A stretch of 64,000 nt of DNA from Curvibacter sp. GWA2_64_110 (GTDB lineage: Bacteria > Pseudomonadota > Gammaproteobacteria > Burkholderiales > Burkholderiaceae_C): assembly GCA_001797315.1 (NCBI GenBank), contig MGPC01000018.1, positions 62,001-126,000 of the forward strand, written 5' to 3'. The translations under genes were made by a program, and so were the position numbers. This document shows, in pieces, positions 1 through 64,000 of this stretch. Each line of letters opens with the position of its first letter. Position 1 is the stretch's first letter. The notes beneath the pieces were generated by a model that saw nothing but the letters and a program-made list of their open reading frames with translations, made no database searches and had not been told where the DNA came from.

Positions 1-927
1 GATGACGCAACGCCGTGCAGGACCCAGCAGGCGGTCTTGTCAGTCTTTGCGGACGATCTCGAAGAACGTGCGCTGGGCAAGGTCGTCAGGGCATCCCAAT
101 TGCAGGACATGCGACAGTGGACTGATGTGCCAACCGAGTCGTCCCGCCGCTTGGTCCTGCGTCTGCAGGCACTCCAGCCGGCATCTGATCAGCTGACGGT
201 CTTCCTGCCCGGCCACATCGTACCGGGCGCCATTGAGCTGGCATCACCCTGGGGCGCCACGTTGGCCACCCGCGAATTCTCAACCGTCGCCGATCTCGAC
301 CTGTTTGCCGTGGACAACACGGGCAGTGAAGTCCAGCGGTTCCAGGAACTTGTCGCCGCCAGACCGGATTACGAGGCGGTCAGCCGCTATGCCGACTTCA
401 CATCGACAGATCTCCCCAGCTGGCTGGTCTCCGGCGGTTTGACCAGCGCACTGCAACTGACACAACGGCCCTGGTACTGCGCCTTTGCGCCGACACGCCT
501 GCAGTGGCTCGGCTGGGTGCGCCGGGCGCTCGAGCGGGGCCTCCTGGACCTCTCCATGGTGGAGGAAGACGTTCGTACCGGCCTGGTGCGCCCCTCCCTG
601 TTGGCCGACGTCAAGGCTGTCGCGCAGGGCACGGATGCCCCCACGCTGCCAGACCTGACGCTCGATGCGCTCTTCATGGCCCCTGAGCGCCGTTTGACGG
701 ATCAGCAGTACCGACTTTTGCACTCGGCCGAGTTGCAGAAACGGACGGTCAAATTCGCCAGGCGAAACTCAGCCGGCAAGCTCTCCAAACAAGGTCTGCT
801 CAAATACCTGTGGGGTTCGTTCAGGCGGCTTCCACGGCGAAGCGTCCAAGCCGCCTATCACCTTTACTCAATGACGGTTCGCCCTGCGGTCCAACGACTG
901 CGCCAGCAATCCGGACCTAGAGAATGA
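1..927 (+). CDS. Glycosyltransferase-like protein of polysaccharide cluster, 5'-truncated
   Basis: The reading frame is open to the left edge, so the true start lies outside the window. At least 300 C-terminal residues are visible. I recognise no catalytic motif in the visible part. A segment encoded at about 508-606 (LGWVRRAL...VEEDVRTG.VRPSLL) closely resembles the tail of the GT8-type protein at 5457-7028, so I infer a related glycosyltransferase or a protein sharing its C-terminal module. The end is basic and Arg-rich, as in that protein. Its stop codon overlaps the start of the ABC permease gene (ATGA), so the two are translationally coupled. The specific activity cannot be named. Confidence 0.55.
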   Translation, partial: DDATPCRTQQAVLSVFADDLEERALGKVVRASQLQDMRQWTDVPTESSRRLVLRLQALQPASDQLTVFLPGHIVPGAIELASPWGATLATREFSTVADLDLFAVDNTGSEVQRFQELVAARPDYEAVSRYADFTSTDLPSWLVSGGLTSALQLTQRPWYCAFAPTRLQWLGWVRRALERGLLDLSMVEEDVRTGLVRPSLLADVKAVAQGTDAPTLPDLTLDALFMAPERRLTDQQYRLLHSAELQKRTVKFARRNSAGKLSKQGLLKYLWGSFRRLPRRSVQAAYHLYSMTVRPAVQRLRQQSGPRE

Positions 928-1688
928 AACCTTTATTACTGGCAGCGTCGTCACTTGTCATGCGCGACTACCGGGTGCGCTTTCGCCGCACCCTATTGGG
1001 CATCGTCTGGTTCCTTGTGCCGCTCTTCACCTTGGTTGGCATGGCACTGTTGGTGGGCAAGGACCTGGGCCTGTACACCGAGGGGCAATCGAGCAGCTAT
1101 CTGGTCCAACTGCTGGCGGGGCTGATTCTCTGGCAACTGCTGGCCGACACCTGGCTTGAACCCATGCGGCTTGCCCGGCGCGCCAACATGCTTTTGCGCT
1201 CAGTGGTCTTTGACACCCGGATCCTGTTGGCTGCCGGCGCACTGTCCGCCCTGGTCGCCTTTGCACTCAAGCTTCCGGTCCTGCTAGCCGCGCTGCTCTG
1301 GTTCAACGTTCCGCTCACGCTGTCAAGCGCCTGGCTTCCTTTTGTTGTATGCGGCCTGGTTGCCGCCGGCATGGCCATGGCCTGCTTCACCCTGCCCCTC
1401 AGCCTGGCGCTGCTCGACGTGCGCTATGCCATGCCTTTTGTTCAGTACGCACTTCTGCTGGCAACGCCGATTTTCTACACGGCGCCCAGTGTAGGGCCGG
1501 TGGCATGGCTCAACCAGGGCAACCCCTTCAGCCACCTGATTCTCCCGCTCCGGGACACGCTCACAGGCGTCTCGCCTGACGCGGGCGCTCTCATGGCGCC
1601 CCTTGTGCTGACCTTGTGCCTGCTGGCACTGGGGCTACGCTATTTCCAGGCCAAGATCCGCCTGGCCATCGCCTATATCGGCCATTGA
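924..1688 (+). CDS. wzm: ABC-2 type polysaccharide export permease (Wzm-like)
   Basis: This 254-residue integral membrane protein has about six hydrophobic segments and the RDYRVRFRRTLLGIVWFLVPL start typical of Wzm/KpsM/RfbA-type permeases. The family forms the inner-membrane channel that exports undecaprenyl-linked O-antigen or capsule chains, working with a Wzt ATPase. The ATPase gene follows two bases downstream and the upstream gene overlaps by four bases, so this is one transcription unit. The length matches the family (250-270 residues). The gene symbol is given by family; the exported glycan is unknown. Confidence 0.85.
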   Translation: MKPLLLAASSLVMRDYRVRFRRTLLGIVWFLVPLFTLVGMALLVGKDLGLYTEGQSSSYLVQLLAGLILWQLLADTWLEPMRLARRANMLLRSVVFDTRILLAAGALSALVAFALKLPVLLAALLWFNVPLTLSSAWLPFVVCGLVAAGMAMACFTLPLSLALLDVRYAMPFVQYALLLATPIFYTAPSVGPVAWLNQGNPFSHLILPLRDTLTGVSPDAGALMAPLVLTLCLLALGLRYFQAKIRLAIAYIGH

Positions 1689-1690
1689 CC

Positions 1691-3070
1691 ATGACAGGCG
1701 AAACCAACATCGTTCTAGAGCTTGACCAGGCCAGCAGGCTGTACCCCCGCGACATCTCAGATACGCCATCTGCCATCCTGCGTGAAATGCTGTTGCCCGG
1801 CAGGCTGCTGAACACACCGGGGCCAGACTCCTTCTTCGCACTGCGCGGCGTCAGTCTTCGCTTGCGCAAAGGCCAGAAGCTGGGCGTCATCGGTGCCCAT
1901 CGCAGCGGAAAGACCAGCCTGGCCGGCATCGCCAGTGGTGTCCTCCAGCCCACGAGCGGCAACGTCTCGGCACAGGGAAGCAGGCTGCTGATCAGCCGCC
2001 CTACGGCTGGGTTCAAGCCGACCTTGACGTCGATTGAAAACCTCCGCCTGCGCGCCAGCCTTGCCGGCTTGCATGGCGAACTCCTGGACGCCGTATTGGA
2101 CAGAACACTGTCCCGCTGCGGCGTGGACTACCCGGAAGCACGGATCCCCATGGGGAACCTCTCCCCCTACGTCGTCAAGCAACTCGGCCTGACGCTGCTG
2201 CTGGAACTCCCGGCCGACATCTTGGTCGTCGATGGAATCAGCAGTGCAGGCATCGGCGACGCACGCTGGCTGACCCGGGGGCTGCTGCAGGAAAAGATAG
2301 ATGCCAGCACAGCCCTGATCATCAGCTCCGACTTCAGTTTCATACAGGAAGTGGCCGAAGAGGCCGTCCTGCTCCATCACGGCAGGCTATACGGCCCGTT
2401 CAGCGTTGAAAAGGCAATCGACCACTTCAACGAGTTGCCGCAAGAGGATGTCCTTTGCGGTCTTCCGGATAGCGCCCACGATCCCCAGACGCCACCTACC
2501 ATTGTTGGTCAACCATACAGCGACCTGTCTGCCGACCAGTCGCTGGATGACGATCCCGACCCTTACGACCACACAGATAGCGAAGCTGATGATGAAGCCT
2601 CTTCGTCTTTGGCGGGGAAAGGTAAGTCACGGAACAGGCCCTCATGGGAAGTTCTGGGAATTACGGTAGATGGGGAGGAATACAGACATTCGCAACGTAG
2701 TCTGATTCGGCGGCCCGGTGATAAATTGAGTGTGAGCGTAGAAATGATCTCTCTGCGCAATCAGAAATTTAGCGGCGGACGTTTCTCTTTGTTCGGGGGC
2801 AACAGTGGTTTGGAGGTTGGGGTCTTCTGCTATGAGCTGGAAGAGATGGAAATCCACGCCAATCAGAGGCACGTCCTTAGCTTCGACCTGACGATTCCAG
2901 ATTGGCACGAAGACTACTATGGACTAGCCTTCTGTCCAACGCATAGCAGCGCGTACCTCCTCCCTAAGCACAGGATGAAGATACTCATTTTCGGTGTCGG
3001 TGAAAAGAACGCTGTTCGTCGAACAAACGCTCTGCAAATAGGCAACAGCCGCTTCAATAGAAATAACTGA
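1691..3070 (+). CDS. wzt: Polysaccharide ABC exporter ATP-binding protein with C-terminal glycan-recognition domain (Wzt-like), degenerate motifs
   Basis: The protein has 459 residues from the ATG right after wzm. Residues 1-250 are an ABC ATPase domain, 255-315 a very acidic linker, and 318-459 a Wzt-type C-terminal beta domain. Walker A is intact (GAHRSGKTS, 68-76). The signature position reads LSPYV (157-161) instead of SSGM or LSGGQ. Walker B ends VVDG (179-182), with Gly where the catalytic Glu belongs. The H-loop reads ISSD (211-214), with Ser for His. In the family the N domain powers export and the C domain reads the modified non-reducing end of the glycan. The DNA becomes visibly A+T-richer from about 2570 onward, so the C domain may have a different origin from the ATPase domain. 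Confidence 0.85.
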   Translation: MTGETNIVLELDQASRLYPRDISDTPSAILREMLLPGRLLNTPGPDSFFALRGVSLRLRKGQKLGVIGAHRSGKTSLAGIASGVLQPTSGNVSAQGSRLLISRPTAGFKPTLTSIENLRLRASLAGLHGELLDAVLDRTLSRCGVDYPEARIPMGNLSPYVVKQLGLTLLLELPADILVVDGISSAGIGDARWLTRGLLQEKIDASTALIISSDFSFIQEVAEEAVLLHHGRLYGPFSVEKAIDHFNELPQEDVLCGLPDSAHDPQTPPTIVGQPYSDLSADQSLDDDPDPYDHTDSEADDEASSSLAGKGKSRNRPSWEVLGITVDGEEYRHSQRSLIRRPGDKLSVSVEMISLRNQKFSGGRFSLFGGNSGLEVGVFCYELEEMEIHANQRHVLSFDLTIPDWHEDYYGLAFCPTHSSAYLLPKHRMKILIFGVGEKNAVRRTNALQIGNSRFNRNN

Positions 3071-3072
3071 GC

Positions 3073-3945
3073 ATGTCAGCAAAGATAAACACGAGAAATA
3101 AAACACTTCGACCAAAGTGGTCCAAGAGCTTTGGACTCCCGAGACAGAAGCGGATCGAAGAGAAGCTATCGTTGCGAAGAAAAATCGCACTGCTTTTCCG
3201 ACATCGCAAGCTCTTCTGGACAGCTGGATGGCAAGCCCTCCTCTCGCGCCAGGACGCCGTGATCAAAGACGATGAGTACAAGGATCGTCTTCAATCGACA
3301 TTGGGTGAGTATTTGCATTGGTACTTCACCGACAAGTCATTTCTGCACAGCATCGACTGGATGGGGATTCCAACCCGCAAGTTGGTCACAGATGTCTGGG
3401 TTTATCAAGAAATCATTTTCGAAACCAAACCTGATCTGATCATCGAGATTGGAAGCCTTTGCGGAGGCAGCACTCTGTTCTTTGCTCAGATGCTGGAGCT
3501 AATTGGCAACGGGGAGGTTCTCTCCATCGACATTTCTCACGATTACTTCATGGCCAATCACCCAAAGATTCGAAAGATTACAGCCGACTGTTCGGACAGG
3601 GCCGTTGTTGAGCAAGTCAAAGATCTCTCGAAGGGAAAGCGGGTCATGGTGATCCACGACGGGGACCATACCGCGGAAGCGGTGGAGCGCGATCTGAAAC
3701 TGTATGCACCACTTGTGACACCCGGCATGTACCTCATCATTGAGGATGGTGTAGTTGATCTCCTCAACCCCAGGAGCAAGACTGGCGAGGCCTATTCGAG
3801 CGGCGGTCCACTGAAGGCCGCGAGAAATTTCCTCCGTGAGATGGGCAGCCAGTTCGAACTGGACATGAGACGAGAGCGTTTTATCTTGACGACAAACCCA
3901 AAGGGTTACCTAAGGCGAAAGCCTTCTGAGAACGTAAATGTCTAA
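3073..3945 (+). CDS. CmcI-family class I SAM-dependent methyltransferase
   Basis: The 290-residue protein carries EIGSLCGGS (125-133) as the SAM-binding motif I, then HDGDHT (195-200) and IIEDG (222-226). These match the cephalosporin-hydroxylase/rhamnosyl O-methyltransferase family (CmcI, PF04989), whose members O-methylate sugars or small molecules. The first 60 residues are basic. The gene starts two bases after wzt. Its DNA is clearly A+T-richer than that of its neighbours and uses codons such as AGA and ATA that are rare in the rest of the window. A sugar O-methyltransferase that modifies or caps the exported glycan is my inference. Confidence 0.75.
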   Translation: MSAKINTRNKTLRPKWSKSFGLPRQKRIEEKLSLRRKIALLFRHRKLFWTAGWQALLSRQDAVIKDDEYKDRLQSTLGEYLHWYFTDKSFLHSIDWMGIPTRKLVTDVWVYQEIIFETKPDLIIEIGSLCGGSTLFFAQMLELIGNGEVLSIDISHDYFMANHPKIRKITADCSDRAVVEQVKDLSKGKRVMVIHDGDHTAEAVERDLKLYAPLVTPGMYLIIEDGVVDLLNPRSKTGEAYSSGGPLKAARNFLREMGSQFELDMRRERFILTTNPKGYLRRKPSENVNV

Positions 3946-4002
3946 CCGGCATCTAAGCTGAGCAGAGAGAAGAAGAGACCAATCGTCCAAATAGGAAAAT
4001 CA

Positions 4003-4662
4003 ATGGCTTCTATCAACGTGATCGAATGGATTGAAAAATACGCCAAGCACATTGGCTCTGATGTTCTTGAAGTAGGAGCAAAGAGATACAAGGAACATGC
4101 GTATCTGGGCTTGCGCGAATTCCTCGCCGAGAAATTGCCTCGCAGCAGACTGATCGGGTGCGACATATCGGCAGGCGAAGGGGTTGATGTGGTACTGGAC
4201 ATCACGGCGCCCTTGCAAGTCGTCAAATCCACCCTACGGAACAAGACCTTCGATTCCGTGTTCTGCGTCAGCGTTCTGGAACATATTCCAGACGTGTTCA
4301 GCGCCTGCAAGAACATCAGTGCCCTCCTCAATCCCGGTGGCGCACTCTTTGTATCGGTGCCGTTTGTCTTCCGGTATCACGGCTATCCCGGCGACCTCTG
4401 GCGATTCACCCCCGAAGCCGTGACGTACCTGTTTCCGGATATCGATTTCCTCGACTACAAGTACTCCACGGTCACCACGCTGGAGCAGGACGACCGGATG
4501 TCTTTGAAGGACGAGAACCTGGAAAAGATGAACCGTTTCCTCTATCGCCCCAGATCACGAGAAGACAAGGTTGCGAGAAAGGAGGCCAAACAGGCCGGCG
4601 AAACGGTTGAGGCTTATTCGCTGGCCCCGGCCATGATCAACATGTTTGGATTCAAAAAATAG
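4003..4662 (+). CDS. Class I SAM-dependent methyltransferase (Methyltransf_11-like)
   Basis: The protein has 219 residues. VLEVGAKRY (21-29) stands for motif I, GCDIS (52-56) for the acidic loop, FDSVFCVSVLEHI (83-95) for motif IV and LNPGG (109-113) for the post-motif turn. This is a standard Rossmann methyltransferase layout, although motif I lacks the usual second and third glycines. The FRYHGYPGDLWRFTP segment is common in methyltransferases from polysaccharide clusters. The first 100 bases are A+T-rich like the preceding gene, and composition then returns to normal. Substrate unknown; modification of a cluster sugar is likely. Confidence 0.7.
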   Translation: MASINVIEWIEKYAKHIGSDVLEVGAKRYKEHAYLGLREFLAEKLPRSRLIGCDISAGEGVDVVLDITAPLQVVKSTLRNKTFDSVFCVSVLEHIPDVFSACKNISALLNPGGALFVSVPFVFRYHGYPGDLWRFTPEAVTYLFPDIDFLDYKYSTVTTLEQDDRMSLKDENLEKMNRFLYRPRSREDKVARKEAKQAGETVEAYSLAPAMINMFGFKK

Positions 4663-4704
4663 GCGCTGCGCAAACGGCAAGACCAAGTATCCGCACCGTC
4701 CTTC

Positions 4705-5427
4705 ATGCACGACAGACAAACCATGGAAAACTTCGACATCAGGGAAGTCAACGCCAACGATGAGTTGCGACTTGCGCTGAAACCAGAAAGATTCGTCCCC
4801 CGATCGTCGTCTTTCATGACGCTGCCCCACAAATACGATCGCGAAGACAGATCAGGACTCTGGCAATTCGAGACATTGAAGAAACTGGGGCTTGCGGCGG
4901 ACTCCCGATTGCTGGAGCTTGGCCCCGGTGGAGGACGGCTGGCGATGCACGTCATCCCTTACCTTCAACACGGCCACTATGCCGGACTCGATGTCTCGCG
5001 GCAGGGACTAGACTGGCTTTGGGATCTGTTGCCTGAGGTGGATCGGGCTCGCGAACCCAGTCTTTTCTGGGGCGGGGATTTCAATCTCGAAGGCCTGCTT
5101 CCCTGGAAGCCGGACATCATCTGGGCGCACTCGGTTTTCACCCACCTGTACTGGAACGAGATCGGCCAATGCCTTCACGAGATGCGAAAAGTTATCGCCC
5201 CCAAGGGCAATTTTTTCGCCACCTACTTCAACACCGTCGACAACATGTGGACTTCCCAGTCCTACGGGAAATCCGGCAAGAAACTGACATACGGTTTCAA
5301 GGACCCCTTCCACTACCGCTTTGATACCCTGCAGTCGCTTGCCCGGGAAACCGGCTGGCATGCCGTGCACGAGCAGATGGAAAAGAACCACAAAGGCCAG
5401 ACGTTGATTCGCTTCTCACCGCAGTAA
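4705..5427 (+). CDS. Class I SAM-dependent methyltransferase
   Basis: The protein has up to 240 residues. LLELGPGGG (69-77) is a clear glycine-rich SAM motif I, followed by GLDVS (94-98) and an IIWAHSVFTHL segment at the motif IV position. The family assignment (Methyltransf_25/23-like) is firm; the substrate is not known. An alternative ATG at 4723 would remove six residues, and neither start has a strong Shine-Dalgarno site. This is the third methyltransferase-like gene in a row between the exporter and the glycosyltransferase, so the glycan is probably methylated at several positions or at its chain end. Confidence 0.7.
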   Translation: MHDRQTMENFDIREVNANDELRLALKPERFVPRSSSFMTLPHKYDREDRSGLWQFETLKKLGLAADSRLLELGPGGGRLAMHVIPYLQHGHYAGLDVSRQGLDWLWDLLPEVDRAREPSLFWGGDFNLEGLLPWKPDIIWAHSVFTHLYWNEIGQCLHEMRKVIAPKGNFFATYFNTVDNMWTSQSYGKSGKKLTYGFKDPFHYRFDTLQSLARETGWHAVHEQMEKNHKGQTLIRFSPQ

Positions 5428-5456
5428 TCTGGCCAACGAGATGCCCCCACTGATTC

Positions 5457-7028
5457 ATGTGTAGCGTGACCCTCCGGATGCAGAATATTTTTGAACGCTT
5501 CCTCAGTTCAGACACATGGCGAGAAAGCCCGTGGCTGATCGTCGGGAAGGGGCCCAGCTTTTCAGCCATCCGGAATTACGACTGCTCCCGTTTCAGGGTC
5601 TTGACACTGAATGACAGTATTCGCGAGTTCGAGCATGCCGCGATCGCCCACTTCATCGATTTCAATGCCTTCAAACGATGCGCCCATGACCTGCATCGCG
5701 CAGACGCCGTCGTGCTTCCCTGGTTCCCCCATTTTGACAACAAGCCAGGCAACCTCGGGCTTGCCGACCTGCTCCTGCGTGAGCCAATGCTCCAGAAGCT
5801 GGCGCAGGAGAACCGCCTGTGCTGGTATGACCTGTCGACTTCCGCCCATCGTCAAGGCAACTTTCCCACCGTGTCAGCACTCTACTTCAGCGCTGAAGCC
5901 GCCTTGGATCTGCTGGCCACAGCGGGTGTCCGGAAAATCCGTTCACTGGGCATTGACGGAGGGAATGCCTACAGTACCGAGTTTGCTGATCTGATTGACG
6001 TCTCGCTGCTGACTAACCGTCGAAAGAGCTTCGACTGCCAGTTCGAATCGTTCGCCAAGATACTCACACGAACCGGCGTGGACTTCGCGCCGTTGGCCAT
6101 GGAAACACCGATCCGCATCCATGTGGCGTCCAGCGCCAGCGAGGCGCTTCCGGTCAAGGTGCTTGAGTATTCCATCAGGCAGCACGCAAGCACCACCGTC
6201 ACTGTCACCCCGTTGTGCGACGTCGGCATTTCAATTCCGAAGCCGCGCGCCCCCGAGAGCCAGCCACGCACCCCCTTTTCCTTCCAGCGCTTCCTGATTC
6301 CGCAGGTCTGCGGGTATGCCGGCCGTGCGATTTACCTCGACTCCGACATGCTGGTGTTCAAGGACATCACCGATCTCTGGCGTCGGCCCCTCGGGGACGC
6401 CGATGTGCTGGCTGCCTATTCGACATCTGCCAGCGGCCGGAAACCGCAATACAGCGTGATGCTCATGGACTGCAGCCAACTCAGGTGGAACATCCGGGAG
6501 ATCGTGGACCAGCTGGACGCGGGGACGCTCAGCTATGAGCAACTGATGTATGAGTTCTCGCTTGCCAGAGCCCGTGCGGACATCGAGCCGGACTGGAATT
6601 CACTGGAAGCCTACAAGGAAGGACAAACCGCCCTCTTGCACTACACGGACATGAACATGCAGCCTTGGGTATCGCACCTGAATCCGCTGGGCTATCTGTG
6701 GGTGCGGACACTCAGGCAGGCCGTGCGGGACGACGTGATACCCAGAGCCTTCGTTGAAGACGAAGTGCAGCGCGGCCATGTGCGCCCGTCCCTGCTCTAC
6801 CAGCTCGACCATGAGATCGACGACGCCATTCTGCTGCCCAAGGCGGCTCTCGCTGCGGATGCAGGTTTCACTCCGCCCTACCGCACCCTGGGGGCGCATC
6901 AAGCGTCACCATGGCGAAACCGTCTTCAGTGGTTGCGCGCCAGCCTGCGTACCAAGTACCAGACGACCCCGCTCTACCGGCTCGAACGACGAGTTCTCAA
7001 CCGGTTGAAAATCCAGTTTGACCGCTGA
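5457..7028 (+). CDS. Two-domain glycosyltransferase: DUF115/GT42-like N domain plus GT8-like C domain
   Basis: The protein has 523 residues. The first half has WLIVGKGPSF (27-36), LTLNDS (49-54) and HFIDFNAF, a pattern seen in DUF115/sialyltransferase-like Rossmann domains. The second half begins near PIRIHVASS (218-226) and has AIYLDSDMLVFKDI (291-304) with the DxD metal-binding motif of GT8 enzymes. Its HYTDMNMQPW stretch is also typical of bacterial GT8 proteins. Residues 411-450 match the tail of the truncated gene at the left edge. A bifunctional enzyme adding two sugars is possible; alternatively the N domain only binds a donor or acceptor. An alternative ATG lies at 5478. Confidence 0.65.
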   Translation: MCSVTLRMQNIFERFLSSDTWRESPWLIVGKGPSFSAIRNYDCSRFRVLTLNDSIREFEHAAIAHFIDFNAFKRCAHDLHRADAVVLPWFPHFDNKPGNLGLADLLLREPMLQKLAQENRLCWYDLSTSAHRQGNFPTVSALYFSAEAALDLLATAGVRKIRSLGIDGGNAYSTEFADLIDVSLLTNRRKSFDCQFESFAKILTRTGVDFAPLAMETPIRIHVASSASEALPVKVLEYSIRQHASTTVTVTPLCDVGISIPKPRAPESQPRTPFSFQRFLIPQVCGYAGRAIYLDSDMLVFKDITDLWRRPLGDADVLAAYSTSASGRKPQYSVMLMDCSQLRWNIREIVDQLDAGTLSYEQLMYEFSLARARADIEPDWNSLEAYKEGQTALLHYTDMNMQPWVSHLNPLGYLWVRTLRQAVRDDVIPRAFVEDEVQRGHVRPSLLYQLDHEIDDAILLPKAALAADAGFTPPYRTLGAHQASPWRNRLQWLRASLRTKYQTTPLYRLERRVLNRLKIQFDR

Positions 7029-7061
7029 CCCCTTACTCCGTCCCTTTCCAACCCCAGTGCC

Positions 7062-7298
7062 ATGAGTGAAACCATTTACACCCAGCTCAACCAGATCTTC
7101 CGCGATGTTCTGGACAACGACGACATCAACCTCACCGCGAAGACCACTGCCGCCGACGTACCGGGCTGGGACAGCCTGGCCCATATCAATCTGATCCTGG
7201 CCGTCGAACGGCATTTCAAGGTCCGCTTTGCCACGACGGAGATCGGCGGGCTGTCTGACGTTGGCGAACTGGTCGCCCTGATCGAAGCCCAGATCTAG
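7062..7298 (+). CDS. Acyl carrier protein
   Basis: The protein has 78 residues and is acidic and helical. GWDSLAHINL contains the DSL motif with Ser38, the expected 4'-phosphopantetheine attachment site. It is not the fatty-acid AcpP, because it lies inside a polysaccharide cluster directly before an FkbH-like gene. Standalone carrier proteins in this arrangement hold an acyl or glyceryl thioester for a dedicated pathway. The holo form would be made by a phosphopantetheinyl transferase such as the AcpS encoded at 60422-60814. Confidence 0.85.
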   Translation: MSETIYTQLNQIFRDVLDNDDINLTAKTTAADVPGWDSLAHINLILAVERHFKVRFATTEIGGLSDVGELVALIEAQI

Positions 7299-7317
7299 CC
7301 CAGATTTAGTCCCCAGC

Positions 7318-9201
7318 ATGCAACACCTCGCTGCCCTGCCCTGGTTGCCCGACGCACCAGACGATTTCCGCGCCCGGTGCAAAAGCATGGCGAACGGCGA
7401 GGATGCACGCTTCCTGGCCACGCACGCACTGGATCTGACACAGCTGGGGCAGTTGGCCCGTGCCATGCAGCGCTTGGACACGTTGGTACCACTCACACCA
7501 TTCAAACTGGCTGTGCTGAGCAGCACCACCGTCGATTTCCTGCTCCCGCCCCTCATTGCAAGCGGTGCACGCCATGGCTTTGCCATGGAAGTATTCGGCC
7601 CGCCCTATGGTCAGGTGATGCAGCAGGCACTGGACCCGACCTCCGAAGTGAACCGGTTCGAGGCCGATGCGGTGCTGCTGTACCTCGATCACCGCTTTTT
7701 CCCCCGCCCCCAGGAGTTGGGCAGCGCGACAGCGATGCAGGCGGCCGTTGAGCAGGCCATACATCAGACCAACAGTCTTCGCAGTGCATTGCGGCGGACT
7801 GGTGCCTCCGTCATCGTGACCACGCTGGCGCCGCCTTCCTGCCCGCTGTTTGGCCATCTGGACGCCAGGGTTGCCGGAACGGAACGCGCCTTCGCGCAGG
7901 CCTACAACGCCGCCTTGATTCAATCGCTGGAGCACACGCCTGATGTCCTGCTGGATGTGGCGTCCCTGGCCGAGGCGGTAGGTCTCGCGGCCTGGCATGA
8001 TGCCCCGCAGTGGCTGCTGGCCAAGATACCGTTCAGCATGGATTGCGTCCCGCTGTTCGCCGATCATGTCGCCCGCGTCGTCGCCAGCCTGCGGGGCAAG
8101 GCACGCAAGTGTCTGGTGCTGGATCTGGACAATACCGTCTGGGGTGGCGTCGTCGGAGACGACGGCATTGACGGCATCGAAATCGGCAACGGATCAGCAA
8201 CGGGCGAGGCCCATCTCGAATTGCAACGCTCGGCTCTGGCCTTGAGGCAGCGCGGCATCGTGCTGGCCGTCAGCTCCAAAAACAATGACGATACTGCGCG
8301 CAAACCTTTTCGCGAGCATCCGGACATGCTGCTGCGGGAAGAACACATCGCCGTCTTTCAGGCCAACTGGCAGGACAAGGCCAGCAATCTGGTGGCAATA
8401 GCGAAAACGCTGAACATCGGCCTCGATGCCCTCGTGTTTCTGGATGACAACCCGGCCGAGCGGGCCTTGGTACGCCAGACCCTGCCCCAGGTCGCCGTGC
8501 CCGAACTCCCCAAGGATCCTGCCTTTTTCCCGCACATGCTGCTGCACGCCGGCTATTTCGAGGCCTTGGCCTTTTCGGAAGAAGACCGTCTGCGGGCTGG
8601 CCAATACCAGGCCAATGGCATTCGCGCCGCCCTGGAACAGGCCTCAGCGGATCTGCCGACCTATCTGCGGTCTCTCCAGATGGTCATCCATTTCGCACCA
8701 TTCAATGCCATGGGACGGGCGCGTATTGCCCAACTCATCAACAAGTCGAACCAGTTCAACCTGACGACTCGCCGCTATTCGGAAGCCGACGTAGAGGCCA
8801 TGCAAAATGACCCGACGCTCTTCACATTGCAGGTGCGACTGACAGACAAGTTCGGCGACAACGGCATGATCAGTGTCATCATCTGCCGCCCCCTGGACGG
8901 CAATTGGCAGATTGACACATGGCTGATGAGCTGCCGCGTTCTGAAACGAAGCGTCGAACTGGCCGTTCTCAACGAGATCATGGCAGCCGCTCAGGCAAAC
9001 GGCATCCAGAAGGTTCTCGGCATCTACAGACCAACCGACAAGAACGAACTCGTCCGTGATCATTACAGGGATCTGGGCTTCACCTGCATCCGCACCGCTG
9101 ATGACGGCAGCTCTGAATGGGTCCTGGATGTTGGCAGCTATCGGCCGCATGATCTGCCCATGGCGGTTGAACGCGCCGCGTCTTGCGGAATGGCCACTTG
9201 A
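7318..9201 (+). CDS. FkbH-like HAD-IIIC family protein
   Basis: The protein has 627 residues in three parts: an N-terminal SGNH-like region (about 60-250), a HAD-IIIC domain with CLVLDLDNTVWGG (265-277), SSKNN (319-323) and VFLDDNPAER, and a C-terminal GNAT-like region. FkbH proteins typically convert 1,3-bisphosphoglycerate into a glyceryl-carrier-protein thioester. The preceding carrier-protein gene fits this. The position that I recall as Cys in the usual CSKN motif is Ser319 here, so the intermediate or substrate might differ. The start is 19 bases after the carrier-protein stop, and the gene overlaps the next one (TGATG). I infer that it loads the carrier protein. Confidence 0.8.
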   Translation: MQHLAALPWLPDAPDDFRARCKSMANGEDARFLATHALDLTQLGQLARAMQRLDTLVPLTPFKLAVLSSTTVDFLLPPLIASGARHGFAMEVFGPPYGQVMQQALDPTSEVNRFEADAVLLYLDHRFFPRPQELGSATAMQAAVEQAIHQTNSLRSALRRTGASVIVTTLAPPSCPLFGHLDARVAGTERAFAQAYNAALIQSLEHTPDVLLDVASLAEAVGLAAWHDAPQWLLAKIPFSMDCVPLFADHVARVVASLRGKARKCLVLDLDNTVWGGVVGDDGIDGIEIGNGSATGEAHLELQRSALALRQRGIVLAVSSKNNDDTARKPFREHPDMLLREEHIAVFQANWQDKASNLVAIAKTLNIGLDALVFLDDNPAERALVRQTLPQVAVPELPKDPAFFPHMLLHAGYFEALAFSEEDRLRAGQYQANGIRAALEQASADLPTYLRSLQMVIHFAPFNAMGRARIAQLINKSNQFNLTTRRYSEADVEAMQNDPTLFTLQVRLTDKFGDNGMISVIICRPLDGNWQIDTWLMSCRVLKRSVELAVLNEIMAAAQANGIQKVLGIYRPTDKNELVRDHYRDLGFTCIRTADDGSSEWVLDVGSYRPHDLPMAVERAASCGMAT

Positions 9202-10643
9202 TGCCGAACGCCCTTGCCATCCGCCGCTTCACGCCTGCCGATCAACTGGCATTCGCCCGTCTGTCGGGCGACACCAATCCGATTCACCTCGACCCCATCG
9301 CGGCCCGCCGTACGGTTGCAGGACAGTGCATCGTGCACGGCATGCACAGCCTTCTCTGGGCGTTGAACGTACTGGCCCGTGCATCGGTGACAGCAAGCCG
9401 GTTGAACGTACGCTTTCTGAAACCTGTCTTCCTGGATGAGGAAGTTTCTTGCATCTGGGATGACCAGGCCGGCAAGCTGGTCCTGACCGTCGATGGCACC
9501 AAGGTCATCGACATCACCCTGGGGACAGGCCCCGTCTCTGTCCGTGATCTGATTCCTCCTGCACCTGCGCCTGCACGAAACCAGCCGGCTCAACGCACGT
9601 TCGATGATTGCGCCCGGCTGCTCCCCCTGCCTTTTGAATTGCATGGCAACGCGGACATCGCGACAGAGCTGTTCCCTGACGCCGTTCAAGCTTATGGCCC
9701 AACGGCCATCCACGAAATTGCAGCGCTGTCCTATGTGGTCGGCATGGAGTTGCCGGGGATGAATTCCCTGTTTGCCGGCCTGCATCTTGAAATCAGGCCC
9801 GCTCCGGACCAGGCAACCTCCTTTGCGACCCTCGACAGCGACGAGCGCTTCAATCGCTTGCGGATCGGGGTGACCGGTCGCGCCTTGCAAGGAGAGATTG
9901 AAGCCTTCTACCGTCCGCCCCCCAGGCGCATGCCTCCATTTGCAGACCTGGCCCCGCGGGTTCGAGTGGGCGAATTCCAGGGTGTCTGCGCACTGATCAT
10001 CGGCGGTTCGCGCGGTTTGGGCGAAGTCACCGCCAAGCTGATCGCGGCGGGCGGGGGCACGGTCATCATGACCTACAGTACAGGCGCCGAAGAAGCACGG
10101 CAGGTCGCCGAAGATATCCAGCGGTCCGGCGGACAATGCAAGGTGTTGCCATTGACGGTCAGCGAGGCAACATCCCTCCCACCCGGCCTGCCCGGCATCA
10201 ACCAGCTGTATTACTTCGCCACGCCGAAAATCTTCGGCAAACGTACGTCCCGGTTCGACGAGACGCTCTATCAGAAGTTTCTGGCGGTCTATGTCAGCGG
10301 CTTCGAATCCATCTGCAGGCAGCTCATCGCTTCCGGAAACCGATTTTCGGCACTCTATCCATCGAGCGTTGCCATCGAGCAGCCGCTGCCTGAGCTGGCT
10401 GAATATGCCAAGGCCAAGGCCGAAGGCGAGGCCCTCTGCATGCGTCTGAATGCCGCCCGGTCGCAACTTGAAATACTGATGCACCGCCTGCCACGCACGG
10501 CGACCGACCAGACACAGGCTTTATTGCAGACACCGGCTTCCGACCCGGTTGAAGTGATGCTGCCGTTGATCCGCAGAATGGCAGACCTCGGCCATACCAC
10601 TGGCACCACGCTTCCCAAGAAACTCGGCCCCCATGCTGTTTAA
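9201..10643 (+). CDS. Double-hotdog (MaoC-like) and short-chain dehydrogenase fusion
   Basis: The protein has 480 residues from the ATG overlapping the fkbH-like stop. Residues 1-115 are a MaoC-type hotdog domain with SGDTNPIHLD (22-31), the hydratase-type motif with Asp and His. Residues 130-240 look like a second hotdog domain. Residues 258-480 are an SDR domain with LIIGGSRGLG (265-274), SS at 388-389 and YAKAK (Y402, K406) of the YxxxK motif. This suggests one polypeptide able to hydrate or dehydrate and to reduce a carrier-bound acyl group. The natural substrate cannot be read from sequence. It sits between carrier-loading and acyl-transfer genes with overlaps on both sides. Confidence 0.75.
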   Translation: MPNALAIRRFTPADQLAFARLSGDTNPIHLDPIAARRTVAGQCIVHGMHSLLWALNVLARASVTASRLNVRFLKPVFLDEEVSCIWDDQAGKLVLTVDGTKVIDITLGTGPVSVRDLIPPAPAPARNQPAQRTFDDCARLLPLPFELHGNADIATELFPDAVQAYGPTAIHEIAALSYVVGMELPGMNSLFAGLHLEIRPAPDQATSFATLDSDERFNRLRIGVTGRALQGEIEAFYRPPPRRMPPFADLAPRVRVGEFQGVCALIIGGSRGLGEVTAKLIAAGGGTVIMTYSTGAEEARQVAEDIQRSGGQCKVLPLTVSEATSLPPGLPGINQLYYFATPKIFGKRTSRFDETLYQKFLAVYVSGFESICRQLIASGNRFSALYPSSVAIEQPLPELAEYAKAKAEGEALCMRLNAARSQLEILMHRLPRTATDQTQALLQTPASDPVEVMLPLIRRMADLGHTTGTTLPKKLGPHAV

Positions 10644-12063
10644 CGACTACTATTTCATTTTCTGGTTCCTGCCCATCACCCTGCTGCTGTACCACGCAGC
10701 GCTTGGATGGGGACGCATCACACTGGCCAAGTGGGTTCTACTGGCCTCATCGCTGCTCTTCTACAGTTTGTGGAAACTTGCATTTCTCCCGCAATTCCTG
10801 ATTTCCATCTTCTGCAACTACCTCATCGGCGCACGCCTGCAGGCGCGGCCTGTCGCCAGTTCGGCCCTGCGTACCCATGGCGAACTGGCGCTCGTCTGGC
10901 TGGGCATGGCTGGCAACCTGGCCTTCCTTTTCTATTACAAGTACCTGACCTTCTTTGCCAGCCAGTCGAACCTGTTCCTGGGCACCGATTTCGTACTGAC
11001 CAAGATCGTGATGCCGCTGGGCATCAGTTTCTTCACCTTCATGCAGATGTCGTATCTGTTCGAGTGCTACCAGGGCCGGGTGAAAGAGCGCACCAGCCTG
11101 CTGGATTACACGCAGTTCATCACCTTCTTCCCTCACCTGATTGCCGGCCCCATCATCCTGCACAAGGAATTGATACCGCAGTTCAATGACCGGGGCCGCA
11201 TGCGCACCATGTCGAGCAATATCGCTCTGGGTCTGTTCCTGTTCGCCCTCGGCCTGTTCAAGAAAGTGGTGATCGCCGACAGCTTGGCCGAGAATGCCGC
11301 GCTGCCTTTCGACCAGCGCGCTTATGACGGCGTGCGGGTCTGGATCGGCGTGCTGAGTTACACGCTGCAGCTGTACTTCGATTTCTCCGGCTACATGGAC
11401 ATGGCCATGGGCATCGCCCGCATGTTCAATTTCGATCTGCCCATCAACTTCGACAGCCCGTTCCGCGCGACGAACATCAGCGCCTTCTGGCGTCGCTGGC
11501 ACATCACCATGACCCGCTTCTTCATGAGCTACATCTTCATGCCGCTGGCCATGCGCGCGGCGCGCCGCCATGCCGATGCACCGCCCGGCAAACGGCGCAA
11601 GTTCATCGAGGCCACGGCGGTGCCGATTCTGCTGACCTTCCTGCTGGCCGGCATCTGGCATGGTGCGGGCTGGACTTTCGTCGTGTTTGGCCTATGGCAC
11701 GGCTGTGGTCTTGTCATCCACCGCCGGTGGGAAATGTCTGGCCGCAAAATGTCAACCCCGGCGGCCTGGCTGTTGACTTTCCTCTTTGTGGTGATCGGAT
11801 TCGTTTTTTTCCGTTCCCCCAACATGGAGGTGGCCGGCAAGGTGCTGGGCGGCATGTTCACCATATCGGGCGACCCCGGCGAATGGCGACGGGTGCTCTT
11901 GATCTGCGTGGCACTGGCCTTGGCATTGCTGCCGAAAAACAGCCAGGCTTTGGCAAAAGCCTTCCAGCCCACATGGCGCACCTTCGGCTGGACCATGGCC
12001 GCCATCGTGACGTCGCTCGCATTGATCAACCGGCAAGCCGCCTTCCTGTACTGGCAGTTCTGA
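10633..12063 (+). CDS. MBOAT family membrane-bound O-acyltransferase (AlgI-like)
   Basis: The 476-residue multi-pass membrane protein carries FWRRWHITMTRF and AGIWHGAGWTFVVFGLWHG, the two MBOAT signatures, with the invariant His in WHG. AlgI-type MBOATs pass an acyl group from a cytoplasmic donor across the inner membrane for O-acylation of a surface polymer. Here the likely donor is the cluster's carrier protein. The start overlaps the preceding gene by 11 bases, and the following SGNH-like gene begins two bases after the stop. This is the same pairing as AlgI with AlgJ/AlgX. Confidence 0.88.
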   Translation: MLFNDYYFIFWFLPITLLLYHAALGWGRITLAKWVLLASSLLFYSLWKLAFLPQFLISIFCNYLIGARLQARPVASSALRTHGELALVWLGMAGNLAFLFYYKYLTFFASQSNLFLGTDFVLTKIVMPLGISFFTFMQMSYLFECYQGRVKERTSLLDYTQFITFFPHLIAGPIILHKELIPQFNDRGRMRTMSSNIALGLFLFALGLFKKVVIADSLAENAALPFDQRAYDGVRVWIGVLSYTLQLYFDFSGYMDMAMGIARMFNFDLPINFDSPFRATNISAFWRRWHITMTRFFMSYIFMPLAMRAARRHADAPPGKRRKFIEATAVPILLTFLLAGIWHGAGWTFVVFGLWHGCGLVIHRRWEMSGRKMSTPAAWLLTFLFVVIGFVFFRSPNMEVAGKVLGGMFTISGDPGEWRRVLLICVALALALLPKNSQALAKAFQPTWRTFGWTMAAIVTSLALINRQAAFLYWQF

Positions 12064-12064
12064 C

Positions 12065-13471
12065 ATGACGGACACACGCAAATCGGCCATTTGGGCCTGG
12101 GGAGTGGCAGGCGCCACAGTTGCCTTCCTGCTGCTGAACTTCTTCGTCTGGTTTTACAACCTGAACCTGCTCTTCATGCCGTATCCCAACTGCGGCGATC
12201 TGGCCCGCATCGGCATGGCCCCGGAGATCGGTCAGTGCCGCGAAGAAAAACGCACCTTGCCCAGGCTTCTGGTGAATCCGTCACCACAACAGCCGTCGAC
12301 CTTTCCCATCCTGAGTTTTGGTGACTCGATATCACGTGGCCGGGGCGGTGGTGAAAACAACTACTGGCAGGACTTCGTTGCCACCCGCGCCGGCCTCGAC
12401 ATCACGTGGGTCTCGGAGATAGATGACAACAACTACCCGCAGGACATCATGCGCCTGCGCAACAGCGGCTACCTGAAGAAGCTCGGCGTCAAGTATCTGG
12501 TGGTACAAGCCGCCGAGCGTGCTGTGGTCACGCGGTTTACACGGAACATCAATTGGGATGAAACCATGCCACTGCCTGAACTGGAAGCACGGCTCCATCG
12601 CCTGTCCGGAATGCTGTTTACCGACGAACGCCACATCCAGGCATGGGAAGGGCAGAAACTGGGACGCTTTCACGGCAATGCAGAACTGGAAGCACGTGCC
12701 ATGCTTACCCAGTTCATATTCGCCCATGCCGGACAGCTGATTCTGGGTATCGACACTGTTTATGAACATGTGGCAAAACTCGCTCCCGAGACGCTATGCC
12801 TGAAGCGCTGGCAAAACGCGCCCGGGGTCGGTGATCCAGTTTTCCTGTGTGGCACCCGGCCTGTCCTCAACACTTTCAAGTCGATCTTCAGCGGGTCGAG
12901 GCAGGCAAATGAATTGCATCCGGAAGCTCAGATCAGTTTTCTGGCTGATGGCTTCCGAACTCCCATTCCTGCTGCAATCAATAACAACTACAAATGGCTG
13001 AAGCGGCAACTGAGCAACCAATTCGGAACAGACAAGTATTCGGAGGCCGCCCAGCGTTGGGAACTGAACCGGCCCATGTTCAGTGGTCCATATGAAACAA
13101 CCCTGATGTTTCACCTGGGTGACTACAAGATCAATCGCAAAAACAGAGACGACAAGCCGATCCGGAAGATGCATGACAACCTGAACCGGTTGGCGGACCT
13201 CCTGGCACAGGATGGCATCAGGCTCTATTTCATGCCGACGCCGAACAAGCTGACGGTTTACCAGGATTATCTGGTCGAGCCGATTGAAACGAAGAGCACG
13301 TTCTTCCCACGCCTGCGTGAGCTGGGCGGCAAGCGCTACGTCTTCATCGACACGGAAAGAGTGATCCGCGACATGGTGGCGGGAGGTGAGAAAGACATGT
13401 ACTTCATCGATGACACCCACTGGTCAAACAAGGCGTTGCCGGCCATTGCCCAGTTGTTTGAATTCAACTAG
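12065..13471 (+). CDS. Membrane-anchored SGNH hydrolase-like acyltransferase partner (AlgJ/AlgX-like)
   Basis: The protein has 468 residues. A single hydrophobic segment (about 9-31) near the N-terminus anchors or exports it. SFGDSIS (84-90) gives the SGNH Ser block, and DDTHWSNKA (449-457) gives the Asp-x-x-His block; these match the AlgJ/AlgX and DHHW-type layout. Such proteins act in the periplasm, taking an acyl group delivered by the MBOAT partner and placing it on a polysaccharide hydroxyl. It is the last gene of the cluster. The middle (about 190-330) has no motif that I recognise. Confidence 0.78.
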   Translation: MTDTRKSAIWAWGVAGATVAFLLLNFFVWFYNLNLLFMPYPNCGDLARIGMAPEIGQCREEKRTLPRLLVNPSPQQPSTFPILSFGDSISRGRGGGENNYWQDFVATRAGLDITWVSEIDDNNYPQDIMRLRNSGYLKKLGVKYLVVQAAERAVVTRFTRNINWDETMPLPELEARLHRLSGMLFTDERHIQAWEGQKLGRFHGNAELEARAMLTQFIFAHAGQLILGIDTVYEHVAKLAPETLCLKRWQNAPGVGDPVFLCGTRPVLNTFKSIFSGSRQANELHPEAQISFLADGFRTPIPAAINNNYKWLKRQLSNQFGTDKYSEAAQRWELNRPMFSGPYETTLMFHLGDYKINRKNRDDKPIRKMHDNLNRLADLLAQDGIRLYFMPTPNKLTVYQDYLVEPIETKSTFFPRLRELGGKRYVFIDTERVIRDMVAGGEKDMYFIDDTHWSNKALPAIAQLFEFN

Positions 13472-13552
13472 CCGCGGGCGACCGGGTGGATCACATGCGC
13501 GGCTGACACCCGAATGCTTCACGCCGCAGCAAATTCGCGGCATATTTGCGTC

Positions 13553-14359
13553 ATGCGACAAGCTCCCCCCTCCGTCGTTGCAACGAGCGAACTGCTGCCC
13601 CAGGTTGTGCGCATCGCCCATGAAGCGGGCGCCGCCATCATGGACATCTACAGCGCCATGCCGGCAACGGGTCATCAGATCATTCGCAAAGAAGACGGCA
13701 GCCCGCTGACACAGGCTGACCTGGCCGCGCATCAAGTGATCGCCCGGGCGCTAGCCCGTCTGACGCCAGATATTCCAGTCGTGTCGGAAGAAGACAGCGC
13801 CTCGCAGGCGCACCGTCAGCCCCGAGGACGCTTCTGGCTGGTGGACCCATTGGACGGCACCAAGGAGTTTCTGGCGCGCAATGGCGAGTTCACGGTCAAC
13901 ATCGCCTTGGTGCAAGACGGTGTGGCCGTGCTCGGCGTGGTGGTGGCACCGGCGCTGGGGCTGGCCTACTGGGGCGCGGCCGATCTGGGCGCCTTTCGCC
14001 AAAGCCGTCGAGGGACCGAAGCCATCCGCGTCGCGTCCGGACAGGAGCGATCCGGCTGCCCGCTGCGGGTGCTGGCCAGCAAGAGCCACATGAACGCCGA
14101 GACGCAGGATTTTCTGCGCCGGCTGGGGCCGCACGAACTGATACAGAGCGGCAGTTCGCTGAAGTTCTGCCGCCTTGCCGAAGGCAGCGCCGACCTCTAC
14201 CCGCGCCTCGGTTCGACCTGCGAATGGGATACCGCCGCCGGACAGGCGGTTCTGGAAGCGGCCGGGGGCCGGGTCTCACAGCTCGACGGTGCACCCCTGC
14301 GTTACGGCAAGCCGGACGTTGTCAATCCGCATTTCATTGCCACCACCGTGCCGCAGTGA
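13553..14359 (+). CDS. cysQ: 3'(2'),5'-bisphosphate nucleotidase CysQ
   Basis: The protein has 268 residues from the ATG at 13553; an upstream ATG at 13514 would add a stretch unlike the family. EED (79-81) and WLVDPLDGTKEF (95-106) are the metal-binding motifs of the inositol-monophosphatase superfamily, and the KEF variant is typical of CysQ. Near the C-terminus, CEWDTAAGQAVLEAAGG supplies the last metal-ligand motif. CysQ removes the 3' phosphate from PAP formed in sulfate assimilation. It follows the polysaccharide cluster on the same strand with an 81-base gap and is probably independent of it. Confidence 0.92.
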   Translation: MRQAPPSVVATSELLPQVVRIAHEAGAAIMDIYSAMPATGHQIIRKEDGSPLTQADLAAHQVIARALARLTPDIPVVSEEDSASQAHRQPRGRFWLVDPLDGTKEFLARNGEFTVNIALVQDGVAVLGVVVAPALGLAYWGAADLGAFRQSRRGTEAIRVASGQERSGCPLRVLASKSHMNAETQDFLRRLGPHELIQSGSSLKFCRLAEGSADLYPRLGSTCEWDTAAGQAVLEAAGGRVSQLDGAPLRYGKPDVVNPHFIATTVPQ

Positions 14360-14454
14360 GCCGCCCGATGGCTCTAGCTACAACGACAATTGCCTGCTTT
14401 TCTGGCACTTATTGCCGCATTTGATGGCATGAGGCGCCCTATCATGGCCGGACT

Positions 14455-14901
14455 ATGAGAACCCTGACCTCCTCCCTGTTGCTGGCCCTGTCGCTGGCCG
14501 GTTGCGCCAAGATCAATGACGTCGGCATGCGGCTGATCTCCTCGTCCGCACCCGCACTGGCGGTGGTGAACGAGACCCTGCTGTCCGGCGAGGTGAAGCT
14601 CTTCACCGATCGCACCGGCACCGTGGCGCTGAACGCCGGCGGCGGTCTTCAATGCATGGGCAACATGCGCTACACCGCCAGCAAGAGCGGCGCGATCAAC
14701 CTGAAATGCAGTGACAACACCGAGGTCTCCCTGAGCTTCAATGCCCTGAGCGAAACCAGCGGCTTTGCCAGCGGCCTCGGCGCGCGCGGGCCGGCCAGCC
14801 TGACCTTCGGCCTGGAGCCCGCCAATGCGACCGCCTACCTGATCCTGCCGCCAGGCAAGCGCATCGTGACGACCGCCGAGGGCGCTTTGCGCCTGCAATG
14901 A
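14455..14901 (+). CDS. Hypothetical lipoprotein
   Basis: The protein has 148 residues. The N-terminus (MRTLTSSLLLALSLAGC) is a lipoprotein signal with lipobox LAGC, so Cys17 is the expected lipidation site. The rest is soluble, with a Gly-rich turn near residue 62 (NAGGGLQCMG) and alternating hydrophobic residues suggesting beta structure. I recognise no family. It is followed by a hairpin that can stop transcription of both converging genes. Confidence 0.6.
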   Translation: MRTLTSSLLLALSLAGCAKINDVGMRLISSSAPALAVVNETLLSGEVKLFTDRTGTVALNAGGGLQCMGNMRYTASKSGAINLKCSDNTEVSLSFNALSETSGFASGLGARGPASLTFGLEPANATAYLILPPGKRIVTTAEGALRLQ

Positions 14902-14904
14902 AAA

Positions 14905-14934
14905 AAGCCCGCCGACGCAAGGTCAGGCGGGCTT
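14905..14934 (-). terminator. Rho-independent terminator of rhlE (possibly bidirectional)
   Basis: A 9-bp perfect stem (AAGCCCGCC at 14905-14913 with GGCGGGCTT at 14926-14934) encloses a 12-base loop. On the - strand it is followed by six T residues, making a good terminator for rhlE. On the + strand the T tract is weak. Confidence 0.8.
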
Positions 14935-14954
14935 GTGTTCAGGCGTTGACCTGA

Positions 14955-16790
14955 TCAGCGTGCGGGACGGGGCGCACGCTTCTTGGCATCACGCGGCACG
15001 AAGACCTTGCCGCCACCGTTGCCGGGCTTGGCAAACGAAGGCTTGGCACCAAAGGCCGGCTTGCGATCACCGAAGTCGCCACGCGGGGCGCCACCGTCAC
15101 GGCGGCCATCGCCGGCGAAACGGTCGTTGAAACCACCCTTGCGCTCGTAGCTGAAGCCTTCGCGGCGCTCGCCACCGCGCTCATCGCGCTGGGAAAAACC
15201 GCCACCGAAACCGCCGGCAGGGGCACGATCGCCACCAAAGCCGCCGCGATCAGCACCACGGTCACCGCCAAAACCACCGCGGTTGCCACCGAAGCCGCCC
15301 GCGCGGGCACCGCCGCCACCGAACTTGCGGTCGCGCGAGAAGTTGTCGTTGCCACGGCTGTTGCGGCCGCCGAAACCGGCATTGGAACGCGACGGCTCGG
15401 GCATGCGCTGCTTGGGCTCCATGCCCGGGATCACCTCGGCCTTGAACTTCTGCTGGCTGTAGCCTTCGATGTCGAAGATCTTGCGGCGATCGCGGAACTC
15501 GGCAAAGGTCACGGCCAGGCCGTCACGGCCGGCACGGCCGGTACGGCCGATGCGGTGGGTGTAGTCCTCGGCCTTCATCGGCAAGCCGAAGTTGAACACG
15601 TGGGTGATGGTGGGCACGTCGATGCCGCGTGCGGCCACGTCGGTGGCCACCAGGATCTGCACCTGGCCCTGGCGCAGCGCCATCAGGCGGCGGTTGCGCA
15701 GGCCCTGGCTCAGGGCGCCGTGCAGGGCCACGGCGGAAAAACCGTCCTGCTGCAGGTCGTTGGCCAGGCCGTCGCACTCCACCTGGGTGCTGGCGAACAC
15801 GATGGCCTGGTCGATACCGGCATCGCGCAGCCAGTGGTCGAGCAGTTGGCGCTTGTGCTGGGCGTTGTCGGCCCAGAACAGCACCTGCTTGATGTTGGCG
15901 TGTTTCTCTTGCGGCGAATCGATCTGCACCTTCTTCACGCCCGAGCCGTTGTCGTGCATCACGCGCATGGCGAGTTGCTGGATACGCGGCGCAAAGGTGG
16001 CGCTGAACATCATGGTCTGGCGGCGCTGTGCCGTCAGCTGGTTGATCTCGGCCAGGTCGTCGGAGAAGCCGAGGTCCAGCATGCGGTCGGCCTCGTCCAC
16101 GACGAGGAACTGCACCTGGTCGAGCTTGAGTTGCATCGAGCGCTGCAGGTCCAGCAGACGGCCGGGCGTGGCCACCACCAGGTTGGCGTTCTGCAGCTTG
16201 GCGATCTGGATCTGGTAGGGCATGCCGCCCACCACATTGGCGATGCGCAGGCCGCGGCAGTGCTTGACCAGCTCGATGGCGTCGTGCGCCACCTGCTGGG
16301 CCAGTTCACGTGTCGGGCACAGGATCAGGGCACCGGGGGTGGCGGCCTTGAAATGGCGCGGGTTGGTCGGGTCCTGGCGCTTCGGGCGCTTCGGTGCCGG
16401 TTCGCCACGGGCGGCAGCTTCGGCACAGGCGTTCTCGAAATCGGTACGCTCTTTTTCAGCGGCCTGGGCCTGTTGCTGGATCAGGGTATGCAGCACAGGC
16501 AGCAGGAAGGCGGCGGTCTTGCCGCTGCCGGTCTGGCTGGAGACCATCAGGTCGATGAAGCGTCGTGCTTCGTTGCCTTGGGCCTCCGCCGGCAGGGCCA
16601 GCGGAATGACTTCGGACTGGACCTGGGTCGGCTGGGTGTAGCCGAGGTCGGCCACGGCCTGGATCAGCTCGGGCGCCAGGCCCAGCTGCACAAAACCGTT
16701 GGGCACGGCTTCAACAGCCACGCTGGCTTCGGTGGAAATAATGGATTCGGCAGGCGAAAGCTCGCCCGTCACGTCAAAAGCGTCGGTCAT
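14955..16790 (-). CDS. rhlE: DEAD-box RNA helicase, RhlE-like
   Basis: The protein has 611 residues from the ATG at 16790; a start 16 codons earlier is possible but runs through an upstream hairpin. The Q motif precedes Walker A SQTGSGKT (85-92), CPTRELA (158-164), VVDEADRMLD (230-239) and a SAT motif (263-265), and the helicase C domain with HRIGRTGRAG follows. A charged insertion (about 106-148) separates motifs I and Ia. The last 130 residues are rich in Gly, Arg and Asp with repeated GGF/GGD units, an RGG-type RNA-binding tail. These enzymes remodel RNA in ribosome assembly and decay, often at low temperature. Confidence 0.9.
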   Translation of the reverse strand: MTDAFDVTGELSPAESIISTEASVAVEAVPNGFVQLGLAPELIQAVADLGYTQPTQVQSEVIPLALPAEAQGNEARRFIDLMVSSQTGSGKTAAFLLPVLHTLIQQQAQAAEKERTDFENACAEAAARGEPAPKRPKRQDPTNPRHFKAATPGALILCPTRELAQQVAHDAIELVKHCRGLRIANVVGGMPYQIQIAKLQNANLVVATPGRLLDLQRSMQLKLDQVQFLVVDEADRMLDLGFSDDLAEINQLTAQRRQTMMFSATFAPRIQQLAMRVMHDNGSGVKKVQIDSPQEKHANIKQVLFWADNAQHKRQLLDHWLRDAGIDQAIVFASTQVECDGLANDLQQDGFSAVALHGALSQGLRNRRLMALRQGQVQILVATDVAARGIDVPTITHVFNFGLPMKAEDYTHRIGRTGRAGRDGLAVTFAEFRDRRKIFDIEGYSQQKFKAEVIPGMEPKQRMPEPSRSNAGFGGRNSRGNDNFSRDRKFGGGGARAGGFGGNRGGFGGDRGADRGGFGGDRAPAGGFGGGFSQRDERGGERREGFSYERKGGFNDRFAGDGRRDGGAPRGDFGDRKPAFGAKPSFAKPGNGGGKVFVPRDAKKRAPRPAR

Positions 16791-16806
16791 GGATTTACTC
16801 ACACGC

Positions 16807-16832
16807 GAGCACCGCAGGGACTGCGGTGGCTC
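16807..16832 (-). promoter_or_regulatory. Hairpin in rhlE 5' leader
   Basis: ACCGCAG (16811-16817) pairs with CTGCGGT (16821-16827) around a three-base loop. The flanking GAGC and GCTC extend the stem across one bulge. It lies 20-40 bases upstream of the rhlE start codon on the - strand. A role in controlling the helicase mRNA is inference. Confidence 0.4.
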
Positions 16833-16951
16833 CGTCAATGGTTAAAAAACATCAACCATCAAACGGAACCTGCACCGGCTTGGGCCGGCACCGGGGACTC
16901 ATCTCAGCCGTGTGGCCAGGAGTCCGGTGTGTGAAGGGAGATGCACAAAAT

Positions 16952-16969
16952 GCACTGCTTTTGCAGCGC
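16952..16969 (-). terminator. Putative orn terminator
   Basis: Downstream of orn on the - strand, GCGCTGC and GCAGTGC form a 7-bp stem (one G-T pair) with an AAAA loop. ATTTT follows. The short T tract makes it a modest terminator. The rest of the 213-base gap between orn and rhlE holds the rhlE leader. Confidence 0.5.
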
Positions 16970-17003
16970 AGCCTCGAATTATGGCACAGATCAGGGTTTT
17001 CAC

Positions 17004-17573
17004 CTAATCGAGCTTGAGAAAATGCGCGCGGTAGTGCTGCAGTTCGTCGATGGACTCGTGCACATCGGCCAGCGCGGTGTGCTTCTGCTGCTTCTTGAAG
17101 CCGCTGTAGACCTCGGGCCGCCAGCGCCGAGCCAGCTCCTTGAAGGTGCTGACGTCGACATTGCGGTAGTGGAAGAAGGCTTCCAGCTTGGGCATGTACT
17201 TGACCAGAAAGCGCCGGTCCTGGCCGATGCTGTTGCCGCACATGGGCGACTTGCCCTTGGGCACGTACTTGGCCAGGAAGGCGATCAGCTGCGTCTCGGC
17301 CTCGGCCTCGCTCAGGGTGGAAGCCTTCACCTTGTCGATCAGGCCGCTGCGGCCATGCGTGCCCTTGTTCCAGGCGTCCATCTTGTTCAGCACCTCGTCG
17401 TTCTGGTGGATCACCAGCACCGGGCCCTCGATGCGCGGCTCCAGGTTCGGCCCGGTAACGATGACGGCGATCTCGATGAGGCGCTCGGCCTCCGGGTCCA
17501 GCCCGGTCATTTCGCAGTCGAGCCAGACCAGGTTGAGGTCGGATTTCGGGAGTGGGGTGTTCGTGTCAGCCAT
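17004..17573 (-). CDS. orn: Oligoribonuclease
   Basis: The protein has 189 residues from the ATG at 17573. [15 protein letters not shown] contains the Exo I motif with Asp and Glu of the DEDDh exonucleases, and later blocks include HGRSGL and [15 protein letters not shown] (Exo II). A C-terminal [22 protein letters not shown] supplies the His and Asp of Exo III. Orn degrades 2-5-nt RNAs and pGpG from cyclic-di-GMP turnover in the cytoplasm. The length fits the family. It is divergent from the protease gene, whose start is 37 bases away. Confidence 0.95.
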
Positions 17574-17610
17574 GGGCTCGATTGTCGCCGATGGCCTACA
17601 CTCGCCTCCC

Positions 17611-18918
17611 ATGTCATCACCGTTCTCTCCTTCCCTGGCCTTGACACTCGCTTTCGCCGTGGCGCTGATGCTGGGTCTGGTCCTGAAGTACTGGCTGGCC
17701 ACGCGCCAGATCCGCCACGTGGCGCGCCATCGCGCCGCAGTACCGGCGGCTTTTGCCGGCACCATCACCTTGGCGGCGCATCAGAAGGCCGCCGACTACA
17801 CCCTGGCCAAGACACGCTTCGGCCTGCTGGAAACCGCCGTCGGCGCCGCGCTGCTGCTGGGCTGGACGCTGTTCGGTGGCCTGCATGTTCTCAACCAGGC
17901 GCTGCTGCAATGGCTGGGCGGTGGCATGCTGCAGCAATTGGCGCTGATCGCCGCCTTCGTGCTGATCGGCGGCCTGATCGAGCTGCCGCTCTCGCTGTAC
18001 CAGACTTTCGTGATCGAGCAGCGCTTCGGTTTCAACAAGATGAGCTTCAAGCTCTGGCTGGCCGACCTCGCCAAGTCCACCGTGCTCGGCGCATTGATCG
18101 GCCTGCCGATCGCCGCGCTGATCCTGTGGGTCATGGGCGCCACCGGCTCCGTCTGGTGGCTGTGGGCCTGGGGCGTGTGGATGGGCTTCAACCTGCTGTT
18201 GCTTTTGATCTACCCGACCTTCATCGCCCCGCTGTTCAACAAGTTCCAGCCGCTGGAAGACGAGGGCCTGAAGGCGCGCGTGACGGCGCTGATGCAGCGC
18301 TGCGGCTTTGCCGCCAAGGGCCTGTTCGTGATGGACGGCAGCCGGCGCAGTGCGCATGCCAATGCCTACTTCACCGGTTTCGGCGCCGCCAAGCGTGTGG
18401 TGTTCTTCGATACCCTGCTCGCCAAGCTCAGCCCCGGCGAAGTCGATGCCGTGCTGGCGCACGAACTCGGCCACTTCAAGCACAAGCACATCCTCAAACG
18501 CATCGTCAGCCTGTTCGCCCTGAGCCTGGCCGGCTTTGCGCTGCTGGGCTGGCTCGCCACCCAGGCCTGGTTCTACACCGGGCTGGGCGTGAGCCCGAGC
18601 TTGAGTCTGCTGGCCCCGACACTCGGTGCCATCGCGGGACAAGCCAGCCCGAACGATGCGCTGGCATTGCTGCTGTTCGTACTGGTGTCGCCGGTGTTCA
18701 GCTTCTTCATCGCCCCGCTGCTGGCGCGGTTCTCGCGCAAGCACGAATTCGAGGCCGATGCCTATGCGGCCCAGCAGACCAATGGCGCGGACCTGGGGCA
18801 CGCCCTGCTCAAGCTGTACGAAGACAACGCCTCCACGCTGACGCCGGATCCGCTGTACGTGGCCTTCTATTACTCGCACCCGCCGGCCTCCGAACGGCTG
18901 GCGCGGTTGACCGCATGA
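17611..18918 (+). CDS. M48 family Ste24-type zinc metallopeptidase
   Basis: The protein has 435 residues from the ATG at 17611. It is multi-pass, with hydrophobic segments at the N-terminus, in the middle ([21 protein letters not shown]) and after the catalytic site. [10 protein letters not shown] starting at residue 284 is the HExxH zinc site, and EFEADAYA further on supplies the Glu ligand. The family matches CAAX prenyl protease 1/Ste24, whose bacterial members are thought to act in membrane protein quality control. The gene overlaps the next one by four bases (ATGA). Confidence 0.9.
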
Positions 18919-19250
18919 ACACCACTTCGAAGCCAAATCAGGCCCCAGGCCACATCAATCGTGCGCTGACAGCTACTGAAATCGTAGCAAACCTGGCACA
19001 CCTCGAAGGCTGGTCGCTCAGCGGCGATGGCGTCGAGCTGGCGATCCAGAAGCGCTTCGACTTCCCCGATTTCCATCAGTCCATGGCCTTCGCCAATGCG
19101 GTGGCCTATATCGCGCAGCGGCAAGACCATCACCCCGAGCTGGTGGTGGCCTACCGCCACTGCACGGTGCGCTGGCGCAGCCATGACGCCGGCGGCATCA
19201 CGCGGGCCGACTTCGATTGCTCGGCGCAAATCGATGCCCTGCTGAGGTGA
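18915..19250 (+). CDS. phhB: 4a-hydroxytetrahydrobiopterin (pterin-4a-carbinolamine) dehydratase
   Basis: The protein has 111 residues. GWSLS...IQKRFDFPDFHQSMAFANAVAYIAQRQDHHPELVV is the PCD/DCoH core with the paired His of the active site. The enzyme dehydrates the carbinolamine made by aromatic amino acid hydroxylases. The start codon overlaps the protease stop, and rsgA follows four bases later, so all three are co-transcribed. The N-terminal codons coincide with a copy of a short repeat family found elsewhere in the window (see the repeat at 18944-18988). Confidence 0.9.
   Translation: MNTTSKPNQAPGHINRALTATEIVANLAHLEGWSLSGDGVELAIQKRFDFPDFHQSMAFANAVAYIAQRQDHHPELVVAYRHCTVRWRSHDAGGITRADFDCSAQIDALLR
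18944..18988 (-). repeat. Short palindromic element embedded in phhB coding sequence
   Basis: Read on the - strand, this begins GCTACGATTTCAGTAGCTG, continues to GCGC and ends in GGCCTGG. It aligns along its whole length with the intergenic copy at 60376-60420. It encodes part of the phhB N-terminus. Confidence 0.55.
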
Positions 19251-19254
19251 GGCC

Positions 19255-20184
19255 TTGAGCAAAACGGTGGAACTCGACAACGGCCTGGTAGTGGCCACCC
19301 ATGGCCGCCATGTGGTGGTGGAAACGCCGGAAGGCCGGCGCCTGATCTGCCACCCGCGCGGCAAGAAGAGCCAGGCCGTGGTCGGCGACCGCGTGCTGTG
19401 GCTGGCCACTGGCGACGAGGGCACGATCGAAAAGATCGTGGCGCGGCGCAACCTGTTCTACCGGCAGGACGAGATCCGCACCAAAAGTTTTGCTGCCAAC
19501 CTGGACCAGGTGCTGATCCTGATCGCCGCCGAACCCGAGTTTTCCGAGAGCCAGCTGGCACGCGCCCTGATTGCCGCCGAAGCCGAACGCATCACGCCCG
19601 TCATCGCCCTCAACAAGAGCGACCTGGCCGAGCCGTTCGCCCGGGCCTGGGCGCGCCTGGAACCCTACCGGCGCATGGGCTACACCGTGTTGCCGCTGGC
19701 GCTCAAGCCCAAGGCCCAAGGCATGGCACCGGCGCTCGACACGCTGCGCGCGCAGCTGCAGGCCAAGACCACGCTGGTGCTCGGCCCCTCGGGCGCCGGC
19801 AAAAGCACGCTGATCAACCAGTTGGTGCCGGGTGCCCAAGTGCTGACAGGCGAGATTTCGACCGCGCTGAACTCGGGCAAGCACACCACCACCAGCACCA
19901 ACTGGTACTGGGTGGACGAGGCGCGCAGCACGGCGCTGATCGACTCACCGGGTTTCCAGGAATTCGGCCTGCAGCACATCGACCCCATGCACTTGGCCAG
20001 CCTGATGCCCGACCTGCAAGCCTGGGTGAAAGACTGCAAGTTCTACAACTGCACCCATCTGCACGAGCCCGGCTGCGGCGTGATTTCTGCGCTCAAATCC
20101 GGATCAAAGCCTGATGAAATCAGCGCAACACGCTACAAAATCTATAGCGACCTGTTTGCCGAATTGTCGCAGCGGCGCTATTGA
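19255..20184 (+). CDS. rsgA: Ribosome small-subunit-dependent GTPase A
   Basis: The protein has 309 residues from a TTG start preceded by GAGGTGAGG. The order is OB fold, then circularly permuted GTPase motifs: G4 ALNKSDL, G1 GPSGAGKST (near 180-188), G3 DSPGFQEFG. A C-terminal zinc knuckle follows (CKFYNCTHLHEPGCGV). RsgA checks late assembly of the 30S subunit. The last 30 residues carry a copy of the window's short repeat but keep the family's RYxxYxxL pattern. Confidence 0.95.
   Translation: MSKTVELDNGLVVATHGRHVVVETPEGRRLICHPRGKKSQAVVGDRVLWLATGDEGTIEKIVARRNLFYRQDEIRTKSFAANLDQVLILIAAEPEFSESQLARALIAAEAERITPVIALNKSDLAEPFARAWARLEPYRRMGYTVLPLALKPKAQGMAPALDTLRAQLQAKTTLVLGPSGAGKSTLINQLVPGAQVLTGEISTALNSGKHTTTSTNWYWVDEARSTALIDSPGFQEFGLQHIDPMHLASLMPDLQAWVKDCKFYNCTHLHEPGCGVISALKSGSKPDEISATRYKIYSDLFAELSQRRY
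20087..20149 (-). repeat. Short palindromic element embedded in rsgA 3' coding sequence
   Basis: Read on the - strand, GCTATAGATTTTGTAGC is followed by GCGCTGATTTCATCA and, further on, a second inverted GCGC block. This matches the order of the intergenic copies. It encodes the penultimate part of RsgA. Confidence 0.5.
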
Positions 20185-20202
20185 AAGAAGCCGCCGAGGC
20201 GA

Positions 20203-21156
20203 CTAGCCCAGCAAGCGGGCCAGCGTGAGCAGCGCCAGCAGCAGCATCCACATCACGACGGAACGCCAGACCAGGCCGACAATGCTGCGCAAATGCGCCA
20301 GCTCGGGCTCCTGCCGCACGGGGACCGGCTCTTGCACCTCATCCTCCAGCCCGGTGACGGGCGCGCCCGCCCCCAGGCGCACGTTGATGGCACCGGCGGT
20401 GGCGGCCAGGATCACACCGTCATTGTTGGCATCACGCTTGGTCTCATAGCTGCGCCAGCTGTCGATCGCTTCCTCGAAGCTGCCGACCACGGCAAAACCC
20501 AGTGCCGTGATGCGCGCCGGCAGCCAGTCCACCAGATGCCAGGCCTGCGCCGCAGCCGTCCGTGCCGCTTCGCTGACCGGCTGGCCCTGGCGGCGCGAAA
20601 CATGGGGCCAGTAGCGCGCAACGAATTCCGCCAGGCGGTAGAACACCGCGCCGGCCGGCCCGAAGCCGAAGGCGGCCAGGATGGAGTACCAAGCCAGCAC
20701 GCCAAACACGTGACGGTGTGCCGACAACACCGACTGCTCGATGACCTGGCGCACGATCTCGCGCCGCGGCAGCTCGCCCACGTCCGTCTGCCGCCATTCG
20801 GCCAGCAGTTTGCGCGCCTGGTCCTCGTCGCCCGCTTCGAGCGCATCGCGGATATCGGTGAAGTGGTGGCTGAATTGCCGAAAGCCGAGCGAGGCATAGA
20901 GAACGAGCACGTTCCACAATACGGCGGCCAGCCAGCCCAGCTGGGCCACCAGCAGCCAGTGGATGCCCAGCGCCAGCAGCGTCGGCACCGCGACGGCAAA
21001 GACCCAGGCCAGCCAGCCGTGCGGCTCTTTACCGGCATCGAGGTTGCGAATGACCCAGCGCATCCAGCCCCGCATGCCGGCATGCACCACGTTGCCGCTG
21101 GCCAGGGGGCGTGCCTGCTCCAGCAACAAGGCGACAAGAATGGCGAAAAAACTCAT
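20203..21156 (-). CDS. CobD/CbiB family membrane protein
   Basis: The protein has 317 residues and several hydrophobic segments (N-terminus, 45-90, 150-180 and the extreme C-terminus). FRQFSHHFTDIRDALEAGD and the later GAINVRLGAG segment are typical of CobD/CbiB-like and AmpE-like proteins. True CobD works in cobalamin aminopropanol attachment, but no other cobalamin gene is nearby, so that role is not supported here. It converges with rsgA. Confidence 0.75.
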   Translation of the reverse strand: MSFFAILVALLLEQARPLASGNVVHAGMRGWMRWVIRNLDAGKEPHGWLAWVFAVAVPTLLALGIHWLLVAQLGWLAAVLWNVLVLYASLGFRQFSHHFTDIRDALEAGDEDQARKLLAEWRQTDVGELPRREIVRQVIEQSVLSAHRHVFGVLAWYSILAAFGFGPAGAVFYRLAEFVARYWPHVSRRQGQPVSEAARTAAAQAWHLVDWLPARITALGFAVVGSFEEAIDSWRSYETKRDANNDGVILAATAGAINVRLGAGAPVTGLEDEVQEPVPVRQEPELAHLRSIVGLVWRSVVMWMLLLALLTLARLLG

Positions 21157-21207
21157 GCTGCCATCATAGCGGCCCGGACTGCGCCTTCCTGCGTTGGAGG
21201 GCCGGCA

Positions 21208-21936
21208 TCAGGCGGCCAGGAAGCGATAGAAGTTGCGCAGCATGCCGGCGGTGGCACCCCAGATGAAGCGCTCCATGTCGGCATCCTGGTAAGGCATGGA
21301 AAACCAGTCGCGCCGCAGCCCTTCGGCCATCAGGCTGTGACGCCGGTGGTGGGCCGGATTCATGAGGAAGTCCAGCGGCACCTCGAACACGTCGGCCACC
21401 TCGCCCTCATTGGGTGCCAGCGTGAAACCGGGCCGCACTAGGGCCACCACCGGGGTGATGATGAAGGCGCTGCCGGTGGTGTAGATCGGCAGCGTACCGA
21501 GCACCTGGATGAAATCCGGTGTCAGCCCCACCTCCTCCTCAGCCTCGCGCAGGGCAGCCGCAATCGTGTCGGCATCGGTGTCATCCACCTTGCCGCCGGG
21601 AAAGGCAATCTGTCCCGAATGGTTGGCCAGGTGGCTGGTACGCTGGGTCAGCAGCACCGTGGGCCGCGCGTGCGCGACGATGGGCACCAGCACCGAGGCC
21701 GGCACCGGTGCGCGCTGCGTGAAACGCGGTTCCGCCCGGACCTCGGGCTGCCAGGTCGGCGGCGCTATAAAACGCTGGCGCAGCGCATCGGGCTGCAGCT
21801 GCTCGCGCGGCACAGCTGGCAGGTGCGCATCGACCCCGACGACAGGGATCTGGCGCGGATCGAAATTCGGCAGTTTGGACAACGGGGTGAGATGGTCTGA
21901 CGACGACACCGGCAACACCTGGAACGGAAGGCTCAA
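21208..21936 (-). CDS. Nudix hydrolase, probable CoA pyrophosphatase
   Basis: The protein has up to 242 residues. The Nudix box runs from GGKVDD to REAEEEVGL. The preceding NHSGQIAFPGG is the extended motif of the CoA diphosphatase (UPF0035) subfamily, which hydrolyses CoA to phosphopantetheine and 3',5'-ADP. The start is uncertain: the listed TTG at 21936 lies against the T tract of the rplS terminator, and a TTG at 21882 would begin just before the conserved LPNFDPRQ segment. Confidence 0.85.
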   Translation of the reverse strand: MSLPFQVLPVSSSDHLTPLSKLPNFDPRQIPVVGVDAHLPAVPREQLQPDALRQRFIAPPTWQPEVRAEPRFTQRAPVPASVLVPIVAHARPTVLLTQRTSHLANHSGQIAFPGGKVDDTDADTIAAALREAEEEVGLTPDFIQVLGTLPIYTTGSAFIITPVVALVRPGFTLAPNEGEVADVFEVPLDFLMNPAHHRRHSLMAEGLRRDWFSMPYQDADMERFIWGATAGMLRNFYRFLAA

Positions 21937-21945
21937 AACAAAAAA

Positions 21946-21973
21946 GCCGCCTCAAGCACAGGCTTGTGGCGGC
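21946..21973 (-). terminator. Rho-independent terminator of the rpsP-rimM-trmD-rplS operon
   Basis: GCCGCCTCAAGC and GCTTGTGGCGGC pair over 12 positions with one mismatch and a four-base loop. On the - strand a TTTTTTGTTTT tract follows. It lies 23 bases after the rplS stop. Confidence 0.88.
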
Positions 21974-21995
21974 TCTTGGCGCAAAGACCGGCTGC

Positions 21996-22370
21996 TTATG
22001 CGGCAGCCGTCTTCTTGGCCGGCAGCTTTTCCTTGATACGGGCCGACTTGCCGCTGCGGTCACGCAGGTAGTACAGCTTGGCGCGGCGCACGTCACCACG
22101 GCGCTTGACTTCGATGCTGGCGATCAGCGGGCTGTAGGTCTGGAAGGTACGCTCCACGCCTTCGCCGCTGGAGATCTTGCGCACGGTGAAGCCGCTGTTG
22201 AGGCCACGGTTACGCTTGGCGATCACCACGCCTTCGTAGGCCTGGACGCGCTTGCGGGCGCCTTCAACCACGTTGACGTTCACGATGACGGTGTCACCGG
22301 GGGCGAACTCGGGGATGGTCTTGCCGAGGCGAGCAATTTCTTCTTGCTCGAGAGTCTGGATCAGGTTCAT
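21996..22370 (-). CDS. rplS: 50S ribosomal protein L19
   Basis: The protein has 124 residues. [32 protein letters not shown] and [16 protein letters not shown] are conserved L19 blocks, and the C-terminus is Lys/Ala-rich. L19 sits at the 30S-50S interface. It is last in the rpsP-rimM-trmD-rplS operon; it also has its own likely promoter in the 131-base gap before it, and a strong terminator follows. Confidence 0.98.
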
Positions 22371-22479
22371 GGTTACCTCAAATGATCATGTCCGCGCCTG
22401 TTGGTCTAGCGCATCGGAACGACACGCAATGCTCGCCACACAGGGCAAGCGGCCGGCCAGAGGATCTGGAAAGCCTGAA

Positions 22480-22485
22480 ATTATA
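22480..22485 (-). promoter_or_regulatory. Extended -10 promoter for rplS
   Basis: The - strand reads TGCTATAAT, a perfect -10 hexamer with the TGn extension. It lies just after trmD, about 110 bases upstream of rplS. No good -35 is visible, as is usual for extended -10 promoters. Confidence 0.5.
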
Positions 22486-22501
22486 GCAGGAAGTGCCCGT
22501 T

Positions 22502-23260
22502 TCAGGCGTTCTGGCGCGCCAGCCCGGCCAGGAAAGCCTCATCCTGGCGGCTGAGCCGCCCGGCCGCACGGGCCTGGGCAATCAGCTCCGGCCGCAGCCG
22601 GGCCGTCAGCGCCAGGCGCTGTTCGCGCCGCCAGCGCTCGATCTGAGCGTGGTGACCGGACAGCAGCGCCTCGGGGACACCCTGCCCTTCCCAAGTCTCC
22701 GGCCGGGTGTAGTGCGGGCAATCGAGCAGCCCGTCCAGTGCCGGGTTGAAGCTGTCCTGGGCATGGCTGTCGGCATCGCCCAGCACGCCGGGCTGCAGCC
22801 GCGCCACGGCATCGAGCAGCGCCATGGCGGCGATCTCGCCGCCGGAGAGCACGAAGTCGCCCAGGCTGATCTGCTCGTCCACATGGGCATCGATGAAGCG
22901 CTGGTCGATACCTTCGTAGCGGCCACAGACCAGCACCGCACCCTCGCTGGCAGCCCAACGCGCCACCATGGCGTGGTTGAGCGGCCGCCCCAGCGGCGAA
23001 AACAGCACCACGGGCGCACGCGCGGGGCGCTGCGACTGGGCCTGCTGCAGGCAGCGCGACAGCGGCTCGGCCATCATGACCATGCCCGGGCCACCGCCGA
23101 AAGGCCGGTCATCGACACGACGGTAGTTGCCGTCGGCAAAGTCGCGCGGATTGTGCAGGTTCACCTGCACCTGGCCCGACTCGTAGGCGCGCCGCGTGAT
23201 GCCGCTGGTGAGCAGCGGCGCGAACAGTTCGGGAAACAGGGTGAGGACGTCGAAGCGCAT
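22502..23260 (-). CDS. trmD: tRNA (guanine-37-N1)-methyltransferase
   Basis: The protein has 252 residues. [13 protein letters not shown] at the N-terminus, [21 protein letters not shown] and [11 protein letters not shown] are the TrmD trefoil-knot and SAM-binding blocks. It methylates G37 next to the anticodon and so prevents frameshifting. It is third in the ribosomal operon, after a 126-base gap from rimM that is filled by a repeat. Confidence 0.97.
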
Positions 23261-23278
23261 GGCTCAGCCGCCGCCGGG

Positions 23279-23386
23279 TCGCCCCAAGGCGACTGCGGCC
23301 CCATGCCCCAGAGAAGCGCAGGGCATGCCTGCTCTTGGGGGCAGCGCAGTACACGCAGTGACAAGCGTGGGGGCCATATTTCTGGC
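23279..23386 (-). repeat. Structured 3'-UTR repeat after rimM
   Basis: The element begins right after the rimM stop codon. On the - strand it carries CCCCCAC then CACTGCGTGT, as do the copies at 51618-51788 and 62344-62437. GCCCCAAG and CTTGGGGGC, and inside them ATGCCC and GGGCAT, are inverted repeats. It is a divergent member of the family. Confidence 0.5.
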
Positions 23387-23950
23387 TCAATAGTCGGGTT
23401 GCCAGTCGACGCGGATGCGGCGGGCCGCCAGATCCACCTCGTCGACATAGGCGGAGACAAAGGGAATCATGCGTTCGTGCGGCTTGCCTTCCAGCTCGTA
23501 GCCGATCACCAGCACGGTCTGCGGCCCGGTGGACAGCAGCTCGCGCACCGTTCCCAGGGCCAGGCCCTCGCGGTTGAGCACGTCCAGACCGATCAGATCG
23601 ACCCAGTAGTACTCGTCCTTCTCGGGCGTGGGAAAACTCGAGCGCGCCACGAAGATGCGGGCGCCGCGCAAGGCCTCGGCGGCATTGCGGTCCGGCACCT
23701 CCTGAGCGCAGGCGACCACCGAGTCGGAATGTTCTTTGGCTTCGCGGATGGCGAGCTTGACCGGGCCGGCAAAGGTTTTGGCACCTTTTTCGGCCGGCAG
23801 CAGATACCAGCGCTTGGAAGAAAACAGCGCCTCGGGATCGGCGCTGTAGGGCAGGACCTTGAACCAGCCCTTGATGCCCCAGGCATCCAGAACGCGCCCG
23901 ACTTCGATGGCGTCCGCTGGCAATTCAGCGGCTTCGAGACTTGGCGCCAT
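23387..23950 (-). CDS. rimM: Ribosome maturation factor RimM
   Basis: The protein has 187 residues from the ATG at 23950; a GTG at 23968 or TTG at 23983 are possible longer starts. VGRVLDAWGIKGWFKVLP is the conserved RimM N-terminal block, and YYWVDLIGLDVLNREG and EGKPHERMIPFV mark the PRC-barrel half. RimM binds S19 and helps 30S assembly. It follows rpsP in the operon; a 9-bp inverted repeat (23985-24015) separates them. Confidence 0.95.
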   Translation of the reverse strand: MAPSLEAAELPADAIEVGRVLDAWGIKGWFKVLPYSADPEALFSSKRWYLLPAEKGAKTFAGPVKLAIREAKEHSDSVVACAQEVPDRNAAEALRGARIFVARSSFPTPEKDEYYWVDLIGLDVLNREGLALGTVRELLSTGPQTVLVIGYELEGKPHERMIPFVSAYVDEVDLAARRIRVDWQPDY

Positions 23951-23984
23951 GGATGAGAAATCAGTCACCGCCGACCGTCTCAAA

Positions 23985-24015
23985 GTGCTGCGCCCCCTGA
24001 GCGGGAGCGCAGCAC
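23985..24015. repeat. Inverted repeat between rpsP and rimM
   Basis: GTGCTGCGC (23985-23993) and GCGCAGCAC (24007-24015) form a perfect 9-bp stem with a 13-base loop. There is no T tract, so it is more likely an RNA processing or stability hairpin than a terminator. Confidence 0.5.
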
Positions 24016-24041
24016 GCTGATACGGCCAGCGTGGAGTCGAT

Positions 24042-24293
24042 TTAAGCAGCCTTCTTGGCAGCTTGCTTGATCAGGCGCTCCACGGTCGGGGAAGCCTGGG
24101 CACCCACGCCGGTCCAGTAGGTCAGACGATCCTGCGCAATGCGGATGCTTTCCTCGTTGGCCGTGGCGATCGGGTTGTAGAAGCCGATGCGCTCGATGAA
24201 GCGGCCATCGCGACGGGTACGCTTGTCGGACACGACAATGTTGAAGAACGGGCGTGCCTTGGAACCGCCACGAGAGAGTCGAATAACGACCAT
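24042..24293 (-). CDS. rpsP: 30S ribosomal protein S16
   Basis: The protein has 83 residues. [35 protein letters not shown] and the C-terminal [13 protein letters not shown] are standard S16 features. It is the first gene of the - strand operon. GGAT lies upstream of the ATG as a ribosome binding site. The 144-base region before it holds a -10 element and an inverted repeat. Confidence 0.98.
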
Positions 24294-24357
24294 GATTTAT
24301 CCTTTGGGTGGTGGAAATCCCATTCAGATGCGAATGGAACCATCCAGTACGAAATCC

Positions 24358-24422
24358 TTCAGTGTTTGAGACACGCGACATAGCCACCCGGCCAGCGACA
24401 CACTGAAAAGCCTGTCATTATA
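24358..24422 (-). promoter_or_regulatory. rpsP promoter -10 and leader inverted repeat
   Basis: On the - strand TATAAT (24417-24422) is a perfect -10. ACACTGAA (24400-24407) and TTCAGTGT (24358-24365) are complementary and would fold the first 50 bases of the transcript. No clear -35 is visible; that position falls in the start of the divergent acetyltransferase gene. Confidence 0.45.
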
Positions 24423-24437
24423 ACGTTTCTGCCGCTT

Positions 24438-24974
24438 ATGCCTATCATCCGCCCCAGCCGCGACGAAGATATCGCTGCCATCACCGCGATTTACACCCAT
24501 CACGTGCTGCACGGCACCGCGACGTTCGAACTGGAGCCGCCCTCGCCGGCCGACATGCAGGCGCGCCGCGCCGAGGTGCTGGCGCGCGGCCTGCCCTGGC
24601 TGGTGGCCGAAGACCAAGGGCAGGTGCTGGGTTACGCCTACTGCAACTGGTTCCGCCCGCGCCCGGCCTACCGCTTCACCGCCGAGGATTCGATCTACCT
24701 TGCGCCGCAGGCCAGCGGCCAAGGAATCGGCCGCGCCCTGCTGACCGAACTGGTCACCGCCGCCGAACGTGCCGGCATGCGCAAAATGATCGCCGTGATC
24801 GGCGACTCGGCCAACGCCGCCTCGATCGGCCTGCACCGCGCCTGCGGCTTCACGCCCGTCGGCGTGCTGACATCGAGTGGCTGGAAATTCGGCCGCTGGC
24901 TCGATACCGTGCTGATGGAAAAAGCACTGGGCCGGGGCAACAGCACGGCTCCGGATGGCCCCAGCCATCCATGA
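24438..24974 (+). CDS. GNAT family N-acetyltransferase (phosphinothricin acetyltransferase-like)
   Basis: The protein has 178 residues. The N-terminus IIRPSRDEDIAAITAIYTHHVLHGTATFE and later YLAPQASGQGIGRALL with the Q/R-x-x-G-x-G/A acetyl-CoA loop match the Pat/MddA group. These acetylate phosphinothricin, methionine sulfoximine or related amines. The gene is divergent from rpsP. Substrate not determined. Confidence 0.85.
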   Translation: MPIIRPSRDEDIAAITAIYTHHVLHGTATFELEPPSPADMQARRAEVLARGLPWLVAEDQGQVLGYAYCNWFRPRPAYRFTAEDSIYLAPQASGQGIGRALLTELVTAAERAGMRKMIAVIGDSANAASIGLHRACGFTPVGVLTSSGWKFGRWLDTVLMEKALGRGNSTAPDGPSHP

Positions 24975-24984
24975 CAATAGCGCC

Positions 24985-25431
24985 ATGAAAAACAAGACAC
25001 TGGCCGCCTGGCTCACCTTCCTCGTCGGCCCGCTGGGCCTGCATCGCTTCTACCTCTATGGCCTGGGCGACCTCCTGGGCTGGCTGCTGCCCATTCCGAC
25101 CGCCCTGGGACTGTATGGCGTTGAGCGGGTGCAGACATTTGGCCAGGACGACCCCATGAGCTGGGTGCTGATTCCGCTGGTAGGCTTCACCATCGCCGGC
25201 TGCGCCCTCAACGCCATCGTCTACGGCCTCATGACGCGCGAAAAGTGGAACGCCCGCTTCAACCCGGCTGCCGCCAGCGACCATCCGGCCGGAGGCACCC
25301 GCTGGCTGACCATCGGCGCCATCGTCTGCTCGCTGCTGGTCGGCACCACGGTGCTGATGGCCAGCATCGCTTTCAGCTTCCAGCGCTACTTTGAATACCA
25401 GGTCGAGGAAGCACGCAAGATTTCAGAATGA
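24985..25431 (+). CDS. TM2-domain membrane protein
   Basis: The protein has 148 residues from the ATG at 24985. KNKTLAAWLTFLVGPLGLHRFYLYG matches the TM2 domain start (Lys-rich turn, then a helix ending in G-HRFYLG). Two further hydrophobic segments follow, at about 60-85 and 105-125. The function of the family is unclear. The gene starts 10 bases after the acetyltransferase stop, so the two are probably co-transcribed. Confidence 0.7.
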   Translation: MKNKTLAAWLTFLVGPLGLHRFYLYGLGDLLGWLLPIPTALGLYGVERVQTFGQDDPMSWVLIPLVGFTIAGCALNAIVYGLMTREKWNARFNPAAASDHPAGGTRWLTIGAIVCSLLVGTTVLMASIAFSFQRYFEYQVEEARKISE

Positions 25432-25484
25432 AAATGGCGCTGAATCCTTACGGAAACAGCGCCAACAGCTATAGTTTTAATAGC
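25432..25484 (-). repeat. Full-length short palindromic element after the TM2-domain gene
   Basis: Read on the - strand: GCTATTAAAACTATAGCTG, then GGCGCTG...CAGCGCC (stem of 7 bp, 25436-25442 with 25457-25463). It fills the gap between two converging genes and may act as a terminator for either. It is one of two clear intergenic copies. Confidence 0.65.
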
Positions 25485-25485
25485 G

Positions 25486-26496
25486 TCAGAAGATTTTCAG
25501 ACTGACCCAGTAGGCCACGATGGCCACAAAGGCGCTGGCCGGGATGGTGAAAACCCAGGCCCAGACGATGTTGCCGGCCACGCCCCAGCGCACGGCGCTG
25601 GCGCGCTGCGCCGAGCCGACACCCACGATGGCACCGGTGATGGTGTGGGTGGTCGACACCGGAATACCCAGGGCGGTGGCCAGGAACAGCGTGAGCGCCC
25701 CGCCGGTTTCGGCGCAGAACCCGCCGACCGGCTTGAGCTTGGTGATCTTCTGGCCCATGGTCTTGACGATGCGCCAGCCGCCGAACATGGTGCCGGCACC
25801 GATGGCCATGTAGCAGCTCACCACCGTCCACATGGGCGGCGATGTGTCGACCGAAGTCATATAACCCGTCGCCACCAGCAGCATCCAGATGATGCCGATG
25901 GTCTTCTGTGCGTCGTTGCCGCCATGGCCCAGGCTGTAGGCACCGGCGGACACCAGCTGCAGGCGGCGGAACCAGCCATCCACGCGCGACGGCGTCGTGC
26001 GGCGGAACACCCAGGCCACCAGCAGCATCATCAGCGAGCCCAGCAGGAAGCCGAGCAGGGGCGAGACGAAGATGAAGACCACCGTCTTGATGATGCCGGT
26101 GGAGATCAACGCCTCGGTGCCGGCCTTGCCGATCACGGCGCCGACGATGCCACCGATCAGCGCGTGCGACGAACTGCTGGGAATGCCGTAGTACCAAGTG
26201 ATCAGGTTCCAGGTGATGGCGCCGGTCAGCGCGCCGAACACCACGTTGGTATCGACGATGCCCGGCTGCACGATGCCCTTGCCCACCGTCGCTGCCACAC
26301 TGAGGTGGAAGATGAAGATGGCCACGAAGTTGAAGAAGGCGGCAAACAGCACCGCCTGCCCCGGCCGCAGCACGCCGGTGGACACCACGGTGGCAATCGA
26401 GTTGGCCGCATCATGAAACCCGTTCATGAAATCGAAGGCCAGTGCCAAGAACACCAGCAGAAGGATCACCCAGAGGGCGCTCTGTACGCTTTCCAT
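25486..26496 (-). CDS. pit: Inorganic phosphate transporter, Pit family
   Basis: The protein has 336 residues and about ten membrane segments. FDFMNGFHDAANSIATVVSTG near the N-terminus and the related GGNDAQKTIGIIW in the second half are the duplicated Pit signature. Pit proteins move metal-phosphate with protons across the inner membrane. The DUF47 gene lies 12 bases upstream on the same strand, a common pairing. Confidence 0.93.
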   Translation of the reverse strand: MESVQSALWVILLLVFLALAFDFMNGFHDAANSIATVVSTGVLRPGQAVLFAAFFNFVAIFIFHLSVAATVGKGIVQPGIVDTNVVFGALTGAITWNLITWYYGIPSSSSHALIGGIVGAVIGKAGTEALISTGIIKTVVFIFVSPLLGFLLGSLMMLLVAWVFRRTTPSRVDGWFRRLQLVSAGAYSLGHGGNDAQKTIGIIWMLLVATGYMTSVDTSPPMWTVVSCYMAIGAGTMFGGWRIVKTMGQKITKLKPVGGFCAETGGALTLFLATALGIPVSTTHTITGAIVGVGSAQRASAVRWGVAGNIVWAWVFTIPASAFVAIVAYWVSLKIF

Positions 26497-26508
26497 GCCG
26501 GGGCCCGA

Positions 26509-27156
26509 TCAGGCGTTTTCGAGGACGATGCCCTCGATCTGGTTGGCCACGTCCTCGCACTTGTCGGTCACCGTCTCCAGCAGTTCGTAGATGGCCTTGA
26601 GCTTGATCACCTCGCGCACATCGGGCTCTTCGCGGAACAGCTTGCTCATGGCGGTGCGCATGACGCGGTCGGCATCGGACTCCAGGCGGTCGATTTCCTC
26701 GCAGGTCTTGAGCGCGGCTTCCGCCGTCCTGGCGTCGCCGATGTTGTCGAGCAGGTACACCGCATCCTTGACGCGCTCGCAGCACTTCACGCTGAGCTCG
26801 GTCAGGCGGATGATCTCCTCCGTCATGTGGTGCACGTCGTACAACGCCATGGTTTCGGCCGCGTCCTGGATCAGGTCGGCCACATCGTCCATGGTGTTGA
26901 TCAGCGAATGGATCTGCTCGCGGTCGATCGGCGTGATGAAGGTCTTGTGCAGCGCCTTGTTGACGTCATGCGTGATGCGGTCGGCGGCCTGCTCGGCCGC
27001 ATCGACGTCGCGGTTGTACTGATCGCGCAGATTGAGGTCGCCATAGTGCGCCACCAGCTGGGAGAAGGCGCGCGCCGCTTCCACGATGCGATCTGCATGC
27101 TGGTTGAACATTTCAAAGAAGTTGCCGTCGCGCGGCATCAGTTTTCCAAACAGCAT
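26509..27156 (-). CDS. DUF47 (PhoU-like) phosphate transport regulator
   Basis: The protein has 215 residues and is all-helical and charged. FFEMFNQHADRIVEAARAFSQL and a second helical repeat (EIDRLESDADRVMRTAMSKLF) match DUF47/Pit accessory proteins, which are PhoU-like. In bacteria with this gene pair it is required for, or modulates, Pit transport. It is upstream of pit in the same operon. Confidence 0.9.
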   Translation of the reverse strand: MLFGKLMPRDGNFFEMFNQHADRIVEAARAFSQLVAHYGDLNLRDQYNRDVDAAEQAADRITHDVNKALHKTFITPIDREQIHSLINTMDDVADLIQDAAETMALYDVHHMTEEIIRLTELSVKCCERVKDAVYLLDNIGDARTAEAALKTCEEIDRLESDADRVMRTAMSKLFREEPDVREVIKLKAIYELLETVTDKCEDVANQIEGIVLENA

Positions 27157-27237
27157 GAAGCTCTCCTAGTTCTTGACTCGTCAGTGAAATGACTGAAAAC
27201 GAGATGGAGTTTAACCGCCACGTCGGGCGCCTTCACC

Positions 27238-27606
27238 TCAGGCACTGCGGAAGATGAAATACACCGCACCGACCATGCACAGCGCCGCCCAGACATAGTC
27301 CAGCTTGAACGGCTCCTTCAGGTAGAGCATGGCAAAGGGCAGGAACACGCTGAGCGTCACCACCTCCTGCACGATCTTGAGCTGGCCGACCGTGAAGCCC
27401 GCCTGCTGGAAACCGATGCGGTTGGCCGGCACCTGCAGCAGGTATTCGAACAGGGCGATGCCCCAGCTCGCCAGCGCCGCCAGGTACCAGGGTGCCGTGG
27501 CCAGGTTCTTCAGGTGGCCGTACCAGGCAAAGGTCATGAACACATTGCTGCCGATCAGCAGCAGCACGGTTTGCACGGACAGGGGCAGTGAGGTGATGGC
27601 ATTCAT
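27238..27606 (-). CDS. DUF486 family membrane protein
   Basis: The protein has 122 residues and four hydrophobic helices. TFAWYGHLKN, ALFEYLLQVPANRIG and FTVGQLKIVQEVVTL are the conserved blocks of DUF486, a small family distantly related to the drug/metabolite transporters. No substrate is known. It stands alone, downstream of the acnB terminator and upstream of the pit operon. Confidence 0.85.
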   Translation of the reverse strand: MNAITSLPLSVQTVLLLIGSNVFMTFAWYGHLKNLATAPWYLAALASWGIALFEYLLQVPANRIGFQQAGFTVGQLKIVQEVVTLSVFLPFAMLYLKEPFKLDYVWAALCMVGAVYFIFRSA

Positions 27607-27633
27607 GACGCTAATTATCGAACGCCCAAAGAA

Positions 27634-27663
27634 AAAGCCCCGCGGCGCGAGCCGGGGGGCTTT
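27634..27663 (-). terminator. Rho-independent terminator of acnB
   Basis: AAAGCCCC (27634-27641) pairs with GGGGGCTTT (ending 27663) around a C+G-rich loop. On the - strand the T tract TTTTTC follows. It lies about 45 bases after the acnB stop. Confidence 0.75.
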
Positions 27664-27706
27664 GAAAACCGGGCCGCAAACGGGCCCGGCCGGGGGAGAT
27701 CGCGGA

Positions 27707-30292
27707 TCAGGCCGCCACGGAGGCGGCCACGTCCTTGTACTCCTCGATCTGGTCGAAGTTCATGTACTTGTAGATCTTGTCGCCGTTGGCGTTGATCACA
27801 CCGATGTCGGCCAAGTACTCGGCCTTGCTCGGGATGCGGCCCAGCTTGGAGCAGATCGCCGACAGCTCGGCAGAACCCAGGTACACATTGGTGTTCTTGC
27901 CCAGACGGTTCGGGAAGTTGCGGGTGCTGGTGGACATCACGGTCGCGCCCTCCTTCACCTGCGCCTGGTTGCCCATGCACAGCGAGCAGCCCGGCATTTC
28001 CATGCGGGCGCCGGCGGCACCGAAGACGCCATAGTGGCCTTCCTCGGTCAACTGGTGGGCATCCATCTTGGTCGGCGGTGCCATCCACAGCTTGACCGGA
28101 ATGTCCTTCTTGCCTTCGAGCAGCTTGGAGGCGGCGCGGAAGTGGCCGATGTTGGTCATGCAGGAGCCGATGAACACTTCGTCGATCTTGGCGCCGGCCA
28201 CGTCCGACAGCGTCTTGGCGTCATCGGGGTCGTTCGGGCAGCAGACGATCGGCTCGGTGATCTCGGCCAGGTCGATTTCGATCACGGCGGCGTACTCGGC
28301 GTCGGCATCGGGTGCCAGCAGCTGCGGGTTGGCCAGCCAGGCTTCCATCGCCTTGATGCGGCGACCGATGGTGCGTGCGTCGGCGTAGCCCTGGGCGATC
28401 ATGTTCTTCAGCAGCACGATGTTCGAGTTGATGTACTCGATGATCGGCTCCTTGTTCAGGCGCACCGTGCAGCCGGCGGCAGAACGCTCGGCCGAGGCGT
28501 CGGACAGCTCGAACGCCTGCTCCACCTTCATGTCGGGCAAACCTTCGATTTCGAGAATGCGGCCGGAGAAGATGTTCTTCTTGCCCTTCTTCTCGACCGT
28601 CAGCAGACCGGCCTTGATGGCGTACAGCGGAATGGCATGCACCAGGTCGCGGAGCGTGACGCCGGGCTGCATCTTGCCCTTGAAGCGCACCAGCACCGAT
28701 TCCGGCATGTCCAGCGGCATGACGCCGGTGGCAGCGGCGAAGGCCACTAGGCCGGAGCCGGCCGGGAAGGAGATGCCGATCGGGAAACGGGTGTGGCTGT
28801 CGCCGCCGGTGCCCACGGTGTCGGGCAGCAGCATGCGGTTGAGCCAGCTGTGGATGATGCCGTCGCCGGGTTTGAGCGCGATGCCGCCACGGTTGCTGAT
28901 GAACTCGGGCAGCTCGTGGTGCATCTTCACGTCGACCGGCTTCGGGTAGGCGGCGGTGTGGCAGAAGGACTGCATCACCAGATCGGAGCTGAAGCCCAGG
29001 CAGGCCAGGTCCTTCAGTTCGTCGCGGGTCATCGGGCCGGTGGTGTCCTGCGAGCCGACCGAGGTCATCTTCGGTTCGCAATAGGTACCGGGCAGCACGC
29101 CCTGGCCTTCGGGCAGACCGCAGGCGCGGCCGACCATCTTCTGCGCCAGCGTGAAGCCCTTGCCGTGGCTCTTGGGGACCTGCGGCAGGCGGAACAGGGT
29201 CGAGGCCGGCAGGCCCAGCGCTTCACGCGCCTTGCCCGTCAGGCCGCGGCCGATGATCAGCGGAATGCGGCCGCCGGCGCGCACTTCGTCGAACAGCACT
29301 TCGCTCTTCACCGTGAACTCGGCGATCACCTTGCCGTCCTTCAGGGCCTTGCCTTCATAAGGGCGCAGCTCGATGGTGTCGCCCATGTTCATCTGGCTCA
29401 CGTCGAGCTCGATCGGCAACGCCCCGGCGTCTTCCATCGTGTTGTAGAAGATCGGGGCGATCTTGGAACCCAGGCAGACACCGCCAAAACGCTTGTTCGG
29501 CACGAAGGGGATGTCCTCGCCGGTGAACCACAGCACGGAGTTGGTGGCCGACTTGCGGGAAGAACCGGTGCCGACCACGTCGCCGACGTAGGCCACCAGG
29601 TTGCCCTTGGCGCGCAGGTCTTCGATGAACTTCACCGGGCCGCGCTTGCCGTCTTCCTCGGGCGTGATGCCGTCGCGCTTGTTCTTGAGCATGGCCAGCG
29701 CGTGCAGCGGAATGTCGGGACGGCTCCAGGCATCGGGCGCGGGCGACAGGTCGTCGGTGTTGGTCTCGCCGGTCACCTTGAGCACGGTCAGCGTGATGCT
29801 CTGGGGCACTTCGGGACGGCTGGTGAACCACTCGGCATCGGCCCAGCTCTGCAGCACGGCCTTGGCATGGGCATTGCCCTTGTCGGCCTTTTCCTTGACG
29901 TCGTGAAACTGGTCGAACATCAGCAGGGTTTTCTTCAGGCCTTCGGCGGCCACGGCAGCCACGGCGCCGTCATCCAGCAGGTCGATCAGCGGCGTCAGGT
30001 TGTAGCCGCCCAGCATGGTGCCCAGCAGTTCGGTCGCCTTCTCGCGGCTGATCAGGGCGCACTTCTCGGTGCCATGGGCCACGGCGGCCAAGTAACTGGC
30101 CTTGACCTTGGCGGCATCGTCCACACCAGCGGGAACGCGGTGAGTGATCAGATCGACCAGCGTGGCTTCCTCGCCCTTGGGCGGGTTCTTCAGCAGTTCG
30201 ATCAGTTCAGCGGTCTGCTTGGCAGACAGCGGCAGCGGGGGGATGCCGAGCGCGGCGCGTTCTGCGACATGGGCGCGGTAGGCTTGCAACAT
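27707..30292 (-). CDS. acnB: Bifunctional aconitate hydratase 2 / 2-methylisocitrate dehydratase
   Basis: The protein has 861 residues, the usual AcnB length. The N-terminal HEAT-like domain is followed by the swivel domain, and the iron-sulfur ligands lie in [10 protein letters not shown] and GCSLCMGNQ near the C-terminus. The enzyme interconverts citrate and isocitrate in the TCA cycle. AAGGAG lies at good spacing before the ATG. It heads a - strand TCA-related group, with the mdh and CitE-like genes upstream. Confidence 0.97.
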
Positions 30293-30356
30293 GAAAAACT
30301 CCTTCTACAACAATCAAAAATGGTTTCGCCCTTGTCGCCCGGGCTTGATCAGCTCT

Positions 30357-30914
30357 CTATTCGCCGTCCTGTAGTGCCAGCGCGTTCCGCATGGCAGTCG
30401 GTGGGGTCACAGGATCCAGCAGGGAAGGCGGCGGGTTCTTCTCCATGGCGGCGGCAACCGCCACCTGGGACGAGCTCATGCAGGCATCTGCCAGGCGCTT
30501 GCCGAGCTTGGTACTCATCATCATGGATTTGTTCGCCAGTTGCAGCCAGACGGCACCGGCATGCGGGTCTTCCAGACGCAAGGCACCGGTCGAGGTCACC
30601 ACCGGCGCCATGTGGAAAGTCTCCTTGCCCAGGCGCACATGGAAATAGCCAGGCGCCTTGGGATCCGCTTCGACGCTGACGGAAGCGCCCAGTTCGCACG
30701 GCACACGCCCCACCTGCACGCCTTCAGCGAGTTCCAGCGCGGCCGGCGAAAGCGGGACGGGTGCAGGAGCCGGCATGGCCGCTGCCACAGCCGTCTTGGC
30801 CGGTGCCGTCTTTTTGCTTTGGGCAAAGTACGTCTTGCGGCTCGGCAAGTTCTGCGCCAGCAGCGACACCGGCAGGACGGCCACCAGAACCAGGGTAAGC
30901 AGTGCTTTCATCAT
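30357..30914 (-). CDS. Hypothetical exported protein
   Basis: The protein has 185 residues from the ATG at 30914, chosen because AAGGAGA lies five bases upstream. MMKALLTLVLVAVLPVSLLAQ is a signal peptide. The mature part has a Pro/Ala-rich stretch and then a predicted beta region. One Cys in GRVPCELG and one in ADACMSS could form a disulfide. I recognise no family. It lies 64 bases upstream of acnB on the same strand. Confidence 0.6.
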   Translation of the reverse strand: MMKALLTLVLVAVLPVSLLAQNLPSRKTYFAQSKKTAPAKTAVAAAMPAPAPVPLSPAALELAEGVQVGRVPCELGASVSVEADPKAPGYFHVRLGKETFHMAPVVTSTGALRLEDPHAGAVWLQLANKSMMMSTKLGKRLADACMSSSQVAVAAAMEKNPPPSLLDPVTPPTAMRNALALQDGE

Positions 30915-30947
30915 TCGTCTCCTTGGGTTGTTCAACCACCTGACACT

Positions 30948-32003
30948 TTAACGAGCTGCAATTGGGAAATAGGTCTGCACGCCATCGGGCAGATGTCGCC
31001 CGGTCTGATGCGCCCGCTCCAGCACCTGCCAGAAATAGCGGTAACTGGCACGGTCATGCAACTGGCCTTCAAAGCTCACCGGCGCCCATTGCGCACGTGC
31101 GGCGACTTCGATGATGGCGGCAGCGCGCTCGATGTCGGCACCGCTGGGCGCCAGCGCCTCGAGGATGGGGCGGATCTGGCTCGGGTGGATGCTCCACATG
31201 CGCGTGTAGCCAAACTCCCGGGCTGCCTTGGCCGCCGCCGCTTTCATGGCTTCAGTATCACTGAATTCAGTGACCACACAGTGGGAAGGCACTTTGCCAT
31301 GGGCATGGCAGGCGGCCGCAATTTCCAGCTTGGCGCGCACCACCAGCGGATGGCTGAACTGGCCGAGCTCGCCGGACTGCACGTCCGGGCGCGAACTCAT
31401 GGCACTGGCAGGAATGGCGCCGCCATGGGCCGACACAAAATCCATGAGGCCGAAGCTGATTGACTGCACGCGCGGATGCGCGGCGATATCGAAAGCACGG
31501 TGCACCGCAGCGGGCGATTCAAGAAGAACCTGCAGCGGCAACGGGGCTGTACGACCTGCCGTGCGCGCGGCGGCATCGACCGCAACAACAGCACGCTCGA
31601 CATCGGCGACCGATTCAACCTTGGGAATCATCAAGTGACACAAGGCTTTGCCGGCACCGCCGACGATGGCCTCGACATCGGCTTCGAACGCCGCATGGTC
31701 CACCGGGTGCACGCGCACCGCAACGCGCGGCGCTGCCGGCAAGGCCGCCTTGTGAGCCGTTTCCTGTGCTTCGTTGGCCAGCGCCACCACCATCTGGGCA
31801 TGGTCGCGCTCGCCACCGACCGGGGCGCCATCTTCGCAATCGAGCGAGACGTCGAAGACGCAGGCCCCGAACTCGGCCATCATCTCAGCCTGCAACTGCA
31901 GGCTCTTGCGCATCCGGACCTCGACGCCGCTGTAATGGTCGCAGACCGGCAGAAAGCCGGCCGCAGCCTGGGCGCCGAGGAGGATGTCGCGCGGATGAGC
32001 CAT
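30948..32003 (-). CDS. HpcH/HpaI aldolase/citrate lyase family protein (CitE-like)
   Basis: The protein has 351 residues. [35 protein letters not shown] and [30 protein letters not shown] contain the Glu and Asp residues of the CitE/malyl-CoA lyase TIM barrel. No citF or citD is nearby, so this is a standalone CoA-ester lyase such as a malyl-, citramalyl- or methylmalyl-CoA lyase-like enzyme. It starts two bases after the mdh stop, so it is co-transcribed with mdh. Confidence 0.82.
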
Positions 32004-32005
32004 GT

Positions 32006-32992
32006 TTACAGCAGGTGCTTGACGCCGTCCTGCTCGCCCTGCAACTCAGCCAAGGTCGTGTTGATGCGCTCTTGCGAGAAGGCGTCGATCGCCAAGCCTT
32101 CGACGACCTTGTATTCACCGTTCTCACAGGTCACCGGGAAGCCGAACATGGTGTCCTTCGGAATGCCGTACCAGCCATCCGACGGAATGCCCATGGTGAC
32201 CCACTTGCCGTTGGTGCCCAAGGCCCAGTCGCGCATGTGGTCGATGGCGGCGTTGGCAGCCGAGGCAGCCGACGACAGGCCACGTGCTTCAATGATGGCA
32301 GCGCCGCGCTTGCCCACGGTGGGCAGGAACACGTTAGCGTTCCATTCCTGGTCGTTGATCATCTTGGCCACGCTCTCACCCTTGATGGAGGCAAAGCGGT
32401 AGTCGGCGTACATGGTGGGCGAGTGGTTGCCCCAGACGGTGAGTTTCTCGATGTCGGCCACAGCCTTGCCGGTCTTGGCGGCGATCTGGCTGGCAGCACG
32501 GTTGTGGTCCAGGCGCAGCATGGCGGTGAAGTTCTTGCGCGGCAGATCCGGTGCACTCTTCATGGCGATATAGGCATTGGTATTGGCTGGATTGCCGACC
32601 ACCAGCACCTTGACGTTGCGCGAAGCCACGGCATTCAGGGCCTTGCCCTGGGCCGTAAAAATGGCACCATTGACTGCCAGCAGCTCGGCACGTTCCATGC
32701 CCGGGCCGCGCGGACGGGAGCCGACCAGCAGCGCATAGTCGGTATCCTTGAACGCGGTCATCGGATCGCTGTGGGCTTCCATGCCGGCCAGCAGCGGGAA
32801 GGCGCAATCATCGAGTTCCATCATCACGCCCTTGAGGGCCTTCTGGGCCTTCTCATCGGGAATTTCGAGCAGTTGCAGAATGACGGGCTGGTCCTTGCCC
32901 AGCATTTCGCCGGAAGCGATGCGGAACAGCAGGGCGTAACCGATTTGGCCGGCAGCGCCGGTAACGGCAACGCGGACGGGCTTTTTGCTCAT
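32006..32992 (-). CDS. mdh: Malate dehydrogenase
   Basis: The protein has 328 residues. [21 protein letters not shown] is the NAD-binding loop, and [25 protein letters not shown] and [11 protein letters not shown] supply the substrate arginines and catalytic His. It is the LDH-like type found in betaproteobacteria and oxidises malate to oxaloacetate. It is divergent from the gntR gene, and a palindromic site lies between them. Confidence 0.97.
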
Positions 32993-33108
32993 GGTGAGAA
33001 CTCCAGGAAGTGTTGTGAATACGGTAACCAGGGCGTAACACCAGCACGTGCAAGCTATGCCCCAGATGCAAGGCGAAGTGTACCGCGAAAACCCCGATTT
33101 ATCAATTT

Positions 33109-33131
33109 GTCTTATGTCTTATATAAGATAT
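33109..33131. promoter_or_regulatory. Probable GntR operator between mdh and gntR
   Basis: GTCTTAT occurs twice in tandem (33109-33115, 33116-33122) and faces ATAAGAT (33123-33129). TCTTATATAAGA (33117-33128) is a perfect 12-bp palindrome, extending to 18 bp with one mismatched pair. The site is 40 bases upstream of gntR and about 120 bases upstream of mdh. That the adjacent GntR protein binds it is inference. Confidence 0.55.
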
Positions 33132-33170
33132 GATTGAGCCTGTTCCGCCCGCGAGCGACCACCCCGCCTC

Positions 33171-33974
33171 ATGAATCAGACGCCCTCTTTTGCTGTTGAC
33201 CCTGCCGCCTCCGGCGCGGAAGGTGGCGCGTCTGCGCTGCCGGCCCAGACGCCCGCCTTCAGCCCGCTGTACCAGCAGATCAAGGGCCTGATTCTGCAGA
33301 GTCTGCAGTCGGGCGAATGGAAGCCCGGCGAGTCCATCCCCAGCGAGATGGACCTGGCGGCGCGCTTTCGCGTCAGCCAGGGCACGGTGCGCAAGGCCAT
33401 TGATGAACTCGCCGCCGAAAACCTGCTGCTGCGTCGCCAAGGCAAAGGCACTTTTGTTGCCACCCACGCCGAGCAGCACGTGCAGTACCGCTTCTTGCGA
33501 CTGATGCCGGACCAGGGTGACAACCAGAGCGAAGGACCGGCCGAGCGCAACATCATCGAGTGCAAACGCCTGCGCGCCAGCGCTGATGTGGCGCGTGCAC
33601 TGGCACTGCGCACCGGCGACAGCGTGCTGCAGGCACGCCGCGTCCTGTCCTTCGCCGGCCGCCCCACCATTCTGGAAGACATCTGGCTGCCGGGCACGCC
33701 CTTCAAGGGATTGACCGCTGAACGCCTGAGCCAGTACCTCGGACCGATGTACGCGCTGTTCGAAACCGAATTCGGCGTACGCATGGTGCGCGCGGAAGAA
33801 AAGATCCGTGCCGTCCTGCCCGATGCCGCCCAAGCCGCCCTGCTCAAGATCCCGAAAAACACGCCGCTGCTGAGCGTGGAGCGCATTGCCTACACCTACA
33901 ACGACGTGCCGATGGAACTGCGCCGCGGCCTGTACCTGACCGACACCCACCACTATCACAACGAACTCGGCTGA
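33171..33974 (+). CDS. GntR family transcriptional regulator with UTRA domain
   Basis: The protein has 267 residues. An N-terminal winged helix covers about residues 31-98 (SPLYQQIKGLIL, PSEMDLAARFRVSQGTVRKAIDEL), and a UTRA ligand-binding domain covers about 105-260. The HutC/FarR-type layout suggests a small-molecule effector. Its position between mdh and sdhCDAB-gltA points to control of TCA-cycle genes. It probably also represses itself through the palindrome upstream. Confidence 0.88.
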   Translation: MNQTPSFAVDPAASGAEGGASALPAQTPAFSPLYQQIKGLILQSLQSGEWKPGESIPSEMDLAARFRVSQGTVRKAIDELAAENLLLRRQGKGTFVATHAEQHVQYRFLRLMPDQGDNQSEGPAERNIIECKRLRASADVARALALRTGDSVLQARRVLSFAGRPTILEDIWLPGTPFKGLTAERLSQYLGPMYALFETEFGVRMVRAEEKIRAVLPDAAQAALLKIPKNTPLLSVERIAYTYNDVPMELRRGLYLTDTHHYHNELG

Positions 33975-34110
33975 GAAACTCTGTTACCACGTGAAAACCC
34001 CATAAAGAATCACCCGACCCCACTGTTCCATTGCTGCATTGCAATAGAATTTGCCCCGGCAACCTGCCAGAAATTACGAAGCGGTTACATCCAAAAGAGA
34101 AAGCCCAACC

Positions 34111-34554
34111 ATGACTGAGCTTGTCACCTCCTCCCGACCCAAGCGGCCCGAGTTCCGTAATATCAACGCCTTCAAGGATCTGCCCACCTACCGCCTGCCT
34201 CTGGCGGGCTGGGTGTCGATCCTGCATCGCGCCAGCGGCGCTCTCATGTTCCTCCTGCTGCCCTTCATCATCTGGTTGTTTGATGTGTCGGTGTCGTCGG
34301 AGTACTCCTTCGCCCGCTTCACGGCGCTGTTCGGGGCCGGCATCGGCCCGGTGCCGGGCTGGTTCTTCAAGCTGGTGGCACTGGCACTGATCTGGGCCTA
34401 CCTGCACCACATCATCGCCGGCGTGCGCCACCTGTGGATGGACATCAACCACGCCGTCAGCAAGGAATTCGGCCGCAGCTCGGCCATCGTCACGCTGGCA
34501 CTCAGCCTCGGCCTGACCGCGGTTCTCGGCGCCAAGCTGTTTGGCCTTTACTAA
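34111..34554 (+). CDS. sdhC: Succinate dehydrogenase cytochrome b556 subunit
   Basis: The protein has 147 residues from the ATG at 34111. It has three membrane helices; LPLAGWVSILHRASG (29-43) holds the Ser/Arg quinone-site motif, and HHIIAGVRHLWMD the heme region. It anchors SdhAB in the inner membrane. The 136-base gap before it should hold the sdh promoter (TAGAAT at 34045 is a possible -10). Confidence 0.93.
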   Translation: MTELVTSSRPKRPEFRNINAFKDLPTYRLPLAGWVSILHRASGALMFLLLPFIIWLFDVSVSSEYSFARFTALFGAGIGPVPGWFFKLVALALIWAYLHHIIAGVRHLWMDINHAVSKEFGRSSAIVTLALSLGLTAVLGAKLFGLY

Positions 34555-34572
34555 GACAAGAAGGAGCGACAC

Positions 34573-34938
34573 ATGTCGGTTAACTACGGCTCCAAGCGCA
34601 TCGTCGTCGGCGCGCATTACGGACTTCGCGACTGGCTGAGCCAGCGCATCACCGCGGCCCTGATGGTCCTGTTCACCCTGCTGCTGCTGGGCCAAGTGCT
34701 GCTCACCCGCGGCCCCATCGGCTACGAAACCTGGGCCGGTATCTTCGCCGCCCAGTGGATGAAGGTGTTGACCTTCACCGTCATCATCGCGCTGGCCTGG
34801 CACGTCTGGGTGGGTATGCGCGACATCTGGATGGACTACATCAAGCCCGTCTGGCTTCGCCTGTCGCTGCAGGTATTCACCATCGTCTGGCTGGTCGGCT
34901 GCGCCGGCTGGGCCATCCAAGTCCTGTGGCGTCTGTAA
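34573..34938 (+). CDS. sdhD: Succinate dehydrogenase membrane anchor subunit
   Basis: The protein has 121 residues and three membrane helices. It begins with YGSKRIVVGAHYGLRDWLSQRITA; HVWVGMRDIWMDYIKP is the heme and quinone segment. AAGGAG precedes the start. It forms the b-type cytochrome with SdhC. Confidence 0.93.
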   Translation: MSVNYGSKRIVVGAHYGLRDWLSQRITAALMVLFTLLLLGQVLLTRGPIGYETWAGIFAAQWMKVLTFTVIIALAWHVWVGMRDIWMDYIKPVWLRLSLQVFTIVWLVGCAGWAIQVLWRL

Positions 34939-34965
34939 CGCCACTGCACGATTGAGGCTGTATCC

Positions 34966-36765
34966 ATGTCCAACTCCTTATCCAAACGCAAATTTGACGT
35001 TGTCATCATCGGAGCCGGCGGCTCCGGCATGCGTGCCTCGCTGCAACTGGCACGCGCCGGCCTGAACGTGGCTGTGCTGTCCAAGGTGTTCCCGACCCGC
35101 TCGCACACCGTGGCCGCTCAAGGTGGCGTCAGCGCCAGCCTGGGCAACATGTCGGAAGACAACTGGCACTACCACTTCTACGACACCATCAAGGGCTCCG
35201 ACTGGCTGGGCGACCAGGATGCGATCGAATTCATGTGCCGCGAAGCACCGAAGGTGGTGTACGAACTCGAGCACTTCGGCATGCCGTTCGACCGCAACCC
35301 CGACGGCACGATCTACCAGCGCCCCTTTGGCGGCCACACCGCCAACTACGGCGAAAAGCCGGTGCAGCGTGCCTGCGCCGCGGCCGACCGCACCGGCCAC
35401 GCCATGCTGCACACGCTGTACCAGCAGAACGTGCAGGCCAAGACCACCTTCTTCGTCGAATGGATGGCTCTGGACCTGATCCGCGACGCCAGCGGCGATG
35501 TGGTGGGCGTGACCGCGCTGGAAATGGAAACCGGCGAAACCTACATCCTGGAAGCCAAGCACACGCTGCTGGCCACGGGTGGTGCCGGCCGCATCTTCGC
35601 TGCCTCCACCAACGCCTTCATCAACACCGGCGACGGTCTGGGCATGGCGGCGCGCGCCGGCATTCCGCTGCAGGACATGGAGTTCTGGCAGTTCCACCCG
35701 ACCGGCGTGGCTGGCGCCGGCGTGCTGCTGACCGAAGGCTGCCGCGGCGAAGGCGCCATTCTGCTCAACAGCAATGGCGAGCGCTTCATGGAGCGTTATG
35801 CCCCGACGCTGAAGGACCTGGCACCGCGCGACTTCGTTTCGCGTTGCATGGACCAGGAAATCAAGGAAGGCCGTGGCTGCGGTCCCAACAAGGACTACGT
35901 GCTGCTCAAGCTCGACCACCTGGGCGCCGAGACCATCCACAAGCGCCTGCCCTCGGTGTACGAGATCGGCGTGAACTTTGCCAACGTGGACATCTGCCGT
36001 GAGCCAATCCCCGTCGTGCCGACCATCCACTACCAGATGGGTGGCATCCCGACCAACATCAACGGCCAGGTGGTCACGCCCGATGGCAGCGGTAGCCAGA
36101 AAGTGGTCAACGGCCTCTACGCCGTCGGCGAATGCGCCTGTGTCAGCGTGCACGGCGCCAACCGCCTGGGCACCAACTCGCTGCTCGACCTGCTGGTGTT
36201 CGGCCGCGCGGCCGGCAACCACATCGTCCAGGCCAGCGACAAGACCAAGGCCCACAAGCCGCTGCCGGCCGATGCCGCCGACCGCACGCTGGCCCGCCTG
36301 GCCCGCCTGGACAGCTCCACCAGCGGTGAATACGCCCAGGACGTGGCCAACGACATGCGCGCCACCATGCAGCAGCACGCTGGCGTGTTCCGCACCCAGG
36401 CCTCCATGGACGAGGGTGTGGCCAAGATCAATGCCTTGCGCGCACGTGTGGCCAACATCACGCTCAAGGACAAATCCAAGGTGTTCAACACCGCGCGCAT
36501 CGAGGCGCTGGAAGTCGAAAACCTGATGGAAGCCGCCCAGGCCACCATGACCTCGGCCGCCGCCCGCCGCGAGTGCCGCGGCGCCCACACCGTCAACGAC
36601 TACGAGCGTCCGGCCGACGACGCCCAGTTCCCGCTGGGCCGCAACGACGTCGAATGGATGAAGCACACCCTGTGGGACAGCGCCACCAACAGCCTGTCGT
36701 ACAAACCCGTCAACTTGAAGCCGCTGACCGTGGAGTCGGTGCCCCCGAAGGTTCGTACCTTCTAA
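34966..36765 (+). CDS. sdhA: Succinate dehydrogenase flavoprotein subunit
   Basis: The protein has 599 residues. VVIIGAGGSGMRASL is the FAD-binding loop, and RSHTVAAQGG holds His47, the covalent FAD site. HPTG and the C-terminal RRECRGAH block are typical. It oxidises succinate to fumarate and passes electrons to SdhB. The flavin is probably attached with help from the SdhE protein encoded downstream. Confidence 0.98.
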   Translation: MSNSLSKRKFDVVIIGAGGSGMRASLQLARAGLNVAVLSKVFPTRSHTVAAQGGVSASLGNMSEDNWHYHFYDTIKGSDWLGDQDAIEFMCREAPKVVYELEHFGMPFDRNPDGTIYQRPFGGHTANYGEKPVQRACAAADRTGHAMLHTLYQQNVQAKTTFFVEWMALDLIRDASGDVVGVTALEMETGETYILEAKHTLLATGGAGRIFAASTNAFINTGDGLGMAARAGIPLQDMEFWQFHPTGVAGAGVLLTEGCRGEGAILLNSNGERFMERYAPTLKDLAPRDFVSRCMDQEIKEGRGCGPNKDYVLLKLDHLGAETIHKRLPSVYEIGVNFANVDICREPIPVVPTIHYQMGGIPTNINGQVVTPDGSGSQKVVNGLYAVGECACVSVHGANRLGTNSLLDLLVFGRAAGNHIVQASDKTKAHKPLPADAADRTLARLARLDSSTSGEYAQDVANDMRATMQQHAGVFRTQASMDEGVAKINALRARVANITLKDKSKVFNTARIEALEVENLMEAAQATMTSAAARRECRGAHTVNDYERPADDAQFPLGRNDVEWMKHTLWDSATNSLSYKPVNLKPLTVESVPPKVRTF

Positions 36766-36807
36766 AGCCCCCACATCCAGCATCCACGACGCACGGAGAA
36801 AAACACC

Positions 36808-37512
36808 ATGGCAAAACGCACATTCCAGATCTACCGTTACGACCCGGAAAAGGACGCCAAACCCTATATGCAGACCATCGAGGTCGAACTCGACGGTCAT
36901 GAGCGCATGCTGCTCGACGCCCTGATGAAGCTCAAGGCCGTCGATCCGTCCATCTCGTTCCGACGCTCCTGCCGCGAAGGCGTCTGCGGTTCGGACGCGA
37001 TGAACATCAACGGCAAGAACGGCCTGGCCTGCCTGACCAACATGAACACGCTGCCTGGCGTGATCACGCTCAAGCCGCTGCCCGGCCTGCCGGTGGTGCG
37101 CGACCTGATCGTCGACATGACGCAGTTCTTCAAGCAGTACAACTCGATCAAGCCCTACCTGATCAACGACTCGGTGCCGCCCGAGCGGGAACGCCTGCAG
37201 AGCCCCGAAGAGCGCGAAGAGCTCAACGGCCTGTACGAGTGCATCCTGTGTGCCAGCTGCTCCACCAGTTGCCCGAGCTTCTGGTGGAACCCGGACAAGT
37301 TCGTCGGTCCGGCTGGTCTGCTGCAAGCCTACCGCTTCATCGCCGACAGCCGCGACCAGGCCACCGGCGAGCGTCTGGACAACCTGGAAGATCCGTACCG
37401 CCTGTTCCGCTGCCACACCATCATGAACTGCGTCGATGTCTGCCCCAAGGGTCTGAACCCGACCAAGGCCATCGGCAAGATCAAGGAAATGATGGTCGCC
37501 CGCGCGGTGTAA
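36808..37512 (+). CDS. sdhB: Succinate dehydrogenase iron-sulfur subunit
   Basis: The protein has 234 residues. The [2Fe-2S] cluster ligands lie in [11 protein letters not shown]...GLAC, and the [4Fe-4S] and [3Fe-4S] ligands in [16 protein letters not shown] and [17 protein letters not shown]. It carries electrons from SdhA to the membrane quinone site. It is spaced 42 bases from sdhA. Confidence 0.98.
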
Positions 37513-37532
37513 GCGATTCACCTGGGTTGAGC

Positions 37533-37811
37533 ATGGACAATGAACTGATTGACGAAAGAACACTGAGCAAGCTCAAGTGGCGCTGCCGCCGCGGCCTGCT
37601 GGAAAACGACCTCTTCATCGAGCGTTTTTTCAACAAGTTCGAGTCCACGCTGACCATGCGCCAGGCGCAGGGCCTGACCGCCCTGATGGACCTGAGCGAC
37701 AACGATCTGCTCGACCTCCATCTCGGCCGCAAGCCGCTGGCCGAGGTCAGCCCCGAGTTGAACCGCGCGGACGTGCAAGAAGTTTTAGAGATGTTGAAAG
37801 AAACCTGCTGA
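37533..37811 (+). CDS. sdhE: Succinate dehydrogenase assembly factor SdhE
   Basis: The protein has 92 residues from the ATG at 37533. LKWRCRRGLLENDLFIERFF contains the RGLLENDL block (RGxxE), the family signature. SdhE promotes covalent flavinylation of SdhA. Its place between sdhB and gltA is the usual betaproteobacterial order. Confidence 0.95.
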   Translation: MDNELIDERTLSKLKWRCRRGLLENDLFIERFFNKFESTLTMRQAQGLTALMDLSDNDLLDLHLGRKPLAEVSPELNRADVQEVLEMLKETC

Positions 37812-37821
37812 AAGGCCATAA

Positions 37822-39132
37822 ATGAAACTAGCTGACAACAAAGCCACCCTGTCGTTCAGTAACGGCAGCCCCAGCGTCGATCTGCCCGTCTACCAGGGCA
37901 ACATCGGCCCGGACGTGATCGACATCCGCAAGCTCTACGGCCAGACGGGCATGTTCACCTACGACCCGGGTTTCCTCTCGACCGCCTCCTGCCAGTCGGC
38001 CATCACCTACATCGACGGCGACAAGGGCGAGCTGCTGTACCGCGGTTACCCGATCGAACAGCTGGCCACCCAGTGCGACTTCCTGGAAACCTGCCACCTG
38101 CTGCTGTACGGTGACCTGCCGAACGCCGAGAAGAAGGCTGCCTTCAGCCAGCGCGTGACCATGCACACCATGGTCAACGAGCAGATGCAGTTCTTCCTGC
38201 GCGGTTTCCGCCGCGATGCCCACCCGATGGCCGTGCTGACCGGTCTGGTAGGCGCCCTGTCGGCCTTCTACCACGACAGCACCGACATCAACAACCCGGA
38301 GCACCGTGAAATCGCCGCGATCCGCCTGATCGCCAAGATGCCCACGCTGGTGGCCATGGCCTACAAGTACGGCGTCGGCCAGCCCTACATGTACCCGCGC
38401 AACGACCTGAGCTATGCCGGCAACTTCCTGCGCATGATGTTCGGCACGCCCTGCGAGGATTACAAGGTCAATCCGGTGCTCGAACGCGCCATGGACCGCA
38501 TCTTCATCCTGCACGCCGACCACGAGCAGAACGCCTCCACCTCCACCGTGCGCCTGTGCGGCTCCTCCGGAACCAACCCGTTCGCGGCGATTGCAGCCGG
38601 CGTGGCCTGCCTCTGGGGCCCGGCCCACGGCGGCGCCAACGAAGCCTGCCTGAACATGCTGGAAGAGATCCAGGCCAACGGCGGCGTGGCCAAGGTCGGC
38701 GAGTTCATGAACCAGGTCAAGGACAAGAACTCCGGCGTGCGCCTGATGGGCTTCGGTCACCGCGTCTACAAGAACCACGACCCGCGTGCCAAGCTGATGC
38801 AGGAAACCTGCAAGGAAGTGCTGGCCGAACTGGGTCTGGAAAACGACCCGCTGTTCAAGCTGGCCATGGCGCTGGAAAAGATCGCCCTGGAAGACGACTA
38901 CTTCGTGCAGCGCAAGCTCTACCCGAACGTCGACTTCTACTCCGGCATCGTGCAGCGCGCCCTGGGCATTCCGGTCAACCTGTTCACCGGCATCTTCGCC
39001 CTGGCCCGCACCGTCGGCTGGATCGCCCAGCTCAACGAGATGATCAGCGATCCGGAATACAAGATCGGCCGTCCGCGCCAGCTGTTCACCGGCTCGGTGC
39101 GCCGTGACGTGCCGCCGATGGCCAAGCGTTAA
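37822..39132 (+). CDS. gltA: Type II citrate synthase
   Basis: The protein has 436 residues. The N-terminal beta domain is followed by the catalytic core with [12 protein letters not shown] (His) and [15 protein letters not shown] (His and Asp). It condenses acetyl-CoA and oxaloacetate. It starts 10 bases after sdhE and ends with a strong terminator, closing the sdhCDAB-sdhE-gltA unit. Confidence 0.98.
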
Positions 39133-39147
39133 ACTGCGCTGAAACGC

Positions 39148-39184
39148 ATGCCCGCCGCACGGCAACGTCGGCGGGCATTTTTTA
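39148..39184 (+). terminator. Rho-independent terminator of gltA
   Basis: ATGCCCGCCG (39148-39157) and CGGCGGGCAT (39169-39178) form a perfect 10-bp stem with an 11-base loop, followed by a run of seven T residues starting at the last stem base. Confidence 0.92.
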
Positions 39185-39208
39185 TTGCTGCTCCCACTTT
39201 GTCCAACC

Positions 39209-39592
39209 ATGCGCCTGATCCAAAGCGCCGATGAGCTCAAGGCCCTGCTGGCTGACCAGCCGAGCACACGCGCCTGCAGTTGCAGCCTGGGCGGCTGCGC
39301 CGGCTGGGAAAGTCTGAGTGAAGACCGCTGGCCGGCCGATCAGATGCAGGCTGTGGCCACCTTGCGCAACCCCGAACTCTACGAGCCGACCTTCGAGGAA
39401 CACCACCCGCAAGGCACGCGCTACGACTCAGCCGAAGCGCCCGTGGCCCTGAAGTTCTTTCCCTACAACCGCTGCGAGCTCTGGCGCTGCGGCCAATGCC
39501 AGCGGCACCTGCTGCGCTACACCGAATTCGGCGGCTACTACGTCGACCACCGGGTGCGCGAGCTGTCGCCGAAGCTGGACATCATCGACTAG
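39209..39592 (+). CDS. Hypothetical Cys-rich protein
   Basis: The protein has 127 residues from the ATG at 39209. It has ACSCSLGGCAGWE near the N-terminus and CELWRCGQCQRHLLRYTEFGG near the C-terminus, giving two Cys clusters that could bind zinc or another metal. The C-terminal YVDHRVRELSPKLDIID is charged. There is no signal peptide. I do not recognise a family. It stands alone between gltA and leuC. Confidence 0.6.
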   Translation: MRLIQSADELKALLADQPSTRACSCSLGGCAGWESLSEDRWPADQMQAVATLRNPELYEPTFEEHHPQGTRYDSAEAPVALKFFPYNRCELWRCGQCQRHLLRYTEFGGYYVDHRVRELSPKLDIID

Positions 39593-39643
39593 AAAACCTT
39601 GCTGGCGTGGTCCGAATAAAATGACGGATTGCCAAGGAAAACC

Positions 39644-41065
39644 ATGGGACGCACCCTTTACGACAAGATCTGGGACGAACATGTCGTCCACACCGAGGAA
39701 GACGGCACGGCCATCCTCTACATCGACCGCCATCTGGTGCATGAAGTCACCAGCCCGCAGGCCTTCGAGGGCCTGCGCCAGGCCGGGCGCAAGGTGTGGC
39801 GCGTCAGCTCCATCGTCGCCACCGCCGACCACAACACGCCGACCACCGGCTGGGAACTGGGCTACGACGGCATTGCCGACCCGATCAGCAAGGAGCAGAT
39901 CACCACGCTGGACGCCAACATCAAGGAGTCCGGCGCGGCCGCCTTCTTCCCCTTCCTGTCTCAGCGCCAGGGCATCGTGCACGTGATCGGCCCGGAGAAC
40001 GGCGCCACCCTGCCCGGCATGACCGTGGTCTGTGGCGACTCGCACACCTCGACCCACGGCGCTTTCGGCGCGCTGGCGCATGGCATCGGCACCAGCGAAG
40101 TCGAGCACGTGATGGCCACGCAGACCCTGCTGGCCAAGAAGGCCAGGAACATGCTGGTCAAGGTGGAGGGTACCGTGGCCCGCGGCGTCACCGCCAAGGA
40201 CATCGTGCTGGCCATCATTGGCAAGATCGGCACGGCCGGCGGCACCGGCTACACCATCGAATTCGCCGGCTCGGCCATCCGCGCCCTGAGCATGGAAGGC
40301 CGCATGACGGTGTGCAACATGGCGATCGAAGGTGGCGCCCGCGCCGGCCTGGTCGCCGTTGATGACAAGACCATCGAGTACGTCAAGGGGCGCCTGCTCT
40401 CGCCCACCGGCGTGGAGTGGGACCAGGCCGCAGCCTATTGGAAGACGCTGCATTCCGACGCCGATGCCAAGTTCGACGCCGTGGTCGAGCTCGACGCCGC
40501 GCAGATCGTGCCGCAAGTCACCTGGGGCACCTCGCCCGAGATGGTGCTGGGCATCGACGGCCGCGTGCCCGACCCGGACAAGGAAAAGGACGCCAACAAG
40601 CGCGGCGCCATCGAGCGCGCCCTGACCTACATGGCGCTGGAGCCCGGCAAGCCGCTGGCCGACATCACCATCGACAAGGTCTTCATCGGCTCCTGCACCA
40701 ACAGCCGCATCGAGGACATGCGTGAAGCCGCAGCCATCGTCAAGAAACTCGGTCAGAAGGTGGCCAAGAACGTCAAACTGGCCATGGTGGTACCCGGCTC
40801 CGGCCTGGTCAAGGAACAGGCCGAGCGTGAAGGGCTGCACGAGATCTTCAAGGCCGCCGGCTTTGAGTGGCGCGAGCCGGGCTGCTCCATGTGCCTGGCC
40901 ATGAATGCCGACCGGCTGGAGCCGGGCGAGCGCTGCGCCTCCACCAGCAACCGCAACTTCGAAGGGCGCCAGGGTGCCGGTGGCCGTACCCACTTGGTGA
41001 GCCCGGCCATGGCCGCCGCTGCCGCGGTGCACGGCCATTTTGTCGACGTCCGCAAATTCGCCTGA
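39644..41065 (+). CDS. leuC: 3-isopropylmalate dehydratase large subunit
   Basis: The protein has 473 residues from the ATG at 39644, with AAGGAAAA upstream. [27 protein letters not shown]-type text, [14 protein letters not shown] and GCSMCLAMN supply the active-site and [4Fe-4S] Cys residues. It isomerises 2- to 3-isopropylmalate with LeuD in leucine synthesis. An entericidin-like gene lies between it and leuD. Confidence 0.97.
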
Positions 41066-41087
41066 ACTATCTGCCTAGGAGATCACG

Positions 41088-41216
41088 ATGAAAAAAATCA
41101 CCTTGCTTGCCATCCTGTCCGTGACGCTGGCCCTGGTGGGTTGCAACACGGTCAAGGGCGTGGGCCAGGACCTGCAGAAGGCCGGCGAGAAGATCGAAGG
41201 CGCGGCGAAGAAATAA
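41088..41216 (+). CDS. Entericidin A/B family small lipoprotein
   Basis: The 42-residue product starts [19 protein letters not shown], a lipoprotein signal ending in lipobox LVGC. The mature part, [19 protein letters not shown], matches the entericidin pattern (NTxxGxGxDxxxxGxxI). AGGAG lies seven bases before the ATG. It is placed between leuC and leuD, and its TAA overlaps the leuD ATG (TAATG), so it is translationally coupled to leuD. Entericidins are envelope lipoproteins, in E. coli a toxin-antidote pair; only one is present here. Confidence 0.85.
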
Positions 41217-41866
41217 TGAAAACCTTTACCGTACACAAGGGCCTGGTGGCCCCGATGGACCGCGAAAACGTCGATACCGACGCCATCATCCCCAAGCAGT
41301 TTCTCAAGTCGATCCGCAAGACCGGCTTCGGGCCGAACCTGTTCGACGAATGGCGCTACCTGGATGCCGGTTACCCCGGCCAGGATCCCGCCAGTCGCAA
41401 ACCGAACCCGGACTTCGTGCTGAATCAGCCGCGCTACGCCGGTGCCTCCATCCTGCTGGCGCGCAAGAACTTCGGCTGCGGCTCCTCGCGTGAACACGCG
41501 CCGTGGGCGATCGACCAGTTCGGCTTTCGCGCCATCATCGCGCCCAGCTTTGCCGACATCTTCTTCAACAACTGCTTCAAGAACGGCCTGCTGCCGATCC
41601 AGTTGCCGGAGGCCACGGTGGCGCAGCTGTTCGACGAATGTGCCGCCTTCCCCGGCTACCAGCTCACCATCGATCTGGAGCGCCAGGTCATCGCCAAGCC
41701 GCAAGGTGAAGAGATTCCCTTCGACGTACAGGCATTCCGCAAATACTGCCTGCTCAATGGCTTCGACGACATCGGCCTGACCCTGCGCCACAAGGACAAG
41801 ATCGCGGCCTTCGAAGCCCAGCGTCTGGCACAAAAACCATGGCTGGCGCACACCACCATTGCGTAA
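41216..41866 (+). CDS. leuD: 3-isopropylmalate dehydratase small subunit
   Basis: The protein has 216 residues from the ATG overlapping the entericidin stop. [21 protein letters not shown] and [15 protein letters not shown] are the LeuD substrate-binding blocks. It forms the swivel subunit of isopropylmalate isomerase with LeuC. Its last codons run into a short repeat that also supplies the stop codon. Confidence 0.97.
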
Positions 41867-41886
41867 GCAGCTATCAATTTAATAGT
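41861..41886 (-). repeat. Short palindromic element (half copy) at leuD 3' end
   Basis: The - strand reads ACTATTAAATTGATAGCTG followed by CTTACGC, matching the core of the element at 60376-60401. The second half is absent. It overlaps the leuD stop codon and lies just before leuB. Confidence 0.55.
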
Positions 41887-41895
41887 AATCAAAAA

Positions 41896-42969
<1,074 letters not shown>

Positions 42970-42981
42970 GCCGCCATCCGC

Positions 42982-42987
42982 TACAAT
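42982..42987 (+). promoter_or_regulatory. Possible -10 element of a leaderless asd leader transcript
   Basis: TACAAT (five of six matches to TATAAT) ends seven bases before the ATG of the small reading frame at 42995. Transcription would then begin at or near that ATG. No convincing -35 is seen. Confidence 0.4.
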
Positions 42988-42994
42988 TGGACCC

Positions 42995-43096
42995 ATGTTT
43001 CACGCCCGCCCGTTCTCCTTGAACTTCGCCGCCCCCGCCTCGGGGGTCGCTGGCGCGCGTGCATTCACCACCAAAACCACGACTATTAAGGGCTGA
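42995..43096 (+). CDS. Putative asd leader peptide
   Basis: This is a 33-codon reading frame between leuB and asd. Its last nine residues are TTKTTTIKG: five Thr, two Lys and one Ile, all end products of the aspartate pathway. The start of the peptide (MFHARPFSLNF) has no such bias. The stop is 93 bases before the asd start, and inverted repeats fill the space between. This resembles the layout of thr-type attenuation leaders. There is no strong Shine-Dalgarno site, which fits a leaderless transcript. Function is inferred. Confidence 0.5.
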   Translation: MFHARPFSLNFAAPASGVAGARAFTTKTTTIKG

Positions 43097-43100
43097 TCCG

Positions 43101-43170
43101 GCCTGGTTCGTCGTGCGCCCTCCCCGGCCAGACGAGCCGGGCAAACAGTCAAGTTGTGACCTGTTTCTTA
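43101..43170 (+). promoter_or_regulatory. Inverted repeats between putative leader peptide and asd
   Basis: CCTGGTTCGTC and GACGAGCCGGG can pair over 11 positions (two or three G-T pairs) around an 18-base loop. Downstream, AAACAGTCA and TGACCTGTTT form a second stem with one bulge, followed by CTT. The second stem has only a weak T tract. Competing folds would be expected in an attenuator, but pairing energies were not computed. Confidence 0.4.
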
Positions 43171-43189
43171 ATCTTGAAAGGGCGTTGAA

Positions 43190-44320
43190 ATGAGCAAGTT
43201 GGTAGGTTTGGTCGGTTGGCGCGGCATGGTCGGTTCGGTCCTGATGGACCGCATGCAGGCTGAAGGCGACTTCGGCCTGATCGAACCGGTGTTCTTCTCT
43301 ACCTCGAATGCCGGCGGCAAGGCCCCGGCACAGGCGAAGAACGAAACCACGCTGAAGGATGCGCACAGCATCGACGACCTCAGGAAGTGCGACATCATCC
43401 TGACCTGCCAGGGTGGCGACTACACCAAGGAGGTGTATCCGAAGCTGCGCGCTGCCGGCTGGAACGGCCATTGGATCGACGCGGCCTCCACGCTGCGCAT
43501 GGCCGATGACGCCGTCATCGTGCTCGACCCGGTCAACCGCGACGTCATCGACAGCGCGCTGGCCAAGGGTGGCCGCAACTGGATCGGCGGCAACTGCACC
43601 GTGAGCCTGATGCTGATGGCCATGGGCGGCCTGTTCAAGGCCAACCTGATCGAATGGGTCAGCGCCATGACCTACCAGGCCGCTTCCGGCGCCGGCGCGC
43701 AGAACATGCGCGAGCTGCTGCAGCAAATGGGCGCCCTGCACGACGCCGTCAAGGCCGAACTGGCCGACCCGGCCTCCGCCATCCTGGACATCGATCGCAA
43801 GGTGGCCGCCACCATGCACGACGCCAGCTTCCCGACCAAGAACTTCCGCAACACGGCCCTGGCCGGCAGCCTGATTCCCTGGATCGACGTGCCGGTCGAG
43901 CACGGCCAGAGCAAGGAAGAATGGAAAGGCGGCGCCGAGTGCAACAAGATCCTGGGCAACCCGGCCTTCCGCAGTGCCGGCAGCATCCCGATCGACGGCT
44001 TGTGCGTGCGCATCGGCGCCATGCGCTGCCACTCGCAGGGTCTGACCGTCAAGCTCAAGAAGGATGTACCGCTGGATGAAATCGAGTCCATCCTCGCAGG
44101 TGCCAATGATTGGGTGAAAGTGGTCGCTAACCAACGCGAGATCAGCGAGCGTGACCTCACCCCCGCTGCCGTGACCGGCACGCTGACCGTGCCGGTCGGC
44201 CGCCTGCACAAACTGGCCATGGGCAACGACTACCTGGGCGCCTTCACCGTGGGTGACCAGCTGCTGTGGGGTGCCGCCGAGCCGCTGCGCCGCATGTTGC
44301 GCATTCTGCTGGCCGCCTAA
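43190..44320 (+). CDS. asd: Aspartate-semialdehyde dehydrogenase
   Basis: The protein has 376 residues. [18 protein letters not shown] is the NADP loop, [19 protein letters not shown] holds the catalytic Cys, and [17 protein letters not shown] the His. It reduces aspartyl phosphate to the semialdehyde, the branch point to Lys, Thr, Met and Ile. The preceding 33-codon leader and stem-loops suggest attenuation. It ends with a 12-bp hairpin. Confidence 0.97.
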
Positions 44321-44339
44321 GCAGGTTTTTCTCCGATTC

Positions 44340-44369
44340 AACGGCTTGCGGCCTCCCCCGCAAGCCGTT
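44340..44369 (+). terminator. Hairpin terminator of asd
   Basis: AACGGCTTGCGG (44340-44351) and CCGCAAGCCGTT (44358-44369) form a perfect 12-bp stem with a six-base loop. The following bases (GTCGTTAG) are only mildly T-rich, so termination may be partial. Confidence 0.65.
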
Positions 44370-44450
44370 GTCGTTAGACAACAATCATCTCCCCCTTGGG
44401 GCGACGAACGGTTCGCTCAGAAGGTTAAGCGCTTTCTCAGCTTGTCAGGC

Positions 44451-44466
44451 TAACATATTGATGTTA
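44451..44466. repeat. Inverted repeat upstream of fimV
   Basis: TAACAT and ATGTTA flank ATTG in a perfect 6-bp inverted repeat about 90 bases upstream of fimV, near a possible TTGTCA -35 at 44442. It could be an operator. Confidence 0.35.
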
Positions 44467-44554
44467 AGGTACTTTTTCTGTTTTGAGTGTCAGTCGCTTG
44501 GCTCGCACAACGCGCCAGGGGTAGCCGCTTGCCCGAACATCGGAGGCTCATAAA

Positions 44555-47029
44555 TTGATTGCTAAGTCACATCGCTGGCAGAAAACCGCCCTGGCCGTTG
44601 CGGCCACGGCGGTGCTGGGTCTGTGGGGAACCCATGCTTCGGCGCTCTCACTTGGGCGCATCGCTGTTCTGTCGGCACTGGGCGAGCCGCTTCGGGCAGA
44701 AATCGACATCCCGGACATCAACCCCGAGGAAGCCGCCTCGCTCAAGGCCAGCGTGGCCTCACCGGAAGCTTTCCGTGCCGCCGGCATGGACTACAGCGCG
44801 AGCATGAGCGGTCTGCAAATTTCGCTGCAAAAACGCCCGGATGGGCGCTCTTTCCTGAGCATCAGCAGCGACCGCGCCATCAACGACCCCTATGTGGACC
44901 TGATTCTGGAGGCCAACTGGTCCTCCGGCCGCATCGTGCGCGACTACACGATGCTGTTCGATCCGCCCAATCTGCGCCAGCCGCAGGCTGTCACGCCGAC
45001 GGCGCCGCAGCTCAGCCCCGTGCCGGCCCGCACTGCGCCTAGGGCGCCCGCTGCTGCCACAACGCCGGCCCCGGTGAGCAGCCCCAGCCGTGCCGCTACG
45101 CCGGCAAGTCCCCGCCCAGCGGCCAAGGCGGCCGTCACCGAGTCCAGCGCCAAGCCGGCACCGGGCCCTGCTGCCAAACAGCTCACCGTCAAATCCGGCG
45201 ACACCGCCAGCAAGCTGGTCGCGGCCGGCCGGCCGGCCGGTGTGTCGCTCGACCAGATGCTGGTGGCCATGCTGCGTGCCAACCCCGATGCCTTCATCAA
45301 CGGCAACGTCAACCGCCTGCGCAGTGGCGTGGTGGTCACCCTGCCGGGTGCCGAGGAGGCACAGGCGACGTCCGCCGACGAAGCCCACCAGATCGTGCTG
45401 GCCCAAAGCAAGGACTTCAACGAATTCCGCCGCAAGCTGGCCGGCAGCGCGCCGCTCAGCCAGGTGGCAAGCGCCGACCGCCGCGCCGGCGGCAAGGTGG
45501 AAGCCCAGGTCGAGGACAAGAAAACAACCACCAGTGCCCCCGACAAGCTGACCCTCTCCAAAGGCGCCGTCCAGGCCAAGGGAGTTGAAGACCAGATCGC
45601 CAAGGAACGCAGCGCCAAGGAAGCTGCCAGTCGTGCCGAGGAACTGTCCAAGAACATCGCCGAATTGAGCAAGCTGAGTGCCGCGGCCGCACCGACCCCG
45701 GTCGCCTCGGCACCCCAGACCGCTGCGCCGGCTGCCCCCGAGCCGGCCCAGCCCGCCTCGGCAGCAACACCGGCCGTTGCCCTGCCCGCCGCAACGGCCT
45801 CCGCCCCGGCGGCAGAAGCCTCGGCACCCGCACCGGCCACGGCGGCCTCCGCCCCTGCCAAACAGCCGGTCGTCGCGCCACCGATGCCGATGGAAGAGCC
45901 CAGCCTGCTGGATGAACTGCTGGACAACCCGATGGTGCCCGCTGCTGCCGCCGGCCTGATCGCCTTGCTGGCCGGCTTGGGCTTTTACCGCGTGCGTCAG
46001 CGCAAGCAAGCGGCCCAGATGGACAGCTCCTTCCTGGAAAGCCGCTTGCAGCCCGACTCCTTCTTCGGTGCCAGCGGCGGTCAACGCGTCGACACCCATG
46101 ATGGCGGTACCACCGGCTCGTCCATGGTCTATTCTCCGAGCCAGCTCGATGCCGCCGACGACGTGGACCCGGTGGCCGAAGCCGACGTCTATCTGGCCTA
46201 CGGCCGCGACCTGCAGGCCGAGGAAATCCTCAAGGAAGCCCTGCGCGCCCACCCCGACCGGGTAGCGATCCACCTCAAGCTGCTGGAAATCTACGCCAAG
46301 CGCCGCGATGTCCGCAATTTCGAGGCCATCGCCACCGAAGTCCATCGACTGACCGAGGGCGAGGGTGCCGACTGGAGCCGCGTCTGCGAGTTGGGCCTGG
46401 GCATCGACCCTGACAATGCCTTCTACCAGCCTGGCGGCCTGCCAACCTCGGCGCCGGCACCACTGGCAGCGGTCGCCGCGTCAAGTGCCGGCACTGCCCC
46501 GTCCACCCCGCAACCCGCGCCCCCCGCCGCCGAGCCAGCCGCAGCCGCTGTCGATCTGGACCTGGATCTGGATTTCTCGCTGGACGAAGAACCCTCAGCA
46601 GCAGTACCGGCCACCGCGGCCGCGCCTGCTGCGGCTGCCGAGGCCACACCGTCAGCCCTGGACCTGAATTTCGACCTGCCCACCACCGTCTCCCGCCAGG
46701 ACACGGACAACAGCCTTGATTTCGAGCCGCCCGCGCTCCCGACGACGCCAGAACAGCCGGACACCGGTGCGCAAGCGCCGGCAAGTGCCGTTGCCGCCAC
46801 GGGCGCCCTCGAATTCGATCTTGGCTCGCTGTCGCTTGACCTGGGTGAGCCGACCACCGAGCAGACCGGTGCCTCGGATGACCCCCTGGCAACCAAGCTG
46901 GCCCTGGCCGAGGAATTCAGCGCCATCGGCGACACCGACGGTGCCCGCGCCCTGATCGAGGAAATCATCGCCGAAGCTACTGGCGAGACGAAGATCAAGG
47001 CCCAGGAAGCCCTGAGCAAGCTCAACTGA
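44555..47029 (+). CDS. fimV: FimV/HubP-like polar scaffold protein
   Basis: The protein has 824 residues from a TTG start with GGAGG upstream. A signal-like helix (to about residue 31) is followed by the FimV N domain (LSLGRIAVLSALGEPLRAEIDI), then a LysM-like peptidoglycan-binding segment (about 208-262). A long Ala/Pro-rich stretch, one membrane helix (about 459-480), a TPR-like cytoplasmic part and the conserved FimV C domain (780-824, DPLATKLALAEEFSAIGDTDGARALI) complete it. FimV organises cell poles and type IV pili. It is typically upstream of truA. Confidence 0.92.
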   Translation: MIAKSHRWQKTALAVAATAVLGLWGTHASALSLGRIAVLSALGEPLRAEIDIPDINPEEAASLKASVASPEAFRAAGMDYSASMSGLQISLQKRPDGRSFLSISSDRAINDPYVDLILEANWSSGRIVRDYTMLFDPPNLRQPQAVTPTAPQLSPVPARTAPRAPAAATTPAPVSSPSRAATPASPRPAAKAAVTESSAKPAPGPAAKQLTVKSGDTASKLVAAGRPAGVSLDQMLVAMLRANPDAFINGNVNRLRSGVVVTLPGAEEAQATSADEAHQIVLAQSKDFNEFRRKLAGSAPLSQVASADRRAGGKVEAQVEDKKTTTSAPDKLTLSKGAVQAKGVEDQIAKERSAKEAASRAEELSKNIAELSKLSAAAAPTPVASAPQTAAPAAPEPAQPASAATPAVALPAATASAPAAEASAPAPATAASAPAKQPVVAPPMPMEEPSLLDELLDNPMVPAAAAGLIALLAGLGFYRVRQRKQAAQMDSSFLESRLQPDSFFGASGGQRVDTHDGGTTGSSMVYSPSQLDAADDVDPVAEADVYLAYGRDLQAEEILKEALRAHPDRVAIHLKLLEIYAKRRDVRNFEAIATEVHRLTEGEGADWSRVCELGLGIDPDNAFYQPGGLPTSAPAPLAAVAASSAGTAPSTPQPAPPAAEPAAAAVDLDLDLDFSLDEEPSAAVPATAAAPAAAAEATPSALDLNFDLPTTVSRQDTDNSLDFEPPALPTTPEQPDTGAQAPASAVAATGALEFDLGSLSLDLGEPTTEQTGASDDPLATKLALAEEFSAIGDTDGARALIEEIIAEATGETKIKAQEALSKLN

Positions 47030-47072
47030 GTTTGCCCAGTCCGAAGGCGATACACGTGGACCCGACCTTGCC

Positions 47073-47855
47073 GTGAGGGTGGCTTTAGGCGTCAGCTACA
47101 ACGGCCAGCCATATGACGGCTGGCAAAGCCAGCCCTCGGGTCGCACAGTACAGGATCAGCTGGAAAAGGCACTCGGCCGGTTCGCGGACCAGCGCATCTC
47201 CACCCTGTGTGCGGGCCGCACCGATGCCGGCGTGCACGGCCTGATGCAGGTGGTGCATTTCGACACCAGCGCCGAGCGCGACCCCTACGCCTGGGTGCGC
47301 GGCACCAACAGCTTCCTGCCGCGCGACATCGCTGTGCAGTGGGCCCATGTCGTGCCGGACGAATTTCACTGCCGCGCCAGCGCCCTCTCGCGTCGTTATG
47401 CCTATTCGCTGCTGGAGTCGCCGGTCCGTCCCAGCGTCGATACGGGACGCGTCGGCTGGGTCTTCCAGCCACTGGATCTGGCGGCCATGCAGGCGGCCGC
47501 GGCCCTTCTGCTGGGTGAGCACGACTTCACCTCGTTCCGCGCCTCGGCCTGCCAGGCCCTGTCGCCGGTGAAGACCCTGATGCGTGCCGAGATCAGCCGG
47601 CGCGGCGCCTACTGGCGCTTCGAGTTCGAGGCCAATGCCTTCCTGCACCACATGATCCGCAACATCATGGGCTGCCTGATCGTCATCGGCCAGGGCAAAC
47701 AGCCGCCGGAATGGATCAACGCAGTGCTGGCCGCGCGCAGCCGCGACGCCGCCGCCCCGACCTTCTCGCCCGACGGCCTGTACTTCCTCGGCCCGCGCTA
47801 CGACGCCCGCTGGGGCCTGCCCGACCGCACGCCTGCGTATGATTGGCTGCCATGA
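47073..47855 (+). CDS. truA: tRNA pseudouridine synthase A
   Basis: The protein has 260 residues from a GTG start. VSYNGQPYDGWQSQP and CAGRTDAGVHGLMQVVHFD are TruA blocks, with the catalytic Asp in GRTDAGVH. It makes pseudouridine at tRNA positions 38-40. It lies between fimV and trpF and overlaps trpF by four bases (ATGA). Confidence 0.97.
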   Translation: MRVALGVSYNGQPYDGWQSQPSGRTVQDQLEKALGRFADQRISTLCAGRTDAGVHGLMQVVHFDTSAERDPYAWVRGTNSFLPRDIAVQWAHVVPDEFHCRASALSRRYAYSLLESPVRPSVDTGRVGWVFQPLDLAAMQAAAALLLGEHDFTSFRASACQALSPVKTLMRAEISRRGAYWRFEFEANAFLHHMIRNIMGCLIVIGQGKQPPEWINAVLAARSRDAAAPTFSPDGLYFLGPRYDARWGLPDRTPAYDWLP

Positions 47856-48529
47856 ACACGCGAACAAGAATCAAGATCTGCGGCCTGACGCGCGAGCAGG
47901 ACGTCGATGCAGCGGTGGCCGCTGGCGCCGATGCCGTGGGCTTCGTGCTTTATGAAAAGAGTCCACGGTATGTGGCACCCGAGCGCGCTGCTGAACTGGC
48001 CCGGCGACTGCCGCCTTTCGTTACGCCGGTGCTGCTGTTCGTCAACGCAGATGCTACAAAAATCATAGCTGCCTGCGCCGCCATTCCGGGCGCCACCCTG
48101 CAATTTCATGGTGATGAAACACCGGAACAATGCCTGCAGGCCAGCGGCCAGGGTGCCCGCCCCTTCCTGCGCGCCGCCCGCATTCCGCTGGGCGACGACG
48201 CCCGCGCCTTCGACCTCGTAAAATACGCTCAGGACTACTCAGCCGCCCAGGCGATCCTGCTCGACGCCCACGTCGACGGTTTTGGCGGCGGCGGCAAGGC
48301 ATTCAATTGGTCACTTCTTCCTCCAAGCGTCGACGCTCACCTCGTCTTGAGTGGTGGGCTCACACCTGCAAACGTGGCCGATGGCATTCGGCAGGTACGG
48401 CCGCGCTGTAAATCGCTGGCCGTGGATGTGAGTTCCGGCGTCGAAGCCTCCAAGGGCATCAAGGACGCCGACAAGATCAATCAGTTCGTCGCAGCGGTTC
48501 GTGCCGCCGACGCACAACTTGCAGGCTAA
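47852..48529 (+). CDS. trpF: Phosphoribosylanthranilate isomerase
   Basis: The protein has 225 residues. RIKICGLTREQDVDAAVAAGADAVGFV, LQFHGDETPEQC and LSGGLTPANVADGI are the TIM-barrel and phosphate-binding blocks; Cys in KICGL and Asp in the barrel are catalytic. It is the third step of the tryptophan branch. Codons for DATKIIAACAA near residues 66-76 coincide with a short repeat copy. Confidence 0.96.
   Translation: MNTRTRIKICGLTREQDVDAAVAAGADAVGFVLYEKSPRYVAPERAAELARRLPPFVTPVLLFVNADATKIIAACAAIPGATLQFHGDETPEQCLQASGQGARPFLRAARIPLGDDARAFDLVKYAQDYSAAQAILLDAHVDGFGGGGKAFNWSLLPPSVDAHLVLSGGLTPANVADGIRQVRPRCKSLAVDVSSGVEASKGIKDADKINQFVAAVRAADAQLAG
48053..48095 (+). repeat. Short palindromic element embedded in trpF coding sequence
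   Basis: GCTACAAAAATCATAGCTGC matches the core of the window's short repeat. It is followed by TGCGCC and, further on, GGGCGCC, the inverted GCGC block seen in complete copies. The reading frame passes through it without a stop. Confidence 0.55.
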
Positions 48530-48532
48530 ACC

Positions 48533-49825
48533 ATGTTTGACTACCACCAGCCCGATGCCTCGGGCCATTTCGGCATTTACGGCGGCAGCTTCGTCAGCGA
48601 GACGCTGACACACGCCATCAACCAGCTGCGCGAGGCTTACGCCAAGTACCAGCACGACCCGGAGTTCCTGGCCGAGTTCAAATATGAGCTGGCCCACTTC
48701 GTCGGCCGTCCTTCGCCGATCTACCACGCCGCGCGCATGAGCCGCGAGCAGGGCGGCGCACAGATCTTCCTCAAACGCGAAGACCTCAACCACACCGGCG
48801 CGCACAAGATCAACAACACCATCGGCCAGGCCATGCTGGCGCGCCGCATGGGCAAGACGCGCATCATTGCCGAGACCGGTGCCGGCCAGCACGGCGTGGC
48901 CACCGCCACCATCTGCGCACGTTATGGCCTGGAGTGCGTGGTCTACATGGGCAGCGAAGACGTCAAGCGCCAGAGCCCCAACGTCTACCGCATGAAGCTG
49001 CTGGGCGCCACCGTGGTGCCGGTGGAAAGCGGCAGCAAGACCCTGAAAGACGCGCTGAATGAAGCGATGCGCGACTGGGTGGCCAATGTGGACAACACCT
49101 TCTACATCATCGGCACCGTGGCCGGCCCGCACCCCTACCCGATGATGGTGCGCGACTTCCAGAGCGTGATCGGCGAGGAATGCCTGGTGCAGATGCCTGA
49201 GCTGCTCCAGCGTACGGGTTGCAAATCCGGCCAGCCGGATGCGGTGGTCGCCTGCGTCGGCGGCGGCAGCAATGCCATGGGCATCTTCTACCCCTACATC
49301 CCGCACGACACCACGCGCCTGATCGGCGTGGAAGCTGCCGGCGAAGGCATGGACAGCGGCCACCACTCGGCCTCGCTGCAGCGCGGCAGCCCGGGCGTGC
49401 TGCACGGCAACCGCACCTATGTGCTGCAGAACGAGGACGGACAGGTCACCGAAACGCACAGCATCAGCGCCGGTCTGGACTACCCCGGCGTCGGCCCCGA
49501 GCATGCCTACCTGAAGGACATCGGGCGTGCCGAGTACGTCGGCATCACGGACCAGGAGGCGCTGGCCGCGTTCCACTATCTTTGCCGCACCGAAGGCATC
49601 ATCCCGGCGCTCGAATCCAGCCATGCCGTGGCCTACGCCATGAAGCTGGCCAAGACCCTGCGCCCCGACCAGTCCATCCTGGTCAGCCTCTCGGGCCGGG
49701 GCGACAAGGACATCGGCACCGTGGCCGACCTGAGCCATGCCGACTTCTACTGCCGTCCGAGCTGCCAGGGACAGTCCGTCAAAGGCGGCGCGGCAGCTGA
49801 ACAAACGATCAAGGTTTCCAAATGA
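48533..49825 (+). CDS. trpB: Tryptophan synthase beta subunit
   Basis: The protein has 430 residues. [14 protein letters not shown] carries the PLP Lys, [14 protein letters not shown] the active-site Glu, and [11 protein letters not shown] the phosphate loop. It makes tryptophan from indole and serine. It begins three bases after trpF and overlaps trpA. Confidence 0.98.
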
Positions 49826-50640
49826 GCCGCATCGCAACGACTTTTGCCGCGCTGAAAGCGCACAACCGCAAAGCCCTGATTCCCTTTGTCACCGCCGGTT
49901 TCCCTTATGCCGACATCACGCCTGATTTGATGCACGGCATGGTGGCTGCAGGGGCCGACGTGATCGAGCTCGGCGTTCCGTTTTCCGACCCCAGCGCCGA
50001 CGGTCCGGTGATCCAGGCCGCCGGCGACAAGGCCTTGGCTGCCGGCATCGGCCTGCGCCAGGTGCTGGAGATGGTGCGCAGCTTCCGCCAGAAAAACAGC
50101 GACACGCCCGTGGTGCTGATGGGCTACGCCAACCCGATCGAGCGCTACAACCAGCTGCATCAGGCCAGCGGCGACAACGCCTTTGCCCGCGATGCCGCCG
50201 CCGCCGGCGTCGACGGCGTGCTGGTGGTGGACTACCCGCCCGAGGAGTGCGAAGGCTTTGCCGCCGCGCTCAAAGCCCACGGCCTGGATCTGATCTTTCT
50301 GCTCGCCCCGACCTCGACCTCCGAACGCATGGACCAGGTGGCACGGATCGCCAGCGGTTACGTCTATTACGTCTCGCTCAAGGGCGTGACCGGTGCCGGC
50401 ACCCTGGACACGGCGGCGGTGGAAGCCATGCTGCCGCGCATCCGCCAGCACGTCAAAGTCCCGGTCGGCGTCGGTTTCGGCATCCGCGATGCCGCCAGCG
50501 CCCGTGCCGTGGGCCGGGTGGCCGACGCGGTGGTGATTGGCAGCCGCATCATTCAGTTGATCGACAATCAGCCGCGCGACAAAGCCATTCAGGCCGCCTC
50601 GGATTTCCTGCGCGAGATCCGGACCGCTTTGGATTCATAA
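49822..50640 (+). CDS. trpA: Tryptophan synthase alpha subunit
   Basis: The protein has 272 residues. [28 protein letters not shown] (Glu and Asp of catalysis) and [11 protein letters not shown] are the family blocks. It cleaves indoleglycerol phosphate to indole. It overlaps trpB by four bases (ATGA) and is followed closely by accD. Confidence 0.98.
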
Positions 50641-50696
50641 TCGCGGGCTTGCGATCACGCAGAAATTGGAATCTGACCCCAATAAAGGATACGCCC

Positions 50697-51569
50697 ATGA
50701 GTTGGCTTGAAAAACTTCTGCCTCCCAAAATCCAGCACACCGATCCGGCCGACCGGCGCAGTGTGCCCGAGGGCCTGTGGATCAAGTGCCCCAGTTGCGA
50801 GAGCGTGCTCTACAAGACCGACCTGGAGCAGAACCAGAACGTCTGCCCGAGCTGCAGCCACCACCACCGCATCGACGCGCGCGCGCGCCTCAATGCCTTC
50901 CTCGACAACGAGGGCCGCTACGAGATCGGCCAGGAAGTGGTGCCGGTCGACGCGCTGAAGTTCAAGGACAGCCGCAAGTACCCCGAACGCCTGAAAGAGG
51001 CGATGGAGGCCACCGGCGAGACCGACGCCCTGATCGTGATGGGCGGTGCCGTGCATGGCATCAGCCTGGTGGCGGCCTGCTTCGAGTTCGGTTTCATGGG
51101 CGGCAGCATGGGTTCGGTGGTTGGCGAGCGCTTCGTGCGCGGCGTGGAAACCGCCATCGAACAGAAGGTGCCCTTCCTGTGCTTCACCGCCACCGGCGGC
51201 GCGCGCATGCAGGAAGGCCTGCTCTCGCTGATGCAGATGGCCAAGACCAATGCGGCGCTCACGCGCCTGGCCAAGAAGGGCCTGCCCTACATCAGCGTGC
51301 TGACCGACCCGACCATGGGCGGCGTCAGCGCCGGCTTCGCCTTCCTGGGTGATGTGGTGATTGCCGAGCCCAAGGCCCTGATCGGCTTTGCCGGCCCGCG
51401 CGTGATCGAATCGACCGTGCGCGTAACCCTGCCGGAAGGTTTCCAGCGCGCCGAGTTCCTGCAGCAAAAAGGCGCCGTCGATTTCATCTGCGACCGCCGT
51501 GAACTGCGCAAGACCATTGCCAGCACGCTGGCCATGCTGCAGCGCCAGCCGGCCGACGCGGTGATCTGA
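50697..51569 (+). CDS. accD: Acetyl-CoA carboxylase carboxyltransferase subunit beta
   Basis: The protein has 290 residues. The zinc finger ([10 protein letters not shown]...NVCPSC) at the N-terminus is followed by the crotonase-like carboxyltransferase domain with [13 protein letters not shown] and [16 protein letters not shown]. It works with AccA to carboxylate acetyl-CoA for fatty acid synthesis. AAAGGA lies upstream of the start. The 225-base gap that follows contains a structured repeat. Confidence 0.98.
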
Positions 51570-51617
51570 AAAGAATTACCTCAGCTAGGCACAACACGCA
51601 CGCGGACTTAACCGGAA

Positions 51618-51788
51618 AACGCCGCGGAACCGGCTCTGCCGGACCGCTGGCGTTGCCCCCTGCAAGGGGGCTGAGACCTGCGGCTCCAAGCCTGCCTGCG
51701 CAGGCTTGGACAGGTCGAAGAGCCTTGGCCTCTGGCCGAGGCCCCACGGCGATGAGCGACACGCAGTGCGCGTAGCCTGGGGGTGTTC
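51618..51788 (-). repeat. Structured 3'-UTR repeat after yggT
   Basis: The element lies just after the yggT stop codon. A 37-base cruciform (51618-51654; AACGC/GCGTT outer stem, CCGGC/GCCGG inner stem) is followed by GCCCCCT-GCA-AGGGGGC (51655-51671), a 10-bp hairpin (CCAAGCCTGC with GCAGGCTTGG, 51687-51710) and the tail ACGCAGTGCGCG. The copy at 62344-62437 shares both ends but lacks the middle. Confidence 0.7.
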
Positions 51789-51794
51789 AATCTT

Positions 51795-52358
51795 TCAATA
51801 CATCAGCGCACTGGCCTGCAGGCTGCCCAGCACGATGGCGGCCACCTGCAGCAGCACCAACAGCACCAGCGGTGACAGGTCGATGCCGCCCACCAATGGC
51901 ACCAGACGGCGGATCGGCGTCAGCGGCGGCGCCACCAGCCGGTCGATGACATCGGTCAGCACGTTGCTGCTCTGCAGCCACGAGAGAATGGCGTAGACGA
52001 TCACCAGGCCCGTCAGGCCCGAGATGGCCAGCCGCACCACGCCGAAGGCGGCGAGGATCAGCACCGAGACATAGCTGGCGCCAAAGCTGGTGAACGCCCA
52101 CAGCAGCGAGAACTGCGCCAGTTCGATCAGGAACACCCCAGCCAGGCTGGCCGTGTCCCAGCGTCCCAGGGCCGGCAGCAGGCGGCGCAAGGGCAGCACC
52201 AGCCAGTCGGTCAGGGCAAAGACGAAACGGCCCAGCGGATTGCCGGAGCGCGCCGACATCGGGATGCGCTGATGCTGCATGTACAGGCGCAGCAGGCAGG
52301 CGCCGCCCACCACACCGGCAACGACTTCGAGCAACAGGGAAAGGATCTGGAACAGCAT
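51795..52358 (-). CDS. YggT family membrane protein
   Basis: The protein has 187 residues from the ATG at 52358. It has two tandem YggT units, each with membrane helices and a PLRRLLP or TPIRRLVP turn (Pro-x-Arg-Arg). The family has been linked to cell division, osmotic stress and membrane organisation. It is divergent from lysS. Confidence 0.88.
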   Translation of the reverse strand: MLFQILSLLLEVVAGVVGGACLLRLYMQHQRIPMSARSGNPLGRFVFALTDWLVLPLRRLLPALGRWDTASLAGVFLIELAQFSLLWAFTSFGASYVSVLILAAFGVVRLAISGLTGLVIVYAILSWLQSSNVLTDVIDRLVAPPLTPIRRLVPLVGGIDLSPLVLLVLLQVAAIVLGSLQASALMY

Positions 52359-52448
52359 GGATCTCGGCCAAAAGTTCGCCAAATCATAGCGTCATTAAAA
52401 TAGCGGGTTCTGGCCATGTTTCATGGTCACCTCCTACCCTGCCCTCTC

Positions 52449-53843
52449 ATGTCTGAACACAACACCGCAGCCCCCGCCCAGGACGAAAACCAGCTGATCG
52501 CCGAGCGGCGCGACAAGCTCAAGGCCAAGGTGGCCGGCCGCATGATGCTCAAGCGCGTCATGGGCAAGGCCAGCTTCGCCACGCTGCAGGACAGCACCGG
52601 CCGCATCCAGATTTACGTCAAGCGCGACGAGGTGGGCGAGGATGCCTATGAAGCCTTCAAGCACTGGGACCTGGGCGACATCGTGGCCGCCGAGGGCACG
52701 ATCTTCAAGACCAAGACCGGCGAGCTCTCGATCCAGGCCAGCCAGGTGCGCCTGCTGACCAAGAGCCTGCGCCCGATGCCCGACAAGTTCCACGGCGTGG
52801 CCGACCAGGAGGTCAAGTACCGCCAGCGTTATGTGGACCTGATGACCGACGAGGAAGCCCGCAAACGCTTCGTGGCACGCAGCAAGGCCGTGAGCTCGAT
52901 CCGCGACTTCATGGTCTCGCACAACTTCCTCGAAGTCGAGACGCCGATGCTGCACCCGATTCCCGGCGGCGCCAACGCACGCCCCTTCGAGACGCACCAC
53001 AATGCGCTGGACCAGGAGATGTTCCTGCGCATCGCGCCCGAGCTCTACCTCAAGCGCCTGATCGTCGGCGGCTTCGAGCGCGTGTTCGAGATCAACCGCA
53101 ACTTCCGCAACGAAGGCATCTCGGTACGCCACAACCCTGAATTCACCATGATGGAGTTCTATGCGGCCTACTGGGACTACCAGGACCTGATGACCTTCAC
53201 CGAAGGCCTGGTGCGCCACGCGGCCCAGCAGGCGGCTGGCACGCTGCAGCTCAGCTACGGCGGCAAGCCGGTCGACCTGGCGCAACCCTTCGAGCGCCTG
53301 ACCATCCGCGAAGCCATCATCCGCCACAGCGAAGCCGGCGTGCACGTCGACGACAGCGCCTGGCTGATCAACGCGCTCAAGAAGCTCGGCCTGAACGAAG
53401 AGAAAAACAAGCTCGCCGCCCGTTCGCTGGCCGCGCTGCAGGTGCTGTACTTCGAGGAAACGGTGGAGGAAAAGCTCTGGCAGCCGACCTTCATCTGCGA
53501 GCACCCGGTGGAAATCTCGCCGCTGGCACGTGCCAGCGACACGCGCCCCGACGTGACCGAACGCTTCGAGCTCTACATCACCGGCCGCGAGTTCGGCAAC
53601 GGCTTCTCCGAGCTCAACGACGCCGAGGAACAGGCCGCGCGCTTCCACGGCCAGGTGGCGGCCAAGGACAGCGGCGACGACGAAGCCATGTTCTTCGACC
53701 ATGACTTCGTGCGTGCGCTCGAATACGGCATGCCGCCCACCGGCGGCTGCGGCATCGGCATCGACCGCCTGATGATGCTGCTGACCGACAGCCCGAGCAT
53801 CCGCGACGTCATCCTCTTCCCCGCGCTGCGCCGGGAAATCTGA
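52449..53843 (+). CDS. lysS: Lysyl-tRNA synthetase, class II, with internal N-terminal deletion
   Basis: The protein has 464 residues. The catalytic core is intact: [27 protein letters not shown] (motif 2) and [14 protein letters not shown] (motif 3). The N domain is short: [15 protein letters not shown] runs directly into [16 protein letters not shown]. In E. coli LysS, as I recall it, about 40 residues lie between the corresponding points, and the total length (505) differs by the same amount. The missing part would be two helices leading into the anticodon-binding OB fold. The reading frame is preserved, so the gene may still be functional. Confidence 0.93.
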
Positions 53844-53876
53844 TTCCCGCCCGCCTGCTTGCATGAAAGACACCCC

Positions 53877-54392
53877 ATGACAGGCACGACAGCAGGCAGG
53901 CCGGGCTTGCTCAACGCAGAGGATCTCGCCTTGATCGACCGCGGGGTGTCGACCATCGTCGCCTCGCACGATGCATCACGCCGCCCCAGCCTGATGCGCG
54001 CCGTGGGCGCCGCCATCACACCGGATGGCGAGCGCATCACGGTCTACCTGAACCGCCCCGCCAGCAATCAGTTGCTGGCCAACCTGCAGGCCACCGGCCA
54101 CATCGCCGTGGTCTTCAGCGAGCCGTTTTCGCACCGCGCGGTGCAGGTCAAGGCCGGCGCCGTCGAATTGCGCCCGGCCGCCGCGCACGACGCACCGATC
54201 CTGGCGCGCTACCTGGCCAGCATGGAGACCGAACTCGGCCGCATCGGCATCGACCCGGAGTACACCCGCATCATGCTGACCCACCAGCTCGACAACGTAG
54301 TGGCAGTGTCGTTCTCTCCGGAACAGGCCTTCGACCAGACGCCCGGACCGAAGGCCGGTGCCAGCCTGCCGTCCGCCGGAGCCATGGCATGA
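53877..54392 (+). CDS. Pyridoxamine 5'-phosphate oxidase-like FMN-binding protein
   Basis: The protein has 171 residues from the ATG at 53877. The split-barrel pattern includes TIVASHDASRRPSLMRAVGAAI, VYLNRPASNQLLANLQATGHIAVVFSEP and a C-terminal IDPEYTRIML. The family binds FMN or F420; no substrate is evident. Its stop overlaps the following GAF-protein start by four bases (ATGA), so the two should be made together. Confidence 0.75.
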   Translation: MTGTTAGRPGLLNAEDLALIDRGVSTIVASHDASRRPSLMRAVGAAITPDGERITVYLNRPASNQLLANLQATGHIAVVFSEPFSHRAVQVKAGAVELRPAAAHDAPILARYLASMETELGRIGIDPEYTRIMLTHQLDNVVAVSFSPEQAFDQTPGPKAGASLPSAGAMA

Positions 54393-55726
54393 ACACGCTG
54401 ACCCTGGGCGACATCCGGCCCTGCCTGGAAGGCATCATCCCGGCGCAGATCGCCACCTGTGCGCAGGACGGCACACCCAACGTGGCCTACCTGTCGCAGG
54501 TCTACTATGCGGATGAGCGCCATGTCGCCCTGTCGTTCCAGTTCTTCAACAAGACGCGGCAGAACATCCTGGCCAACCCGCAGGCCACGCTGCTGCTGCT
54601 GCATCCGCAGACCTTTGCCTTCTACCGCCTGCACATCCGTTACCTGCGCACCCAGACCGATGGAGCCCTGTTCGAGAGCATGAAAGCCCAGCTCGCCGGC
54701 ATCGCCTCCCACAGCGGCATGGCCGAGGTGTTCGAGCTCAAGGGCGCCGACATCTACGAGGTGCTCGAGATCGAGCGTGTGCCCGGCAACAGCCTGGAAG
54801 CCCCGCCGCCACGCTGCAGCCTGCTGGGACAGATGCGCCGCTGCAGCGAACAGCTGGCCCGCTGCACAGCGCTGGACGAGGCGCTGGACATCGTGATGGC
54901 GACGCTGACCCAGGAGCTGCAGATCAGCCACACCATGATTCTCTTGCTCGACCCGGCCCTGCAACGCCTGTACACGGTGGCCAGCCACGGTTACGCCGTC
55001 TCGGGCGTCGGCTCGGAAATCGAACTCGGCCGCGGCGTCATCGGCATGGCCGCCCAGGCGCTGACGCCGATCCGCATCACCCACATGACCGGCGCCAGTC
55101 TGTACAGCCATGCGGTGCGCCGTACGCTGGCCGACGACATCGCCCTGGACACCGACATCCCTTATCCCGGGCTGGCGCAACCACAAAGCCAGATGGCGGT
55201 ACCCCTCCTGTGCGCCGGCCGGCTGCTGGGGGTGCTGTTCGTCGAGAGCGCCGAGGAGTTGCGTTTCAGCTTCGAAGACGAAGACGTGCTGGTGACGATG
55301 GCCGGCCATCTCGGTGCCGCCATCGACCTGCTGCGCCTGGACGGCGAGGAGGCGACGCCAGCCGCTGCCGCACCTGCAGCGCCGACCTGTGCCGCGCCGG
55401 ACGCCCTGCTGCAGGTGCGCCGCTACAGGAGCAACAACAGCGTGTTCCTCAACGACAGCTACCTGATCAAGGGCGTGGCGGGCGCGATCTTCTGGAAGCT
55501 GCTGAACGACTACCAGCAGCGCGGCCGCACCGACTTCTCCAACCGCGAACTGCGGCTGGACGCCAGCATCGGCCTGCCTGAGGTGGTGGACAACCTGGAA
55601 GCGCGGCTGATCCTGCTGGAGCGCCGGCTGGCGGAGCAGCACCTGCCGATCCGGCTCAAGAAGACCGGCCGCGGCCAGTTCAAGCTCTGCGTCGGTGCCC
55701 GGCTCGAACTCACCGAGCCCGACTGA
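54389..55726 (+). CDS. PNPOx-like / GAF domain protein with C-terminal helical module
   Basis: The protein has 445 residues in three parts. Residues 1-140 repeat a pyridoxamine-oxidase-like flavin barrel (IATCAQDGTPNVAYLSQVYY, NKTRQNILANPQATLLL). Residues 165-315 form a GAF sensor domain (LYTVASHGYAVSGVGSEIEL, MAVPLLCAGRLLGVLFVES). Residues 345-440 form an unassigned module (VFLNDSYLIKGVAGAIFWKLL, NRELRLDASIGLP) that could be a DNA-binding or dimerisation domain. I infer a redox- or gas-responsive regulator. It converges with the hemerythrin gene, 12 bases away. Confidence 0.65.
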   Translation: MNTLTLGDIRPCLEGIIPAQIATCAQDGTPNVAYLSQVYYADERHVALSFQFFNKTRQNILANPQATLLLLHPQTFAFYRLHIRYLRTQTDGALFESMKAQLAGIASHSGMAEVFELKGADIYEVLEIERVPGNSLEAPPPRCSLLGQMRRCSEQLARCTALDEALDIVMATLTQELQISHTMILLLDPALQRLYTVASHGYAVSGVGSEIELGRGVIGMAAQALTPIRITHMTGASLYSHAVRRTLADDIALDTDIPYPGLAQPQSQMAVPLLCAGRLLGVLFVESAEELRFSFEDEDVLVTMAGHLGAAIDLLRLDGEEATPAAAAPAAPTCAAPDALLQVRRYRSNNSVFLNDSYLIKGVAGAIFWKLLNDYQQRGRTDFSNRELRLDASIGLPEVVDNLEARLILLERRLAEQHLPIRLKKTGRGQFKLCVGARLELTEPD

Positions 55727-55738
55727 ACCGCTGCGAAC

Positions 55739-56479
55739 TCAGGATTGCACCAGGCCCGGAACCGGGGCCAGCTTCAGGCCACGCGCCAGCTTGGCCCATT
55801 CGCCGGTGCCCAGATGCGGCTTGACCACGTCCAGCACCACAGCAAACGCGGGTGCCGGTGCATGGGCCTGCATGCCCTGCAGCACCTGCAGGCGCTCGGC
55901 CGGTGTCATGGCCGGCACCATCCAGCGCATCACGAACATGGTTTCCTCCGGGGGAATGGTGGCCAGCAGCCGGCCATGGAGCGCCATCAGTTCCTCGTCG
56001 GTGTAGTGCGCCCACAAGGCCTGGTTGTGCTCGATCTCTTCGGCCTGCATGTGCTCGAAATTGTCGGCAATGAAGAGTGCCAGCTGGCGGTACAGCGCCA
56101 GCGCATCCTGCTCGCGCTGCGACCCCTGGCTCTTTTGCAGCCGGCCGGCCGCGGCCTTGAGCGCCGCAATCGCCTGCTCGTGCTCGACGTGCTCGGCGGC
56201 AATGCGGGCACTGGCGCCGGGCAGCCGCGCTTCCAGCGCGGTGTGGACGAACTCGTTCTCGTGCGTCAGGTGCGAGGTGCAGAAGTCGGCGAACTGCAGC
56301 ACCCGTGAACCGGTCCACTCCACCTCCGAGTCATCCGACGGATCCATCTTGCCCACCGCCACCAGCAGGTCGGCCATCAGCGAGCGCATGGCCTTGTGAA
56401 TGCCGACATAAAGATCCACCCGGTTCGCCGGGTTGTCTGCAGACGCCACCTTCACCATCTCGTTCGTGTCAATTTTCAT
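55739..56479 (-). CDS. Hemerythrin-like domain protein
   Basis: The protein has 246 residues. A His/Glu pattern spread over helices (HKAMR near residue 28, HLTHENEFVH, HVEHEQAI, FEHMQAEEIEHNQAL) fits a hemerythrin/HHE four-helix bundle with a diiron site. Such proteins bind oxygen, nitric oxide or iron. It is a neighbour of two flavin-binding-type genes, which suggests a shared redox or NO role. Confidence 0.8.
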   Translation of the reverse strand: MKIDTNEMVKVASADNPANRVDLYVGIHKAMRSLMADLLVAVGKMDPSDDSEVEWTGSRVLQFADFCTSHLTHENEFVHTALEARLPGASARIAAEHVEHEQAIAALKAAAGRLQKSQGSQREQDALALYRQLALFIADNFEHMQAEEIEHNQALWAHYTDEELMALHGRLLATIPPEETMFVMRWMVPAMTPAERLQVLQGMQAHAPAPAFAVVLDVVKPHLGTGEWAKLARGLKLAPVPGLVQS

Positions 56480-56629
56480 GCTCTACTTCCTTGATGCCCG
56501 ATGGAATTGCCGGGCTGGTCTTCGCCCCTGCTCGCCCCGAACAGAAACATGCAGGAAGTCTAGGAATCCGGTCGCCTCATGTCTCTTAAGAACTGGCTAG
56601 AAAATTCCTAAAAAATTACTAACGCAGCC

Positions 56630-57193
56630 ATGACACCATCCAGGCCCACCCGTACGGCTTCACCTCTGCCGGAACCCAGGGACCCGCTCCGCTACCTCAC
56701 CGGGTATCCGCCCACGGTACTGGAACAGGTTCAAAGACTCCTGGCCAGTGAGCGGCTGGGGGAGATGCTGCACAAGAGATACCCGGACACCCATGACGTC
56801 CGCAGCGACAAGGCCCTGTTCGACTACGTGCAGAACCTCAAGGCCGAATACCTGCGCGGTGCCGAGCCGCTGAGCAAGGTCTGCTTTGACAGCAAGCTGC
56901 ACGTCGTCCACCATGCCCTGGGCACGCACACCAGCGTTTCGCGCGTGCAAGGCGCCAAACTCAAGGCCAAGCGCGAAATTCGTGTCGCCGCCCTGTTCAA
57001 GAACGTGCCACCCGAGTTCCTGCGAATGATCGTGGTGCACGAGCTGGCCCACCTCAAGGAAAAGGCCCACGACAAGGCCTTCTACCAGCTCTGCACCTAC
57101 ATGGAGCCCGACTACCACCAGCTTGAATTCGATCTGCGGCTGTACCTGACCCACATCGAATGGGTCGGCAAGCCCGTCTGGCCTGCCAGCTGA
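56630..57193 (+). CDS. YgjP-like zinc metallopeptidase domain protein
   Basis: The protein has 187 residues. MIVVHELAHLKEKAHDKAFYQL has the HExxH site followed by H-DKxFY, the mark of the YgjP/WLM-like (DUF45) group. PDYHQLEFDLRLYL at the C-terminus is also typical. The substrate is unknown. The 150 bases before it are A+T-rich and probably hold promoters for this gene and the divergent hemerythrin gene. Confidence 0.82.
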   Translation: MTPSRPTRTASPLPEPRDPLRYLTGYPPTVLEQVQRLLASERLGEMLHKRYPDTHDVRSDKALFDYVQNLKAEYLRGAEPLSKVCFDSKLHVVHHALGTHTSVSRVQGAKLKAKREIRVAALFKNVPPEFLRMIVVHELAHLKEKAHDKAFYQLCTYMEPDYHQLEFDLRLYLTHIEWVGKPVWPAS

Positions 57194-57236
57194 TCCTGTG
57201 GCCCGGGCGCGAGGCTGTCAGCCCAGCGGCCGTATT

Positions 57237-57572
57237 TCAGGCCTGCTTGCCGTAGGCGCGCTCGACGCGTGCGATGCGAACCTCGTAGTGCGCGTACCAG
57301 TTCGCCTTGCCGCTTTCCTGCGCGATGCGGTGCTCGGCATGGGCGCGCCAGGCGGCAATCGCCGCCTCGGACGCCCAGTAGGAGACGGTGATGCCGAAAC
57401 CGTCCTCGCCGCGCGCACTCTCGACACCCAGGAAGCCGGCTTGGCCCGCGGCCAGTGCCACCATGCGCTCGGCCATCGGCTGGTAGCCCTGGTCATCGGA
57501 GCTGCGGCGGGAAGAAAAGATCACCGCGTAATACGGCGGCTGGGGCAGTCGGGCGAAAGACTCGGTTGTCAT
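57237..57572 (-). CDS. Antibiotic biosynthesis monooxygenase (ABM) domain protein
   Basis: The protein has 111 residues. YAVIFSSRRSSDDQGYQPMAERMVALAAGQAGFLGVESARG, followed by SYWASEAAIAAWRAHAEH, is the ABM/YgiN-like ferredoxin fold with the W-x2-E-AI-AWR-HAEH motif. Such proteins are small oxygenases or heme-degrading-like enzymes; many have no known substrate. It stands alone, downstream of the chemotaxis receptor on the same strand. Confidence 0.85.
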   Translation of the reverse strand: MTTESFARLPQPPYYAVIFSSRRSSDDQGYQPMAERMVALAAGQAGFLGVESARGEDGFGITVSYWASEAAIAAWRAHAEHRIAQESGKANWYAHYEVRIARVERAYGKQA

Positions 57573-57612
57573 GGCGGGCCTCGTGCGAAGAGGCCGCCAG
57601 TGTAGAGCCTGT

Positions 57613-59199
57613 TCAGGCCGGCAGCAGCAAGGGCTGGTGATCCTGGCTGACCACGAACATGCGCATCACGCCTGCCATGCGGTCGGCCTGCTCCTTCAGG
57701 CTGGCAGAGGCGGCGGCGGCCTGCTCCACCAGCGCGGCATTCTGCTGCGTCATCTGCTCGAGCTGGCTCATCGACTGGTTGACGCCGCCGATCTCGCTGG
57801 ACTGCTCGCTCGCTTCCTGGGTGATGGCCTGGATCATGCGGCTGACCTCGGCCACCTGGCGCACGATCTGCGCCATGGCACCGCCAGCGTCCTGCACCAG
57901 GCGTGAGCCGGTCTCCACCTCGTCGCGGCTGGCCTCGATCAGCCCCTTGATTTCGCGCGCCGCCTCGGCCGAGCGCTGCGCCAGGCCGCGCACCTCGCCG
58001 GCCACCACGGCAAAGCCGCGGCCCTGTTCGCCGGCACGGGCCGCTTCCACCGCGGCGTTGAGCGCCAGGATGTTGGTCTGGAAGGCGATGCTGTCGATCA
58101 CGGCCGTGATATCGGCAATGCGGCTGCTGGAGGCCTGGATGCCGGCCATGCTGCGCACCACCTGCTGCACCAGATCGCCGCCCTGGCCGGCCGAACTGGC
58201 GGCCGAACTGGCGATGTTGCTGGCCGCATGGGCCGACTCGGCCATCTTGCGCACGGTGCCGGTCAGGGCATCAAGCGAAGCCGCCGCTTGTTGCAAGCTG
58301 GCCGCGGCCTGTTCGGTACGCGTGCTCAGGTCAAGGTTGCCGCTGGCAATCTGCGCGCTCGCCCCGGTGATGCTGTCGGCAGCCAGCCGCACCTCCAGCA
58401 CCATGGACTGGAGCGAACCGACCATGGCGTTGAAGTCGTGCGACATGCGGCCCAGTTCATCCTCCGACTGCACCACCACCGCCAGCGACAGGTCGCCTGC
58501 CTTGACACGCGTGATGCCATCGGTGAGCTGGGCCAACGGCTGGCGGATGCGCGCCAGCAGCATGGCGCCCAGGGCCAGACCGCTGGCAACGGCAAACAGC
58601 ATGCCCAGGGCCACGATCCAGGTCAACTGGTTGACGGCCGCGTTGACGGCCTCGCCGCCGTCGGTGGTGTGCAGGCGGTTTGCCTCAATGGCCCGGCTAA
58701 TCTGGGCCTCGGCGGCCAGCGCCGACTGCACCGGTTGCTGGATCTCCTCTTCGAAGACCGCCTGGTCCAGGATTTCCTTGCGCTCGATCTTCGCAATGCT
58801 GGCACCAACCTGGGCTGCATAGCGGTTCTGCTGCGCCTGTCCTTCCTTGAGCACCTGCTGCAGGGCCGGATCGGCCTCGGCGGCAATGGCGGTGCCGAGC
58901 AGCGCCGCGACTGCGGCGGCGTGCTTTTTCCACTCCCCGATGCGCTGGGGCACGCGCTCCATCTTCATCAGCAGGTCAATGGAAATGTCTTTCTCAGCCC
59001 GCCGGACCTTGAGCAGGTTTTCCTGGATCGCCGCCATGCGCACCAGTTGCGCCAGGTCTGCATTCACGGTCTGGTGGGCCTGGGTCTGGATGCCTCGCAC
59101 CTCCCAGGCGGTGAAGCCACCCACCAGCAGAAACACGCCAACCAGCAGCGCAATGGTCATGGCAATCCGCTGCACCAGCGTGAGCCTTAATCTTGTCAT
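57613..59199 (-). CDS. Methyl-accepting chemotaxis protein
   Basis: The protein has 528 residues. A membrane helix at 12-34, a four-helix-bundle sensor region (35-190), a second helix (190-213), HAMP (213-265) and the signalling domain follow in order. The hairpin tip [34 protein letters not shown] is intact. There is no C-terminal NWETF-type pentapeptide for CheR/CheB docking. Ligand unknown. A 6-bp inverted repeat (59220-59235) lies just upstream of the start. Confidence 0.95.
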
Positions 59200-59219
59200 T
59201 CAATTTCCTCGATGTGTGA

Positions 59220-59235
59220 GGTCACTCGCGTGACC
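59220..59235. repeat. Small inverted repeat upstream of the chemotaxis receptor gene
   Basis: GGTCAC and GTGACC flank TCGC, a perfect 6-bp stem about 20 bases 5' of the receptor start. No T tract follows on the - strand, so it is more likely a regulatory or mRNA hairpin than a terminator. Confidence 0.35.
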
Positions 59236-59308
59236 GTCGTGTGTGATCGAGAAAAAGTTTATGACTGCAGCGTTTCAGTTTCGTGACACCCAAGGTGCCG
59301 AAAGAAGC

Positions 59309-60361
59309 TCAGGGAATCAGGTCCAGCGCATGCATGTAGGACGGACTCACCATCAGTTCATCCCAATCGGGTGCCGGCGTGGCCGGCAGCAGCGCCAGGC
59401 GGCGCGCCTCGCTGGCCTCATCCAGTTGCCAACGGCCCTTGAGCTGCGCTTCGCTCAGGCCGTCGATCAACTCGTCCACCGCCTCGCCCCGGCCGAGGGA
59501 CTGGTTGCACAGCAGCACCATGTCGCAGCCGGCGCCCAGCGCCGTCACGGCCGCTTCGGTGTAGCTGACCTCGCGCCCGTCGATCAGGCGTGCGCCGGCC
59601 ATGCTGAGGTCGTCGCTGAAGACCGCACCACCGAAGCGCAGACGGCCACGCAGAATGTCGCCCAGCCAGGTGGCAGAAAAACCGGCCGGCCGCGCATCGA
59701 CCTTGGGGTAGATCACATGCGCCGGCATCACGCTCTCCAGCGCCGTGTTGAGCCAGCCGTAGGGCGCGGCGTCGTCGGCCAGGATGGCCTTGAGGCTGCG
59801 CTTGTCGACCGGGATGTCGGTGTGCGAGTCGGCCTTGACGAATCCGTGGCCGGGGAAATGCTTGCCGCAGCTGGCCATGCCGGCCAGGCGCAGGCCGTGC
59901 ATCAGGCTCTTGGCCAGCAAGGTGGCCACACGCGGGTCGCGTGCAAACGAACGGTCGCCGATGACACCACTTTCACCGTAGTCAAGATCAAGCACCGGCG
60001 TGAAACTGAAGTCCACGCCGCAGGCGCGCAGTTCTGCGGCCAGCACGTAGCCGCAGGCCGTGGCGGCATTGGTGGCCTCCATCGGCGTCTTGAGCCACTG
60101 CTCGCCCAGGGCGCGCATCGGCGGCAGATGGGTGAAGCCATCGGTCTTGAAGCGCTGAACGCGCCCGCCTTCGTGGTCGACGCAGATCAGCAGATCCTTG
60201 CGAACTTTCTTGATGTCGCGGCACAGGCTGGCCAGCTGTGCGCGGTCCTGCCAGTTGCGTGCAAACAGGATGATGCCGCCGACCAGCGGGTGCTTGAGGC
60301 GGCGACGATCGGTCTTGCTCAGGCTCAAGCCGGCGATGTCGATGATCAGGGGTGCGTGCAT
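59309..60361 (-). CDS. nagZ: Beta-N-acetylhexosaminidase NagZ
   Basis: The protein has 350 residues. CVDHEGGRVQRF, KHFPGHGFVKADSHTDIP and FSDDLSMAGA are GH3/NagZ motifs; His in KHFPGHG and Asp in SDDLSM are catalytic. It removes GlcNAc from muropeptides in cytoplasmic cell-wall recycling. It lies downstream of acpS on the - strand. Confidence 0.96.
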   Translation of the reverse strand: MHAPLIIDIAGLSLSKTDRRRLKHPLVGGIILFARNWQDRAQLASLCRDIKKVRKDLLICVDHEGGRVQRFKTDGFTHLPPMRALGEQWLKTPMEATNAATACGYVLAAELRACGVDFSFTPVLDLDYGESGVIGDRSFARDPRVATLLAKSLMHGLRLAGMASCGKHFPGHGFVKADSHTDIPVDKRSLKAILADDAAPYGWLNTALESVMPAHVIYPKVDARPAGFSATWLGDILRGRLRFGGAVFSDDLSMAGARLIDGREVSYTEAAVTALGAGCDMVLLCNQSLGRGEAVDELIDGLSEAQLKGRWQLDEASEARRLALLPATPAPDWDELMVSPSYMHALDLIP

Positions 60362-60375
60362 GGTATTCCTCGGAT

Positions 60376-60420
60376 GCTATTGATTTGATAGCTGTTCGCG
60401 CTTACATATAAAGGGCCAGG
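60376..60420 (+). repeat. Full-length short palindromic element between nagZ and acpS
   Basis: It begins GCTATTGATTTGATAGCTG, then TTCGCGCTTACATATAAAGGGCCAGG without interruption. It fills most of the 60-base gap. I use this copy as the reference for the family; six others are listed in this window. Confidence 0.65.
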
Positions 60421-60421
60421 C

Positions 60422-60814
60422 TCAGTTTTTCTCGACAACCACGAAGCTGGCCGCATAGTCGGATTCGTCGGTCACGCTGACCTGGGCGCTCAGGCCCCGG
60501 GCCTCGAACCAGGCCTTGAGTTCGCCGTGCAGCACGATGGCCGGCTTGCCGCTGGGCAGCTTGCTGATTTCACACGAGCGCCAGGTCATGGGCATGCGCA
60601 TGCCCAGACCGATCGCCTTGGAGAAAGCCTCCTTGGCGGAAAAACGCGTCGCCAGGTAGCGCACGCCACGCTCCGGCCAGCGCGCGCTGCGCTCACGCCA
60701 CGTCGACAGCTCAGCCTCGCTCAGCACCTTTTCAGCAAAACGGTCGCCATGGCGCGTCAGACTGGCACGGATGCGGCGCACGTCGCAGATGTCGGTGCCG
60801 ATGCCGTAAATCAT
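60422..60814 (-). CDS. acpS: Holo-[acyl-carrier-protein] synthase
   Basis: The protein has 130 residues. [13 protein letters not shown] and [15 protein letters not shown] hold the Mg-binding Asp and Glu of AcpS. It attaches 4'-phosphopantetheine to acyl carrier proteins. It overlaps pdxJ by four bases (ATGA). Confidence 0.97.
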
Positions 60815-61560
60815 TGGAAAGCTTCGTTAATGCAACGCAGGTAATCCTGCACCGTGGCGCGGTAACCCAACTCCAGCGCATCAGCCATCAGCGCATGGCC
60901 AATGGACACTTCGGCCACGCCCGGCACCTGGCGCAGAAATTCGGTCAGGTTGTCGCGGTTCAGGTCATGGCCGGCATTCACCCCCAGGCCGGCATCGAGT
61001 GCGGCCTGCGCCGCCGCCGCATAACGCTGCAGCTGTGCCGCCTGGCTGGCATGGCCCCAGGCCGCGGCATAGGGTTCGGTGTAGAGCTCGACGCGGTCGG
61101 CACCGGCGGCGCGGGCCAGCGCCATCTGCTCGGGCGTCGGATCCATGAACAGGCTGACGCGCACGCCCAGGGCACGGCATTCGGCAATCAGCGGGCGCAG
61201 GCGCTCGGCATCGGCGGGAAAGCTCCAGCCGTGGTCGCTGGTGAACTGGCCCTCGCTGTCGGGCACGAAGGTGGCCTGCTGCGGCCGCACCTGACGGATG
61301 AAGTCCATCAGGTTGTGGAAGGGATTGCCCTCGATGTTGAACTCGCGCCCCGGCCAGTCCTGCATCAGCATCGCCAGATCGAACACGTCCTGCGCGCGGA
61401 TGTGACGCTCGTCCGGCCGCGGGTGCACCGTGATGCCATGCGCCCCCGCCTGCAGGCACAGCGTGGCGGCGCGCGTGACGCTGGGGATGCCCAGGTGGCG
61501 CGTGTTGCGCACCAGGGCGACCTTGTTGACATTGACGGAAAGCGCGGTCTTGTTTTTCAT
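60811..61560 (-). CDS. pdxJ: Pyridoxine 5'-phosphate synthase
   Basis: The protein has 249 residues from the ATG at 61560. [38 protein letters not shown] and HDLNRDNL are PdxJ blocks. It condenses 1-deoxyxylulose 5-phosphate with 3-amino-2-oxopropyl phosphate. It overlaps both recO and acpS by four bases. Confidence 0.97.
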
Positions 61561-62306
61561 AGCGATTGGAGATCGACCATCATCTGCCGGGTGCGCAGCG
61601 TCGAAACCCCGCAATGGTAATGGAGCAGCGTGCGCAGCTGGGATTTGAGCTCGTTCATCACGGCAGCACTGGCGCGCAGCGTATCGGTGAAGGGCGTACC
61701 CGCCGCCAGCGCCTGTTGCAAGGCGCGCCACTGGGCACCGCTCAGGCTGGCGCGATCGGACTCGTTGCAGCTGCGCAGGCCGCCTTCCGGCACCAGGCTG
61801 TAGCGTGCCGCGTCGTCCAAGGGCGCCAGCGTCAACGTCTGGTGGTCGAGTTGCGGCAGAAAACCGATCTCGCGCAGCAGCAGCAATTCGAACGTACGCA
61901 GCGCGGCCTGCAACACCTCGTCGTGCTCGGAGGCCAGCACGCGCACCACGTTGGCGTAGACGTCGAACAAGGCCGGGTGTGGGTCATCGCGCGCCAGCAG
62001 TTGCATCAGCAACTCGTTGAGGTAGTAGCCGGACAGCAGCGCCTCGCCGGTGGGCATGACATGCCCGCCCATCCACTCGGCACTCTTGAGGGTACGGACC
62101 TCGGCGTCACCACCGAAGGCCAGCTGCAAAGGCTGCAGCGGCAGCAAGACCGGACGGAAACTGGAACTGGGCCGCTTGGCCCCCTTGGCCACCAGCGCGA
62201 TACGGCCGTGGTGACGCGTGAACACGTCCAGGATCAGGCTGGACTCGCTCCAGTCATAGCGGTGCAGCACAAAGGCCGGTTCGTCTGAAATGCGCTTGGT
62301 CGCCAT
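61557..62306 (-). CDS. recO: DNA repair protein RecO
   Basis: The protein has 249 residues from the ATG at 62306. The N-terminal OB fold ([36 protein letters not shown]) is typical of RecO. The C-terminal domain lacks the four-Cys zinc motif of some RecO proteins, as is common in proteobacteria. RecO helps load RecA on SSB-coated DNA. A structured repeat separates it from era. Confidence 0.93.
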
Positions 62307-62343
62307 CGCCCGGTACTCCGAACGCCAGGGACGCTTACCAGCG

Positions 62344-62437
62344 AACGCCGCGGAACTGGCTTTGCCAGGCCGCTGGCGTTGCCCCCTGCAAGGGGGGGGG
62401 CGGAGCGACACGCAGTGCGCGCAGCCTGGGGGTGTTC
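62344..62437 (-). repeat. Structured 3'-UTR repeat after era
   Basis: The element starts immediately after the era stop codon. It carries the 37-base cruciform (62344-62380), GCCCCCT, a run of nine G residues (62392-62400) and the tail ACGCAGTGCGCG...GGGTGTTC. In the inner stem, CTGGC faces GCCAG where the copy at 51618 has CCGGC and GCCGG, so the pair changed on both sides. Confidence 0.7.
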
Positions 62438-63409
62438 CTACTCATACCCGAAAGAGCGCACGCGGGCCTCGTCGTCTGCCCAGCCGGAACGCACCTTGAC
62501 CCAGAGTTCCAGAAATACCTTGGCATCCATCAGCTTCTCGAGCTCGACCCGGGTCTCGGTGCCGATGCGCTTGATGCGCTCGCCCTTGTCGCCGATCACC
62601 ATGGCCTTGTGGCCTTCGCGCTCCACCACGATGGTGGCGGCGATCCTGACCAGGCGCTTCTGGCCCTTGCGGCCCGCTTCTTCCTCGAACTTGTCGATCA
62701 CCACGGTCGAGGTGTAGGGCAGCTCGTCGCCGGTCAGGCGGAACAGCTTTTCACGCACGGTCTCCGAGGCCAGGAATTTCTCGCTGCGGTCGGTCAGCTC
62801 GTCTTCGGCATACCACCAGTCCTGCTCGGGCAGGTATTTCTCGCAGATGCCCAGCAGGCGCTCGATGTCCTTGGCGTTCTTGGCCGACATCGGCACGAAT
62901 TCGGCAAACGGATGGCGCTGCTGCATCTCCTGCAGCCACGGCGCAATCTCGGCGCGGCGGTTCACCGTGTCGAGCTTGTTGGCCACCAGCAGGGTGGGGA
63001 TGTCCTTGTTCAAAAGGGCCAGCACCTTGGCATCGGCCTGGTTGAACATGCCGGCCTCCACCACGTACAGGATCAGGTCCACATCGCCCACCGCGCCCAT
63101 CACCGTCTTGTTGAGGGAACGGTTCAGCGCGTTGTTGTGGCGGGTCTGGAAACCCGGGGTGTCGACAAACACGAACTGGGTCGCACCCTGGGTACGCATG
63201 CCGGTGATGCGGTGGCGCGTGGTCTGTGCCTTGCGCGAGGTGATGCTGATCTTCTGACCCACCAGCGCATTGAGCAGGGTGGATTTGCCCACATTGGGTT
63301 TGCCGACGATGGCCACCAGGCCGCAGCGCCGCGCCCCGGCTTGCGCGTCATTCTGGCCGCTGAGCCCCGTGGAATCTTCGCTATCAGCTACTGAATTCAT
63401 AGCATTCAT
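62438..63409 (-). CDS. era: GTPase Era
   Basis: The protein has up to 323 residues. [14 protein letters not shown] (G1), DTPGF (G3) and ANKLD (G4) are the GTPase motifs, and a C-terminal KH domain follows (near [13 protein letters not shown]). Era binds 16S rRNA during 30S maturation. The first 30 residues are an extension; the first dozen codons coincide with a short repeat copy. The start overlaps rnc by four bases. Confidence 0.96.
63361..63403 (-). repeat. Short palindromic element embedded in era 5' coding sequence
   Basis: Read on the - strand, GCTATGAATTCAGTAGCTG is followed by ATAGCG and GGGGCTC, in the same order and spacing as the reference copy at 60376. It encodes [12 protein letters not shown] at the N-terminus of Era. 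Confidence 0.5.
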
Positions 63410-64000
63410 GACTTGCCTTGGGTCTTGATCGTCTGCAGCATGGCGGCGGCGGCGGCCTGCTCGCCGGCCCGGCGCGAGCCGCCAATGCCACGCTCGACCA
63501 GCTGCAATTCGGGAATTTCACATTCGACATCGAAGGTCTGCTTGTGCGCCACGCCCAGCGTGGCCACCACGCGGTAGAGCGGCAGTTTCATCTTGCGCCC
63601 CTGCAGCCATTCCTGCAACTCGGTCTTGGGGTCCTTGGCGCTGGCCTGCATCTGCGGGTTGATTTCGACCGCCTGGAACAGGCGCTGCACCAGCGCCTGG
63701 GCCGCCGCATAACCGGCATCCAGATAGACGGCGCCCAGCACCGCTTCCAGCGCATCGGCCAGGATGGAGGGCCGCTTGTGGCCGCCGGAACGCACCTCGC
63801 CTTCGCCCAGCCGCACCACACCGGGCAGGCCCAGTTCCACCGCCAGCTGGTGCAGGGTGTCCTGCTTGACCAGGTTGGCGCGGATGCGCGAGAGGTCGCC
63901 CTCCGGCAGGGCGCGCAGGCGCTCGTACAGCAGGTGCGCCACCGACAGGTTGAGCACCGAGTCGCCGAGGAATTCGAGACGTTCGTTGTGGTCGGCCGAA
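63406..64000 (-). CDS. rnc: Ribonuclease III, 5'-truncated by window edge
   Basis: The frame is open to the right edge. The visible part begins [27 protein letters not shown], the RNase III signature with catalytic Glu and Asp. It continues through the second half of the catalytic domain ([16 protein letters not shown]) and a C-terminal dsRNA-binding domain ([28 protein letters not shown]). It processes rRNA precursors. It is coupled to era by a four-base overlap. Confidence 0.97.

Follow-up and report, generated by a model that had tools for sequence, protein, structure and literature searches.

A candidate carrier-fed acylation cassette with FkbH and MBOAT proteins beside an ABC-exported glycan locus of Curvibacter

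Which acyl group does a compact five-gene cassette of Curvibacter sp. GWA2_64_110 handle, and how would that group reach a surface glycan? The cassette lies in the window, the 64,000-nucleotide stretch of contig MGPC01000018.1 analysed here, and encodes in order an acyl carrier protein (ACP), an FkbH-type protein, a MaoC hotdog and SDR fusion (MaoC/SDR), an MBOAT acyltransferase and an SGNH protein. A check of the open reading frames recovered all five on the plus strand at unchanged coordinates and bore out the tight packing (0-20 bases) reported in the preliminary description: a gap of 19 bases is followed by overlaps of 1 and 11 bases and a gap of 1 base. The same description had read the cassette as one carrier-based functional unit joined to a surface-glycan locus, which is supported by the recurrence of the five-gene order together with Wzm/Wzt linkage in two other loci, L018 and L019 (Azoarcus sp. 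L1K30 and a Rhodocyclaceae MAG). The answer that we favour, at slightly less than an even chance, is a Dlt-like, carrier-fed acylation of an ABC-exported surface glycan, in which FkbH takes the place of DltA and a lactyl group is made by way of glyceryl- and pyruvyl-ACP.

The dedicated ACP (7062..7298, plus strand; 78 aa) has a GWDSL phosphopantetheine site and matches Pfam PP-binding at 23.8 bits (cut-off 20.8); here and below, families were called with Pfam and NCBIfam profiles by setting scores against the model cut-offs. Its counterparts in the L018 and L019 cassettes share 87% and 79% identity with it. The FkbH-type HAD-IIIC loading enzyme (7318..9201, plus strand; 627 aa) scores 314 bits on TIGR01686 (cut-off 146.65) and 49.5 bits on FkbH_N, and its DxDNT HAD motif and SCRV cysteine are invariant in 11/11 aligned sequences. 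The features expected of a loading enzyme are thus present, namely the domain above its cut-off, the HAD motif and an ACP gene 19 bases upstream. By analogy, this FkbH would convert 1,3-bisphosphoglycerate into glyceryl-ACP: according to the excerpted text of PMC7489565, the routes proposed for methoxymalonyl and tetronates include FkbH together with a stand-alone ACP, and the FkbH product is glyceryl-ACP. Given this precedent, the glyceryl unit suggested in the preliminary description is probable as the feed of the pathway. For polyketide loading modules, the excerpted text of PMC7901079 gives the FkbH reaction as '1,3-bpg + ACP -> D-lactate-ACP + 2 Pi'; this equation lends little support to lactyl, because the title of the source cited for it concerns glycerate starter units. 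A link to S. meliloti SMb20651 was also considered and dropped: the SMb20651 ACP gene shares a transcript with a gene for an acyl-CoA ligase (PMC7232532, excerpted text), and the ACP gene of L011 adjoins FkbH.

The third protein (9201..10643, plus strand) starts at an ATG, its mechanically called frame opening at a TTG at 9183, and joins on one chain a MaoC hotdog (58.8 bits, cut-off 27) and an SDR domain (adh_short, 33.4 bits, cut-off 26.6). We propose that it is a glyceryl-ACP dehydratase and pyruvyl-ACP reductase. In the MaoC/SDR alignment, the Asp-His pair of the hydratase half (D24 and H29) is found in 82/82 rows with letters, and in the SDR half S388 is kept in 86/86, Y402 in 84/86 and K406 in 86/86, with five rows of the 87-row set (L012-L016) being the same genes as L052, L069, L070, L059 and L072. 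The SDR half thus has the Ser-Tyr-Lys residues of a ketoreductase, and it has the glycine-rich nucleotide motif as well; in the VIA-align fold comparison, the rows span this half only. Among solved structures, the hotdog half is most similar to HtdX and R-specific enoyl-CoA hydratase.

On sequence evidence, the MaoC/SDR protein is a partner of FkbH. An FkbH gene was found in 58/80 of all MaoC/SDR loci examined (the best 80 of 94, many at contig ends) and in 40 of the 46 flanked by 5 kb or more on each side, 35 of them within 3 kb, gene matches being scored at E<=1e-3 with weak ones included. For comparison, only 46/398 genomes of the phylum contain FkbH anywhere at E<=1e-60, a threshold different from that of the locus counts. 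All six MaoC/SDR homologues from MaoC/SDR-only searches (6/6) adjoin FkbH and an ACP, and the seven seeds all have FkbH alongside, though they were retrieved by MaoC/SDR searches alone. The pairing extends across many phyla, and FkbH and MaoC/SDR distances are correlated over 48 of 54 qualifying loci after removal of near-duplicates (Mantel r 0.573, 0/5000 permutations, a value uncorrected for species kinship). Since FkbH was undetected in 6/46 well-flanked loci, and in 19/80 loci no other cassette gene lies within 4 kb of MaoC/SDR (many of these being contig ends), the protein may act on other substrates.

The MBOAT protein (10633..12063, plus strand; 476 aa; Pfam MBOAT 71.4 bits, cut-off 27) contains the WHG motif twice and, at its C-terminus, the acyl-shuttle motif FLYWQF. 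Comparison with the PDB at E<=1e-3 gave only the DltB-type 6bug and 8jem as relatives (E ~3e-29). The C-terminal tyrosine and final phenylalanine of the shuttle motif are present in 27/27 MBOAT rows and the strict FXYXXF in 23/27; in a second FkbH set, comprising 20 stretches picked mainly from the top of a list of 63 FkbH matches outside the window, the motif is missing in 2/12 MBOAT rows and one row ends in FIYMGY. The SGNH protein (12065..13471, plus strand; 468 aa) has an N-terminal hydrophobic stretch and matches Pfam ALGX at 33.6 bits (cut-off 26.5), a partial match covering positions 17-117 of 268. Its GDS (residues 86-88) and DDTH (449-452) motifs are identical in L018 and L019. In AlgX and AlgJ, DxH precedes GDS along the chain. 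Here GDS comes ahead of DxxH, and the AlgJ identity assigned earlier is reduced to the partial ALGX match. Structure prediction for the SGNH protein from three sequences gave a pLDDT of 35.5 and no usable model.

The preliminary description had taken AlgI/AlgJ as the parallel; Dlt is functionally closer, being carrier-fed, and the SGNH motif order likewise departs from that of AlgX/AlgJ. The Dlt system (DltA, DltB, DltC, DltD and DltX) and the cassette have in common a carrier protein, an MBOAT, an SGNH partner and an acyl-Tyr shuttle motif. In Dlt, however, the carrier is loaded by the adenylating DltA, whereas the cassette has FkbH and MaoC/SDR and no AMP-binding match among its five proteins; the shuttle motif is on the separate DltX microprotein, whereas FLYWQF is fused to the MBOAT C-terminus; and the target is teichoic acid rather than, as proposed here, a proteobacterial ABC-exported glycan. 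In keeping with these differences, the cassette MBOAT scores 174.2 on LTA_dltB (TIGR04091), under the DltB equivalog cut-off of 375. PatA/PatB and AlgI/AlgJ/AlgX also combine an MBOAT having a C-terminal FXYXXF and the WHG histidine with an SGNH protein, but as far as the excerpted text of PMC12148441 goes they use acyl-CoA and no carrier, whereas the cassette operon encodes an ACP and processing enzymes. The same text presents DltB as carrier-fed, other MBOAT/SGNH pathways as lacking a similar carrier, and acyl-Tyr as the shared mechanism. An MBOAT that is fed by a carrier and bears the shuttle motif on its own chain would join features of Dlt and of PatA/AlgI.

The cassette adjoins glycan genes. 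Upstream, all on the plus strand, are genes for a Wzm-like glycan ABC exporter permease (924..1688), named from context and similarity and 76% and 72% identical to proteins adjoining the cassette in L018 and L019; a Wzt-like ATPase (1616..3070) with teichoic-acid/galactan exporter ATPase matches under their cut-offs (36% and 44% identity to its homologues there); a CmcI/rhamnosyl O-methyltransferase-like protein (3073..3945; RMNT_CmcI 163.6 bits; 57% and 54%); and, immediately upstream of the ACP gene, a GT8-domain protein (5457..7028; Pfam Glyco_transf_8 32.5 bits), whose C-terminal half shows ~31% identity with proteins of L018 and L019. In both of these loci the exact order ACP-FkbH-MaoC/SDR-MBOAT-SGNH recurs, adjoining a related Wzm/Wzt glycan locus with CmcI and GT-like homologues. 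Because the gene order is identical in L018 and L019, the five-gene set appears to be more than chance. The expectation that the whole set would co-occur in other genomes fared unevenly: beyond the window it is present in only 2 of 80 MaoC/SDR loci, with L139 as a third, looser case, whereas the FkbH-ACP-MaoC/SDR core is widespread. The MBOAT and FkbH of the cassette are the only ones detected in the genome assembly, which is 95.6% complete.

From gene content, order, recurrence, locus linkage and the conservation of catalytic residues, we infer the following reactions. FkbH would put D-glyceryl from 1,3-bisphosphoglycerate on the dedicated ACP, a step modelled on FkbH precedent. The MaoC half would then dehydrate glyceryl-ACP across C2-C3 to an enol and thus pyruvyl-ACP, whose 2-keto group the SDR half would reduce to give lactyl-ACP; this conversion, and hence the lactyl product, is suggested by chemical reasoning. 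As in Dlt and PatAB, the MBOAT would take the acyl group off the ACP and pass it, on the periplasmic side, to the tyrosine in its C-terminal FXYXXF motif; the SGNH serine would accept it and esterify the glycan that the neighbouring genes produce and export.

A simpler pathway would have FkbH, ACP, MBOAT and SGNH place D-glyceryl itself while MaoC/SDR acts elsewhere, for example on a glycan precursor; we consider this unlikely, though far from negligible. Glyceryl esters are known on polysaccharides such as gellan, and ACP-FkbH-MBOAT sets occur in stretches that lack MaoC/SDR (L128, L129, L130, L142, L009 and L011), which suggests that the FkbH product can serve an MBOAT without further processing. 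On the other hand, MaoC/SDR not only adjoins FkbH in many phyla and co-diverges with it, but also separates FkbH from MBOAT in the gene order of the window, L018, L019, L132 and L139. Since both of its catalytic sites are kept, lactyl is more likely than glyceryl to be the acyl placed; of the unusual, possibly glyceryl-derived substituent envisaged earlier, the glyceryl feed stands as probable, but the group finally placed is more likely lactyl. Alternatively, MaoC/SDR might yield a 3-hydroxyacyl thioester, such as 3-hydroxybutyryl, from central metabolism for the MBOAT to place, which seems distinctly improbable. Its hydratase-2 motif, which we take to be that of 3-hydroxyacyl chemistry, the SDR fold and the relatives of the hotdog half would fit, and the FkbH-ACP-MBOAT stretch L142 contains a thiolase, though no MaoC/SDR. 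However, this is the only thiolase in 91 + 20 stretches, in which phmmer seeds at E<=1e-6 matched no ketosynthase and no 3-hydroxyacyl-CoA dehydrogenase (HADH); acetoacetyl might still be supplied from elsewhere in the genome, but the precedent product of the partner FkbH is glyceryl-ACP, not acetoacetyl.

Because of these counts, there is no sign in the stretches of C3 unit extension or methoxymalonyl conversion. They also weigh against a secondary-metabolite pathway of the methoxymalonyl type that merely neighbours glycan genes, to which we give very little credence. In the methoxymalonyl-ACP pathway, an HADH (FkbK) and an acyl-CoA dehydrogenase (FkbI) stand beside FkbH. No seed match to either enzyme was found in window positions 1-24000 at E<=1e-6, and acyl-CoA dehydrogenases appear in three Paraburkholderia loci only, no closer than ~4 kb to the MaoC/SDR gene, with antisense matches possible as the seed set retained both strands of some genes. 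FkbH with a stand-alone ACP does have a place in methoxymalonyl and tetronate pathways as proposed (PMC7489565, excerpted text), but here the partners are MaoC/SDR and glycan acyltransferases, and 3/3 five-gene loci show linkage to related genes for glycan export. Quite improbable, too, is a division of labour in which MBOAT/SGNH acetylates from acetyl-CoA like AlgI/PatA, while ACP-FkbH-MaoC/SDR serves a separate N-linked substituent built in the cytoplasm. An FXYXXF motif fused to the MBOAT is a PatA-type feature (PMC12148441, excerpted text), and six loci (L037, L043, L052, L059, L069 and L070) combine the trio with an AAC(3)-like protein and have no MBOAT within 4 kb. Yet the five-gene set includes no N-acyltransferase, the MBOAT gene overlaps that of MaoC/SDR by 11 bases, and ACP, FkbH and MBOAT also stay together where MaoC/SDR is absent.

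If the lactyl pathway holds, the carrier-fed MBOAT/SGNH mechanism, detailed in Gram-positive D-alanylation, would reach proteobacterial surface glycans, FkbH would gain a role beyond polyketide assembly, and the glyceryl-pyruvyl-lactyl sequence on an ACP would couple glycan decoration directly to glycolysis. In the open-access literature searched, to which this statement is confined, nothing joined FkbH, MBOAT, acyl carrier protein and polysaccharide, nor FkbH with glyceryl and O-antigen, nor bryostatin FkbH with lactate; FkbH appeared with lipopolysaccharide only in a lipopeptide review, and no title concerned a lactyl/ACP/polysaccharide/FkbH route. The excerpted text of two sphingan papers contained neither MBOAT nor any glycer- word.

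The acyltransferase partner of FkbH-ACP-MaoC/SDR varies among MBOAT, AAC(3)-like proteins and WcbI. Tentatively, and short of thinking it probable, we suggest that the trio is a general bacterial donor module that would make lactyl-ACP from 1,3-bisphosphoglycerate for varied acyltransferases, MBOAT/SGNH forming O-esters outside the cell and AAC(3)-like proteins or WcbI acting in other systems; together with MBOAT/SGNH it would constitute a Gram-negative, Dlt-like carrier-fed glycan acylation. Such a module would contradict the view of non-Dlt MBOAT/SGNH systems as using acyl-CoA only. Most partner proteins first taken for WcbI were misidentified: those of L012, L013 and L043 are PF02522 (Antibiotic_NAT), and the name WcbI holds for the Niveispirillum protein alone (PF18588, also its annotation). 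Matches to the AAC(3) model number eight, one of them weak (L075, 27 bits). In Aquabacterium, Comamonadaceae and others, the same donor trio lies near polysaccharide genes where examined, with the AAC(3)-like acceptor enzyme, probably a cytoplasmic N-acyltransferase, in place of the MBOAT/SGNH pair of the cassette.

The preliminary description had read five ORFs as a candidate dedicated acyl-decoration system for a surface glycan. They form a real unit, with correctly placed boundaries and the + strand throughout: ACP (7062-7298), FkbH (7318-9201), MaoC/SDR (9201-10643), MBOAT (10633-12063) and SGNH (12065-13471). Each of the five proteins matches a Pfam or NCBIfam model above its curated cut-off. 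ACP and FkbH are separated by 19 bases, base 9201 belongs both to the stop codon of FkbH and to the ATG of MaoC/SDR, MBOAT starts 11 bases ahead of the MaoC/SDR ORF end, and a single base separates MBOAT from SGNH; the upstream GT8-domain gene (5457-7028) ends 33 bases from the ACP gene. The window's assembly (3.4 Mb, 95.6% complete) has a single detected MBOAT and a single detected FkbH, both cassette members, and one MaoC/SDR.

Related genomes seldom carry the MaoC/SDR protein: of 229 in the class, the window's own alone matched at E<=1e-20, and of 299 in the family, six including the window's own matched at E<=1e-10. A profile search of genome contigs confirmed 94 relatives, the best 80 of which were kept as loci and, judging from record titles, represent many phyla. 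Two of these best 80 have the identical five-gene order, namely Azoarcus sp. L1K30 and Rhodocyclaceae MAG HKST-UBA167, with respective identities to the window of 87 and 79% for ACP, 76 and 74% for FkbH, 57 and 53% for MaoC/SDR, 83 and 79% for MBOAT, and 62 and 59% for SGNH. In both, homologues of the window's glycan-locus genes lie a few kb from the cassette on the opposite strand: Wzm (924-1688 in the window; 76 and 72%), Wzt (1616-3070; 36 and 44%) and likewise the CmcI-like methyltransferase (3073-3945), the first ORF and GT8-like proteins. One further genome of the phylum has the order ACP-FkbH-MaoC/SDR-MBOAT; the next protein shows SGNH-like motifs and no Pfam match. Since the SGNH protein was detected in a single genome out of 26 in the genus, that of the window, and GC is 0.53-0.62 across 2001-14000 versus 0.617-0.674 past 14000, we infer that the locus was probably acquired. 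An inositol-monophosphatase-family gene (PF00459, 13514-14359) lies directly downstream and probably marks its edge.

FkbH, ACP and MaoC/SDR recur as a core module. All six MaoC/SDR homologues gathered without regard to FkbH adjoin FkbH and ACP. An FkbH match is present in 58 of the best 80 loci; among the 46 of these 80 with at least 5 kb on both sides of MaoC/SDR, FkbH is matched in 40 (within 3 kb in 35), ACP in 38, MBOAT in 20 and the AAC(3) model in 8, one of them weakly. As a yardstick, 46 of the phylum's 398 genomes have an FkbH relative at E<=1e-60, a threshold that differs from that of the locus counts. FkbH and MaoC/SDR distance matrices are correlated (r 0.573, n=48, 0 of 5000 permutations; uncorrected for species kinship). 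Within 4 kb, the commonest partnered arrangement among the best 80 is FkbH-ACP-MaoC/SDR in the same direction (10 loci); MaoC/SDR stands alone in 19 of the 80, many of them contig ends. In the reverse direction, 20 stretches around FkbH relatives, selected from 63 others among the matches listed, gave ACP matches in 18, MBOAT in 12 and MaoC/SDR (>250 bits) in 5. MaoC/SDR together with an FkbH relative was also seen in Prochlorococcus and SAR86 records (L079, L028). Four loci with at least 5 kb on both sides (L057, L068, L076, L034) have no FkbH, ACP or MBOAT match, possibly reflecting a second role for the MaoC/SDR family; their surroundings, judged by eye, are mixed.

MaoC enzymes remove an alpha proton and expel a beta hydroxyl. 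On glyceryl-ACP, the MaoC half would yield 2-hydroxyacrylyl-ACP and, by tautomerisation, pyruvyl-ACP, which the SDR half would reduce to lactyl-ACP. This route is suggested by the enzyme families, and the formation of lactyl is the most daring and least secure point of our reading. Loading of glyceryl from 1,3-bisphosphoglycerate by FkbH is a step proposed in PMC7489565. PMC7901079 assigns '1,3-bpg + ACP -> D-lactate-ACP' to FkbH domains of polyketide loading modules, citing for this reaction a reference whose title names glycerate starters. Ketosynthase and HADH seeds had no match at E<=1e-6 in 91 + 20 stretches, the thiolase seed found a single gene in the stretches scanned (L142:13748-14950, near ACP-FkbH-MBOAT in a stretch without MaoC/SDR), and the acyl-CoA dehydrogenase matches were confined to three Paraburkholderia loci, at distances of roughly 4 kb or more; there is therefore no local indication of extension of the C3 unit or of its oxidation to hydroxymalonyl.

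As regards transfer, the only solved relatives of the window MBOAT by sequence (E<=1e-3) are two DltB-type sequences. Its C-terminal end is FLYWQF; the Tyr and last Phe of this motif are present in 27 of 27 MBOAT rows and strict FXYXXF in 23 (L014 and L070 being the same gene and L072 a fragment). In a second set of 12 rows from the FkbH stretches, nine have FXYXXF, one ends in FIYMGY and two (L143, L144) lack the motif. The SGNH protein carries GDS early in the chain and a C-terminal DDTHW, and several other MBOATs adjoin SGNH-like proteins, matched by motif only, with other variants. The cassette falls outside the Dlt family, because it lacks DltA, its shuttle motif is not on DltX and its MBOAT scores below the DltB cut-off; from the PatA/AlgI kind it differs by its carrier. 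Our placement is among the MBOAT/SGNH systems, as a Dlt-like and putatively carrier-fed variant whose donor branch is new, and the idea of dedicated acyl decoration is well supported by genomics.

Related cassettes have other partners. AAC(3)-like proteins lie beside FkbH-ACP-MaoC/SDR at L012:13637-14542, L013:5753-6670 and L043:8991-9992 (all PF02522) and, by similarity, at L014:12916-13830, L015:7947-8855 and in L037 and L084; these cassettes possibly serve N-lactylation of an amino sugar from the same donor. Polysaccharide genes are nearby where surroundings were examined. A Niveispirillum plasmid (L007:6945-11425) has the order FkbH-ACP-WcbI-MaoC/SDR, and its WcbI (PF18588) may be an acyltransferase supplied by the neighbouring ACP. 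VOC genes (PF13669) occur near ACP-FkbH at L008:10922-11389 and, with MBOAT present, at L009:11909-12337 and L011:4002-4469, with no MaoC/SDR match within the three stretches. Their products could epimerise glyceryl-ACP; that of L009 scores 58.3 bits against the methylmalonyl-CoA epimerase model, below its cut-off of 114.95. The last of these stretches, S. meliloti pSymB, carries the set VOC-MBOAT-unknown-ACP-FkbH (L011:4002-9881), a genetically tractable setting for putative carrier-fed MBOAT acylation.
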